Origin: Deltaproteobacteria bacterium
Lineage (GTDB): Bacteria > Desulfobacterota > Syntrophia > Syntrophales > Smithellaceae
Assembly (NCBI GenBank): GCA_022703375.1
Contig: JAKLDS010000014.1
Span: 1 to 47,991 of the forward strand
DNA: 47,991 nt
Direction: 5' to 3'
Positions within the stretch are counted from its first letter, which is position 1, and each line of letters opens with the position of its first letter. Position numbers and translations under genes: made by a program. A model generated the notes under the pieces. That model worked only from the letters and a program-made list of their open reading frames with translations. It had not been told where the DNA came from and did no database searches. This document shows positions 1 to 47,991 of this stretch, one piece after another.

Positions 1-23
1 GCTCCGATAACTAATATGCGCAT
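1..23 (-). CDS. 5' end of a leftward gene cut by the window edge, Rossmann-like N-terminus
   Basis: Only seven full codons are present, reading M-R-I-L-V-I-G and then GC. A good ribosome binding site, GAGGTGGG on the minus strand at 31-38, lies 7 nt upstream of the ATG, so the start is convincing. A first beta strand ending in VIG is typical of nucleotide-binding Rossmann or ATP-grasp proteins. PurD (GAR synthetase) often starts this way and other purine genes lie nearby, but an epimerase or dehydrogenase would look the same. The function cannot be decided from this fragment. Confidence 0.5.
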
Positions 24-177
24 GATAATTCCCACCTCACTTATTTGAACGCACCTGTTCCGTGAGTAATTTTAATGTTTTGCAATTAGCATGCCCTGGA
101 AAAAAGACACATTTCATTAAAAATTCCATCATTTATTAAATATCTTGATAAAAAAATAAAATTCTTTATAGTTCTGC

Positions 178-204
178 TAAAGTATTTCACAGTATTACCG
201 ATTT
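178..204 (+). promoter_or_regulatory. sigma-28 (FliA)-like promoter
   Basis: TAAA (178-181), a spacer of exactly 15 nt, then ACCGATTT (197-204). The FliA consensus is TAAA-N15-GCCGATAA, so the -35 core and the central CCGAT match, with mismatches at the first and last two -10 positions. It sits 31 nt upstream of the ATG at 236, which has a strong AAGGAGGA Shine-Dalgarno. The downstream genes (FlgM-associated-like protein, HD-GYP regulator, lytic transglycosylase) suit a motility regulon. Confidence 0.55.
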
Positions 205-235
205 AGTAAGTGAAAAGGTTTATCAAGGAGGAAGT

Positions 236-409
236 ATGACCATATCTCCCTATCAGGTGGAAAGTGTTATAAACGCTTACACCAGGCAAAATAAGATGAA
301 AGTCGCTCATGCAGTACCAAAAGAAACAGCTCCTGAAGGGAAGTACCGTGATATAGTTTCATTATCTGTCAAAGAGGAACAAAAAAAGGTATCTGAAACT
401 GATGGCTGA
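236..409 (+). CDS. 57-residue FlgM-associated-like small protein
   Basis: A 57-codon ORF starting with ATG, preceded by the strong Shine-Dalgarno AAGGAGGA at 225-232 and ending in TGA at 407-409. It overlaps the start of the next gene (402) by 8 nt, which suggests translational coupling. The protein is hydrophilic. It begins with an ISPYQVESVINAYTRQ-like segment and ends with a DIVSLS-type stretch. This resembles the short DVU0524-type proteins found next to flgM in sulfate-reducing deltaproteobacteria; that match is from memory and not from a search. The sigma-28-like promoter just upstream supports a flagellar link. No enzyme motif is visible. The gene itself is likely real; its family is less sure. 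Confidence 0.6.
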   Translation: MTISPYQVESVINAYTRQNKMKVAHAVPKETAPEGKYRDIVSLSVKEEQKKVSETDG

Positions 410-1895
410 GAATGTGCTGGCAGTGAAAACCTGCAAGGGAAAGAAAAAAATCCTCATTGTTGATGATTATTTACCCACCAGAAGATTAATCATTGATGCC
501 TTAAATCAAACAGAACTTTATGAAATCAGCGAAGCGGAAAATGGCGAGGAAGCTCTGCGCATTTTTGCCACTGATAATTTTGAGCTGGTAATCAGCGATA
601 TCATGATGCCGGGGATGAGCGGCATGGAGTTGCTCAATAGAATCAAAGAAAAAAATTCCTCAACGGCCGTAATTATGATAACCGGCAATCCCACAACCGA
701 TCTTACTGTTAACGCAATTAAAAAAGGCGCTGTTGATTTTTTAACCAAGCCTTTTGATATTGATGATTTGCTCTATAAAGTTGATATCCACTTACGGGAA
801 AAGGCTATTCTGGCTAATAATGAGGAAGAGGAATCACGCATAGTTGAGCAGAAAAAAATCTTGGACAGAACAGCGCATATATCAAAACAAAGCTACATAT
901 ATGATTCGATAGAAGATTCTCCTCTTAATAATGACGCGATATTTGAAAAGATAGCCGAATTGGCTTTAAAATTAGTAGATGGAGAAGTCTGCGCTATTTT
1001 ATTTTTTGACGAACGCGATAATGAATTCCATCCGAAAATCGTTAAAGGCGAAAGCGCTGAGTTGTACGCAAATTCCATGTATAATCCTGCGTTGAAAATG
1101 ATTTTTAATGACGTTATTGAGCGCAAGGAAGCTATTATTTTTAATTCCAATGAACATCTGGAAATAGCGCCTTCGATAATCTGCTCGCCATTGATGATTC
1201 GTAATTCCATCCTCGGTATTTTAAGCATTCGTAAAAAGAAAAATCGTGAAATATTCAGTAAGAACGATTTACACCATATTCTCAGCCTGACCAAAAGAGC
1301 CTCTTTGAATCTGGAAAACAAGATTCTCTACGAAAGTATTTATTCCAATATAATGGATACGCTGAAATCACTGATTTCTTCAGTTCAAGCTCGTGATCAT
1401 TATACGGAAGAGCATTCCGTGCGGGTGACGGATCTTTCGATAAAGATAGCAACTGCCATGAGCTGTTCCCGGCAAGAAATAGAAAGTATAAGAATTGCCG
1501 GAATCCTTCATGATGTCGGAAAAATAGCAGTTCCGGACAGCATTTTGCTGAAACCCGACAAACTGACGCCGGAAGAATATAACGTTATCAAAAATCATCC
1601 CACTATTGGCGAAAATATTCTAAAACCTGTCATGTTGCTGGAGAAAGAAAGAAAAATAATTGAATATCATCATGAAAGATGGGATGGACTGGGCTACCCG
1701 ACGGGAATCGCCGGCAAGGAAATACCTTTTTTAGCAAGAATATTAACAGTCGCTGATTCTTATGATGCGATGACCAGTGACAGACCGTATCGTCTCGGGA
1801 TGAGTCTGGAAAAAGCCATATCAGAGATGAATTATAATAAAAACAAGCAGTTTGATGGTGATGTAGTTGAAGCTTTTATTAAAATCCTGACTTAA
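402..1895 (+). CDS. Response regulator with REC, GAF and HD-GYP domains, c-di-GMP phosphodiesterase
   Basis: A 497-residue cytoplasmic signalling protein. Residues 15-130 form a receiver domain with acidic pocket D21/D22, phospho-acceptor D66 and conserved T94 and K116. Residues about 170-310 look like a GAF sensor. Residues 315-497 are an HD-GYP domain: metal-binding H370-D371, H399, H423-H424 and the signature D428-G-L-G431-Y432-P433. HD-GYP proteins hydrolyse c-di-GMP, usually to pGpG or GMP, so phosphorylation by an unseen histidine kinase, or a GAF ligand, probably tunes the output. All key HD-GYP residues are present, so it should be active. The ATG at 402 overlaps the preceding small gene, arguing for one transcript from the sigma-28-like promoter. 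No partner kinase is in the window. Confidence 0.93.
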   Translation: MAENVLAVKTCKGKKKILIVDDYLPTRRLIIDALNQTELYEISEAENGEEALRIFATDNFELVISDIMMPGMSGMELLNRIKEKNSSTAVIMITGNPTTDLTVNAIKKGAVDFLTKPFDIDDLLYKVDIHLREKAILANNEEEESRIVEQKKILDRTAHISKQSYIYDSIEDSPLNNDAIFEKIAELALKLVDGEVCAILFFDERDNEFHPKIVKGESAELYANSMYNPALKMIFNDVIERKEAIIFNSNEHLEIAPSIICSPLMIRNSILGILSIRKKKNREIFSKNDLHHILSLTKRASLNLENKILYESIYSNIMDTLKSLISSVQARDHYTEEHSVRVTDLSIKIATAMSCSRQEIESIRIAGILHDVGKIAVPDSILLKPDKLTPEEYNVIKNHPTIGENILKPVMLLEKERKIIEYHHERWDGLGYPTGIAGKEIPFLARILTVADSYDAMTSDRPYRLGMSLEKAISEMNYNKNKQFDGDVVEAFIKILT

Positions 1896-1921
1896 CAAGT
1901 TAATTATTCCTGACGTATAAT
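1892..1921 (+). promoter_or_regulatory. sigma-70-like promoter ahead of the lytic transglycosylase
   Basis: TTAACA (1892-1897), an 18-nt spacer and a perfect TATAAT (1916-1921). It starts at the stop codon of the HD-GYP gene and lies about 65 nt upstream of the TTG start at 1985. It may give the transglycosylase its own transcript besides readthrough from the upstream promoter. Confidence 0.45.
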
Positions 1922-1984
1922 CATTCAACCAGTAGGTGGCATGCAAATTGTTACTTCTGCTACATAAAGGGAGGTAATATTGCT

Positions 1985-2752
1985 TTGACAATAGAAAACA
2001 GAACAGATTTATTGCGAATAACCAGCAGGGAACCTTCCGTTTCCACAAAAACAAGAGATAAAGCAGCAATAGCTTCCGACAGCTTCAATAATCTGCTGAT
2101 TGATTATATTAATAATTCTAAAATTACTCCATCTAATCAACTTGTTAACTTGCCTTTGGACAAAAAGCAAATAGATATTCTGATTAACATTGTTCAGATA
2201 AAAATGCATCGTCAATTATTGGCAGTTTTTTTAAAAAATGAAGCAGAAATAGATTCATTATCGTCAAATTTTAAACATAATCTCTCTGACACGGATTTTT
2301 TAAACAGACAAAAAGCGTCAAATAATTGTCAAGAAGTGCCAAAAAATAATGATTATTTTAAAGAGGGTAAGCTGGAAGCAATCGTTCATAAAGCGGCAGA
2401 AAAATTTTCAGTTGACTCAAAATTGATTTCTTCAGTAATCCGTGCTGAAAGTGATTTTAATAATAAAGCTACTTCCGCCAAAGGAGCAATGGGGTTAATG
2501 CAATTAATGCCGGAAACAGCTAAGGATCTGGGAGTGAAAAATGCCTATGATCCGGAAGAAAACATTATGGGTGGAACGCGTTATCTGAAAATGCTCCTTA
2601 ATCGTTATGAGAATAATGTAAATCTGGCTCTTGCCGCCTACAACTGGGGCATGGGCAATCTGGAAAAAAATCCGGATAATCTGCCTGAGGAAACGTCAAA
2701 GTATATTTCCCGTATTAACCGGTATTTAACAGATTATAAAAAATCAGCTTAG
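1985..2752 (+). CDS. Lytic transglycosylase with an SLT domain
   Basis: A 255-residue protein. Residues 1-125 are a poorly conserved, charged region without a clear signal peptide. Residues about 130-250 are an SLT (goose-lysozyme-like) domain: catalytic E155 in the ES motif, GLMQLMP at 170-176, an NIMGGTRYL stretch and AYNWG near residue 220. Such enzymes cleave peptidoglycan between MurNAc and GlcNAc with formation of 1,6-anhydro-MurNAc. The TTG start is chosen because AAAGGGAGGT ends 9 nt upstream; no ATG fits. Missing export signal plus the flagellar-type context suggest a protein exported by the flagellar apparatus or acting at the flagellar rod, as FlgJ-linked transglycosylases do. That role is inference; the enzyme class is secure. 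Confidence 0.88.
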   Translation: MTIENRTDLLRITSREPSVSTKTRDKAAIASDSFNNLLIDYINNSKITPSNQLVNLPLDKKQIDILINIVQIKMHRQLLAVFLKNEAEIDSLSSNFKHNLSDTDFLNRQKASNNCQEVPKNNDYFKEGKLEAIVHKAAEKFSVDSKLISSVIRAESDFNNKATSAKGAMGLMQLMPETAKDLGVKNAYDPEENIMGGTRYLKMLLNRYENNVNLALAAYNWGMGNLEKNPDNLPEETSKYISRINRYLTDYKKSA

Positions 2753-2843
2753 ACTATAAGCTCCTTTTATAAGAAAATATCTCGAATTTTAAATGAATAT
2801 ATTATAGAAGAACGCATATATATTAGCCGGGGTTGGAGGAGTT

Positions 2844-3239
2844 ATGCGGAAAATAATGCTTTTATTCATCACATTATTAATACCATTATTGGTGGGTATG
2901 GGTAGTGGCGCTCCGGGTGATATCCCCAAAACACCAAAAAACTTTTCGGTTACGTATATTGATCAGTCAGACATATCAACGGATTGCACCGAGGCGAGCA
3001 TCGCCGGAAAAATTTTTCTGGAAGGAAAAAAAGGGGAGGGTACCTATACCGTATCTTTTGAAAACATCAAAAGCGTTATCTTTCTCAGTAAAAACGGTTT
3101 TTTAACAGGTTCCATAAAAATGAAAGATGGCGGATATGTGGAAATAATTATTAATAAAGACCAGAAAGCTTACGGACGGACTAAATACGGCTCTTTTCAG
3201 ATTAAATTAATTGATTTGAAGAAAATGATTTTTCCGTGA
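2844..3239 (+). CDS. Small secreted protein of unknown function
   Basis: A 131-residue protein with an N-terminal signal peptide (basic MRK, then a hydrophobic stretch to about residue 22, probable cleavage near GSGAP). The remainder is rich in beta-strand-forming residues, with alternating Val/Ile/Phe and Lys/Gly turns and a conserved-looking SFENIKSVIFL segment. I do not recognise the family. The start is supported by GGAGGAG just upstream of the ATG. It follows the transglycosylase by 91 nt on the same strand and is closed by a hairpin at 3252-3286. It probably acts in the periplasm or envelope. Confidence 0.75.
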   Translation: MRKIMLLFITLLIPLLVGMGSGAPGDIPKTPKNFSVTYIDQSDISTDCTEASIAGKIFLEGKKGEGTYTVSFENIKSVIFLSKNGFLTGSIKMKDGGYVEIIINKDQKAYGRTKYGSFQIKLIDLKKMIFP

Positions 3240-3251
3240 TTATTAATAATA

Positions 3252-3286
3252 AAGGCCGGATTAATCATTAAGAAGAACCCGGCCTT
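3252..3286. terminator. Bidirectional hairpin between convergent genes
   Basis: AAGGCCGG (3252-3259) pairs perfectly with CCGGCCTT (3279-3286) across a 19-nt loop. It lies between the 3' ends of the secreted-protein gene and rpmB. On the minus strand it is followed by a T-rich stretch, so it more likely ends the rpmB transcript than the plus-strand one. The long loop makes it moderate rather than strong. Confidence 0.5.
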
Positions 3287-3304
3287 CAATTGATGAACAA
3301 TTAC

Positions 3305-3502
3305 TTATGTAGCCTTCTTGACAAAACCGGAGCGAATGCAGCGTGTGCAAGCCTTAATTCTTTTTACTGCTCCGGACTTTTCATCAACACAACGTAATTT
3401 CTGCAGATTCGGATACCATGTTATTCTGGTCTTATTATTAGCATGACTGACATTGTTGCCAATGGACGGTTTCTTGCCGCAAACTTCACAAACACGAGAC
3501 AT
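3305..3502 (-). CDS. rpmB: 50S ribosomal protein L28
   Basis: A 65-residue L28 protein, a late-assembling component of the large ribosomal subunit. It starts [12 protein letters not shown], the typical L28 opening, and holds two CxxC pairs (C5/C8 and C52/C55) that can bind zinc, so it is the zinc-type rather than the cysteine-free paralog. A strong TAGGAGGAT ribosome binding site precedes the ATG. It is transcribed alone; the next leftward gene upstream starts at 3745. A neighbour rpmG is absent, unlike in enterobacteria. High confidence. Confidence 0.96.
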
Positions 3503-3530
3503 GTTAAAATCCTCCTAAAAAAGTGAGTCG

Positions 3531-3559
3531 TTACTAAACCATAAGAAGTTATTTTGCAA
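3531..3559 (-). promoter_or_regulatory. Possible promoter of rpmB
   Basis: On the minus strand TTGCAA (3559-3554), 17 nt, TAGTAA (3536-3531), about 30 nt upstream of the rpmB start. Spacing is ideal but only 4/6 and 3/6 bases match, so this is weak. Confidence 0.28.
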
Positions 3560-3586
3560 GCATTTTTTTTACAATAAAAATCATTT

Positions 3587-3745
3587 TTATCTGGTTATTT
3601 TCGATAACAGAATGAATATGCCGATAAATAACACGGCCAGGATAACAATAAATAAAACACCGTATTGGTGTACCTCGGTTAAACTGTTGTACCAGGCCAT
3701 AATATTGTCCCAGTGTTCAATTAAAATAGCTTTTACATTTTCCAT
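3587..3745 (-). CDS. 52-residue single-span membrane protein
   Basis: The start is placed at the ATG at 3745 because GGGGGTG lies about 9 nt upstream. A longer reading frame back to 3853 would run into the phosphofructokinase gene and has no ribosome binding site. The protein has an N-terminal amphipathic part (MENVKAILIEHWDNIMAWY) and one strongly hydrophobic helix at residues 29-47, ending in a short basic tail (SKITR), so probably N-out or peripheral with a cytoplasmic C-terminus. The family is unknown. It follows the phosphofructokinase gene by 59 nt and may share its transcript. Confidence 0.55.
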   Translation of the reverse strand: MENVKAILIEHWDNIMAWYNSLTEVHQYGVLFIVILAVLFIGIFILLSKITR

Positions 3746-3804
3746 TACAAAAACACCCCCACTGGATGCATTATGTTTTAAAAACAAGATAAAGTCAAAG
3801 GCTG

Positions 3805-5109
3805 TTATTTCATTGTCTGAGGTTGACCCGTACTTTCCAAAACCCGCAGCCACAGATTGCCCTTTGGATCAATGCGGCGGCGGGTCGCTGCAGCGCTGAT
3901 CGGCAAATGCACATATTCATCCTTCATCAGTGCGACGAGGAGGCCTGTTTTACCGGCCATGCCGGCATGAACGGCATATTGCCCCAGAGAACTGCAGTAA
4001 ATGCTGTCGGAAGCATTGGCCGGAACGGAACGAATCATGTAACTTGGTTCAATATACTTTAAGTTTATTTCCAGTTCATTTTTCCGGAAATGGTTCTCAA
4101 TTTCATTTTTAAGAAATATTCCTATGTCATGCAGTCGGATATTTCCGGAGGGGTCGGTTTCCGAATGCTCATCGGCTGTTCTGAGATATTCCTGGCCGGC
4201 GCCTTCGGCAACCAGGATAACGGCATGGCCGCGCAATTTGATACGTTGCTGCAGCACTGATAAAAAGCCATTTTTACCGGCAAGGGCAAAGGGCGCTTCA
4301 GGAATAAGCACAAAGTTAACGTCATTTTGGGCCAGCGCCGCGCTGGCGGCGATATGGCCGGAAAGCCTGCCCATGATTTTTATCAGTCCGATGCCGTTGA
4401 AAGCGCCTTTGGCTTCTACATGAGCGCAGCGAATTGCTTTAACTGTCTCCGAGATGGCCGTATCAAAACCAAATGATTTTTCAATCAAATTAAGATCGTT
4501 ATCAATTGTTTTCGGAATTCCGACAATGGCTATTTTGAGATTCTGCCGGGCAATTTCCTGAGTCAGCTGAGCTGCGGCGCGCATGGTGCCATCGCCGCCA
4601 ACACAAAAAAGAATATTGATATTTAAGTTTTCCAGCGCTGCCGCCAGCCGGGGAATTTCCTGATGGCCGCGCGAACAGGAAAGAATACTGCCGCCGATAC
4701 TGGTAATGTCTTTTACGATATCGGGACTAAGCTGCACCGGTTTATGGGCGTAATCCGGATTTAAACCGCGAAATCCGTATTTAATGCCAATAATATTTTT
4801 AACGCCGTAACGGAAGTAGAGCCCCATGGTTATCGAGCGAATGACGTCATTGATTCCCGGGCATAATCCGCCGCAGGTAACAATGGCCGCTTTTGTTTTG
4901 GCGGGATCAAAAAAAATATTTTCACGCGGACCTGCCAGTTCCACGGAAAGAGGAATTTCCTGACTGTCCCGACAGGAATTGTATCCGTCCAGGGTGGAGT
5001 CGAATAATATTCTTTTGCTGTCTTCGACATAACCGGATATGCCGGGCGGAGAGTGAATACATCTTTTGCCCAAATCTGTTATTGATAAATCGAAACAATT
5101 TTCTTTCAT
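3805..5109 (-). CDS. pfkA: 6-phosphofructokinase, long ATP-type (TP0108/plant-like group)
   Basis: A 434-residue enzyme that phosphorylates fructose 6-phosphate to fructose 1,6-bisphosphate. Motifs: CGGLCPGIND (79-88), the donor-site GGDGT (171-175) and PKTIDND (199-205, base D203), then a GRLSGHIAASAAL substrate loop. Gly174 marks ATP use, since PPi enzymes carry Asp there. Lys200 is the residue of PPi enzymes. This Gly/Lys combination is typical of the long ATP-PFKs of spirochaetes, trypanosomes and plants. The N-terminal ~70 residues are an extension relative to E. coli PfkA. It starts 3 nt after the FAD oxidoreductase stop codon, so the two are co-transcribed. Donor preference is inferred from the two residues only. 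Confidence 0.9.
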   Translation of the reverse strand: MKENCFDLSITDLGKRCIHSPPGISGYVEDSKRILFDSTLDGYNSCRDSQEIPLSVELAGPRENIFFDPAKTKAAIVTCGGLCPGINDVIRSITMGLYFRYGVKNIIGIKYGFRGLNPDYAHKPVQLSPDIVKDITSIGGSILSCSRGHQEIPRLAAALENLNINILFCVGGDGTMRAAAQLTQEIARQNLKIAIVGIPKTIDNDLNLIEKSFGFDTAISETVKAIRCAHVEAKGAFNGIGLIKIMGRLSGHIAASAALAQNDVNFVLIPEAPFALAGKNGFLSVLQQRIKLRGHAVILVAEGAGQEYLRTADEHSETDPSGNIRLHDIGIFLKNEIENHFRKNELEINLKYIEPSYMIRSVPANASDSIYCSSLGQYAVHAGMAGKTGLLVALMKDEYVHLPISAAATRRRIDPKGNLWLRVLESTGQPQTMK

Positions 5110-5112
5110 GTG

Positions 5113-6558
5113 CTATTTAGCCTTGCCGATGACGCAGGATGCGGCATTCATGCCGGAAATGATTTCCCCTTCAAATCCGTTATCCCCGAACAATGAGGCT
5201 CCGCTGAGATAGACATTTTTATATCTTGTTTTGTTATTGGCAGCGGAAAATCCGGTAATAAACGAACTTTTCAACTGATATTTCGGGCTGACCACTTCTT
5301 TTTGTTTTCTGGATAGGGCAATTGATTTTTCAATATCCAGCATTTCAATGTTTTCCTTCAGAAAGGGGAGAAAGAACTCCAGGTTATCCTGAATTGATAA
5401 AGCCGTTGCCTGCAGACTTTCTTCCGACCATGACTCAGTATCAGCGGGCAGAAATACAGTGGCGGTCAGGGCAATCTTGTCTTTGGGCGCCAGGGCTTCA
5501 TCTTCCGGCATACTGGCTGCCAGAATAATCATATTGTTGTCATGGATATTTTTATTCTCATTACAAATTACCGCAACATGGCGGGACATTTTTTCCGGCA
5601 GGCATTTTTCCGGTATTCCCAGGTGAATGGTAAAGGGCAGATATTTAATTTTCGCGGGCCGCAGCCAGTCGGAAATGCTGATAAATTTTTTTTCTCCTTT
5701 AAACACAAGATTGAATGCTTCCGATTTATTGCTGATAATTAAATTCTTTGCCGGCATGGCGGCCAGTGTTCCGTCTTCCCGAAGCACTTCCACTTTAGCA
5801 ATCCGGTCATTATTAATGTTCTTGATATCGCTATCAGTCAGATAAGTCCCGCCGGTATTAAGAAAGCTCTTCAGTATCGCTTTGTAAAAAACCTGTATGC
5901 CACCCTGAAAATAATAAACGCCGCGCAGAGGAGCGGCAAACAAATAAAAGGAAGAGAACGCGTTAAGTTGATTTTCCAGACAGGAAAGCATGGCAAGTTG
6001 TGCTTCAAAAACTCTATGCAGGGAAGTGTTTCGGGCAAGGAATTTTTTCAGTTTTCCGGTAATCAGTTTCTGCTTAAAATAATAGGGCAGCAGTTTTAAA
6101 TAATGATAGGCATCCTTGAATGAAGAAGGCTGGACAAAGGGATGCGACCGAAACCAATGTTCGAAAAGCGGAGTGTATTTATAAACGGCTGAATAAATAT
6201 TGTATATTTCATTTTCATCTTCCGGGAATTCTCTGACCAGTTCGGCGACAAGAGGTTCAATCTCATTGAAAATATCTATTCTGTGACGGGGAAGAATAAC
6301 CTGAAAGGCGGGATTTAAAAGAAGGCAGTTTCTTTCCAAAACGGGAATATCGAGCTCGGCCAGGAGAGCAAGACAGGTTTGATTAACTCCGAAACCGGTT
6401 GCGGGTAAAGGATCGAGGTTAAAGGTGAAGCCGCCGATTCGGCATGATCCGCAGTAATCATTGCCGGCAATTAACGCCGTATTCACGCCATAACGCTGAG
6501 CCATTGCGGCCGCTACATAAGAAGATAAATCTTCGCCAATGACAATCAAATCGTGCAT
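5113..6558 (-). CDS. FAD/NAD(P)-binding oxidoreductase, phytoene-desaturase-like, degenerate Rossmann motif
   Basis: A 481-residue protein with the architecture of the phytoene desaturase/carotenoid isomerase-like amine oxidase superfamily: an N-terminal beta strand HDLIVIG, a central segment with YYFQGGIQVFYKAIL (as in the substrate part of CrtI-like proteins), and a C-terminal NVYLSGASLFGDNGFEGEI followed by SGMNAA (FAD-contacting helix). The usual GxGxxG reads GEDLSS here, so its second and third glycines are lost, which could weaken FAD binding. The start at 6558 is chosen because GAGGTG is 8 nt upstream; the alternative at 6576 has no such site. It sits directly between purN and pfkA. 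The substrate is unknown; no carotenoid genes are nearby. Confidence 0.72.
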   Translation of the reverse strand: MHDLIVIGEDLSSYVAAAMAQRYGVNTALIAGNDYCGSCRIGGFTFNLDPLPATGFGVNQTCLALLAELDIPVLERNCLLLNPAFQVILPRHRIDIFNEIEPLVAELVREFPEDENEIYNIYSAVYKYTPLFEHWFRSHPFVQPSSFKDAYHYLKLLPYYFKQKLITGKLKKFLARNTSLHRVFEAQLAMLSCLENQLNAFSSFYLFAAPLRGVYYFQGGIQVFYKAILKSFLNTGGTYLTDSDIKNINNDRIAKVEVLREDGTLAAMPAKNLIISNKSEAFNLVFKGEKKFISISDWLRPAKIKYLPFTIHLGIPEKCLPEKMSRHVAVICNENKNIHDNNMIILAASMPEDEALAPKDKIALTATVFLPADTESWSEESLQATALSIQDNLEFFLPFLKENIEMLDIEKSIALSRKQKEVVSPKYQLKSSFITGFSAANNKTRYKNVYLSGASLFGDNGFEGEIISGMNAASCVIGKAK

Positions 6559-6565
6559 TATCATT

Positions 6566-7186
6566 TCACCTCGCATCTTTAATGCGGACTTTGCGCCCCT
6601 GAATATCTATTCTTCCCTCGGCATAATATTTAATGGCCAGCGGATATATGCGATGTTCTTCCTGCAGGATGCGAGCGGCCAGCGTATCTTCGGTGTCATC
6701 GTCATGAACGGGAACAACGCTTTGAATAATAATCGGGCCGGAATCAATGCCCTCATCAATAAAATGAACCGTACAGCCGGAAAACTTGACACCATAATCA
6801 AGAGCCTTCTTCTGGGCATGGATTCCCGGAAAGGAAGGCAGCAGGGCGGGGTGGATATTCACAATTCTCTGCGGGAAAGCATTGAGAAAAACCGGTGTCA
6901 GCAGTCGCATGAAGCCAGCCAGCACAACCAGTTCAACATTACTGGTTTTTAAAATCCTGATAAGTTCCTGATCGAACTCCTCCCTGTTTTGAAAATTATC
7001 GTGTTCCAGAATATTCCAGGGGAGGCCATGTTTTTTCGCGCGTGTTATAGCATAGGCATCCGGTCTGTTGCTGATGACAGCTTTTATTTCAGCGGGCAGA
7101 GATTTGTTTTCTATATTATCAATAATGGATTGGAGGTTGGAACCACTGCCGGAAACCAGCACCCCGATATTCAATAAATCAGCCAT
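6566..7186 (-). CDS. purN: Phosphoribosylglycinamide formyltransferase
   Basis: A 206-residue cytosolic enzyme of de novo purine synthesis that transfers a formyl group from 10-formyl-THF to GAR. It shows the phosphate-binding VSGSGSNLQ near the N-terminus, FMRLLTPVFL, the catalytic NIHPALLPSFPG (Asn and His of the active site) and HFIDEGIDSGPII with the catalytic Asp. Length is normal for the family (E. coli 212). The ATG at 7186 is preferred over an in-frame TTG at 7195, since the conserved region begins MADLLNIGVLVSGSG. It starts 9 nt after the purM stop, so purM-purN is one unit. A downstream FAD oxidoreductase begins 7 nt after its stop. Confidence 0.95.
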   Translation of the reverse strand: MADLLNIGVLVSGSGSNLQSIIDNIENKSLPAEIKAVISNRPDAYAITRAKKHGLPWNILEHDNFQNREEFDQELIRILKTSNVELVVLAGFMRLLTPVFLNAFPQRIVNIHPALLPSFPGIHAQKKALDYGVKFSGCTVHFIDEGIDSGPIIIQSVVPVHDDDTEDTLAARILQEEHRIYPLAIKYYAEGRIDIQGRKVRIKDAR

Positions 7187-7195
7187 AATCCGCAA

Positions 7196-8245
7196 TCAAT
7201 TATCCGAGAAACTGACCAATTCCTGATTTTTATTTCTTTTTTCCACTACACCCAGCAGATAAGGTTTTTCGCCAAGCACTTCGAGCCTTTCCATAACTTC
7301 CCGGCATTCTTTTTCTTCAACTACAATAATCATTCCGATACCCATATTGAAAACGCGGAACATTTCTTTTTCTTCCACATTGCCGATTTCCTGAATGATA
7401 TTAAATATCGGGGGAATATCCCAACTGTTCCTGGTTATGACGCAGCGGCAGACATCAGGAATTACACGCGGGATATTATCATAAAAACCACCGCCGGTGA
7501 CATGGACGAGTCCTTTTATATGAAAGCTCTTAAAAAGGTTCAGCAAAGGCTTCACATAGATGCGCGTCGGTTTCAGCAGCTCAAGCCCGACAGTCTCATC
7601 AAGTCCGGCTATCCTGTCCGTAACATGAAGTTTTCCCTTGTCCAGCAGAACTTTTCTGGCCAGAGAAAATCCATTGCTGTGGAGACCCGAAGAGGCCAGA
7701 CCGATAATATGATCATGCACGCGGACAGAAGATCCATCAATCAGCTTGTCAGCCTCCACAAAACCGACACAAAAGCCGGCCAGATCATATTCACCTTCGC
7801 GGTAGAAACCCGGCATCTCAGCTGTTTCACCGCCGATTAAAGTACAGCCCGCCTGTTTGCAACCCTGGACAATTCCGTTAATGATATTGACGCTTTTTTC
7901 CATCTCGATTCTTCCCGTTGCCAGATAATCAAGGAAAAATAACGGCTCCGCTCCCTGCACGACGACATCATTGACGGACATGGCTACGAGATCAATGCCG
8001 ATGGTATCGTGCTTATCAACCAGTTGGGCAACTTTTAGTTTGGTACCGACGCCATCCGTCGAGGAAACGAGAATCGGATTCTTCAGTTTAGCCGAATCGA
8101 AACGAAACAAACCGCCGAAGCCGCCAATACCGGAAACAACTTCCTTGCGGGCAGTGGTTTTAATCAACGGCTTAATTCGTTCGATAAAACTATTGGCATT
8201 ATCAATATTGACGCCTGCGTCTTTGTAGGTAGCTCTTTTTTTCAT
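7196..8245 (-). CDS. purM: Phosphoribosylformylglycinamidine cyclo-ligase (AIR synthetase)
   Basis: A 349-residue enzyme that closes FGAM to AIR with ATP in purine synthesis. The family motifs are present: STDGVGTKLKVAQ, DLVAMSVNDVVVQGAEPLFFLDY, GCTLIGGETAEMPGFY and the C-terminal THVTGGG-like GLVHVTGGGFYDNIPRV. The start is set at 8245 (MKKRATYKDAGV), where TGGAGATT lies just upstream and the length matches the usual ~345. The frame stays open to 8371 but that part is unlike PurM. The gene is divergent from recG; the 176-nt gap between them holds a direct repeat of AACTTAA (8302-8322) but no strong promoter on either strand. Confidence 0.95.
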   Translation of the reverse strand: MKKRATYKDAGVNIDNANSFIERIKPLIKTTARKEVVSGIGGFGGLFRFDSAKLKNPILVSSTDGVGTKLKVAQLVDKHDTIGIDLVAMSVNDVVVQGAEPLFFLDYLATGRIEMEKSVNIINGIVQGCKQAGCTLIGGETAEMPGFYREGEYDLAGFCVGFVEADKLIDGSSVRVHDHIIGLASSGLHSNGFSLARKVLLDKGKLHVTDRIAGLDETVGLELLKPTRIYVKPLLNLFKSFHIKGLVHVTGGGFYDNIPRVIPDVCRCVITRNSWDIPPIFNIIQEIGNVEEKEMFRVFNMGIGMIIVVEEKECREVMERLEVLGEKPYLLGVVEKRNKNQELVSFSDN

Positions 8246-8421
8246 ATAATCTCCATCTATTAAGATTAAATAATTTAGAATAAAATTATGGCTGCTGATG
8301 TAACTTAAATCGGAACTTAAGTCAATCACTGCTTGCTTAAACAGGATATATTTGTTAACAGAATACACCAATTTATTTGAAATAATTGCATTTGTTCATT
8401 TCAACCCGGACGGTTAAGTCA

Positions 8422-10890
8422 ATGGAAACTTTGCAGGCGATTATTAAAAAGATTGAACAGCCGCTCCAATTCGCTTCCCGGGATAGTTCCAAAAATTTAG
8501 CGCAGATAAAAAATCTGGGCAAATCACTGCTCAATCTTCTGGCGATGCTTAAAAGCTCATTGCCGCAGCTGAGTGAAAACGACGCTTCCGTCATTACCGA
8601 TAATTTAACACAGGTATTTTCTGATTTCGACCGGCAAAAACTTGAACTGAGAAAAAACAAACTGGCAGAGGCGCTGCCTCTTCTCGAGAAACTCAAAATT
8701 TCTATTGCGGCAATTCCGGCAACCGGCGAATCTCTCAAGATACATGATGAACAAACCCTGCTGAGGATAAGCGACATAAAAGAGGCTTTGGCGAAACTGA
8801 GTCTGCCAGTACAGTATTTAAAAGGTGTAGGGCCAAAGATGGCTTTGCGTTTTGCCGCAAAAAAAATCATGAGCGTCGAAGACATGATTTATTTCCTTCC
8901 CCGTGCCTATGAGGACAGAAGAGAGATAAAGAAAATAAACCGGCTGGAAGCGGATAAAAAACAAACGATTATGGGAATTGTCGTGAGCGCAGAATATAAA
9001 TATTACGGCCGCAGACGTATTCTGGAAGTTGCTGTAAGCGACAATACGGCAATTATCACGGCCAAATGGTTTAAAGGCCGCATGTCCTATCTGACAGGAA
9101 TCTTTAAAAAAGGAACGAAAGTAATTTTTACCGGCAATGTTACCTCAAATTATCTCCAGAAAATAATGATTCATCCTGATTATGAAATAATGGATGAAAA
9201 TGACAGCGATAATCTGCTCAATTTCAGAAGAATTGTACCTGTTTATTCGGAAACAGAAGGGCTGCATCAGAAATACATTCGCAAAATAGCATTTCACGCG
9301 CTGGAAAATTATGCCCGTTATGTGGTATCACCGCTGCCGGCTGATATCTGTCGGAAACGCCTGTTGCCAGGCATTCACGAGGCATTGCTTTCCGTCCATT
9401 TCCCGGAAAATGATAAAAATCCGGATGAATATAACAGCATTCGTTCTGAGGCGCATCGCCGCCTCATTTATGATGAATTTTTCTTTTTTCAGCTCGGTAT
9501 GGCCGTGAAAAAGACCGGACGCATTCTGGACAGAGGCATTGCTTTTTCGATTGGTAAAAACAGCCTGTTATCTCAATATTATAAGCTGTTACCTTTTACA
9601 TTAACAATTGCGCAAAAAAGAGTTATCGCGGAAATTCAGAATGATATGGCTAAGACTACCGCCATGAATCGCCTTTTGCAGGGTGATGTGGGCAGCGGAA
9701 AAACAATAGTCGCCATGTCAGCCATGGTTACAGCCTGTAACAATGGTTATCAGGCCGCGCTGATGGCACCTACGGAAATCCTCGCCAAGCAACATTACCG
9801 CAATATCAGCGGCTGGGCTCAGGCGATCGGCCTGAAGGCGGTTTTGCTGACCGGCGCCATGAACACGGCAGAAAAAAAAGAAACCCTCAATCTAATCAAC
9901 ACCGGAAATGCTGATATAATAATCGGCACACACGCTCTGATTCAGGAAGATGTTAATTTTCACAAGCTCGGTTTTGTCGTTGTGGACGAACAGCACCGTT
10001 TTGGTGTCCTGCAAAGAGCTGTCCTGCGTAATAAGGGGATTAACGCCGATGTCCTGGTGATGACGGCAACGCCTATTCCCCGCACCCTGTCCTTGACCGT
10101 TTACGGAGATCTGGATGTTTCTGTTATTGACGAAATGCCCCCGGGTAAATTGCCGGTGAGCACCCTGGTAATGGCTGAAAACAGACGCGATAAGGTTTAT
10201 CAGATGATTGCCGCTGAACTTGAAAAGGGAAATCAGGCTTTCATAGTTTATCCGCTGGTCGAACAATCGGAAACTCTGGATTTGAAGGATGCCACCAATA
10301 TGGCTGAACATCTGCAAAATGATGTTTTCCCTGATTACAAGCTGGGTTTGATTCACGGCAGGATGAAGGATAAGGAAAAAGAATCAGTCATGAATGATTT
10401 TCAGGAAAATAAAATTAATATTCTTGTTGCCACAACGGTAATTGAAGTGGGAATAGACATACCGCGGGCGTCACTGATGGTTATCGAGCATGCCGAGCGT
10501 TTTGGCCTTTCACAGTTGCATCAACTGCGGGGAAGGGTAGGAAGACGCGAAATTCCTTCCACCTGTATTTTACTTGCTGATTATGCCCGTTCGGATATCT
10601 CGCGCCGCCGGTTAAAAGTAATGGAAAAAACCGGCGACGGTTTTTTACTGGCCGAAGAAGATCTTGCCATTCGCGGCCCGGGTGATTTTCTGGGCACAAG
10701 GCAATCAGGCCTGCCGGATTTTCGTATTGCCAGTATCATCCGCGATGCCCGCATCCTGAACGAAGCCAGAGAAGACGCTTTCAGTCTGGTTGCTGCTGAC
10801 CCTCTACTGGAAAGACCTGAACATCTGCTGCTGCGTGAAACACTTATCTGGAAATGGCAGGGCAAACTCGATCTGGCAAGAATTGGATAA
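8422..10890 (+). CDS. recG: ATP-dependent DNA helicase RecG, long N-terminal form
   Basis: An 822-residue branched-DNA helicase that reverses stalled forks and processes Holliday junctions. Residues 1-130 are a helical, charged extension absent from E. coli RecG (693 aa) but usual in deltaproteobacterial versions. The conserved wedge region starts at LKGVGPK (133-139). Helicase motifs follow: Walker A GDVGSGKT, motif II DEQH (the RecG form of DEAD), TATPIPRTL, and GRVGR. The ATG at 8422 is used; an in-frame TTG at 8386 lacks any ribosome binding site and adds 12 non-conserved residues, though neither start has a good site. High confidence on identity, moderate on the start. Confidence 0.95.
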   Translation: METLQAIIKKIEQPLQFASRDSSKNLAQIKNLGKSLLNLLAMLKSSLPQLSENDASVITDNLTQVFSDFDRQKLELRKNKLAEALPLLEKLKISIAAIPATGESLKIHDEQTLLRISDIKEALAKLSLPVQYLKGVGPKMALRFAAKKIMSVEDMIYFLPRAYEDRREIKKINRLEADKKQTIMGIVVSAEYKYYGRRRILEVAVSDNTAIITAKWFKGRMSYLTGIFKKGTKVIFTGNVTSNYLQKIMIHPDYEIMDENDSDNLLNFRRIVPVYSETEGLHQKYIRKIAFHALENYARYVVSPLPADICRKRLLPGIHEALLSVHFPENDKNPDEYNSIRSEAHRRLIYDEFFFFQLGMAVKKTGRILDRGIAFSIGKNSLLSQYYKLLPFTLTIAQKRVIAEIQNDMAKTTAMNRLLQGDVGSGKTIVAMSAMVTACNNGYQAALMAPTEILAKQHYRNISGWAQAIGLKAVLLTGAMNTAEKKETLNLINTGNADIIIGTHALIQEDVNFHKLGFVVVDEQHRFGVLQRAVLRNKGINADVLVMTATPIPRTLSLTVYGDLDVSVIDEMPPGKLPVSTLVMAENRRDKVYQMIAAELEKGNQAFIVYPLVEQSETLDLKDATNMAEHLQNDVFPDYKLGLIHGRMKDKEKESVMNDFQENKINILVATTVIEVGIDIPRASLMVIEHAERFGLSQLHQLRGRVGRREIPSTCILLADYARSDISRRRLKVMEKTGDGFLLAEEDLAIRGPGDFLGTRQSGLPDFRIASIIRDARILNEAREDAFSLVAADPLLERPEHLLLRETLIWKWQGKLDLARIG

Positions 10891-10931
10891 AGTAATTATG
10901 CAAAGGGAAGAAGATAATCATCCTGTTAATT

Positions 10932-11306
10932 TCACTTACCCAGACAACCGGATTTTCCGCTGCCGCGTCCGGCGGTCTCCTCCTTGATAAGTTTATCTTT
11001 GGCAAAAGTCAAAGCATAAATAAAATCACCTTCGCCGCAATTATAACGCCAGACTTCCTTTTTGCGGACACACTTCTTTTTTGTTTTAATGCGGCCGGTT
11101 TTATCGCGTTGAGCAGTATATTCCTGATTATTTTCACAGACTGTCTCCCTGAAAGCCGGTTTTCCGCAGGCGGCAAGCACCTGAGCTTTGGTATCACCGG
11201 TTGTGACCATTTCTGAACCGCAGCGGAATGCCCGGACTTCGTCCGCTGAAATAATTGTGTAAATCAATATTGAAGATATAAACAACAAAGACATGGTCTT
11301 TTTCAT
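10932..11306 (-). CDS. Secreted DUF2845 protein
   Basis: A 124-residue protein with a signal peptide (MKKTMSLLFISSILIYTIISA) and the DUF2845 pattern: FRCGSEMVTTGDTKAQVLAACGKP, then a W-Y-N-C-G stretch and FIYALTF. Six Cys residues, of which several could form periplasmic disulfides. The function of this family is unknown. Its ribosome binding site AAGGAGGA lies inside the last codons of the upstream methyltransferase gene, so the two are translationally linked. The gene is convergent with recG; nothing else is seen in the 41 nt between them. Confidence 0.82.
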   Translation of the reverse strand: MKKTMSLLFISSILIYTIISADEVRAFRCGSEMVTTGDTKAQVLAACGKPAFRETVCENNQEYTAQRDKTGRIKTKKKCVRKKEVWRYNCGEGDFIYALTFAKDKLIKEETAGRGSGKSGCLGK

Positions 11307-11307
11307 T

Positions 11308-12231
11308 TTATTCCTCCTTTTTTAAAATCAGATACTCATATTTAAAGAGATCATAAATAAATTGGCGCAGAATTTCCTGCTCATCGGTATGGGCGGCAAC
11401 CAGGCGCAGAGAGGTTTGCACACGGTCGTTAAAATCAGGTTCGAGAAAATCGGCAAAACAGCCGCGAGTGACCTGATAATTAAATCTTTCCGCGATTTTC
11501 TGCAAGAAGGAAAACTTGATGGTAAATTCATCATGTCCTTGCAAAGAAATTTTTTCGGGATTGTCATTTGTTTTCCATTCCATGGTTACTGCAAAATTCT
11601 CCGGCAGCAAAGCTTCGCAACTGTGTTCACTGAGATAAATATATTTAATTTCCGCCCGACACAATTTTTCCAAAACTTCCAGGGCGCCGATGTTAATATT
11701 TTCCCGGAGTGTCAGAGGCAATTGATAATTTTCACGGAAATATTTTAACCTTTCAACAGTGGAGATATCTGCCGCAGCATCGTTATTAACCTGATAAACA
11801 AACGTGGGAAAGTCACCCAGGTTTTCATTTAAAATAACAAGTTCAAAACCGGCAAGATAATCAGCGGACGCATCCATTATATCCATTTCCTGATACTTAA
11901 AATTGTAATTGCCCAGGGCTGCTTTTTGCCGCGATAAAAGAAAAGGTGAAATATCCAGCATAGTGGTTTTAAAGGAGGGATTGAGTGAGAGAAAATCGCG
12001 CATCAGGTACCCCATGCCGCCGCCGATTTCCAGAATGCTGGTAATTTCCGGCAGGGGAATTTGTCTGGCCAGAAAATGATAAAGCAATGACCCGAAGGAG
12101 CCGGGATGCTTCAGTGCTTTGCGGCAGGGGCTGTCGGGCGGTTCCAGGCTGTTGCAGACAGTCAGCTCCCAGCCCAGAGTTGTTAAGTCATTTTTATGAT
12201 AATTGGCGGTAGTGTTTAAGTAGTAGCTCAT
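11308..12231 (-). CDS. Class I SAM-dependent methyltransferase
   Basis: About 307 residues. A clear motif I, ILEIGGGMGYLM, binds S-adenosylmethionine, followed by an acidic strand end in TTMLDIS and a motif-IV-like ELVILNENLGDFPT. The last motif (NE at the strand end, then P) recalls the MidA/NDUFAF7 protein methyltransferases (NExxDxxP), but the rest is too divergent for a firm call, and the substrate is unknown. Start at ATG 12231; an in-frame TTG at 12252 is possible, and neither has a strong ribosome binding site. It is divergent from the AddB-like gene with only 74 nt between them, and followed without a gap by the DUF2845 gene. Confidence 0.75.
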   Translation of the reverse strand: MSYYLNTTANYHKNDLTTLGWELTVCNSLEPPDSPCRKALKHPGSFGSLLYHFLARQIPLPEITSILEIGGGMGYLMRDFLSLNPSFKTTMLDISPFLLSRQKAALGNYNFKYQEMDIMDASADYLAGFELVILNENLGDFPTFVYQVNNDAAADISTVERLKYFRENYQLPLTLRENINIGALEVLEKLCRAEIKYIYLSEHSCEALLPENFAVTMEWKTNDNPEKISLQGHDEFTIKFSFLQKIAERFNYQVTRGCFADFLEPDFNDRVQTSLRLVAAHTDEQEILRQFIYDLFKYEYLILKKEE

Positions 12232-12305
12232 AGTCTTTTTATTATTGGCCAAAGTATGATATTAAAATCAGCTTAATTAGGAAAGAAAAAAATAAGAGAG
12301 ACTGT

Positions 12306-14693
12306 ATGTCACAATATTCAGAAAAGCTTATCGGGCTCCTGCGCGCTGACTATCCGGATCTTTCCGGTTGGACGGTAGTTTGCGCGAGCGACAGGGCTGT
12401 TGATCCTGTGGAGAATATAATCAGCAGCGCTCTCGGCGGTATCCTGCCCAGAGTCGCAGGACTAAATTCCTATATAACCGAGAAGATCGCCTGCGTCTCC
12501 CAGCTGCAGCCGCTGCTGGGTGATGAACAGTTGCTTTATTTTATTGAGTTTCTGGCAACAAAATTTCCGGACAAAAAATATCCCGCCCGACATGCTGGTG
12601 CGCTTCTGCCGCTGATTGCCAAATTTGCGGAATATCAAATCAGCAGGAATACTATTTGCGGTGCGGAACGTTTTACCGAGGAAGAATGGCGGCGCCTCGA
12701 AGAATATCTGGCAATCGCCCGGGCTTTTCGCCAGTGGCTGAGCAAAAAGAAATTTTTCCTGCCGGAGCTCGAAGTTTCGCAACTTGATAAAATCATGCCC
12801 GGCGAAAAGGAAATATTCATCGGATTGCCGGGGATAACGCCTTTGACTGAGCGGTTCTATAAAAGAATCAATAAAGACAGGTTGTTTATCGAAAAACCGC
12901 TCTTCAGCCGGCAATTGTCCGCCGGAAACAATCTTCCCTTTGATTCGGCAAAAAACCTTGTTTTGTCTTTTGGCGGTGCGGTTGAATATTCGGACGGCGC
13001 AGGCATGGAATTAGTCAAGCTCGCCGGTCTTCCGGCCCTCGTTGATCTGGTTACAATGGAGGTTGGCAGTTTCCTTGCGGATCGCGGAGAAAAAGATCAA
13101 ATGATGATATTTCTGCTCGATGAGTCCCTAACCTCAATGCTCTGGAACAGATCACTGCGGCAATTCGGCAGCGCCGTTAACCTGGCAGTCTGGCTGCCAT
13201 TTACGACAACAGCGGCGGGAAGACGACTCGCGGCTGAGATAGATGAGGCGGAAAAATCAGGCCGCATACCCGATTTTAAGAGATTTGCCACAATCTGTGC
13301 GATGGAATTGGCAAAGAAAAGAGAAACCTATGTCCGCGAGGAATGCGAGGCGCTGGAGGCCGCCGTATCTTTTTCCACTTTGCTTGACGAATGGCAGGAA
13401 AGACTGGGAAAACATCTGACCGGCGCTGCGCAGATGCTTCTGCAAACACGAAAATTCCGCATAACGGGCAGCAGGACAGCGCCGATTCAGGTTGTCGGTT
13501 TCGGTCATATATCGGGAGAGAAGTTTCGCCGGGGATTAATCCTGCCGCTGGACAGCGGTGTCCTGCCGACACAGCCATATGAGGGGCCGTTCATCAATCC
13601 GGTGCACGTTCCCAAAATGCGTAAGACTTTGTTTGAATATGAGGATCTCGTTTTCCGGCAAATTCTGTTCCGGGGCGAGAAAATCAAAATAGTCGGTGTG
13701 AACGACCCGATACGGGAGCGAACTCCCGGCTTTTATCTGAATCTGCTCGCGCAGGAATTCGGTAAACAAATTACACCAATAATATTTAAAGAAACGCTGT
13801 CCGCAAGGCGAAGCATTAAAGCACCGGCCATACCTATTGATGCTGTTCTGCGGGATAAACTCAGAGATTTTACCTATTCATATTCCAGCCTGTCCAGAAT
13901 ACTGGCGTGTCCTTTTTTGTTCTACCATCAATACATTCTCAAAATCATTCCCCCTTTTTTTATGGATGATGACAAAAAAATTAATATGCGGATGGGCGAA
14001 TTTGTTCACAAATTTCTGCAACAACTGGCGACCGTGGGCAAAAACAAGCTCGCCGATTGGGAACACCTTTTTGATAAACTGTCGGAAAGTAATGACAATG
14101 CCGCCATGCGGGAAATTAAGGGAATAAATATTTACCTGCTCAACGCGAAAATCTTCTTCAGGGGGATATACGATGAGGAAAAAGAATCGGGAAAGCCGAT
14201 AATATTTGCCGATAATGCCATAGCGTGCGAGAAATCATTCAACGGCATGATAGCCGGTAGCTATAAGATAACCGGATTTGTCGACAGAGTGGCGAAAATA
14301 AAGGATCATATCGAGGTTATTGATTTCAAGTATTCACCAAAACAAAACAAATACTATCTTTCGCAAAAAACAACAGTACTGGCGCGCTTTCTGGAGAAAG
14401 GTATTTTACACCCGGCGGCGCAGCTTATTATCTACCAGCACTTCAATCAAGGGGCCAAAGGAGCGCGCTTTTACTTTCTCAAGGAAACTGCGCAGGATCG
14501 GGAAATGATTCTTCCTGCTGAAGACGGCGCAAAGGCGGAAGCGCTGCTTTGGGCGATTAAAGAGCGTCTCGATGCGATAATCGGCGGCAATGAACTTCGG
14601 CCGGCGCCTGATGCGGCGGAATGTGAATACTGCCGGCTTCAGGCTTTATGCGGCAGGGAAGATTATTATAAGGACTTCCGGGGAAACTTCTGA
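12306..14693 (+). CDS. AddB-like PD-(D/E)XK nuclease with an iron-sulfur cluster motif
   Basis: A 795-residue protein with an N-terminal helicase-like part lacking Walker A and a C-terminal PD-(D/E)XK nuclease. The nuclease shows SYSSLSRILACPFLF, a GEFVHKFLQQL helix and IDFKYSPK (the D and K of the motif). C535 together with C773-x2-C776-x5-C782 matches the split four-Cys 4Fe-4S arrangement of AddB nucleases. AddB partners with AddA to resect double-strand breaks for RecA. It is shorter than the ~1160-residue Bacillus AddB. Its stop overlaps the start of the AddA-like gene by one base (TGATG). It could also be called a RecB-family exonuclease; the pairing favours AddB. Confidence 0.85.
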   Translation: MSQYSEKLIGLLRADYPDLSGWTVVCASDRAVDPVENIISSALGGILPRVAGLNSYITEKIACVSQLQPLLGDEQLLYFIEFLATKFPDKKYPARHAGALLPLIAKFAEYQISRNTICGAERFTEEEWRRLEEYLAIARAFRQWLSKKKFFLPELEVSQLDKIMPGEKEIFIGLPGITPLTERFYKRINKDRLFIEKPLFSRQLSAGNNLPFDSAKNLVLSFGGAVEYSDGAGMELVKLAGLPALVDLVTMEVGSFLADRGEKDQMMIFLLDESLTSMLWNRSLRQFGSAVNLAVWLPFTTTAAGRRLAAEIDEAEKSGRIPDFKRFATICAMELAKKRETYVREECEALEAAVSFSTLLDEWQERLGKHLTGAAQMLLQTRKFRITGSRTAPIQVVGFGHISGEKFRRGLILPLDSGVLPTQPYEGPFINPVHVPKMRKTLFEYEDLVFRQILFRGEKIKIVGVNDPIRERTPGFYLNLLAQEFGKQITPIIFKETLSARRSIKAPAIPIDAVLRDKLRDFTYSYSSLSRILACPFLFYHQYILKIIPPFFMDDDKKINMRMGEFVHKFLQQLATVGKNKLADWEHLFDKLSESNDNAAMREIKGINIYLLNAKIFFRGIYDEEKESGKPIIFADNAIACEKSFNGMIAGSYKITGFVDRVAKIKDHIEVIDFKYSPKQNKYYLSQKTTVLARFLEKGILHPAAQLIIYQHFNQGAKGARFYFLKETAQDREMILPAEDGAKAEALLWAIKERLDAIIGGNELRPAPDAAECEYCRLQALCGREDYYKDFRGNF

Positions 14694-17482
14694 TGAAAAG
14701 TATTCTTTTAAAAGCATCGGCGGGTTCGGGAAAAACAACAAGATTGACCGCTGAGGTGTTCCAAAGGATACTTCTGGGCGGAAAATTCATCACCGCTCTG
14801 ACCTTTACGCGTGCCGCGACAACCGAAATGCGCTTGCGTATAATGAAAGAAATAGCAAAAAACGGGGAGATGCCTCTGCCGGAGCGTTTACGGTTGATTA
14901 TGGAAGCAGGGCGCGTCGGCTATGCGACGATTGATTCTTTTTTCTACCGCCTTTATGCTGCCGCGGGTTTTGCGCCCCGGCTTGCCGACGAAAAAGCTCA
15001 GCTGGAACTGTCTCGGGAAATAGAAGCTGTTTTTCGAGAGTATATCCTGCAAAGCGGCAGGTCAGATAAAATAATAGTGGCAGCCAGGATATTAAGAACG
15101 GACATTGACACTCTCTGGGAACCTCTGGCTCAGGAACAGACTATCGAGCGCTGCCGTGCCGACAGGGAAAGGCTCCCTGACCTTGATAATATAATCAAAG
15201 AGAACGGAGCGTTAAGCAATGCTCTGCAAAAACTTGGTGACAAGGCAAAAAAGCTCACCGATAAGGCGACGGCTAATGTCAACAGGCTGGTCATCAATGC
15301 TTTGGCTGATTATGGTACTTTTATTTCCCGCAAAGTCGCCTCTTGCTCCAGCCTCGAAGATTACAATGCCCTGGGAAAAAAGATAAATTGGGATGATTAT
15401 CCCTACCAGGATCTCATGAATATTTTCCGGGATTACCGTAAAATCGCCGGGCAGCTGGCGGTCAATAAAGCGCTGCTTCGAGAACTGGCCATTGCCTCAC
15501 TTTGTGAAATATATCTGGATGCCGCCGCTGCCGTTAAAAATGACAGAGGGTTGATATTTTTTCAGGATGTCCGCCGGGATCTGCTCGAATTGGACGGCGT
15601 GGCTGCGACTGAACGCCCCGTGCTCATGAGCAATTATTTTTCTCTGGGACTTGATCGCACCGAGCATTTGCTGATTGACGAATTTCAGGATACTTCAAAG
15701 GGCGATATTGAAATTTTGCTGCCCCTGATTGATGAGATTTTATCCGGCCCGGGCGAGCGGGGAGAAAGGTCGTTTTTTGCCGTCGGCGACTGGAAGCAAA
15801 TGATTTACGGCTGGCGCGGCGCCGATCGCGATGCGCTGGAGAGCGCAATCGGAAGCTATATTGCCAATAACATAATCACGGAAAGTTCGCTGGAATACAA
15901 TTATCGCAGCACGCCGCTGCTTATTTCTTTTTTCAATGAACTCATCGGCAATCTCTTCGCTGCGCCGGAGAAGGGGGAGATACAAAAACCGCCGGAGGAG
16001 AGTATATCATTCTCCGGTGTGTCGGAGGTGAATCTGGTCGAGCTGGAAAAAGAAGGTTATTCCCAGGACGCTTTCTATTCCACGATTGTTGAATATTTGA
16101 AAAATAAGAAAAATGAATATAGCTGCTCCTGGGGAGATATAGCCGTGCTGGCCTTGACCAACAACCATGTCCGGAAAGTAGAGACAGAGCTTATTAAAAA
16201 CGGAATCAGAGTGGCGACGGTCAAAGGAAGGCAGCTTCTTTCCACGGAAGAAGGTTTAGCCGTAATGCTTTTCCTGGCCGGTGTTTTGGCAAAAGATGAT
16301 GAGACGGGCTTCATCCCCGCGGTGGAGGCTTCCCCATTGTGGAAAGAAATATTCGGCGATATTGAAATTCTGCGGGCTGATTTTTTACAAAAGTATCCCC
16401 GGCCTTTCGGTCTTGCTGCTGTCAGCCGGGCAATTGAGCTTTTACGCGAAAAACTTCCAGCGGTAATACTGGATATCTGGCAGGATGAGGCGCAGGCCTT
16501 CTTCAGTGAAGGCGGCGTTGATGCCGATGGTTTTTTGCAGAGAATGTTCAATATTCGTCTCAGCGTGAAGGTGCCGGAGGCCGGGCAGAGCGAAAATATC
16601 AAGGTTGATACAATCCACGGAACGAAAGGGCTGCAATTCCGGCATGTCTTTGTTTTCTGGAATGAGGATGAAAAAGGAGAGCCGTTTTATATGGAGGCGC
16701 AAAAATGTCATGGGCAATTTTGCGCGGATGAGCTTAAATTCCTGAGCGCTGCTGAATCGCCGATAGCCAGGGAAATAATTCGTAATTATGAAATAAATCA
16801 GCAAAGACTGCGCCGGGAGATGGCCAATGTATTCTATGTCGCCGCAACGAGGGCTATCCAAACATTAACTGTTTTTATGCCGAAAAAGAAAGATGAAGAG
16901 AATATAAAACCCGTCCATCAGGCGGTGCTCAGTACCTTTTCGCGTTTTGCGCCGGAGGGAGGCAAAAAAGAAATATATCACTCTTCCGTTATACATGAAG
17001 AATCCGAACCGGTGACAATATATAATGTGCCGGTCAGGCATAATAATGAACCGGAAAAATACGGCGAGATTGATCCGACTCTTTTATCATCAAATATCAA
17101 GGCAGGCATCATGAGGGGTGAGAGGTTGCACCGCTGGCTCGCCAAAGTTATTGACAAAGATAAGCTGCCGCCGGCCGGTGAACTAAGTGACGAGGAATAC
17201 AAAACGGCAATTGGTTTCGTCCAAAGAAACGATGTTGCGGCCCTGATGTTTCGGCCCGGTAAAATATATATCGAACAGCAGATTTCCGATAAAAATAATT
17301 TCGGCATAGTGGACAGAATGATAGTTGCCGGCAATCTGATTACCATCATTGATTATAAATCCGGTTCGCTGCGGCGATTCAGACAAAAGTACGAAGAACA
17401 GCTCGAACGCTATACTGGAATAATGAAAGCGCTCTATCCGCAGAAAAATGTCGAATATTATATTTTGCCTGTTGATATTTAA
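14693..17482 (+). CDS. AddA-like UvrD/Rep helicase fused to a RecB-family nuclease
   Basis: A 929-residue SF1A helicase-nuclease. Motifs in order: Walker A SAGSGKT (9-15), TFTRAATTEMRLRI, ATIDSF, Walker B LIDEFQDT, VGDWKQMIYGWRGAD, LEYNYRS, VDTIHGTKGLQF and YVAATRA. The C-terminus carries a nuclease domain (GERLHRWL, then VDRM and IDYKSG, with QLERY after it). With the AddB-like protein it should unwind and degrade double-strand ends and load RecA. It is much shorter than Bacillus AddA (1232 aa), so the accessory 1B/2B regions must be reduced. The overlap by one base with the upstream gene implies coupled translation. High confidence on domains. Confidence 0.88.
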   Translation: MKSILLKASAGSGKTTRLTAEVFQRILLGGKFITALTFTRAATTEMRLRIMKEIAKNGEMPLPERLRLIMEAGRVGYATIDSFFYRLYAAAGFAPRLADEKAQLELSREIEAVFREYILQSGRSDKIIVAARILRTDIDTLWEPLAQEQTIERCRADRERLPDLDNIIKENGALSNALQKLGDKAKKLTDKATANVNRLVINALADYGTFISRKVASCSSLEDYNALGKKINWDDYPYQDLMNIFRDYRKIAGQLAVNKALLRELAIASLCEIYLDAAAAVKNDRGLIFFQDVRRDLLELDGVAATERPVLMSNYFSLGLDRTEHLLIDEFQDTSKGDIEILLPLIDEILSGPGERGERSFFAVGDWKQMIYGWRGADRDALESAIGSYIANNIITESSLEYNYRSTPLLISFFNELIGNLFAAPEKGEIQKPPEESISFSGVSEVNLVELEKEGYSQDAFYSTIVEYLKNKKNEYSCSWGDIAVLALTNNHVRKVETELIKNGIRVATVKGRQLLSTEEGLAVMLFLAGVLAKDDETGFIPAVEASPLWKEIFGDIEILRADFLQKYPRPFGLAAVSRAIELLREKLPAVILDIWQDEAQAFFSEGGVDADGFLQRMFNIRLSVKVPEAGQSENIKVDTIHGTKGLQFRHVFVFWNEDEKGEPFYMEAQKCHGQFCADELKFLSAAESPIAREIIRNYEINQQRLRREMANVFYVAATRAIQTLTVFMPKKKDEENIKPVHQAVLSTFSRFAPEGGKKEIYHSSVIHEESEPVTIYNVPVRHNNEPEKYGEIDPTLLSSNIKAGIMRGERLHRWLAKVIDKDKLPPAGELSDEEYKTAIGFVQRNDVAALMFRPGKIYIEQQISDKNNFGIVDRMIVAGNLITIIDYKSGSLRRFRQKYEEQLERYTGIMKALYPQKNVEYYILPVDI

Positions 17483-17828
17483 TGGTGTGCAGGGAAAAAT
17501 TTTAATTTACGATTTTAACCATGGGTCCCATCATTATTATTTCGATTTTTCTGCAATATTATAGACAAAACTACCCTTTTAGTGCGAAAATAGGAAAACA
17601 GCTTCCCGAGAATAAAAAGGCTGCAACGGAGGGCGTGTTTTAATTTGCTGCTATCGGATAATATATCGTTATATCAATTATTTAACAAACTTATATTCGA
17701 CGGATAAATCCGGACTTAATCTTTTATAAATCTTGACAATTTTACCGCAATCCATTAGCTTACCAAACTAATTTGATTTTAGTTCACCTGCACATCAGGG
17801 GAGAACGCATTCGGGGGAGGAGAAAAGA
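17483..17828 (+). other. 346-nt gap before the PTS genes
   Basis: AT-rich. It holds a promoter candidate at 17733-17761, a small perfect palindrome CGGAT-AA-ATCCG at 17700-17711 and a strong ribosome binding site GGGGGAGG ahead of 17829. A CAGC...GCTG pair with AAGG near 17599-17623 could fold, but I recognise no riboswitch class. No ORF of note and no sigma-54 (-24/-12) element, which would have been expected for a LevR-controlled mannose PTS. Confidence 0.5.
17733..17761 (+). promoter_or_regulatory. Candidate sigma-70 promoter of the PTS genes
   Basis: Perfect TTGACA (17733-17738), 17-nt spacer and TAGCTT (17756-17761, 3/6 match). It lies 67 nt upstream of the IIA start. The -35 and spacing are ideal, the -10 poor, so activation by another factor is possible. 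Confidence 0.4.
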
Positions 17829-18239
17829 ATGATAGGTGTTTTAATAACTACGCACGGCAATCTGGGAAATGAGATGATTAAAGCCGCTGAACTTATTAAG
17901 GGTCCTTTGCCTGATGTGTTGTATGTTTGTATTGATCAGACAAAATGTGTGGAAGAAGTAAAAAAAGAAATCGGCAATGCCATAAAAAAATTAGATAAAG
18001 GCAAAGGGGTCTTGATTCTGACCGATCTCTTTGGCGGTACTCCTTCCAATATATCGCTTTCTTTTATGAAAGAAGGCAAGGTGGAGGTGGTAACGGGAGT
18101 AAATTTACCAATGCTGTTGAAATTATCAGATGTAAAAGATGAAATGTCTTTGCAGGAATATGCTTGTTTTATTAAAGATTATGGCAAAAAGAATATTTCT
18201 CTGGCAAGTGAAATATTAAGTAAAAAAGCTCTCGGGTGA
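17829..18239 (+). CDS. Mannose-family PTS enzyme IIA
   Basis: A 136-residue cytoplasmic IIA domain of the mannose/fructose/sorbose PTS family. It opens with IGVLITTHGNLG, where H9 is the phosphorylated histidine, and has the conserved LTDLFGGTPSN. In a complete system HPr passes phosphate to this His and onward to IIB. The start is set by the GGGGGAGGAG site upstream. It is followed after 4 nt by the IIB gene. No HPr, enzyme I or IID gene is in the window, so whether it moves sugar or acts as a regulator is open. Confidence 0.93.
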   Translation: MIGVLITTHGNLGNEMIKAAELIKGPLPDVLYVCIDQTKCVEEVKKEIGNAIKKLDKGKGVLILTDLFGGTPSNISLSFMKEGKVEVVTGVNLPMLLKLSDVKDEMSLQEYACFIKDYGKKNISLASEILSKKALG

Positions 18240-18243
18240 TAAT

Positions 18244-18759
18244 TTGTATACTGATCCCTTTGATATAGCTCTGGTCAGGATTGACAACAGGCTTGTCCAC
18301 GGTCAGATTCTTGAAGCGTGGGTGCCTTTTATCAAAGCGCAGTGTATTATTGTGGTTAATGATGAAGTGGCATCCGATTTTTATAATGAAACTGTCATCC
18401 GCATGGCTGTGCCAAGTGAAATTGAAGTTATTATCAATTCTGTCGAAGAATTTTCCAGTCATCATATCACATCACAAAGCGGCGGCAAAAGAACAATGGT
18501 TTTATTCGCTAATCTGGCCGATGCCTTCAAATCCTATAATCTGGGTTTTCATTTTAAAAAGCTGAATATAGGCAATATCTATAACGAAAAATATGATCTG
18601 AGCTGCGCTTCATCGGTATTCTTATGTGACGCTGAAATTAAAGACATGTTATGCATAATGGAAAAGGAAAATATCGAAATTGAATTAAAACGCGTGCCGC
18701 GGGAAAAAGACGGCAATTTTAAAGAAATTCTTAAAGAATACTGCGAAACCCATCAATAA
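18244..18759 (+). CDS. Mannose-family PTS enzyme IIB
   Basis: A 171-residue IIB protein with the signature VRIDNRLVHGQILEAW, where H19 accepts phosphate from IIA, and a following IIVVNDEVASD strand. IIB donates phosphate to the incoming sugar. The start is TTG at 18244, with GGGTGA 7 nt upstream; no ATG fits. The first 11 nt, TTGTATACTGA, are the same as those of the IIC gene downstream (18770), an oddity between two unrelated proteins. It sits 4 nt after IIA and 10 nt before IIC, one operon. Confidence 0.92.
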   Translation: MYTDPFDIALVRIDNRLVHGQILEAWVPFIKAQCIIVVNDEVASDFYNETVIRMAVPSEIEVIINSVEEFSSHHITSQSGGKRTMVLFANLADAFKSYNLGFHFKKLNIGNIYNEKYDLSCASSVFLCDAEIKDMLCIMEKENIEIELKRVPREKDGNFKEILKEYCETHQ

Positions 18760-18769
18760 TGGATATTAA

Positions 18770-19468
18770 TTGTATACTGAAATTATCTTAATATCTTTTC
18801 TGGGCGGTCTTATTTGTCTGGACAGGATTTTTATTCAGGCAATGATTTCACGTCCGATTGTTGTCGCGCCGTTCTTTGGTCTGCTGCTGGGAGATGCCTA
18901 TAACGGTCTGATTATCGGTGCTATCATTGAACTCTTCTGGCTGGACCGGGTTCCGGTGGGCACTTATATCCCACCCAATGATTCCATCACTGCCATTCTC
19001 ATTACAGCAGCAGCAATTTTAACCGGGAAAAAACTGGGCGCAGTGACACCGGAAATTATGGCTGCCTGCGTATTAATATTCATTCCTTTCGGCGTCCTGG
19101 CCAAAAAGATAGAAATATTCATTGCAACTGCCAATGATGCAGTTTCCGATGATGCGCTGGAAGACGCGAAATCAGGCGATTTTCGTGCTATCGAACGGAA
19201 AAATTATCTGGGGCTGCTGCGTTACTTTGCTTTTTCCGCATTTTTTCTGCTGATAATTCAACTTATATTAATTCCTCTGATTATCTGGCTATATCCAATG
19301 CTGCATCCATCGGTTATTAACGCGCTGAACCTTACTTTCTTTTTTCTGCCGCTGCTGGGAATTGCTGTGGCTCTCAACACCATCAAACTGCGTGGCGCAA
19401 TACCTGTCTTTTGTGTGATATTTTTAATTATCGTTGTTATTAAGGAATTTTCTCATGATTTTTTCTGA
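18770..19468 (+). CDS. Mannose-family PTS enzyme IIC, membrane subunit
   Basis: A 232-residue polytopic membrane protein of the EII-Sor/mannose IIC family, with 5-6 hydrophobic helices, LLGDAYNGLIIGAIIELFWLD-like conserved loop early in the sequence, and PPNDS in the loop that follows. It should form the sugar-binding channel together with IID. No IID gene follows; rimI comes next. Start is a TTG at 18770 with only a weak ribosome binding site, sharing its first 11 nt with the IIB start. Slightly shorter than typical IIC (~250-265). Substrate unknown. Confidence 0.88.
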   Translation: MYTEIILISFLGGLICLDRIFIQAMISRPIVVAPFFGLLLGDAYNGLIIGAIIELFWLDRVPVGTYIPPNDSITAILITAAAILTGKKLGAVTPEIMAACVLIFIPFGVLAKKIEIFIATANDAVSDDALEDAKSGDFRAIERKNYLGLLRYFAFSAFFLLIIQLILIPLIIWLYPMLHPSVINALNLTFFFLPLLGIAVALNTIKLRGAIPVFCVIFLIIVVIKEFSHDFF

Positions 19469-19544
19469 TGCCAATTCGTACTTCCCGGCGGTCTTCCTTG
19501 CTTATCCTGCAGCCTTTTTACTCCTGAAAAGCGAAAGACCATGA
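19455..19544 (+). CDS. Possible 29-residue coupling ORF between IIC and rimI
   Basis: It starts with ATG inside the end of the IIC gene, and its stop overlaps the rimI start as ATGA at 19541. The peptide starts MIFSDANSYFP and is moderately hydrophobic. rimI has only a weak ribosome binding site, so this ORF could deliver ribosomes to it, or could be a relic of a lost gene such as IID. The overlap geometry is the only support. Confidence 0.25.
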   Translation: MIFSDANSYFPAVFLAYPAAFLLLKSERP

Positions 19545-20005
19545 AAAAAGACGCCGAAGTGCTGATAGATATAATGAAACAGGAAGACCTGACGGAAGTA
19601 ATGGCGATTGAAAAACAATCTTTTGTTTCTCCCTGGACATGGGGTATGTTTGAAAAAGAAATAAACGCCGGTCAGTCGCAATGCCTGGTTGCCCGTGTCA
19701 ATAATGGGAAAAATCATTTCATCTGCGGCTACATAATTTTCTGGCTGGTGGCGGATGAAGCTCATCTGCATAATCTGGCTGTGCTTCCGGAGCTGAGGGG
19801 GCAGGGGCTGGCCGGTTATCTGCTTTCCGCGATGAAGGAAATATCCAAGCAACTGGGAATTAAAGCGCAAACGCTGGAAGTCCGCGAAAATAATAAAGAA
19901 GCAATAAAGCTTTACGGGAAATATGGTTTCGTAGTAAAAGGAAGAAGAAGAAATTATTACAGTGACACCAATGAAGATGCCTTGATTATGTGGGCGGATG
20001 TGTAA
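19541..20005 (+). CDS. rimI: Ribosomal protein alanine N-acetyltransferase, GNAT family
   Basis: A 154-residue GNAT enzyme. In E. coli RimI acetylates the N-terminal alanine of ribosomal protein S18 using acetyl-CoA. The sequence shows LHNLAVLPELRGQGLAGYLL (acetyl-CoA pyrophosphate loop R-x-x-G-x-A/G) and LEVRENNKEAIKLYGKYGF, then RRRNYYSDTNEDALIMW, all RimI hallmarks. In many bacteria it lies beside tsaB or tsaE; here it is between PTS genes and pyrK. It may be translated by coupling to the short ORF ending at 19544. Confidence 0.9.
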   Translation: MKKDAEVLIDIMKQEDLTEVMAIEKQSFVSPWTWGMFEKEINAGQSQCLVARVNNGKNHFICGYIIFWLVADEAHLHNLAVLPELRGQGLAGYLLSAMKEISKQLGIKAQTLEVRENNKEAIKLYGKYGFVVKGRRRNYYSDTNEDALIMWADV

Positions 20006-20023
20006 AACAGGGACAAATATCTA

Positions 20024-20869
20024 ATGGTTAAGGCGATAAGCAAGCAGCTTAAGGGTGTTTTTATCGGAGAAATCCGGCAAAACCGGGAAGTGCAGCAAGA
20101 CCACTTTTTGATGAAAGTTGTTTTGCCCGCATCATTTGCTTCGCCATATCCCGGACAGTTTGTCATGATTAAAGTAGCCGGCCTAAATGAACCTTTTCTG
20201 GGCAGGCCGATCAGTATATATTCTTTTCGCCGCAAAAAAACTTTTTGTACCCTGGAATTACTCTTTCGCGTAGTCGGCAAGGGCACGGAAATTCTCGCAG
20301 GATTAATCGAAGGTTCGCAGGTGGAAATTCATGGACCGCTGGGGGGGTGCTTCGCAATTTACCCCGAAAGGGAAAATATTATATTTATCGCCGGAGGTAT
20401 TGGCGCAGCGCCGTTATCCCTGCTTGCCGAATATCTTTGCCGGGAAGTGTGTTTGCCGAAATCAGCGATGATTTTTTACCTGGGAGCGCAAACAAAAACT
20501 GCAGTTGCCGGTCTGGATAAATTAAGCAAGCTTTGTTACAGAATTCACGTTTGCACCGATGATGGCACATTGGGGGAAAAAGCGCTGGTTACTCAGGTTT
20601 TTCAGAAAGATCTTAAAAAATATGCTCCGGATAAAACAGTAATTTATGCCTGCGGTCCCCGGGCGATGCTGAAGGCTTTGCATAAGCTTCTGTCGGGTAC
20701 TAGGTATCTCTGTCAGGTTTCACTGGAAGAACGCATGGCGTGCGGCACGGGAGCCTGTATGGGTTGTGCGGCAGCCATAAGGGATAAGACGGGAAAAGTG
20801 TCTTATCAGAGAGTCTGTTCGGAAGGACCGGTGTTTGATATTCAGCAAGTAATCTGGGATGATAAATAA
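20024..20869 (+). CDS. pyrK: Dihydroorotate dehydrogenase B electron-transfer subunit
   Basis: A 281-residue FAD and 2Fe-2S protein of the ferredoxin-reductase family. It passes electrons from PyrD to NAD+. N-terminal FAD-binding barrel with [13 protein letters not shown]-binding part with [11 protein letters not shown]; 2Fe-2S ligands C240, C245, C248 and C265 near the C-terminus. Length is normal. It follows rimI by 18 nt and overlaps pyrD by one base (TAATG), so PyrK and PyrD should be made in step for their heterotetramer. Confidence 0.96.
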
Positions 20870-21807
20870 TGCCGCAGCAATATCCACATATGGCCGTGGA
20901 GATCGGCAAACTTAAACTGAAAAATCCGGTAATGACGGCATCGGGCACATTCGGTTACGGCGAGGAATATGCGGAATATGTTGATTTGAATAAATTGGGC
21001 GCCATTGTTGTAAAGGGATTATCATTAAAACCGCGGCTGGGTAATCCACCTCCGCGTATTATCGAAACAACAGGAGGCATGCTAAATGCCGTCGGTCTGC
21101 AAAATATCGGCGTCGAAGAATTCATCGAAGAGAAGCTTCCTTTTTTGCGCCCCTATGATGTTCCTGTTATTGCTAATATTTATGGCGAAACATACGAAGA
21201 ATACAGAAAGGTTGCCCGGCATCTCAATGATGCAAAGGGAGTGCAGGCGCTGGAAATAAATATCTCCTGCCCCAATGTCAAAAAGGGCGGCTTGAGTTTC
21301 GGCGCCGATGCGAAAAACGCGGCGGCGGTAACGCGCAGGGTCAGGGAAGAGACCGACCTGCCGGTCATCGTCAAGCTGACCCCCAATGTCACAGATATTG
21401 CCGCCATTGCCGTCGCTGTGGAAAAGGCTGGGGCGGATGCGCTATCGTTAATCAATACTCTGGCCGGCATGTCCGTTGATGTTAAAACAAAATCAGCGTG
21501 TCTGAAAAACATCACCGGTGGTCTCTCCGGGCCGGCCATTAAACCGGTTGCTTTAAGAATGGTCTGGCAGGTTTTGCAACGCGTTTCTCTGCCGGTCATC
21601 GGTATCGGCGGAATATTGACGGCAAACGATGCCCTGGAGTTTCTCATCCTCGGAGCCAAAGCGGTGCAGGTGGGTACTGCCAATTTCATTAATCCGCATG
21701 CCACCATGGATATTATTGCCGGATTGCGCCATTATCTGAAGTTAAATAAAATAAAAGATATCAACAACATTATCGGAAGTTTTCAAGAAGGAGGTTCGTC
21801 ATGTTGA
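20869..21807 (+). CDS. pyrD: Dihydroorotate dehydrogenase, class 1B catalytic subunit
   Basis: A 312-residue FMN enzyme converting dihydroorotate to orotate, the fourth step of pyrimidine synthesis. Motifs: [11 protein letters not shown], the catalytic-loop [11 protein letters not shown] with C134 as the base typical of class 1 enzymes, and the FMN phosphate site IGIGGI and VQVGTANF. With pyrK directly upstream it is the NAD-dependent 1B type. The membrane class 2 enzyme is thus not implied. Its 3' end overlaps the DUF4384 gene by 7 nt, and that gene's ribosome binding site lies inside pyrD. Confidence 0.96.
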
Positions 21808-22658
21808 AAATAATATTGAGCATAATGATTTTTTTGATTGTGCTGCCTTTTAATATTTACGCGGCTCAATCAACAATAACGGAAGCGGAAGGTTACGCTT
21901 GCGCCGGTGACGATAAGTCCCGTAAACAGACAGAGAAAGATTCTTATGACGATGCGAAAAGAAATGCGGTGGACAACGCTCTTTCATATATCAAAACGGA
22001 AACAAAGGTTAAAGACTTTCAGGTAGAAAAAGATATAGTGCAGGCCTACTCCAACGCCACAGTTAGGGTTATTGAAGTGAAGGAACGCAAATGGTACAAG
22101 GATGAGCGTTCCGGCGATTGCCATAGAACAATACTCAAGGCAGAAATAATTCCCGATGAAAAAGCCATGAAGGAACTGGCTGCCGGTAAAGTGGCTGATG
22201 ATGATCCGGCGCTCCCCCTGTCGGTAAAAATATGGACTGATAAGAAAGATTACAAAAGCAAAGAAAAGGTTAAAATTCTGTTAAAAGGCAACAAACCATT
22301 CTATGCCCGAGTTCTTTACATCAATGCCCATGGTGAAACACTGCAACTGCTGCCCAATCCCTATCGGATTGACAATTATTTTCTGGGCGGAGTCGTCTAC
22401 GAAATACCTTCCGGCAAAGACCGCTTTGAACTGGAAGTAAGCCCGCCTTTCGGCGAGGAAAATATCGTTGTTTATGCTAGTTCCACGGAACTTGGTGATA
22501 TTAAAGTAAAGAAAGCGGGAGCGGTTTATCAGGTAATAACAGGCGCTGATGATGTCGGAGTGAAGACCCGCGGTGTCGCCCTCAAAGAAAAAGCGGCAGG
22601 CAGTAAGACTGCTGAATCTTTTTTTGAAGGGAAGGCGGTAATCAATACGGCTCAATAA
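21801..22658 (+). CDS. Secreted DUF4384-domain protein
   Basis: A 285-residue protein with a signal peptide (hydrophobic residues 3-20, ending NIYAAQ) and a central to C-terminal DUF4384 domain (about 140-240): [19 protein letters not shown], then [20 protein letters not shown], with PSGKDRFEL. The N-terminal half has an [34 protein letters not shown]-type helix, seen in other periplasmic proteins with LPP20-like folds. DUF4384 is often linked to surface or stress-related proteins, but its role is unknown. GAAGGAGGT ahead of the ATG is in pyrD. Coupled to pyrimidine genes for no obvious reason. Confidence 0.82.
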
Positions 22659-22661
22659 GTC

Positions 22662-23348
22662 ATGCGAATAAAAGCTCAGGAAATAATTCGCGGTATATAT
22701 CAGATAGGCGGCGGTAATCTCACGGCGGGGGAAGACGCGGCGATTTTCCTGATTGACTATACAGGCGAGCTTGTTATGATTGATTGCGGTGCCGGACGCT
22801 CATCAGGACTGATTGTCCGCAACCTGAAAACGCTTGGTCTTAATCCGCGAAATATTTCCAGTTTAATTTTAACACATTGCCATATTGATCACGTCGGCTC
22901 CGCCCCTTTTTTCCGCAAACAGTACGGGACAAAAATAATTATTCATGAACTGGACGCCGAACCTCTGGAAAAAGGTGATTCCATTCGTACCGCAGCAAAC
23001 TGGTATGATACGACATTTCCACCCACGGCGATTGACCGAAAACTGCGAGGCGAAGAAGAAATATTAAAATTCGGCACAGAAGAGCTGCATTGCCTGCACA
23101 CTCCTGGCCATACGCCGGGTTCCATTTCTCTGTACCTTGATCGTGACGGTAAAAGAATTTTATTCGGGCAGGATATCCATGGTCCTTTCCACAAATCCTT
23201 CCGCTCCAATATCGAACACTGGAAGCTGTCAATGCACAAACTTTTAAGAATGGATGCGGACATTCTTTGTGAAGGCCACTTTGGAATATTTGAGCCGAAA
23301 GAAAAAGTACGCGAATATATTGAACGGTATCTGGAAGAATACGACTGA
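22662..23348 (+). CDS. MBL-fold metallo-hydrolase
   Basis: A 228-residue metallo-beta-lactamase-fold enzyme. The zinc or iron ligand motif is THCHIDH, with a further H in HTPGHTPGS, D in FGQDIHG and H in LCEGHFG. A GQD ligand and an EGHFGIF tail fit glyoxalase II-like or quinone-type hydrolases, but the substrate is not identifiable. It begins 3 nt after the DUF4384 gene and probably ends the pyrK-pyrD transcript. It is convergent with hrpA, and a repeat-like element lies between the two 3' ends. Confidence 0.85.
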   Translation: MRIKAQEIIRGIYQIGGGNLTAGEDAAIFLIDYTGELVMIDCGAGRSSGLIVRNLKTLGLNPRNISSLILTHCHIDHVGSAPFFRKQYGTKIIIHELDAEPLEKGDSIRTAANWYDTTFPPTAIDRKLRGEEEILKFGTEELHCLHTPGHTPGSISLYLDRDGKRILFGQDIHGPFHKSFRSNIEHWKLSMHKLLRMDADILCEGHFGIFEPKEKVREYIERYLEEYD

Positions 23349-23356
23349 CCTTATCC

Positions 23357-23460
23357 CGCTTCACTTTCTTCGGCTAACTTTGTTGGCGTCGTCATCGGCT
23401 TTCTCAACGTATTAACAATACGCCTGCGGAGCCTCCTCCTGGCCGCCTCGTTATCCTTTG
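23357..23460. repeat. Candidate dispersed palindromic repeat element
   Basis: A stretch between the convergent MBL and hrpA genes, richer in G+C than its flanks. It holds a perfect hairpin CGTATT-AAC-AATACG (23408-23422) in a segment rich in GGCGTC, GGAGCCTCCTCC and GGCCGCC blocks. On the minus strand it resembles intergenic REP-like elements seen in several deltaproteobacteria, but I found no second copy here, so this is from pattern memory. Its site between two 3' ends is typical of such repeats. Confidence 0.35.
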
Positions 23461-23520
23461 AAATTGAAACGGTATCAATTAAGATATCATGTTCGGTGTT
23501 CAACGCGGGATAAATATTAT

Positions 23521-26500
23521 CTAAATTGTTTCTTCAATTTCTTTCAGCAGCTGATTCAGCTTTTTGGGGGAAACCGGGTAGGGGGTTTTAAGTTCCTGGG
23601 CAAAGAGCGATACCTTGTATTCTTCAATCATCCAGGCAAATTCTTCAATTTTATTCTTCTTCTCTTCTGAAGCAAAAGGCAATACGACAGTGCGCAATTT
23701 TTCCAGCCTTCGGGTGTAAATATCAACATCCCGCCTCTTTCTTTCTGCCGCGGTCAGATTCAGGCAACCACGTTCGGCGCGAATGGAGGCAGCCCTGAGG
23801 TAGCGGGGTATTTCTTTGAGACGGATAGCTGGATACTTTTCCGGAAAATCAGGCGGGACCAATATCCGCAACTCTGCCTTAATATCCTCAATTAATTTCA
23901 AGGCAGGAGCGTTTCCGGCATTTTTTAAATTAAGCTTTCTCAGATAATCAGATGTTTCGGCAAAGGCTGTCAGCACCGGCTTTACATTATTGAGAACGGT
24001 CTGGCCATGGATAAGGATTCCTGCTTTGACACTTTCGGCATATTTTATAAAATTGAATTTATTACGGGGTGCTGCCGAAAATAAATCAAGAATGACTTTA
24101 TTTAATATTGATTGTTCCAGCGTTTTTGAACTGCCGATTTTGACTGCCATTGTTTTTAGCTCGTTACTGAGAGCAATTTGCTTTTTCAATTGCTTGATTT
24201 TATCAGCAAAATGCAGACAATAAAGGGCGCGACAGCCGCTCAGATGAGAGGAAATACTTTCTTTCCCGTCGGTAAAAAGTCTCAGGTCAACCGATTCTTC
24301 CCGGGGTACCAGCGCCGGATAGGCATAACCCAGCAAACCATAATTACCCTGAAGCGGTATTTTATCGGGTAAATCACCAAAATCCCAGCCGGTAATTCCT
24401 TCTTTTTCCCATTGTGACCGCAGCTCTTTCAGGGCATTAATATTGATTTTTCCGGAAAATTCTTGATTGAGCTCATTTATATCGCGGCTTGTTTTGATTT
24501 CTTTGCCGTCTTCGTTAATTACACTGTAGCGGACACTGAGGTAGGATGGCACAGTCTGCAAATTCCACGATTCGAGCGGCACGACTACACCGAATTTTTC
24601 CCGAATAAAACGACTGAGCTCCTGCGGCAGATGATTTGTGGTAGCTGTTTTCCATTCCAAAAATAAAACGGCAATTTTCGCCGGGGCCGGCAGTTTGAGT
24701 CGCAGTGATTTGGGCAGAGCTTTTATTAAATGAATTATTTTCTCGCGTAAAAGGCCTGGCAGATGAGAGGCAATATCTGTTTCCGCAGCGCTTTTCACAA
24801 GACCCAGCGGAACTTTGACCGTCACGCCGTCATCATTTTTCCCCGGACTGAATCGGTAATGACTTGTTAACGACGCATCGCCGATTTTAATTTGATCAGG
24901 ATATTGAGATATTTCTTCAGGATCCGGTCGCTCAACGATAAAATCTTCTTCGCGAAAACGCAGGAAAGAATCACCGCCCTTATCCTTGATAAACTTGAGA
25001 AGCGAGCGGATATCGGAAAGCACAGGCAGTTTTTGTTCGTAAAGACGGGCTACGGTATCTTCGTCAGCGGCAAATCCGCGCTTGCGCAATTTTTCTTCAG
25101 CAGTTCTGGCATTTTCCCAAAGCTCCAGATTATGCTGCAGGAAGGGCAGGGGACGGGCGACTTCACCTGTTAAAAGAGCTTCCCGGATAAAAATATAGCG
25201 GGCTGTTTCCGGATTTATTTTGTCGTAGGCAACAGATCTTTTTTCAACAATGGTCAGGCCGAATAATGTCACCTTTTCACTGGCGACAACCTGACCGCGG
25301 TTTTTCTCCCAGTGGGCGGCAGAATAAGTATGACGGCAGTTGTCCTTCCCCAGTTCTTCGAGCCATTCCGGTTTAATGTTGGCGACAGTTCTGGCAAAAA
25401 GTCTGGAGGTCTGAGTAATTTCCGCGGCGAATATCCAGTTGCCGCCTTTGTTGAAAAGACCTGAACCGGGGAAAATCATTACTTCCCGCCCTTTGGCAGC
25501 CTGATAGAAATTCTTTTCCTTTTTCTGCGCAATATTGGAAAGATAGCCGCTTAAAATGCAACGGTGAATCTTGTCATAGGTATCCTGATTGATGTCCGGT
25601 TTTAGCTGTTTTTTCCCCGATTTCTTAGCGGGATTAATGATATCAATAATTTGATTATAAATGTCCCGCCATTCCGCCATTCGCCGGTAAGAAAGGAAAT
25701 GTTCGAGGCAGAATTTTCTCATCTGGCTTTGCGTTTTCAGCTTTTCCAGATTCTGATGATAATGATTCCAAATATTGAGATAGGCAAGGAAATCAGATTC
25801 GTTGTTTTGAAATCGGCCATGAGCCATGGCCGCCTGCTGCGTTTTTTCATAGGGGCGTTCACGTGGATCCTGAATGCTGAGCGCCGCAGCGATTATGGTG
25901 ATTTCATTAACACAATTTTCTTTTTGAGCTTCAATCAGGATGCGGGATATCCTGGGATCAAGCGGGAATCTGGCCATCTCCCGACCTGTTTGCGTCAGTG
26001 TATAAGCATCAGGGTTTTCGGCATTCTCATCTTTGACCAGCGCACCCAGGTCGCGCAGAATCTCAATACCGTCACGGATGCTTTTAGGATGCGGGCGGTC
26101 AATAAAAGGAAATGAATTGATAGAACCGAGTTGCAGAGCCAGCAGACGAAGAATTACAGAAGCCAGATTGGAACGAAGAATTTCCGGGACAGTGTATTGA
26201 TGGCGTTGTGCGTAATCCTGAGCTGAATAAAGTCGGATGCAAATGCCGTTTTGCACACGTCCGCAACGGCCTTTGCGCTGATCGGCACTGCTGCGGGAAA
26301 CGGGCAAGACGGGCAGGCCGGTTATCTGACTGCGGGGATTGTATTGCAGCATCCGGGCAAGTCCCGCGTCAATGACGTATTTTATGCCGGGGATAGTGAG
26401 AGATGTTTCGGCAATATTAGTCGCCACAATTATTTTCTGCTGATCAGACCGGGCAAATACCTGCCGCTGTTGTCCTGAAGACAAGCGTGCGAACAGGGGC

Positions 26501-27282
26501 AAGACAAGGCCGGTGCATCTTTTCGACAATCGCTCGCAGGCTTCCCGGATATCCTGCTCGGTCGGCAGGAATATTAAAATATCGTCGTAACGCCTTTCTC
26601 CCTGCAATTGTTCCACAGTGTTAATAGCTTCATCAATGTACGTTATTTCTCCATTTTCTTCCTTCGCGGGGTCAAGTGGCGAATAGCGGACTTCCACCGG
26701 ATACATCCGGCCGGAAACCTCTAATACAGGAGCATTATCAAACGCCGCTGAAAATTTAGCCGTGTCAATGGTGGCCGACGTTATTATTATTTTTAAATCT
26801 TTTCTGGTATTGAGCAGAGTTCGTAAATATCCCAGAATAAAATCAATATTGAGGCTACGCTCATGTGCTTCATCAACGATAATTGTGTCGTAGGCGCGCA
26901 GGGAATGATCGTGTGCTGTTTCCGCAAGCAGGATACCGTCTGTCATAACCTTGATTAATGATTTTTTAGAGCTTTTTTCTTCAAAGCGGATTTTGTAGGA
27001 AATGGATTGGCCGCATTCCTCGCCGATTTCCTGAGCTATACGCTGAGCAATAGTGACGGCGGCAATACGCCGCGGCTGGGTCAAACCGATTAAGCCCTGG
27101 ACACCACAGCCGGCAGCCAGGCACATTTTCGGTATCTGTGTTGTCTTGCCGGAACCAGTCTCACCGGTGATAATCAAAACCTGATTTTTCCTGATTGCCG
27201 CGATAATCTGCTCTTTTTTTGCCACGATCGGCAATTCGTGGGGAAAGCGCAAAAGCGGTATATAAATTTTTTTATTAACCAT
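23521..27282 (-). CDS. hrpA: ATP-dependent RNA helicase HrpA
   Basis: A 1253-residue DEAH-box helicase. Motifs: GETGSGKTTQ (Walker A), DEAHERS (II), SATI (III), TNIAETSLTIPG (V) and QRKGRCGR (VI). It continues into the long C-terminal OB and DUF3418 parts that define HrpA (E. coli 1300 aa). HrpA acts on mRNA and helps rescue stalled ribosomes. The ATG at 27282 is used instead of the TTG at 27330, because a promoter with a perfect TTGACA overlaps that extension. The resulting leader is very short, about 7 nt. Convergent with the MBL gene and divergent from the cyclase. Confidence 0.93.
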   Translation of the reverse strand: MVNKKIYIPLLRFPHELPIVAKKEQIIAAIRKNQVLIITGETGSGKTTQIPKMCLAAGCGVQGLIGLTQPRRIAAVTIAQRIAQEIGEECGQSISYKIRFEEKSSKKSLIKVMTDGILLAETAHDHSLRAYDTIIVDEAHERSLNIDFILGYLRTLLNTRKDLKIIITSATIDTAKFSAAFDNAPVLEVSGRMYPVEVRYSPLDPAKEENGEITYIDEAINTVEQLQGERRYDDILIFLPTEQDIREACERLSKRCTGLVLPLFARLSSGQQRQVFARSDQQKIIVATNIAETSLTIPGIKYVIDAGLARMLQYNPRSQITGLPVLPVSRSSADQRKGRCGRVQNGICIRLYSAQDYAQRHQYTVPEILRSNLASVILRLLALQLGSINSFPFIDRPHPKSIRDGIEILRDLGALVKDENAENPDAYTLTQTGREMARFPLDPRISRILIEAQKENCVNEITIIAAALSIQDPRERPYEKTQQAAMAHGRFQNNESDFLAYLNIWNHYHQNLEKLKTQSQMRKFCLEHFLSYRRMAEWRDIYNQIIDIINPAKKSGKKQLKPDINQDTYDKIHRCILSGYLSNIAQKKEKNFYQAAKGREVMIFPGSGLFNKGGNWIFAAEITQTSRLFARTVANIKPEWLEELGKDNCRHTYSAAHWEKNRGQVVASEKVTLFGLTIVEKRSVAYDKINPETARYIFIREALLTGEVARPLPFLQHNLELWENARTAEEKLRKRGFAADEDTVARLYEQKLPVLSDIRSLLKFIKDKGGDSFLRFREEDFIVERPDPEEISQYPDQIKIGDASLTSHYRFSPGKNDDGVTVKVPLGLVKSAAETDIASHLPGLLREKIIHLIKALPKSLRLKLPAPAKIAVLFLEWKTATTNHLPQELSRFIREKFGVVVPLESWNLQTVPSYLSVRYSVINEDGKEIKTSRDINELNQEFSGKININALKELRSQWEKEGITGWDFGDLPDKIPLQGNYGLLGYAYPALVPREESVDLRLFTDGKESISSHLSGCRALYCLHFADKIKQLKKQIALSNELKTMAVKIGSSKTLEQSILNKVILDLFSAAPRNKFNFIKYAESVKAGILIHGQTVLNNVKPVLTAFAETSDYLRKLNLKNAGNAPALKLIEDIKAELRILVPPDFPEKYPAIRLKEIPRYLRAASIRAERGCLNLTAAERKRRDVDIYTRRLEKLRTVVLPFASEEKKNKIEEFAWMIEEYKVSLFAQELKTPYPVSPKKLNQLLKEIEETI

Positions 27283-27295
27283 AACAATATCTGCC

Positions 27296-27324
27296 AGATT
27301 ATGTTGATATAATACAATTGTCAA
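27296..27324 (-). promoter_or_regulatory. Promoter of hrpA
   Basis: On the minus strand a perfect TTGACA (27324-27319), 17 nt, TAATCT (27301-27296, 3/6). Start of transcription is expected near 27289, just ahead of the ATG at 27282, giving an almost leaderless mRNA. Confidence 0.45.
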
Positions 27325-27353
27325 TGGCAACTTGGCGGCAACCTATCGGTTAA

Positions 27354-27382
27354 TTGACATGAAGTGATTTCTATTGTAAAGT
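27354..27382 (+). promoter_or_regulatory. Promoter of the adenylate cyclase gene
   Basis: A perfect TTGACA (27354-27359), 17-nt spacer and TAAAGT (27377-27382, 4/6). It is back-to-back with the hrpA promoter, the two -35 boxes being 29 nt apart, and 34 nt ahead of the TTG start at 27416. No clear CRP site is visible. Confidence 0.5.
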
Positions 27383-27415
27383 TAAAAGCAAAAATATTTT
27401 AAGAGGTATCGATAA

Positions 27416-29302
27416 TTGCTGTTCAGCACTCTGCAAAAAAATAAGAAGAAATTTATCGCCTATAACGATTTTCGCAAGAATATATTTCTGCAGAATTCCG
27501 TTAAAGACGCCCCCGTGATTTTATACATGCTCCCCTGGCTTTTAAGCGTTAACCGTCTTTCCGTGCCCGGATATATTAAGGATTTAAAAGAACCCTTCCA
27601 CGTGTTTAATATCGAAAACGAAAGAGAAATCCTGAAGAAGGAAGTCTTTTATAAAAGAATGTATGAAATCCGGGAAGAAAAATCGCTGATCAGGCAATCT
27701 TACCGCGGCCTTTCCATCCATGGCCTTTACACAATCGGCTCTGTTGGCACCATCAGCCAGACTTCCCATTCCGACTGTGATATCTGGATTTGCTACGACC
27801 GTAATGACTACGACGATAAATCATTGCTTTTTCTGAACCAGAAACTCAATATCATCAAAGACTGGATGGATGCCCATCTGAAAATGCCGGTTTATTTTTT
27901 CTTAAGCGATATCAGCGATATCCGAAAATGTAATTTCGGTAATATGGATTTTGAAAGTTGCGGGTCAACTCAGCGCAATGTCTTAAAAGAAGAATTTTAC
28001 CGTACGGCAATTATGATATGCGGCAAAATACCGTTCTGGTGGCTTTGTTATGATGATGAAAATACGGTCAATTACGATAAAGAACTTGAGAATTATTTGT
28101 TGAGCGATATGGGCGCGCCGGACGTGATAGACCTGGGAAATCTCGAACAGGTGGAGCAAAACGAATATTACGGCGCCGCGTTATGGCAGTTCAACAAATC
28201 CCTCACACACCCGTTAAAATCAATTATCAAAATGCTGCAGCTTAAAATGTTTCTGGAATCGTCGGAAGAGGAATTGTTGTGCCATAAATTCAGGAGGTTG
28301 ATTCTGAGCGCCGGAGACAAAGATGATTTCACGGAACCCAGCTTATTCACCATGTCTTCCATTCTTGATTATTATGCCGAGAATTCCCGGGAGGAATATT
28401 TTAAATTCATCAAAAAGTTTTTCTATTTGCGCTACGATTTTAAAATGTTGTCCAAAAAACAGACTCTGAAGGAAATACTTGCCGCAGACATCTTTAAAAA
28501 ATATAAAATTGACCGGGCTGATATTTACGAACTCAATGAATTTGAATCATGGCAATTGCAGAAGCACATTCATTTCGGTTCTCTAATGCTGGATTTCCTG
28601 AAAGAAATATATAAAGACATTGTCCGGATCCAAAAGGGCAAGGGCAGGGAAATAGATCCGCAGGATTTGAAAATCATGGGCAGGAAGCTCTCCTCTTCCA
28701 TAGAAAAGAAAAATCATAAAGTGGAAGTGCTGCATACTCCCGTGGAAAGAATAAAACTACCAGTGTTTACCTTTGCCAACAGCGGCAAGGTATGGCTGGT
28801 AAACTCCTCTGATGATCCTTCCCAGACGGTTATAATAAACGAAGATATAATATATTGCCTGGCGTACATTGTCTGGAACGGCATTTATGAGCCGGTGCAA
28901 ACACGCATGCTACCCAACCATTCATCCGTGACAATGCAGGAAATCATCAATCTCGGGAAAACAATCAAAGAAGTATTCGGCAGTTACAATATAACCAGTG
29001 TTCATTTCGGCAACTTTCTGGAAGAGGAAAAAGTTATCAAAATGCTGATAGTCATAAGTTTTGATAACGCCAGCATCAATATGGATATCAGCGATTTTTG
29101 CGTTATCTATAAAAACAACTGGGAAGAATTGTTTGTTCGCCGTTTTAATTCTCTCGATAAAATGAAGGCTTTTTTTGAGAAAGTGGGCAAAGAATCAAGA
29201 AATCTCGATACCCAATTTTATATTCAGCGCAGCAACAAGTACTACGAGAAAATTATCGAACGGACAAAGAGCTTTGTCACCAGAATGCTGGCCAGCGCTT
29301 AG
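27416..29302 (+). CDS. cyaA: Class I adenylate cyclase without the C-terminal regulatory region
   Basis: A 628-residue protein that matches enterobacterial CyaA over its N-terminal catalytic part: MLPWLL, VPGYIKD, GLYTIGSVGTISQTSHSDCDIW, with the metal-binding D120 and D122, and further CGSTQ...EFYRTA and EYYGAALWQ...KSLTHPLKSIIK blocks. It should make cAMP from ATP. E. coli CyaA is 848 residues; the C-terminal ~200-residue glucose-responsive part is absent or unrecognisable here, so regulation by enzyme IIA-Glc is unlikely. Start is TTG, with AGAGGT 8 nt upstream. Class I cyclases are best known from gammaproteobacteria. A cAMP receptor is not in the window. Confidence 0.88.
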   Translation: MLFSTLQKNKKKFIAYNDFRKNIFLQNSVKDAPVILYMLPWLLSVNRLSVPGYIKDLKEPFHVFNIENEREILKKEVFYKRMYEIREEKSLIRQSYRGLSIHGLYTIGSVGTISQTSHSDCDIWICYDRNDYDDKSLLFLNQKLNIIKDWMDAHLKMPVYFFLSDISDIRKCNFGNMDFESCGSTQRNVLKEEFYRTAIMICGKIPFWWLCYDDENTVNYDKELENYLLSDMGAPDVIDLGNLEQVEQNEYYGAALWQFNKSLTHPLKSIIKMLQLKMFLESSEEELLCHKFRRLILSAGDKDDFTEPSLFTMSSILDYYAENSREEYFKFIKKFFYLRYDFKMLSKKQTLKEILAADIFKKYKIDRADIYELNEFESWQLQKHIHFGSLMLDFLKEIYKDIVRIQKGKGREIDPQDLKIMGRKLSSSIEKKNHKVEVLHTPVERIKLPVFTFANSGKVWLVNSSDDPSQTVIINEDIIYCLAYIVWNGIYEPVQTRMLPNHSSVTMQEIINLGKTIKEVFGSYNITSVHFGNFLEEEKVIKMLIVISFDNASINMDISDFCVIYKNNWEELFVRRFNSLDKMKAFFEKVGKESRNLDTQFYIQRSNKYYEKIIERTKSFVTRMLASA

Positions 29303-29365
29303 ACTGCCGGACGATCCCGCTTTCCCGTCAACATAGAAACTGCTTTGATGGAAAATTGCTGTAAC

Positions 29366-30943
29366 TTATCTTCGCCAGCCCAGATCCAGCTTCAAATCAC
29401 GGGGGGCTGCCATTTCAATAATAGTTTGAATACTCTTTTTCTGCTGAACTGGTATATCCATCAGCAAGATGAATCTGGCATTATCCTTTTCTGTCGGCTC
29501 AGGATTATGTTTGAACGTCAGGACGATACGTTCATCGCGCGCCTGCGGCGCCGGCTCTTCTATCAGCAATTTGATATTTGCCGCGCTTGCATTTTTGGCC
29601 TCAATCAGCCACTGCCACAGGTGAGTTTGTTTATCCTGAAAAAAAGTTTTTTCGCCTGATTTGTTGGCTTGCGCCATGCTGCTTACCGTTATCAGCGGGC
29701 TTACGCCAAAATAAAGGATGCCTTCCGTTCCGTTTAAGGAAAAGGTGCGCTTATTTAACACGGCCCCGTCAATAAGAAATACCGACTGGCCTTCGGGAAT
29801 TTCCACAGCCTCGGCGAACTTGATCTGAGCGCGGACATAAACCTGCGGACTTAAACTGGGACGCGCCAGATAGGTAAAATCGGCCGGCCATAACTCATCC
29901 TTGATTTTCAACCGCTGCTTTACGCCGGCCGGTATGTTCTTCTTCCCCAGCGACCAGACCGAATATGTTGTTTTACTGCTTTGCACAGGAGTCTCATCTT
30001 CTTTGGCAGCCTGAGCCAAAGCTTCTGTCGGTGCCGCGGCGCGCATTGATTTTTCCTCCATTATCCGCGCCGCTTTATAGGAATAAACGGGGCGGGGTTT
30101 GATTATCCACGCCGGAAGTTCATCGGGTACAGTTGAAATTGCCGGCTGCAATGTTGCCAGATTTACCTGCGCCTGTTTCCAGTCATCGCCCGATGATTGC
30201 CAGATTTCCGCTTCCCAGGAAAAGGATATTTTTTTCTCCGCCGGCAGAGCTTCCAGGCGGTAAAGGGGCAACCAGCCGCAGCCGCCCAGTAGATAATTAT
30301 AGGAAAGCATTATTTCATTCTGATTGGCGCCCGAAAGCGTCATGGTTACTTCCCAGGCGGTTTCCTTTTTCGAGGCAGCCTGATTCAGATTATCCTGCAA
30401 CTCCTTAAGCTTTTTGTTTGTTTTTTCCAATTGCACTTCATTGATTATTTTCTCCTGAAAAGATTTGCGGACGTTCTTGCCGATAGCGGCAGCCAGAGAA
30501 TCAGTTTCGGCCGGGTTTTTTGTTTTGGCTTTGGTTTGTGCCTGCCAGAATTGCAGTTGCACATCCAGCGCTTGAATTTTTGCCTGCAGTTCCGTTTTTT
30601 CCTCCTTTAATTTTTCTAGTTGCTTACGCAACGCGGCAATTTTAACTTCATCCTTGACTGCGGTGGAATCAAATTTGATATCTTCGATTTTCCAGCCGGA
30701 TTTGGCAGGCAGTGAAGCCACAAAAGATTCCGGATCAGCCAGCGGCGGGATTGTTATTACAGACTGGCATTTATCCTGTGCGGAGCACTGGGGACGGATT
30801 TTTGCTGTTTCCCATACTTTGGCGGAAGCGGGGAAAATAGTTACTTCCCTGACCGCCGCGAAAGTAGAAAATGGCGGAAGCAAAAATACGGTTATAAGAA
30901 AAAAATAAAGGGTGAAAGAGATGATTGCTTTTGATTTTTTCAT
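29366..30943 (-). CDS. MuiA-like secreted protein with DUF4140 and DUF4139
   Basis: A 525-residue protein with a signal peptide (basic MKKSK, hydrophobic 8-25, cleavage near TFA). N-terminal DUF4140 (REVTIFPASAKVWETAKI), a coiled coil at about 100-200 (KLEEKLKEEK-type heptads) and a C-terminal DUF4139 with SYNYLLGGCGWLPLYRLEA, KTRYSVW-like, and repeated beta strands. The family includes the mucoidy inhibitor MuiA of Caulobacter-type bacteria and many Gram-negative homologs; the molecular role is unknown. The CAGGAGAT site precedes the ATG. It follows the deaminase gene by 17 nt on the same strand. The gene is convergent with the cyclase. Confidence 0.82.
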   Translation of the reverse strand: MKKSKAIISFTLYFFLITVFLLPPFSTFAAVREVTIFPASAKVWETAKIRPQCSAQDKCQSVITIPPLADPESFVASLPAKSGWKIEDIKFDSTAVKDEVKIAALRKQLEKLKEEKTELQAKIQALDVQLQFWQAQTKAKTKNPAETDSLAAAIGKNVRKSFQEKIINEVQLEKTNKKLKELQDNLNQAASKKETAWEVTMTLSGANQNEIMLSYNYLLGGCGWLPLYRLEALPAEKKISFSWEAEIWQSSGDDWKQAQVNLATLQPAISTVPDELPAWIIKPRPVYSYKAARIMEEKSMRAAAPTEALAQAAKEDETPVQSSKTTYSVWSLGKKNIPAGVKQRLKIKDELWPADFTYLARPSLSPQVYVRAQIKFAEAVEIPEGQSVFLIDGAVLNKRTFSLNGTEGILYFGVSPLITVSSMAQANKSGEKTFFQDKQTHLWQWLIEAKNASAANIKLLIEEPAPQARDERIVLTFKHNPEPTEKDNARFILLMDIPVQQKKSIQTIIEMAAPRDLKLDLGWRR

Positions 30944-30960
30944 AACTATCTCCTGCTTGT

Positions 30961-32283
30961 CTATTTTTGAATGCTCTTGCTGATTTTCAGGGCGATTTCC
31001 CTGACCTCCTGCATCACATCATTTTCGTTAATTGTCAGCAGCCTGCGGTTTTCCATTACCACTTTTCCGTTGATCAGAACAGTATCCACATCATTGCCGG
31101 CGGCGGCGTACACCAGATGAGAATATTCATTATAAAGAGGTGTCAGGTGCGGCTTGTTTAATCCCACGATGATGATGTCTGCTTTTTTACCGACTTCCAG
31201 CGAACCGGTAATGCCGCCCATTCCCAGAGCCCTGGCTCCTTCAATCGTCGCCATCCGGACGACTGTTTTGGCATCCATCACTGTCGGATCGAGGCGGCTT
31301 ACTTTGTGCAGTTTGGCAGCCATTGACATTTCGCGGAAAATATCAAGCGTATTATTGCTGGCGCAGCCGTCAGTGCCTAAACCTACGGTAATGCCAGCCT
31401 TAAGAATGTCAGGCACCGGGGAAACTCCGCTGGCCAGCTTCATATTGCTGGCAGGCTGATGAGTGACATTGCATTTATTATCAGCGAGCAGACTGATATC
31501 CTCGTTATTGAGGCAAACACAGTGGAAAGCAATAAACCTCTCATCGAGATAACCAATATCCTTAAGGAAAAGCATGGCATCTTTGCCCAGTTTCTGCCGC
31601 AGTTCCTTACGTTCGGAAATATTTTCCAGCAGATGAATTCCCAGCGGCACGTTGTACTTATCGGCAATAGTCTTGGAATCACGAAGCAGGGCAGGGGAGC
31701 AGGTATAAAGGCCGTGCGGTTCCACCATGATATTGACCAGGGGGTCGCTTTGCCATTTTTCAATCAACATTCTGGTATAATCAAGGCCTTCCTGCGGAGT
31801 CTTGAAATTAGGGGAAGGAAAATCGTAAAGCACCTCACCGATAAGACAGCGCATCCCTGCTTCCTGGGCGGCGCGGGCTGTTTCATCCTCGAAGATGTAC
31901 ATATCGCAAAAAGTGGTTGTGCCGGATTTAATCATTTCCGCACAGGCCAGAAGCGAACCCCAGTAGGCGAGTTCCTTATCAACATTTTTCGCTTCTGCCG
32001 GAAAAACATAATTATTAAGCCAGTCCATCAGTTCCAGATCGTCGGCTATCCCGCGAAAACAGGTCATGGCGACATGAGTGTGGCAGTTGACAAAGCCGGG
32101 CATAATCAGCGAATTGCCGGCAGCAATCGTTTTGTCCGCACGATATTGCTTTGTTATATCTTCTTTTCGGCCAATGGCGATTATTTCATCTTTTTTAATA
32201 ACTACAGCGGCGTCTGTCAGACAAGCATCATTTGAATATATCAGCGCTTTCTCACCCGTAATTATAACATCAGCATCCAGCAT
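30961..32283 (-). CDS. mtaD: Amidohydrolase, methylthioadenosine/S-adenosylhomocysteine deaminase type
   Basis: A 440-residue metal-dependent deaminase of the MtaD/SsnA/TRZ group. It has metal ligands in PGFVNCHTHVAM, PHGLYTCSP, GIHLLEN and GLGTDGCASNN, with the MTA/SAH-deaminase-type spacing. It may deaminate S-adenosylhomocysteine or methylthioadenosine to the inosyl forms as part of the SAM cycle. Another amidohydrolase with a related purine-like substrate is possible. The ATG at 32283 is preferred since GAGGAAAGGAAA precedes it; a longer frame to 32328 lacks a site. A promoter is upstream. Confidence 0.85.
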   Translation of the reverse strand: MLDADVIITGEKALIYSNDACLTDAAVVIKKDEIIAIGRKEDITKQYRADKTIAAGNSLIMPGFVNCHTHVAMTCFRGIADDLELMDWLNNYVFPAEAKNVDKELAYWGSLLACAEMIKSGTTTFCDMYIFEDETARAAQEAGMRCLIGEVLYDFPSPNFKTPQEGLDYTRMLIEKWQSDPLVNIMVEPHGLYTCSPALLRDSKTIADKYNVPLGIHLLENISERKELRQKLGKDAMLFLKDIGYLDERFIAFHCVCLNNEDISLLADNKCNVTHQPASNMKLASGVSPVPDILKAGITVGLGTDGCASNNTLDIFREMSMAAKLHKVSRLDPTVMDAKTVVRMATIEGARALGMGGITGSLEVGKKADIIIVGLNKPHLTPLYNEYSHLVYAAAGNDVDTVLINGKVVMENRRLLTINENDVMQEVREIALKISKSIQK

Positions 32284-32335
32284 AACAGTTTCCTTTCCTC
32301 TTGAATCGTGACAGCTTAATATCAACAATACCCTT

Positions 32336-32364
32336 ATTATACAAGAAGCAAAAAATGAAATCAG
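32336..32364 (-). promoter_or_regulatory. Candidate promoter of the deaminase gene
   Basis: A perfect minus-strand TATAAT (32341-32336) with CTGATT (32364-32359, 3/6) 17 nt before it, 53 nt upstream of the ATG at 32283. The -10 carries the call. Confidence 0.4.
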
Positions 32365-32435
32365 TCGGGGAAAATCAACCGGAGTTTATGTTGCAGCGGA
32401 AGGCTCCTGACCTCATTCCGGTTCGGCTAATTCAC

Positions 32436-32464
32436 TTGACAGTGCGGATTAAAAATAATATAAG
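32436..32464 (+). promoter_or_regulatory. Promoter of tRNA-Leu
   Basis: A perfect TTGACA (32436-32441), 17-nt spacer and TATAAG (32459-32464, 5/6). It sits 31 nt upstream of the mature tRNA. Near-consensus, as expected of a stable-RNA promoter. Confidence 0.65.
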
Positions 32465-32495
32465 CCCAGACACTTAATCAACAGTTCAATTCCCG

Positions 32496-32583
32496 GCCTG
32501 GGTGGCGGAATTGGTAGACGCAAGGGACTTAAAATCCCTCGGTCCTTGAGGCTGTGCGGGTTCAATTCCCGCCCCAGGCACCA
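32496..32583 (+). tRNA. tRNA-Leu, anticodon UAA
   Basis: An 88-nt type II (long variable arm) tRNA. Acceptor GCCTGGG (32496-32502) pairs fully with CCCAGGC (32573-32579), discriminator A and encoded CCA. The anticodon stem GGGA/TCCC encloses CTTAAAA with TAA as anticodon, reading UUA codons (and UUG by wobble). The T-arm GCGGG-TTCAATT-CCCGC is intact. The variable arm folds from CGGTCCTTGAGGCTG. A lone gene, not in an array. Confidence 0.97.
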
Positions 32584-32642
32584 ACCAAAATTTAAATAAA
32601 GCTGATTAATTTTCCAACGCCTGTAGCAGGAGAGATTTTCTG

Positions 32643-32670
32643 TTGCATTGTTTTTTGAAAGTTGTATAAA
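32643..32670 (+). promoter_or_regulatory. Possible promoter of the C_GCAxxG_C_C gene
   Basis: TTGCAT (32643-32648, 3/6), 16-nt spacer, TATAAA (32665-32670, 5/6), 38 nt ahead of the ATG at 32709. Only the -10 is good. Confidence 0.35.
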
Positions 32671-32708
32671 AACAAATCGTCTTTTTTAAAATAACAGGAG
32701 GAAATAAC

Positions 32709-33230
32709 ATGTCTGAAAGTTTGGGGGAAAAGGCTTACCGAACGGGTTTTGATTATGAGAAGAATTACGGCGGTTGCGCTCAGTGCGTTATTGCCTCACT
32801 TTACGATGTTTTTCCTGAGCTAAAAAACGAAGAAATTTTTAAATCGGCAACAGGCATCGGCGCCGGGGTGGGATTGACTACCATGGGCAATTGTGGCGCT
32901 TTGACGGCGGCCGTCATGATTATAAGCCAGATATATGGAAGGGAATTAAAAAATATTGCCGATGCAGAAAGAAAAAGATTCGTCGCCTACCGATTGGGGA
33001 AAAAACTGGTCAATAAATTTCTCGCCGAATATGGGACTGTTATCTGCAGGGAAATACAAAAAAAGATAATGGGACGCTCGTTTAATCTGTATGAGGAATG
33101 GAATGATTTTCTTGCCGCCGGCGGTCATTCAACCGCCTGCACAGTTGTTGTGGGAAATGCATCCCTTTGGGCAGCGGAATTAATTACTGAAGTAAGGCAG
33201 AAAGGCATCGAAGAAGTCTTGAAGGATTAG
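32709..33230 (+). CDS. C_GCAxxG_C_C family redox protein
   Basis: A 173-residue protein of the family named after its spaced cysteines. Here C23-x2-C26, C62 (in GNCGALTAAVM, the GCAxxG core), C113 and C144 (STACTVVV). The cysteines may bind a metal or form redox-active disulfides; the family's exact function is not settled, though members are often found near redox or selenium-linked genes. AACAGGAGGAAATA gives a clear ribosome binding site. It follows the tRNA but has its own promoter. Alone on its strand. Confidence 0.85.
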   Translation: MSESLGEKAYRTGFDYEKNYGGCAQCVIASLYDVFPELKNEEIFKSATGIGAGVGLTTMGNCGALTAAVMIISQIYGRELKNIADAERKRFVAYRLGKKLVNKFLAEYGTVICREIQKKIMGRSFNLYEEWNDFLAAGGHSTACTVVVGNASLWAAELITEVRQKGIEEVLKD

Positions 33231-33352
33231 GTGTGATATTCCCGATTCCATCCAGAAATTGCCAAAACAAACGCCGAAATCAAGGCCATTGATAACCATG
33301 CTCATTTCTCTTATTTCTTCTCAGCGCCGTGATGCTTTTTGGAGGTCGTGTT

Positions 33353-34096
33353 ATGCGGAACAGATTCCTCTATTTTCCCAGTAGCGTGATGCCGCAACCG
33401 CAACTGCTGGCTGCTGAAAGAGTGAGACTCTGGCCGGACTCTGCTGTCAATTACCGGGGATTGATTGCCGATAGTAATTCACTTGCCTCGGAGGGGACAA
33501 TTTTACTTTTTCACGGTAACGGCGGCACGGCTCTTGACAGAAGTTTCTATCTGGCACCTTTAATGAATCTTGGCTTTCGGGTAATTCTCGCCGAATATCC
33601 GCAATACGGTGGCCGTCCCGGAGAGCTGGGTGAAAAGCCTTTTGTTGCCGATGGCCTGGAGACTGTTTGCCTGGCTTACGAACAATACGGCAAACCTCTT
33701 TATCTGTTGGGTGAGTCTCTGGGCTGCGGCGTGGCTGCGGCTGTCTGCCGACAATCGCCGGTTCCCATTGCAGGAATTATTTTGATCACACCGTGGGATA
33801 CACTCGCTTTGGTTGCCCAATCACTATTTCCCTTTTTGCCGGTAAAGATTCTTTTGGCCGACAAATATGACAATATCGCCAATCTGCAGACATTCCGGGG
33901 GAGAATATCAGTAATCGGCGCCGAACAAGATGAAATCCTGCCGGTTGCCCATGCCCGTAATTTATACGAAAAATTGCCTCATGGCCAAAAGCGCCTTTGG
34001 ATAATCAAAGGTGCAGGACATAACGACTGGCCGTTTTTTGCAAGTTTTTCTTTATTTCAAGAAATAACCGACTTTGTCAATATCAGCAGAGTTTAA
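33353..34096 (+). CDS. Alpha/beta hydrolase
   Basis: About 247 residues from the ATG at 33353, which has GGAGGT 6 nt upstream. Typical fold marks: LFHGNGG (oxyanion loop), nucleophile GESLG with the Ser in GxSxG, acid Asp in GAEQDEILP, and His in GAGHNDWP. The family (bacterial members related to the ABHD13/YfhR-type hydrolases, usually starting with a membrane helix then NRFLYFPS) normally has an N-terminal anchor; here a hydrophobic frame continues back to 33296 but has no good start, and another frame has an ATG at 33298. The substrate is unknown, likely a lipid or ester. Confidence 0.82.
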   Translation: MRNRFLYFPSSVMPQPQLLAAERVRLWPDSAVNYRGLIADSNSLASEGTILLFHGNGGTALDRSFYLAPLMNLGFRVILAEYPQYGGRPGELGEKPFVADGLETVCLAYEQYGKPLYLLGESLGCGVAAAVCRQSPVPIAGIILITPWDTLALVAQSLFPFLPVKILLADKYDNIANLQTFRGRISVIGAEQDEILPVAHARNLYEKLPHGQKRLWIIKGAGHNDWPFFASFSLFQEITDFVNISRV

Positions 34097-34181
34097 CTGC
34101 GCCTGCCTTAATTTAATTGTTTACATCAGTAGCAACAAGCATAAGTTCAGTTTTTGCGTTGCGTCAGGAACAACTGCATAG

Positions 34182-34283
34182 GTGTTGACTATTGCCTGCG
34201 GTTCTTACAGATCGGGGCGTGAATGGGAATAAGGCGAGATTACCAAAAAAGATTTTGAAAGGATGAAAAAATATCCGGAATAA
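34182..34283 (+). pseudogene. Possible decayed SHOCT-like ORF fragment
   Basis: One frame reads VLTIACGSYRSGREWE, stop TAA at 34230, then GEITKKDFERMKKYPE, stop. The second piece looks like a SHOCT-type C-terminus (GEITxxEFERxK). Two stop codons and no clear start suggest a remnant. Chance cannot be ruled out in 34 codons. Confidence 0.25.
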
Positions 34284-34320
34284 ATAAGACTGGAACGAAG
34301 ATTTTTTACCCCATCGGCAA

Positions 34321-35178
34321 TCAGACGGGACCGCTCTTACGTTGGCCACGTGAGGCGGGATCCTGCCTGTAAAATTTCTTCATAACGCGGTAAAGATTGG
34401 GGGTTTGTTTTAACATTAAAAGCGGTCGGACAAAAAACTGTTCGGTGGCAACAGCAAAAAATTCCGCTTCATTAACTGCACCGTAATCGTCAAGAAATGT
34501 TTTTTGTCCTTGCCGGACTTCCTTTTTAATGCGCAGATATTCACGGGAACATGTTTGTACCCATTCCCTGTACTCAGCCCTGTTGCCAAGCGGAGGAGTG
34601 CCGTCTGCGGCTCCGTCGAGCATATCCAGTTTATGGGCAAATTCGTGATAGACAACGTTATGTCCGGATTGAGGCCGGCGTCCGCCGTGCAGAACCGCAT
34701 CCCAAACCAGAATAAGAGGCCCTTGATGAAAGGCTTCGCCGATAATGGGAGAGGCTGGCTCAATAGGTTCGAGAATATTTTCAAAATAACCGGGCTTTCG
34801 TTCCGGTGAGACAACTGTGGAAGGATAAATAATTATCGTTTCAACATTTTTATAGTAATTGTGAGGAAGGCCGAGAAGAAGCAGGCAAGCCTGGGCGGAA
34901 ACTGTAACGCGGATTTCATCATTAAGAGCAAGCCCGCCGCAGCCTTCCCAATGTTTTTCTCTGATGAAAACACTGATGAGGGCGCGCAGTTGAGCGCGCT
35001 CTGCATCATTGAGCTGGACATATTGAGCAAAGTTTTCTTGCAGTGTCTTTTCCCAGGCGGGAGGAAAAGGTATGTCCGTCAGTTTTTGCCGGCGGCGATT
35101 GGTCAGCCATTGAAACATATGCTTGTTCCGTCTTTGTGACAATAATCCAGGCGAATTGTTGCCGGGAGTATCCGTCAT
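34321..35178 (-). CDS. mtfA: MtfA-like zinc peptidase
   Basis: A 285-residue M90-family protein related to E. coli MtfA, which binds the repressor Mlc and modulates the glucose PTS, and has aminopeptidase activity. The metal motif is NVVYHEFAHKLDMLDG (HExxH), with a downstream E in the NEAEFFAVATEQFF segment. Length exceeds E. coli (265) by about 20 residues at the N-terminus. The start could be the ATG at 35178, lying 10 nt after the upstream gene's stop, or the ATG at 35118 (MFQWLTN); the second gives normal length, neither has a strong ribosome binding site. The upstream secreted-protein gene may share its promoter. Mlc is not in the window. Confidence 0.88.
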   Translation of the reverse strand: MTDTPGNNSPGLLSQRRNKHMFQWLTNRRRQKLTDIPFPPAWEKTLQENFAQYVQLNDAERAQLRALISVFIREKHWEGCGGLALNDEIRVTVSAQACLLLLGLPHNYYKNVETIIIYPSTVVSPERKPGYFENILEPIEPASPIIGEAFHQGPLILVWDAVLHGGRRPQSGHNVVYHEFAHKLDMLDGAADGTPPLGNRAEYREWVQTCSREYLRIKKEVRQGQKTFLDDYGAVNEAEFFAVATEQFFVRPLLMLKQTPNLYRVMKKFYRQDPASRGQRKSGPV

Positions 35179-35188
35179 GTTGTTTCAA

Positions 35189-35770
35189 TCAATATCCGCT
35201 GTCTTTCATTTTACCGCAGATATGCTTTACGACAGCCTCCGCCATTTTTTCAGTATCTTTTTCTGTTGCTGCATCGGTCCAGGTAAAATCAGTCATTGAG
35301 CGCCAACTTTCTATTGATTCTCCGGTTTTACCGTCATATAGTTTTATATAAACGTCAACATCCCTGCGCCAACCGGTAAATTTCAGACTTTTGCGGATGG
35401 CTATGATACCGTGCAGAAGGTAATCGGCTTCGAGAGTTTTACCCAGCGCTTTGTATTCATCGGTGCTCAGACCGAATATCTTCGTCAGATCGTAACCGCC
35501 AGCAGCAACAGACTTTTGCACATTATCTTTATTTGCAAAGGAAAAAACTTTTCTTTCGGCAAGGCAATTTACCAGTTGATCAGTGATAAAGTTAGCCGTT
35601 ACTGGATCATTGGAACTTAAGATGGGCAGCATTGCCGCCCTGGGAGCTGTTTTTTGTTGCATTGCTTCCTTTTCTTTTGTGTTTTCAGCAGCATGACAAA
35701 TGCTTACTGCTGATAAAGCGAAAATAACGGCCAGCATCATCAGAGATAAATAACAGAATCTTTTTTTCAT
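35189..35770 (-). CDS. Secreted CsgG/LpoB-like protein
   Basis: A 193-residue protein with a signal peptide (MKKR, hydrophobic 8-26, cleavage near CHA). The mature part has an AAMLPILSSNDPVTANFITDQLVNCLAERKVFSFANKD arrangement, a strand-helix-strand with an N-terminal hydrophobic strand, reminiscent of the CsgG/LpoB or TolB N-terminal fold (anticodon-binding-like), followed by a VDVYIKLYDGKTGE strand. Similar domains occur in outer-membrane lipoproteins. A cysteine sits at the end of the signal region (C25) but no lipobox is clear. Function unknown. TTCAGGAGA is the ribosome binding site; a consensus promoter lies upstream. Confidence 0.7.
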   Translation of the reverse strand: MKKRFCYLSLMMLAVIFALSAVSICHAAENTKEKEAMQQKTAPRAAMLPILSSNDPVTANFITDQLVNCLAERKVFSFANKDNVQKSVAAGGYDLTKIFGLSTDEYKALGKTLEADYLLHGIIAIRKSLKFTGWRRDVDVYIKLYDGKTGESIESWRSMTDFTWTDAATEKDTEKMAEAVVKHICGKMKDSGY

Positions 35771-35799
35771 TAATGTTTCTCCTGAATATTTTTTGATAA

Positions 35800-35829
35800 A
35801 TTATAGGCAAAACTTCCGGCAGGTGTCAA
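35800..35829 (-). promoter_or_regulatory. Consensus sigma-70 promoter of the CsgG/LpoB-like gene
   Basis: On the minus strand a perfect TTGACA (35829-35824), 18-nt spacer and perfect TATAAT (35805-35800), with the start codon at 35770. Expected transcription start near 35793, a leader of about 23 nt. The strongest promoter candidate in the window. Confidence 0.75.
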
Positions 35830-35860
35830 TTGAAAACGGCCGGCGTTTTTTCTCAGTTGT

Positions 35861-36331
35861 TTATGAATTTGATGGCGGGTCTGATAATTCAGTATTCGAA
35901 AAAAAACGGAAAAGTTCCTTTTCTTTGGACCTCATTTTATCTGTTTGCGCGCGGTTGGCCCCTTCATGATTGTAGCCCAGCAGATGTAAAAGACCGTGGA
36001 TTGTCAGGAAATCAATTTCTTCATCAAGAGTCAGGCCACCGGCGGCCGCGTCATTTTTTGCTGTTTCAACAGAAATGACTATGTCACCCAACATGGCCGG
36101 ATTCAGCGAGCCGAATTCTCCCTCCTGTAAAGAAAAAGAAAGAACATTGGTTGCTTTGTCTCTGCCGAGATATTGTTTGTTGAGGAGATGAATAGTTTTA
36201 TCGTCAACAAGGGTCAGGCTGATTTCCTTATCATCGCAGGCAAGGACGCGCATCATTATTGTCATGTTGCGGCGGATCCGCCGCCTGTTGACGGCAAATT
36301 TATTCTGTTGGTTTTCTATCAGTATTTTCAT
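35861..36331 (-). CDS. ybeY: Endoribonuclease YbeY
   Basis: A 156-residue zinc-dependent RNase that processes the 3' end of 16S rRNA and takes part in ribosome quality control. The metal motif is HGLLHLLGYNHE (HxxxHxxGxxH) near the C-terminus, preceded by NVLSFSLQEG and LGDIVISVE. The ATG at 36331 is chosen: AGGAAG lies upstream and it starts MKILIENQQ, as YbeY does; the longer frame to 36382 is not needed. It overlaps the pgpH-like gene by 32 nt. It closes the phoH-pgpH-ybeY cluster, an order common across bacteria. Confidence 0.95.
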   Translation of the reverse strand: MKILIENQQNKFAVNRRRIRRNMTIMMRVLACDDKEISLTLVDDKTIHLLNKQYLGRDKATNVLSFSLQEGEFGSLNPAMLGDIVISVETAKNDAAAGGLTLDEEIDFLTIHGLLHLLGYNHEGANRAQTDKMRSKEKELFRFFSNTELSDPPSNS

Positions 36332-38654
36332 TGGCTTCCTGTTTACCGTTTGTTTCCTTGCCTTGTTCCGCCGGATAGTCAATGCGATGATGGAATATCC
36401 CAGTTAAGATGCGGGTGAATGTTTCCGCTATTGTATTGAGGTCTTTCATGGTCAGGGCGCAGTCTGCCAGCTGGCCGTCGGCATAAGCTCTTTCTATCCT
36501 CTCAGAAACCAGCGAACGGATACGCGAGGGAGTCGGGTTGGAAAGGGTGCGCGAAGATGCCTCGATAATATCGCCCAACATGACCAGGCCGGCTTCGCGT
36601 GTCTGGGGCTTGGGGCCCGGATAACGGAAATCGCTCTCCGAGAGCGAACGGATTGATTCATCCTTGTTCTTTTTAGCCTTATCGTAAAAAAAGCTGACGA
36701 TGCTCGTGCCATGATGCTGGCGGATGATATTGACAATGTCTTTGCCCAGCTTGTTTTTTTCCGCCATTTCACAGCCGTCTTTAACATGCGACATGATAAC
36801 CAGGCTGCTCATTTTCGGTGAAAGCTTATCATGTTTGTTTTCATTCCTCGGCTGATTTTCAATAAAATACTGCGATTTGGTAAGTTTGCCGATATCGTGA
36901 TAATAGGCGCTTACTTTGGTGAGAAGGGAATTGGCGCCGATTGCTTCGCTGGCTGCTTCCACCAGTGAAGCAACGATGATGCTGTGGTGATATGTGCCCG
37001 GAGCTTCAATTATCATTTTCTGAAAAATCGGCTGATTGAGATTAGCCAGTTCCAGCAGCTTTATATCAGTAACAAAACCAAAGAGGCTTTCAAAAACAGG
37101 CGTGATTCCCGCAACGATAATTCCCGTTACAATGCCGCCGGCCAGGGCCATCAATAATTTTGCCAGTAAATCATTTAAAAAATTCCCCGAAATAAGATTG
37201 AGGCACACTACTGTGACCATGTTTATCAAGCCCAGAAACAGGCCAACTTTAATAAATGCCGAACGCTGGCGGCTGTTGACTATCTGGTAAGCTGCGGCTA
37301 CTGAACCCAGAAAGGAAAACAACGGGAAAATAATTTTTTCATTAAAGAGAAACGCGCTGAGAAATGATGTAAAAATGCCTAAAATCAGAGCGACATTCCG
37401 GTTTATTAATACGGCGACAACCATCGAACCCAGGGCAAAGGGAATGGCGAAATAACAGGCCTCTACGGAGATGACCGGAAAAGCTCTGTTAATGGCGTTT
37501 GCCAGAAAAATGCCGATCTTGATAAATATTATCTGCAGCACGACTATAATGCTGAAGACAAGCAAATCAACGTTGGAGCGTTCCGATTTCTTTGCCCAGT
37601 TACGGGTGCGCCAATAAAAAAGTATAACCGCCATAAAAATCGCTATAAGGAAAATACCCAGCAGGACGGCAATGCTGTAAAATTTGTTGTAGCCGGCTGA
37701 TTTGTAAAATGCATCCAGCTTCGCCAGCTCCATTAAACCGATTTTTTCGCCTTCCCGGACTATCATTTCATTTTTCTGAACCTGAAAAAAAACCGGTTTA
37801 ACTTCTTCGACAGCGGCTATTTTTCTCTTTTCCGTTGCGTCTTTATTCAGAGTCAGGTTCGGTTCAATCAGTTTCTTCGTCAGGCTGAGAGCAGTCCGCT
37901 GAATGTCGTTGTCATATATTTTAAACACTGCCGCAACCCGCTTTGCCAGGATTGGATTGATATCGCTGATATTGACAATCGCTTTCAAATCTTTAATTTC
38001 CTGTGTTTCCTGATTGATGACATCGCGAACGACAATGCCTTTATCCTGCTCGTTTTTTGTAAAATTAACATTGGTTATCAAGCGGCTTTCGTAAACAGAG
38101 CTGATTAATCTGCTGAACCTGTTCAGTAATTCATCCGAAAATTTGCGCAAATGAATTGCGTTGAATTCGTCGGAGCTTAAGGAAACACCCAGGGCTGTTT
38201 CAATTTTTTTCTTCGGTAACTGCGTATCAGGAGGGGAGGGGTGAAGATTGCCACTGGATTTATCGTTGGAAGTTTTACGCAAATCATTGGCCGCAGAAAA
38301 AGCCTGAACCAGTTTTGTTTTGATATTTAAAGGCACGTTGCTGTCGTAATCATAAATAGGCTTGATGTTTTCTGCGGCATCTTTTTTCTTTTGAGCGGTT
38401 GATTCCAGATCCTCCACTAAAAAATCACGATCTGCTTTGATGTTACCGGGGACAATCATGCCGGCTGTAAAACTGGGCCGGAACAGATGCAAATCAGGTG
38501 ATAAAAGAAAGGCCAGGCACAGACAGAGCAGGATGGCGATTGTCCAGTTCTGCACCACGGGATTTTTGGCATAAATGGCCAGGAAATCAAATTTATGGAA
38601 CAATTTGCCGGTAAACCTGAATAAAATGCCGCCTGCTTTGTGTATTAATTCCAT
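36300..38654 (-). CDS. PgpH-type 7TM-HD c-di-AMP phosphodiesterase
   Basis: A 784-residue membrane protein. A first helix at about 33-52, then a large extracytoplasmic 7TMR-HDED domain (about 55-320), a block of about seven membrane helices (about 320-520) and a cytoplasmic HD domain (about 540-740): HHSIIVASL, YYHDIGKL (HD), and IIRQHHGTSI. This is the PgpH/YqfF layout; Listeria PgpH hydrolyses c-di-AMP to pApA. Extracytoplasmic binding may regulate it. It lies 9 nt after phoH. Whether this organism makes c-di-AMP is not shown by the window. Confidence 0.9.
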   Translation of the reverse strand: MELIHKAGGILFRFTGKLFHKFDFLAIYAKNPVVQNWTIAILLCLCLAFLLSPDLHLFRPSFTAGMIVPGNIKADRDFLVEDLESTAQKKKDAAENIKPIYDYDSNVPLNIKTKLVQAFSAANDLRKTSNDKSSGNLHPSPPDTQLPKKKIETALGVSLSSDEFNAIHLRKFSDELLNRFSRLISSVYESRLITNVNFTKNEQDKGIVVRDVINQETQEIKDLKAIVNISDINPILAKRVAAVFKIYDNDIQRTALSLTKKLIEPNLTLNKDATEKRKIAAVEEVKPVFFQVQKNEMIVREGEKIGLMELAKLDAFYKSAGYNKFYSIAVLLGIFLIAIFMAVILFYWRTRNWAKKSERSNVDLLVFSIIVVLQIIFIKIGIFLANAINRAFPVISVEACYFAIPFALGSMVVAVLINRNVALILGIFTSFLSAFLFNEKIIFPLFSFLGSVAAAYQIVNSRQRSAFIKVGLFLGLINMVTVVCLNLISGNFLNDLLAKLLMALAGGIVTGIIVAGITPVFESLFGFVTDIKLLELANLNQPIFQKMIIEAPGTYHHSIIVASLVEAASEAIGANSLLTKVSAYYHDIGKLTKSQYFIENQPRNENKHDKLSPKMSSLVIMSHVKDGCEMAEKNKLGKDIVNIIRQHHGTSIVSFFYDKAKKNKDESIRSLSESDFRYPGPKPQTREAGLVMLGDIIEASSRTLSNPTPSRIRSLVSERIERAYADGQLADCALTMKDLNTIAETFTRILTGIFHHRIDYPAEQGKETNGKQEANENTDRKPTE

Positions 38655-38663
38655 AGCGTTACT

Positions 38664-39659
38664 TTACGGGTGTTTGTTGTTTCTTCGACCATTGTCAAAG
38701 GGGGCATATGCCCTGATGATATCCTGAACAAGAGGGTGGCGCACCACATCAATCTCGGAAAAATTGACGAAACGAATGCGCTTTATTTTCCCCAGAATAT
38801 GTTGAGCTTCCACAAGCCCCGATACTTTATCCTGCGGTAAATCAACCTGGGTAATGTCGCCGGTGATGATAGCTTTAGAACCGAATCCCAATCTGGTCAA
38901 GAACATTTTCATCTGCTCTGATGTCGTGTTTTGAGCTTCATCGAGGATGACGAATGAATCATTGAGGGTTCTTCCCCGCATAAAAGCCAGCGGTGCGACT
39001 TCAATCAGGCCTTTATTGATAAAGGTGGACGCTTTTTCCAAATCAATCATGTCATAGAGGGCATCATAAAGAGGCCGCAAATACGGATTGACTTTTTCGG
39101 CCAGGTCTCCGGGCAGGAAGCCCAGTTTTTCGCCGGCTTCGACAGCCGGTCGCGCCAGGATAATGCGGCTGACTTTCTTTTCCAGCAGAAACGAAACAGC
39201 CATCGCCATCGCGAGATATGTTTTACCTGTTCCCGCGGGGCCAATAGCAAAAACCATATCAAAATTACGAATGTATTCAATATAAAGACGCTGCGCGATG
39301 CTCTTGGGCGTAATCACTCTTTTCTTTGACGAGATGAAAACAGTATCCAGAAATATCCTGGCCAGTTCGAAGGTTTTATCTTCGGAAAGAATGCGGTGGG
39401 CGTAATCAATATCGGAAAAATGGAGCGACCAGCCTTTTTCCATAATAAAATAAAGCTGTTGCAACATGCTGCTGATTTTTTTAACAGGAGCAGCCTCTCC
39501 GGAAACGGACAGATGATTTCCCCATGGCCTGATTTGCACTGGTTCCAGTTTTTCTATAAGTTTTAAGTGTTTATCATGTTCACCGCAGAGGATTTTCAGC
39601 AAATCATGATCGGAAAAATCAATTTTTTCCACGCAGACATCTTTTACATTTTTTTTCAA
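38664..39659 (-). CDS. PhoH-family ATPase
   Basis: A 331-residue P-loop protein. GPAGTGKTYLA is Walker A and FVILDEAQNTT is Walker B; LARPAVEAGEKLGFLPGDLAEKV and TGDITQVDLP are family signatures. Proteins of this group (YbeZ in E. coli) work with YbeY in rRNA metabolism, and the context confirms it. The N-terminal ~100 residues may hold a KH-like RNA-binding part. The start is a TTG at 39659 with GAGG about 11 nt upstream; a later GTG is less likely. It begins the three-gene run. Confidence 0.92.
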   Translation of the reverse strand: MKKNVKDVCVEKIDFSDHDLLKILCGEHDKHLKLIEKLEPVQIRPWGNHLSVSGEAAPVKKISSMLQQLYFIMEKGWSLHFSDIDYAHRILSEDKTFELARIFLDTVFISSKKRVITPKSIAQRLYIEYIRNFDMVFAIGPAGTGKTYLAMAMAVSFLLEKKVSRIILARPAVEAGEKLGFLPGDLAEKVNPYLRPLYDALYDMIDLEKASTFINKGLIEVAPLAFMRGRTLNDSFVILDEAQNTTSEQMKMFLTRLGFGSKAIITGDITQVDLPQDKVSGLVEAQHILGKIKRIRFVNFSEIDVVRHPLVQDIIRAYAPFDNGRRNNKHP

Positions 39660-39732
39660 GGAGTGTTTTGCCTCTATTTAATGATTTCAGGGACGATTTT
39701 CTATCATTGTGCAGAATCCTTTGCAATACAAA

Positions 39733-40977
39733 TTAGTCTTGCAAAAAGATGTGTCCGAAAACCTTGGCATTACCAACCATATTATCAATATTACAATTTT
39801 CGTCAGGCTGATGGGCTGTTTGGTTGTTTTTTGACCAGACGGCTACAGGCAGGTTGTATCGGCGTAAATCGGCGGCAAATGTTCCTGCGCCGACTCCGCC
39901 TAAAACTGGTTCAATTCCATAGACTTTTTTAATAGCGGAGATCAGAGCTTTTATTACCGGCGCATCGGCATCAGTCGCCGGTGCGGATTGCATTTTATAC
40001 ACTTCGGAACATTCAACAGTGACTTTAAATTTCTTTTCTATCTTTTTGATAATAAAAGCTATTTCCATTTGAACATCATCCAGCTTATAGCAGGGCAGAA
40101 TACGGCAGTCCATACAGAAAACATCTTCTCCCGGAATAGTGTTGATATTGCCGACATTGGCTTCCTTTTTGGTAGGCTCAAAGGTGCTGGCCGGAGGATC
40201 AAAAATAGCATCGGTATGGGGGAATAATTTTTTCAGATGAATCAGTTTGGTGACGAGGTGGGAAGCTGCGACAAAAGCATTTTTACCCAGCTGCGGCTTA
40301 CTGCCGTGGCACTGTTTGCCGATTGTCCGGAAACGGAGCCAAAGCATGCTTTTCTCGGCAATTTCGATGAAAGAACCTGCCGGATTTCCGGAATCCGGCA
40401 CTATTATCAGATCATCCTTGCTGAAAATGTTCTGATTAGTTTCGAGGACATGGAGCAGCCCTTTGACACGGGCGGCCTCCTCATCGGCAATAAAGGCTAA
40501 CCTTATGGAATTAAATGGTATAATTCCTTCTTCCCGTAAAGATTGCGCTGCGAATATCGAAGAAACCATATCCTGCTGATTGTCTTCCACGCCGCGGCCA
40601 TAGATATGGCCATCCCTGACAATTGCATCATAAGGATTGTGGCTCCAGAGCTTTATTTCGCCGGGTGGAACAATATCCAGATGAGTAATTATCCAGATGA
40701 ATTTTGTTGAATTGGTGCCGGGAACAGTCACGATAAGGTTGGGTCGGATGCCGGATGAAACACGTTCGTCTGAAGCATTGTAATTTCTGATACCGGTAAA
40801 TCCCATTTCGACAAGGCGCTTTTGCAGAAAAGTGGCTTTAGCCAATTCGCCGTCGCCGCCGTTTTCGGGACCGACGGCGGGAATAGCGCAAAGTTCCCTT
40901 TGCATTTGTACCATCTCATCGCGGTGTGAATCAATCCTCGCCATCAGGCGATGAAATTTATCATTATCAATGATCAT
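39733..40977 (-). CDS. M20-family metallo-hydrolase
   Basis: A 414-residue DapE/ArgE-like peptidase or amidohydrolase with two-zinc ligands: THLDIVPPGE (H and D), GRGVEDNQQ (bridging D), FIADEEA (catalytic and ligand E), a ligand D in the VPDSGN segment and a C-terminal H in QTAHQPDE. A lid domain with the conserved H sits between. Several annotated homologs are called M20 family, diaminopimelate desuccinylase-like; the substrate is not resolved. It starts 9 nt after the inactive M16 gene stop and ends the peptidase run. Confidence 0.85.
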   Translation of the reverse strand: MIIDNDKFHRLMARIDSHRDEMVQMQRELCAIPAVGPENGGDGELAKATFLQKRLVEMGFTGIRNYNASDERVSSGIRPNLIVTVPGTNSTKFIWIITHLDIVPPGEIKLWSHNPYDAIVRDGHIYGRGVEDNQQDMVSSIFAAQSLREEGIIPFNSIRLAFIADEEAARVKGLLHVLETNQNIFSKDDLIIVPDSGNPAGSFIEIAEKSMLWLRFRTIGKQCHGSKPQLGKNAFVAASHLVTKLIHLKKLFPHTDAIFDPPASTFEPTKKEANVGNINTIPGEDVFCMDCRILPCYKLDDVQMEIAFIIKKIEKKFKVTVECSEVYKMQSAPATDADAPVIKALISAIKKVYGIEPVLGGVGAGTFAADLRRYNLPVAVWSKNNQTAHQPDENCNIDNMVGNAKVFGHIFLQD

Positions 40978-40986
40978 AATTAACCT

Positions 40987-42399
40987 TTATTCTTCAGGAT
41001 TGATCATTACAGCACCGGGCAGGGGATTATCGAATTCCTTAATATTTCCGAGAATAAGGACAGTGTTGCCCTCTTTATTCAGATACCTTGCGGCGGCTTT
41101 TTTTAATTCCTCTTCTCCTACATTATTTATCCTGTCGCAATATGAAGTCAGATAATCGGCAGGCAGATTATCATATTCCATTTTCATCTGCTGCCAGGCG
41201 ATATCCCTTGTCGAAAGAAAAGAAAAGATAAAGCCATTGTTGATAGATTTCCTGGCCCAGGCGATTTCTTCTTTTTTAACTGAATTGGCTTTAACGTCAT
41301 CTATTATCGAATTAATCAGAGACAGTGCTTTGCCTGTGGTCTGGTTTTTTGTAAAGGCGTAAGCCCCGAAAAGGCCGTAATCCGGGCGCGAGCGGTAAAA
41401 GCTGCCGGCACTGTAAGCAAGCCCTTCATTATTGCGCACGGCGGAAAAGATACGCGAGGAAAAGCCGCCGCTGCCGATAATAAAATCAAGGATGGTAAAT
41501 GCGTAGTAATCCTTATCTTTTTTGGCGGGAGCGAAGGAGCCGATGATAATAGTGGATTGCGGTATTTCTTTGTCAATGCAGAAGATGCCGCCCTGCCTGT
41601 TCTGCGGCGGAGGGACAATTTTCCTGGTGTCCGATTTTTTCCAGTTCCCGAAATATCGGGAAATTAAACGCGAGGCGCTCTCAACTGTAATATCCCCTGT
41701 TACCACCATCATGATATTATCCGGAGAAAAATACGTCTTGTGAAAAAGGAGCAAGTCTTCTCTTTCGATCCTACCGATTGACTTGACAGTTGAATATCGT
41801 CCCCGCTCGTTATCTCCATAAATGAGGCGGTTAAATTCCCGAAATGAATAACGCTGCGGATTATCCTTCAGCCGGCGCAATCCTTCCTTGGTTAATTCTT
41901 TGGCCAGAGTGAATTTGGCATCTTCAAAAGCGGGATTTATCAGCATTTGCGACAAAAGATTAATGCCCGTTTCCATGTTTTCCTTTAAGACGGAAAAAGA
42001 AACATCCGCTGATTCCAGGTATATGCTTATGTCCGGGGCGGAACCCAGAAAATCAAAACTGCTGTCCATTTGCGAGCTGGAAATATTGCCGGCTCCTCCC
42101 GTTTTCATCACCTGTGCCGTTAGTTCCGCCGTGCCTTCTTTGCCTGGCGGGTCATACATGGAACCTGTTCTGATGATGGCGTTGATGTTAACGATCGGTA
42201 ATTCCCTATCTTCCAAAATGTAGAGAATTATTCCATTATCCAGAACCAGCCGCCTGGCCTGCGGCAGCTGTATTTGCAGCGGCTGGTAGGAAAGATTATC
42301 GGGAGAAGGCAGGCTGCCTGTTTCCGCATTTGCGGAGAAAGCCGTCACCAGGGATAAAATTACCATTATCAGTAAATATTTTTTCATAATTATCTTCAT
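40987..42399 (-). CDS. M16-family protein lacking the zinc-binding motif (non-catalytic partner)
   Basis: A 470-residue M16 fold with a signal peptide (hydrophobic 7-22, cleavage near ANA). At the site of the HxxEH motif, in PPGKEGTAELTAQVMKTGG, the residues read E92-L-T-A95-Q96, so all three ligands are lost. The rest of the fold is intact (GDITVESASRLISRYFGNW, PQSTIIIGS). This is the subunit type that pairs with an active M16 partner, as in mitochondrial processing peptidase and bacterial PqqF-like pairs. The active partner is directly upstream at 42410. It should sit in the periplasm. Confidence 0.85.
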   Translation of the reverse strand: MKIIMKKYLLIMVILSLVTAFSANAETGSLPSPDNLSYQPLQIQLPQARRLVLDNGIILYILEDRELPIVNINAIIRTGSMYDPPGKEGTAELTAQVMKTGGAGNISSSQMDSSFDFLGSAPDISIYLESADVSFSVLKENMETGINLLSQMLINPAFEDAKFTLAKELTKEGLRRLKDNPQRYSFREFNRLIYGDNERGRYSTVKSIGRIEREDLLLFHKTYFSPDNIMMVVTGDITVESASRLISRYFGNWKKSDTRKIVPPPQNRQGGIFCIDKEIPQSTIIIGSFAPAKKDKDYYAFTILDFIIGSGGFSSRIFSAVRNNEGLAYSAGSFYRSRPDYGLFGAYAFTKNQTTGKALSLINSIIDDVKANSVKKEEIAWARKSINNGFIFSFLSTRDIAWQQMKMEYDNLPADYLTSYCDRINNVGEEELKKAAARYLNKEGNTVLILGNIKEFDNPLPGAVMINPEE

Positions 42400-42409
42400 T
42401 ATCTTCCGG

Positions 42410-43927
42410 TTATTTTTTCTTTCGCGTCAATGTAGCGATTGTCATATTTTCTCTGGTGAAGTATTTTTTGACGGCATTTTGAATATCAGCCGGCGTTATT
42501 TTATCAATGGTTGAGAGATAACGGGAGAAGTAATTAAAATCTCCCAGCAGAACTTCATAATAAGACAGGATGGACGCCATTTCGGAATTGGAATCAAAGC
42601 CGCTGATGAAATCCATCTTCATCCGGTTTTTGGCTTTGGCCAGTTCCACATCGGTAACCGGCGCGCTTTTAAGTTTTTCAATCTCCTGCCAGATTATTGC
42701 TTCGATCTTTTCATTGGTGTAAGGCTGGCGCGGTCTGGCAAAAAAAGCGAAAAGATTCGGATAAAGAGTTCCCGGCGTGCCGTTGGCCGTGCTGATACTC
42801 TGGGCGACCTGCATCTCATTAATCAGCAAATTATAAAGGCGCGAGGAACGGCCTTTGGTCAGAATATTTTCCAGCACATCGAGGACATAATCATCAAAGG
42901 CCGGAGCGGTCGGTTTATGAAAGCCGATAATCATCAAGGGATTGGCATCAAATTCAACATTGACTCTTCTTAATTCCGTTTGCGGCGGTTCCGGAGCGAT
43001 TAATGTTCTCTCCGCTTGCACCGGAGGTATATCGCCGAAATATTTTTCAATTAATTTCAATGTTTTTTCGGGATTGATGCTGCCGACAACGGCGATGACG
43101 GTCGTCTGCGGCGATTTATATTTTTGAAAATACTTATTCATGGCGGCAATGTCCAGCCTCGCAATGTCCTCCTGCCAGCCGATAACGGGGCGGCGATAGG
43201 GATGAGACTGAAAAGCCGTCGCCAGAAATTGTTCATATAATTTGCCGGAAGGGTCTGCTTCAATGCGTTGGCGTCTTTCTTCCAGAACGACATCGCGTTC
43301 GGTATAAAATTCACGGAAAACAGGATTCATCATTCTATCCGCTTCGATTCTCGCCCAGAGCTCGATTTTGTTGGCAGGGAGGCTGACCTGATAAGTTGTC
43401 ACATCCTGGCCGGTGGAAGCATTCATGTCGAGGCCGCCGTTTTCCGTATAGAGCCGGTCAATTTCATTGGGAATTACATATTTTTTGTGTTCTTCCTGGA
43501 GTATTTTCAGGCGGACGGTAAACTCTTTGATTTTCGTCTGATTCGCTTTTTTGCCTTTCTGCTTTTCCTTATCCAGCGCCCGGCCTGTTTTATCAACCTT
43601 ATCCAATATTTTCTTTTCGGCGGCGAAGTCTTTTGTACCTATCGTTTTTGTTCCCTTGAACATCATATGTTCCAGCAGATGAGCGGCTCCGGTCTGGCCA
43701 TCTGTCTCATCCACGGCGCCCACGCGATGACGGATATAAAGGGAGACCGTCGGGCTGATATGGCGCTCCAGCATCAGGACAGTCAATCCGTTTTTTAATT
43801 TTACCCTGATTACTTTCTGCTCCAGGTCAAGCGCCTGAGCTTCCGCAGTCGGAAAAACAACCAGCAGGAAGACGCCCAGCAGAAAAGCGGTGATGGCAAC
43901 GCAGAAGTTACTTTGTTTATTGAACAT
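42410..43927 (-). CDS. M16-family zinc peptidase, active subunit
   Basis: A 505-residue periplasmic protease. The signal peptide ends near AEAQA (about residue 30). The zinc motif HLLEH is at 83-87 (H83, E86, H87), with the downstream Glu in the ELWARIEADRM stretch. It ends with a long helical region and lies 10 nt upstream of the inactive partner gene. Likely substrate is envelope peptides or mis-targeted proteins. The start has AGGGAC upstream and overlaps the end of the 75-residue membrane-protein gene by 11 nt. Confidence 0.92.
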   Translation of the reverse strand: MFNKQSNFCVAITAFLLGVFLLVVFPTAEAQALDLEQKVIRVKLKNGLTVLMLERHISPTVSLYIRHRVGAVDETDGQTGAAHLLEHMMFKGTKTIGTKDFAAEKKILDKVDKTGRALDKEKQKGKKANQTKIKEFTVRLKILQEEHKKYVIPNEIDRLYTENGGLDMNASTGQDVTTYQVSLPANKIELWARIEADRMMNPVFREFYTERDVVLEERRQRIEADPSGKLYEQFLATAFQSHPYRRPVIGWQEDIARLDIAAMNKYFQKYKSPQTTVIAVVGSINPEKTLKLIEKYFGDIPPVQAERTLIAPEPPQTELRRVNVEFDANPLMIIGFHKPTAPAFDDYVLDVLENILTKGRSSRLYNLLINEMQVAQSISTANGTPGTLYPNLFAFFARPRQPYTNEKIEAIIWQEIEKLKSAPVTDVELAKAKNRMKMDFISGFDSNSEMASILSYYEVLLGDFNYFSRYLSTIDKITPADIQNAVKKYFTRENMTIATLTRKKK

Positions 43928-44144
43928 CGCTTTTGTCCCTTTTTATTCCGATTATCTGAAAATAAACATAGATAAGTCCGACAATGCAAACCATTATCAC
44001 TAAAGAAGCTGAAAAAAAATACATGACAAATTCCAGCGGATTATTCAAATTATAGGAGTTAATCATGATAGTTACGCCTTTAAGCAAAAAAAACAATGCC
44101 AGAAGTAAAATCACGATATTTTTTACCCAGAATATTGCAGGCAC
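43917..44144 (-). CDS. 75-residue membrane protein
   Basis: Two hydrophobic helices at about 8-28 and 39-62, short basic tail (GIKRDKSDVQ), so both ends probably in the cytoplasm. The family is not recognised. It lies 24 nt after the radical SAM stop and overlaps the M16 gene start by 11 nt, consistent with one operon and coupled translation. It may help the peptidase pair or be an assembly factor; that is guesswork. Confidence 0.65.
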   Translation of the reverse strand: MPAIFWVKNIVILLLALFFLLKGVTIMINSYNLNNPLEFVMYFFSASLVIMVCIVGLIYVYFQIIGIKRDKSDVQ

Positions 44145-44168
44145 AATAATAAAATCTCCCCGATTAGT

Positions 44169-45518
44169 TCAATAATATAAATTTCTTATAGCTGCTTTAA
44201 ATTTATTGTATACGGCCAGGGTAAAATCATCATTGCGGCAGGGCAGCAATGAGTTGTTATGATACAGGGGTTCGTTGCAAATGTCAAAGGGTGATAAAGC
44301 GACCGCCTCCTCCCACATCTTTGTGCCCGGAATCGGTGAATATTCGGCAAGAACAGGGCGGGCGCCGCATTCCAGCACAAAATTGATGCTGTCTTCAACT
44401 TCCCGGGCCTTCTGTCCGGGCAGGCCGCAAAGCAGATAAATGCCGATATCCGCAGTTGCATAACCAGCCTGTTTAAGATATTTAACGGCGGAGCGCAGTT
44501 CTTCATTTTTCACTTTGCCGCCTGTTTCCGTCTGCTTTTTAAAATCGGATGTTTCAAATCCGAAGCGGATTGTCTGAAAACCGGCCGAGAAAAGTAGTTT
44601 GCTGATTTCTTCATTGATTTCACGCAGGTGCAAACCGTTCGGGCAATGGAAATGGCAGGAAAGATTTCGTTTTTTTACTTCCTGCAGAATCGGAATAATC
44701 ATTTTTTCCGGATTGACCAGGAGAGCGTCATCATAAAAAGTGAAATTTTTGACGCCGAAATTGCGCCGCCAGTATTCAATTTCATCGGCTACCCGCAGGG
44801 GGTTGCGTGTGCTGAATTTATCGTTGAAGATGTGTGATGAACAGTAGCTGCAATTATAGGGGCAGCCGCGGGAGGTTGTAATTGTCACCTGCTCCAGTTT
44901 CCGGACTAAATCCAAAGCCGGGTAGGGCAGGGAATCGAGATTTCCATAATCGGGTTCAAATAATGTTTCCTCGCCAAACAGATTATGCATTAACTGCAGA
45001 ATCTGTTTTTCTCCGGCGCCGGCTATGATGTAATCAGCGCCGGAATGCCGCACGGCATGTTCAGCGCACAAAGTTGCATATTTGCCGCCCAGCACAATAG
45101 GAACACCCGGCAGGGTCTCTCTGATAATTTTTATGGCGTCAGTAACTCCCTGATACCAGTAAGTCATCATTGATGTGATTAAGACAAGCTCCGCGTCCTG
45201 ATGAAGCTCCAGTTCACGCTTAAAGATATCCGGTCTTATTCCGTAACGGCAATATTTTTTGGGAATAGATTTCAGGCAGTCCGGTTTGGCGATGACGTCC
45301 CGGTGGAATTTGCCGGCGCCGGAAGACAAGCGGCGGGGCAGCAGGCCTGCGTCCAACATTGCCGGATGGTAGGGGTCAAGGCAATCAATATAATGGATTT
45401 GATGATTATTGCGGCGCAGGAGCGCCCCCAGATACAAAAGCCCCAACGGCTGCAGCCAGAAATCGTACGCCGCAAAATCATAAATCCAGGGGTTAACCAA
45501 AAGAATATTTTTGCTCAT
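44169..45518 (-). CDS. B12-binding-domain radical SAM protein
   Basis: A 449-residue protein with an N-terminal cobalamin-binding-like domain (LLVNPW, QPLGLLYLGALL, and LVLITSMMTYW; about 1-190) and a radical SAM domain with the 4Fe-4S motif CPYNCSYC (C-x3-C-x2-C). The typical downstream GFETSD and GLPGQ motifs are also present. Such B12-dependent radical SAM enzymes carry out methylations or ring changes, often on lipids, hopanoids or natural products. The substrate is unknown. It is divergent from the BAHD acyltransferase gene with 74 nt between them. Confidence 0.88.
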   Translation of the reverse strand: MSKNILLVNPWIYDFAAYDFWLQPLGLLYLGALLRRNNHQIHYIDCLDPYHPAMLDAGLLPRRLSSGAGKFHRDVIAKPDCLKSIPKKYCRYGIRPDIFKRELELHQDAELVLITSMMTYWYQGVTDAIKIIRETLPGVPIVLGGKYATLCAEHAVRHSGADYIIAGAGEKQILQLMHNLFGEETLFEPDYGNLDSLPYPALDLVRKLEQVTITTSRGCPYNCSYCSSHIFNDKFSTRNPLRVADEIEYWRRNFGVKNFTFYDDALLVNPEKMIIPILQEVKKRNLSCHFHCPNGLHLREINEEISKLLFSAGFQTIRFGFETSDFKKQTETGGKVKNEELRSAVKYLKQAGYATADIGIYLLCGLPGQKAREVEDSINFVLECGARPVLAEYSPIPGTKMWEEAVALSPFDICNEPLYHNNSLLPCRNDDFTLAVYNKFKAAIRNLYY

Positions 45519-45592
45519 CGCTGTGTGCTTACCATACAGGATGCTTATTTACAAAAGCATTGTTAATTGCTAACATGCCTGCCGGAGAAAAT

Positions 45593-46795
45593 ATGGATGA
45601 TAATTTAAATGCGCCGTTGCCGCTTTTGCCGATTGATTATGTCTTTACCGGGGAGAATTCCTATCAGGTAGAGTTTGTCTTTGTCTATAATTACCGGATA
45701 GATGCCAACAGATTAAAAGATGCTCTGGATAAAGTGTTGGTTTACTTTTACCCATTGCTAAGCAAACTTAAAAAAAACCCGTCGGATGATTTAACGATTA
45801 CGCCTGCCAATGATGGTTTTGTCTATGAAGTTTTCGAATCAACAGAAAAAACGTTTTCCGCCGATCCCCATATTTATCTGAATACAGTAGTTTCAATGGA
45901 AAATGAACCGCTGGGGAAACTCAGGCTGACGCAGACTCCCACAGGATCCGTTTTAGGAATCAGCATCGCTCACTTCGTTGCCGACGGATTCAGCACTTTT
46001 TATTTTTTAGGCGAATTAGCCAAAGCATATCAAAAAAAATCAATAACTCCCCCGGAAATAAAGAGAAGCTGGTTCACTTCTCAAAGAGTCCAAAGCAAAG
46101 AAAAGATAACCGCGGAAGATATTGTCCGCCAGACGGGTTTTTCCGGACCTTTTCCGAGGAAAGAAGTTTCCCGCGACAGGATAGTGTGGGAAAATATAAC
46201 CGTGTCCAACGATAAAATTCAGCAGATACTGAATGATGCACAAAAAGAGTCTGCCGCACGTTTAACTAAAAATGATGTTCTTTCGGCCTATCTCGCGAAA
46301 ACTTATCTGACCAGATGGCAAAACAATGAACCGCTGGATAAAGCTTATATTACATCTCCCTTCGATATTCGCCGTTTTTCTGATTTGGTTTCCGGTAACT
46401 ATTTCGGCAATGGGATTTGCCTGATGACAGTGGAAATAGAATATGATTGGTTTTTAAAAGCCAGTATCAGCCGGTTGGCGCAAAAAATTAGGGCTTCAAT
46501 AAATAATATCAATAAAGAATATGTCATAAATTCTTATAATGTTCTGGAGCAATATCGTCACCAGGAAGGCTTACTGAAGATGCAGCAACTTCACGTTGCC
46601 CATCCCTATGCCGGTATTCTGGCCACAAATCTCTCCCGTGTTCCGCTGGAGCTTTGCGATTTCGGGCAGGGAAAACCCACCCGCTTTATGGCGCTGACCC
46701 CTTCGCCCAGAGGAGCAATCATGCTTCCCGGACAAAATGGAATTAAAGTGGATGTTTGCTTTCCCTTTTTCAGCAACACCGATAAAATGACTTGA
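45593..46795 (+). CDS. BAHD-family acyltransferase
   Basis: A 400-residue protein with the plant and fungal BAHD signatures: catalytic H127-x3-D131-G132 (HFVADG) between two chloramphenicol-acetyltransferase-like folds, YFGN at 270-273, and DFGQG at 356-360 followed by KP, the family's DFGWG box. It opens LPLLPIDY, as BAHD enzymes do, and ends with LPGQNGIKVDV, as in the conserved strand there. BAHD enzymes transfer acyl groups from CoA to alcohols or amines. The start at 45593 has GGAG 5 nt upstream; longer frames to 45560 lack a site. Wax-ester synthases and condensation domains share HxxxD but not DFGxGKP. The acceptor is unknown; the divergent radical SAM gene is a neighbour. No sign of unusual base composition by eye. 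Confidence 0.82.
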   Translation: MDDNLNAPLPLLPIDYVFTGENSYQVEFVFVYNYRIDANRLKDALDKVLVYFYPLLSKLKKNPSDDLTITPANDGFVYEVFESTEKTFSADPHIYLNTVVSMENEPLGKLRLTQTPTGSVLGISIAHFVADGFSTFYFLGELAKAYQKKSITPPEIKRSWFTSQRVQSKEKITAEDIVRQTGFSGPFPRKEVSRDRIVWENITVSNDKIQQILNDAQKESAARLTKNDVLSAYLAKTYLTRWQNNEPLDKAYITSPFDIRRFSDLVSGNYFGNGICLMTVEIEYDWFLKASISRLAQKIRASINNINKEYVINSYNVLEQYRHQEGLLKMQQLHVAHPYAGILATNLSRVPLELCDFGQGKPTRFMALTPSPRGAIMLPGQNGIKVDVCFPFFSNTDKMT

Positions 46796-46846
46796 ACGCC
46801 GGGAAATTTATTGCTACCATGCCGCAAATTTCATCCTGGAGCAACA

Positions 46847-47296
46847 ATGCGCGCGGTTATTCAGAGAATTAGCAGAGCCTGTATTCAAATTGGCAATCAG
46901 GAATATTCATCAGTTAATGAAGGACTGCTCGTTCTACTGGGAGTAGAAAAGGGCGACACAATAGCCGATGCTGTTTATATCCTTGATAAGACTGTCCAAT
47001 TGCGCATCTTTGAAGATGAACAGGGCAAAATGAATAAATCCTTGCTGGATATTGACGGTGAAATGATGGTTGTTTCTCAGTTTACTCTTTTGGGAGACTG
47101 CACCAAAGGAAGGCGTCCTTCCTTCATTAACGCGGAAGAGCCGGCGCAGGCCAATAATTTATACGAATATTTCGTCAAGGAAGCGGCCAAAAAAGTAAAG
47201 AAACTGCAAACCGGGAAATTTCAGGAAATGATGCAGGTGGAACTCATCAACAACGGTCCCGTTACACTATTGCTGGACAGCAGGAAAAGTTGCTGA
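46847..47296 (+). CDS. dtd: D-aminoacyl-tRNA deacylase
   Basis: A 149-residue enzyme that removes D-amino acids (such as D-tyrosine) and glycine wrongly attached to tRNA. Conserved SQFTLLGDCTKGRRPSF and NNGPVTLL (the Gly-cisPro motif) are present, and MRAVIQRISRACI is the usual start. The ATG at 46847 has GGAG 5 nt upstream and gives the standard length. It follows the BAHD gene by 51 nt and precedes a DUF1285 gene by 9 nt. Confidence 0.96.
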   Translation: MRAVIQRISRACIQIGNQEYSSVNEGLLVLLGVEKGDTIADAVYILDKTVQLRIFEDEQGKMNKSLLDIDGEMMVVSQFTLLGDCTKGRRPSFINAEEPAQANNLYEYFVKEAAKKVKKLQTGKFQEMMQVELINNGPVTLLLDSRKSC

Positions 47297-47305
47297 ATAG
47301 AATTA

Positions 47306-47758
47306 ATGGATAATGGCTGCGATATAAAAATTGACAAAGAGGGCATCTGGTATTACCGCGGCGCGGAAATGTTCCGCAAAGAAATATTAAGCCTGTTCTT
47401 TCAAAATGTTAAAAAGGATGATAACGGTAAATATCTCATCGAAATGGGCGAAGAGAAATGCTATCTTGATGTGGAAGATACAGTTTTTGTTGTTACTGAG
47501 GTTCATAAAACAAAAAAGCCGGCAGATAACAGCGATTGTTTATACGTTTTATTGAATGATGATTGCCGGGAAGAGCTTGCTTTAAGCACATTGAAAGTGG
47601 GCAAAGACAACGTTCTTTACTGTCAGGTAAAAGAAGGCCGGTTCGCCGCTCGTTTTTTGCGGAAAAGTTATTACCAGTTATCCGAATTTATTGAAGAGGA
47701 AGAAAACAGATTTTTTATTCGCCAAAGCGGGGAAAAATATTACATTAAAAATAATTAA
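47306..47758 (+). CDS. DUF1285 protein
   Basis: A 150-residue cytoplasmic protein with the DUF1285 pattern: IDKEGIWYYRGAEMFRKEI, then LSLFFQNVKKDDNGKYLIEMGEEKCYLDVEDTVFVV, matching DGxWxYxGxxIxRxxLVxLFaxxLxxexdGxYxLxTPxEk. No enzyme motif. The family is a conserved unknown; its link to dtd is by adjacency. The start has no strong ribosome binding site, so translation may be coupled to dtd. Confidence 0.75.
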   Translation: MDNGCDIKIDKEGIWYYRGAEMFRKEILSLFFQNVKKDDNGKYLIEMGEEKCYLDVEDTVFVVTEVHKTKKPADNSDCLYVLLNDDCREELALSTLKVGKDNVLYCQVKEGRFAARFLRKSYYQLSEFIEEEENRFFIRQSGEKYYIKNN

Positions 47759-47833
47759 TGTAAGTGAGGTAGTTTAAATTTTTTAACAACCTTGCAAAAA
47801 GCTCTCCCGCATGCGCGGAATATGGAGGAAACA

Positions 47834-47991
47834 ATGCTGGATGATATAGTGAAAGACGCTTTAACTTTTGATGACCTGCTGTTAGTTCCCGCCGCTTCGA
47901 ATATCCTGCCGGGTGATGTGAACACGGCCACGCTTTTAACAAAAAACATTTCTCTGAATATTCCAATCGTATCGGCCGCGATGGACACCGT
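47834..47991 (+). CDS. guaB: IMP dehydrogenase, N-terminal part cut by the window edge
   Basis: 52 codons present before the end. The sequence reads [23 protein letters not shown] and then [13 protein letters not shown], the invariant GuaB opening; the Ala-Met-Asp of SAAMDT belongs to the IMP-binding barrel. The enzyme oxidises IMP to XMP, the first committed step to GMP. GGAGGA lies just upstream of the ATG. A small hairpin CCGC-ATGC-GCGG (47812-47823) sits just before the ribosome binding site, of unknown use. Confidence 0.95.

Follow-up and report, generated by a model that had tools for sequence, protein, structure and literature searches.

A BAHD-family acyltransferase gene in a bacterium of the Smithellaceae, lying in a variable gap flanked by two conserved gene blocks

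Work on BAHD enzymes has centred almost entirely on plants and fungi. A search of titles and abstracts in the open literature, with subscription journals outside its scope, returned no characterised bacterial member. The closest solved relatives of the protein described here are plant hydroxycinnamoyl transferases (HCTs; phmmer, 1.1e-9). A histidine-based mechanism is established for BAHD enzymes, and their DFGWG motif varies in plants, where DFGFG, DFGWA, DFGWK and a W-to-G exchange are found (PMC10585174). In HCTs, an arginine handle binds the carboxylate of the acceptor (PMC6203249).

The bacterial gene lies in the window, i.e. the whole stretch of 47,991 nucleotides that was analysed (contig JAKLDS010000014.1), together with the following features:

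44169..45518, minus strand: divergent neighbour encoding a radical SAM protein with a B12-binding domain (PF02310 and PF04055)
45593..46795, plus strand: BAHD/PF02458-family acyltransferase gene (profile match, HCT fold, intact frame)
45971..45988, plus strand: HFVADG, residues 127-132, the HxxxDG active-site motif (motif scan; aligned with HxxxDG of plant HCTs)
46400..46411, plus strand: YFGN, residues 270-273 (motif scan, alignment)
46658..46678, plus strand: DFGQGKP, residues 356-362, of the DFGWG type with W replaced by Q (motif scan, alignment)
46847..47296, plus strand: co-directional dtd, D-aminoacyl-tRNA deacylase (PF02580, 8.4e-56; TIGR00256)
47306..47758, plus strand: DUF1285 protein, conserved partner of dtd (PF06938, synteny)

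The acyltransferase frame starts at ATG 45593, which is preceded by GGAG as a plausible ribosome-binding site (in GCCGGAGAAAATATG), or alternatively at TTG 45560, and ends with the TGA stop at 46795. Counted from the ATG, it encodes 400 amino acids without an internal stop, and it is the sole PF02458 gene in its genome (2.57 Mb, 95% complete). Codon use and G+C (0.422) lie within the spread shown by the other genes of the window, so that neither a recent foreign insertion nor a binning error is indicated by composition.

By every test run, the encoded protein is a member of the BAHD family, as the first-pass annotation had proposed from the letters alone, and the assignment is well supported, with profile, phmmer and superposition scores far above chance level. 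PF02458 is its best Pfam match (8.5e-26, 91 bits against a cut-off of 22.7) and spans residues 24-388, corresponding to profile positions 36-417 of 434. The condensation profile PF00668 reaches 23.3 bits, which is under its cut-off of 30.6. Among the NCBIfam models nothing comes near a cut-off, with the PapA-type NF006790 scoring 16 bits against 716, and no PapA or wax-ester synthase (WS/DGAT) profile of Pfam matches at E values up to 1. The profile outcome that the annotation had named as refuting its assignment, a best match to WS/DGAT, PapA or a condensation domain with no PF02458 hit, did not arise. Identity to any characterised enzyme amounts to only about 20-25%.

HxxxDG, YFGN and DFGxG follow each other in BAHD order and spacing and occupy exactly the residues at which the annotation had placed them. 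DFGQG (356-360) aligns with DFGWG of the HCTs, with glutamine in place of tryptophan. Among the bacterial homologues examined, DFGxG occurs in the window protein alone. YFGN is common to the window protein, plant BAHDs and a bacterial clade of HCT-like proteins from other Desulfobacterota (f93/f54), while Smithella paralogues mostly show YIGN. The LPLLPIDY block, likewise picked out at first pass, is present and aligns with an LPLS..E/D block of the bacterial relatives. The HCT arginine handle falls into a gapped, badly aligned stretch, in which it stands opposite lysine (phmmer) or histidine (MAFFT) of the window protein.

A two-domain, chloramphenicol-acetyltransferase (CAT)-like BAHD fold is predicted by an AlphaFold2 model built on a 35-row alignment of bacterial homologues (pLDDT 80, pTM 0.82), which replaced a first model from 10 sequences that was too poor (pLDDT 61). 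The model was compared by the order of secondary structure elements and by whole-chain superposition. All of the best 50 Foldseek rows are BAHD-fold proteins. In VIA-align, plant HCTs, with which a comparison had been suggested at first pass, superpose best, with Z 33-34 over 368-381 residues (5kjv, 5kjt, 4g0b, 6dd2), the Coleus enzyme reaching Z 34.2 (3.2 A, 375 residues). The BAHD-fold lyase EPS1 gives Z 33.9, agmatine and spermidine transferases about 32-33, vinorine synthase 29.3 and the fungal TRI101 28-29, whereas PapA5 (24.7) and condensation domains of nonribosomal peptide synthetases (NRPS; about 23) score lower.

Hence, the gene very probably encodes an acyl-CoA-dependent O- or N-acyltransferase of the two-domain BAHD type. 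CoA use, catalysis and the general kind of both substrates we infer from the family to which profile, fold and motifs assign the protein. By analogy, the channel between the two CAT-like domains would admit acyl-CoA along with an acceptor, either an alcohol or an amine, and His127 of HFVADG, the presumed general base, may deprotonate this acceptor there. The deprotonated acceptor would then attack the thioester carbonyl, and collapse of the tetrahedral intermediate would afford an ester or amide together with CoA. Asp131 and the DFGQG loop are expected to play structural roles, judging from what is known of the family (PMC10585174).

Two other readings of the protein have to be weighed against such a transferase. 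It could be a relative of condensation domains, PapA or WS/DGAT whose likeness to BAHD enzymes goes no further than HxxxDG and a common CAT-like fold. The PF00668 score below cut-off and weak NRPS and PapA matches would fit, as would the fact that PapA5 and condensation domains have the same fold (Z 23-25). Yet PF02458 surpasses PF00668 by 68 bits, DFGxG and YFGN are present, the Z values to HCTs are higher by about ten units, and no NRPS, PKS or carrier genes adjoin the acyltransferase gene. Condensation, PapA and WS/DGAT identities were rejected on profile scores and structural superposition; this reading is largely refuted and hardly credible. Alternatively, the protein might be a catalytically dead or non-transferase member, such as a lyase or a scaffold. 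Exceptions of this kind exist among the structural matches, namely the EPS1 lyase (6wao/6wcs) and CER2/GL2, and the glutamine in place of the DFGWG tryptophan also counts against an active transferase. Loss of catalysis or another activity is possible since identity to characterised enzymes is so low. However, His127, Asp131, Gly132 and DFGxG are intact, which makes an inactive or repurposed protein quite improbable.

PF02458 genes are rare and patchy in these bacteria: 7 of the 51 genomes from the window's family have them, as do 7 of 155 from the order and 6 of 395 sampled over the phylum (5 of these 6 over the cut-off). Within the family, all but the window's own genome belong to a single genus (g2); relatives in this family bear the record names Smithella sp. 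and Syntrophaceae bacterium. No close homologue of the window protein was found in genome contigs (single-sequence search), plasmids or viral contigs, and an alignment-based scan added no type of relative beyond those already seen in the phylum. The g2 genomes (G019, G025, G029, G061, G063 and G064; L003-L042) harbor up to nine divergent PF02458 paralogues each, several of them in tandem, for example at positions 3630-11104 of locus L120. A few of these have a broken HxxxDG, and together they amount to a bacterial expansion of the family. In Syntrophaceae bacterium UBA6255 (L117, 6464-10638), two paralogues are directly followed by a UDP-glycosyltransferase gene (PF00201); the window's own genome gave no match to such a GT1-type partner.

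Downstream, the stop codon of the acyltransferase gene lies 51 bp from the start of dtd, and read-through or a transcript shared with the co-directional dtd and DUF1285 genes is possible. Upstream, positions 40987-45518 hold the B12-radical SAM gene, a gene for a 75-residue membrane protein (43917-44144) and two M16-like peptidase genes. The order of radical SAM, membrane protein and first M16 gene is kept across the family, and the second block that recurs in family genomes is dtd-DUF1285-guaB (guaB named by eye from the start of its sequence). Of 50 family genomes, 46 have the radical SAM gene (63-75% identity), in most cases without a BAHD gene. No gene separates the two blocks in G017, G034, G024, G009 and G004, where they stand opposite one another. 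At this place, G003, G008 and G005 have a type II/IV secretion ATPase-like gene (profile match run on the G003 copy), and G030 and G014 a CoA-transferase and other genes (profile match run on the G030 copy). The interval (45519-46846 of the window; L098-L108) thus is a variable slot, empty in some genomes and occupied by unrelated genes in others, and the BAHD gene is an isolated, accessory and lineage-specific insertion in it. Since the slot is variable, the neighbours tell nothing of BAHD function, and the substrate cannot be read from them.

This bears on the suggestion, made at first pass, that the acyltransferase, lying beside a B12-radical SAM enzyme, may modify a lipid or small molecule, and on the reading that the two enzymes serve a common pathway in which such a compound is acylated. 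The two start codons are 74 bp apart in divergent orientation, and a shared regulatory region is possible. Against a common pathway stand the distributions (46 of 50 genomes against 7 of 51 for PF02458), the lack of the pair in any other genome inspected, the direct adjacency of radical SAM and dtd genes in relatives, as well as the membrane protein and M16 peptidases as the constant partners of the radical SAM gene. The linkage was rejected on synteny, and a joint pathway appears very unlikely. As to descent, the same annotation left the choice between an ancient bacterial branch and a transfer. A tree was calculated from 37 sequences, in which plants are represented by five HCT-like sequences from printed alignments and fungi by none. 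In it, plants fall together with f93/f54 (98/92), and g2 makes up a single clade (100/100). The window protein stands alone on an end branch 2.06 long, which the best tree puts with g2 (98/92); this placement may be suspect, as long branches attract each other. In topology tests, grouping of the window protein with plants was not rejected (p-AU 0.315), and grouping with f93/f54 was borderline (p-AU 0.048). With only five HCT-like plant sequences, no fungal ones and a long branch that cannot be placed, this tree would seem to decide neither for bacterial descent nor for transfer. Acquisition from a plant or fungus is compatible with the former test and favoured by DFGxG, kept by the window protein and missing from the other bacterial homologues examined. 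It is opposed by the low identity to eukaryotic enzymes (about 20-25%), by the long lone branch without nesting in the plant clade, and by the ordinary codon use and G+C; we consider it unlikely, and any such transfer would be old. Conceivably, though still on the doubtful side, the window protein represents a separate, undescribed BAHD branch in syntrophic Desulfobacterota that kept DFGxG and acylates a metabolite which plants and fungi do not make, which, together with the HCT-like clade, would suggest that BAHD diversification began in bacteria.

Taken together, the window protein is a fresh BAHD member from a little-sampled lineage, of interest mainly due to the lack of characterised bacterial BAHDs in the open literature searched. 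This case alone settles neither origin nor function. Bacterial members supported by sequence, fold and motifs are candidates for the family's origin, and perhaps include an anaerobe's enzyme with unfamiliar acceptor chemistry.

Among known systems, PapA5 and the NRPS condensation domains share the CAT-like two-domain fold and HxxxDG with the window protein, but only at the lower Z values given above, with PF00668 below cut-off and without a DFGxG signature. The fungal trichothecene 3-O-acetyltransferase TRI101 has the BAHD fold, yet it is 13-14% identical and scores lower than plant HCTs. The g2 paralogues come from the same taxonomic family, match PF02458 and retain HxxxDG in most copies. In contrast to the single-copy window gene, they are multi-copy (2-9 per genome), mostly carry YIGN, lack DFGxG and are 18-23% identical to the window protein.

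The HCT-like proteins of other Desulfobacterota (L043-L046, f93/f54) are likewise bacterial PF02458 members with YFGN (23-25% identity) and a similar NLSR(L/V)P-like (SNLSRLP-like) block ahead of the C-terminal motif. They differ in higher PF02458 scores (113-148 bits), in showing FDG or FNG at the position of the plant DFG, and in their grouping with plant HCTs; one matches Arabidopsis HCT at 1.8e-29. At two such loci (L112, 421-3006; L113, 465-4520), the next gene downstream of the HCT-like one is alike in both. Its L112 copy matches profiles of sulfotransferases, and L113 has a divergent EryCIII-like glycosyltransferase gene on the other side. These loci possibly are clusters for the modification of small molecules or glycolipids. 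Finally, the plant HCTs (5kjv, 5kjt, 4g0b, 6dd2) differ by an identity of about 20%, a greater length, DFGWG instead of DFGQG and an arginine handle without clear counterpart in the window protein, as the two alignments disagree, and no phenylpropanoid pathway is expected in the window organism. Yet PF02458, HxxxDG, YFGN, DFGxG and the overall fold are common to both.
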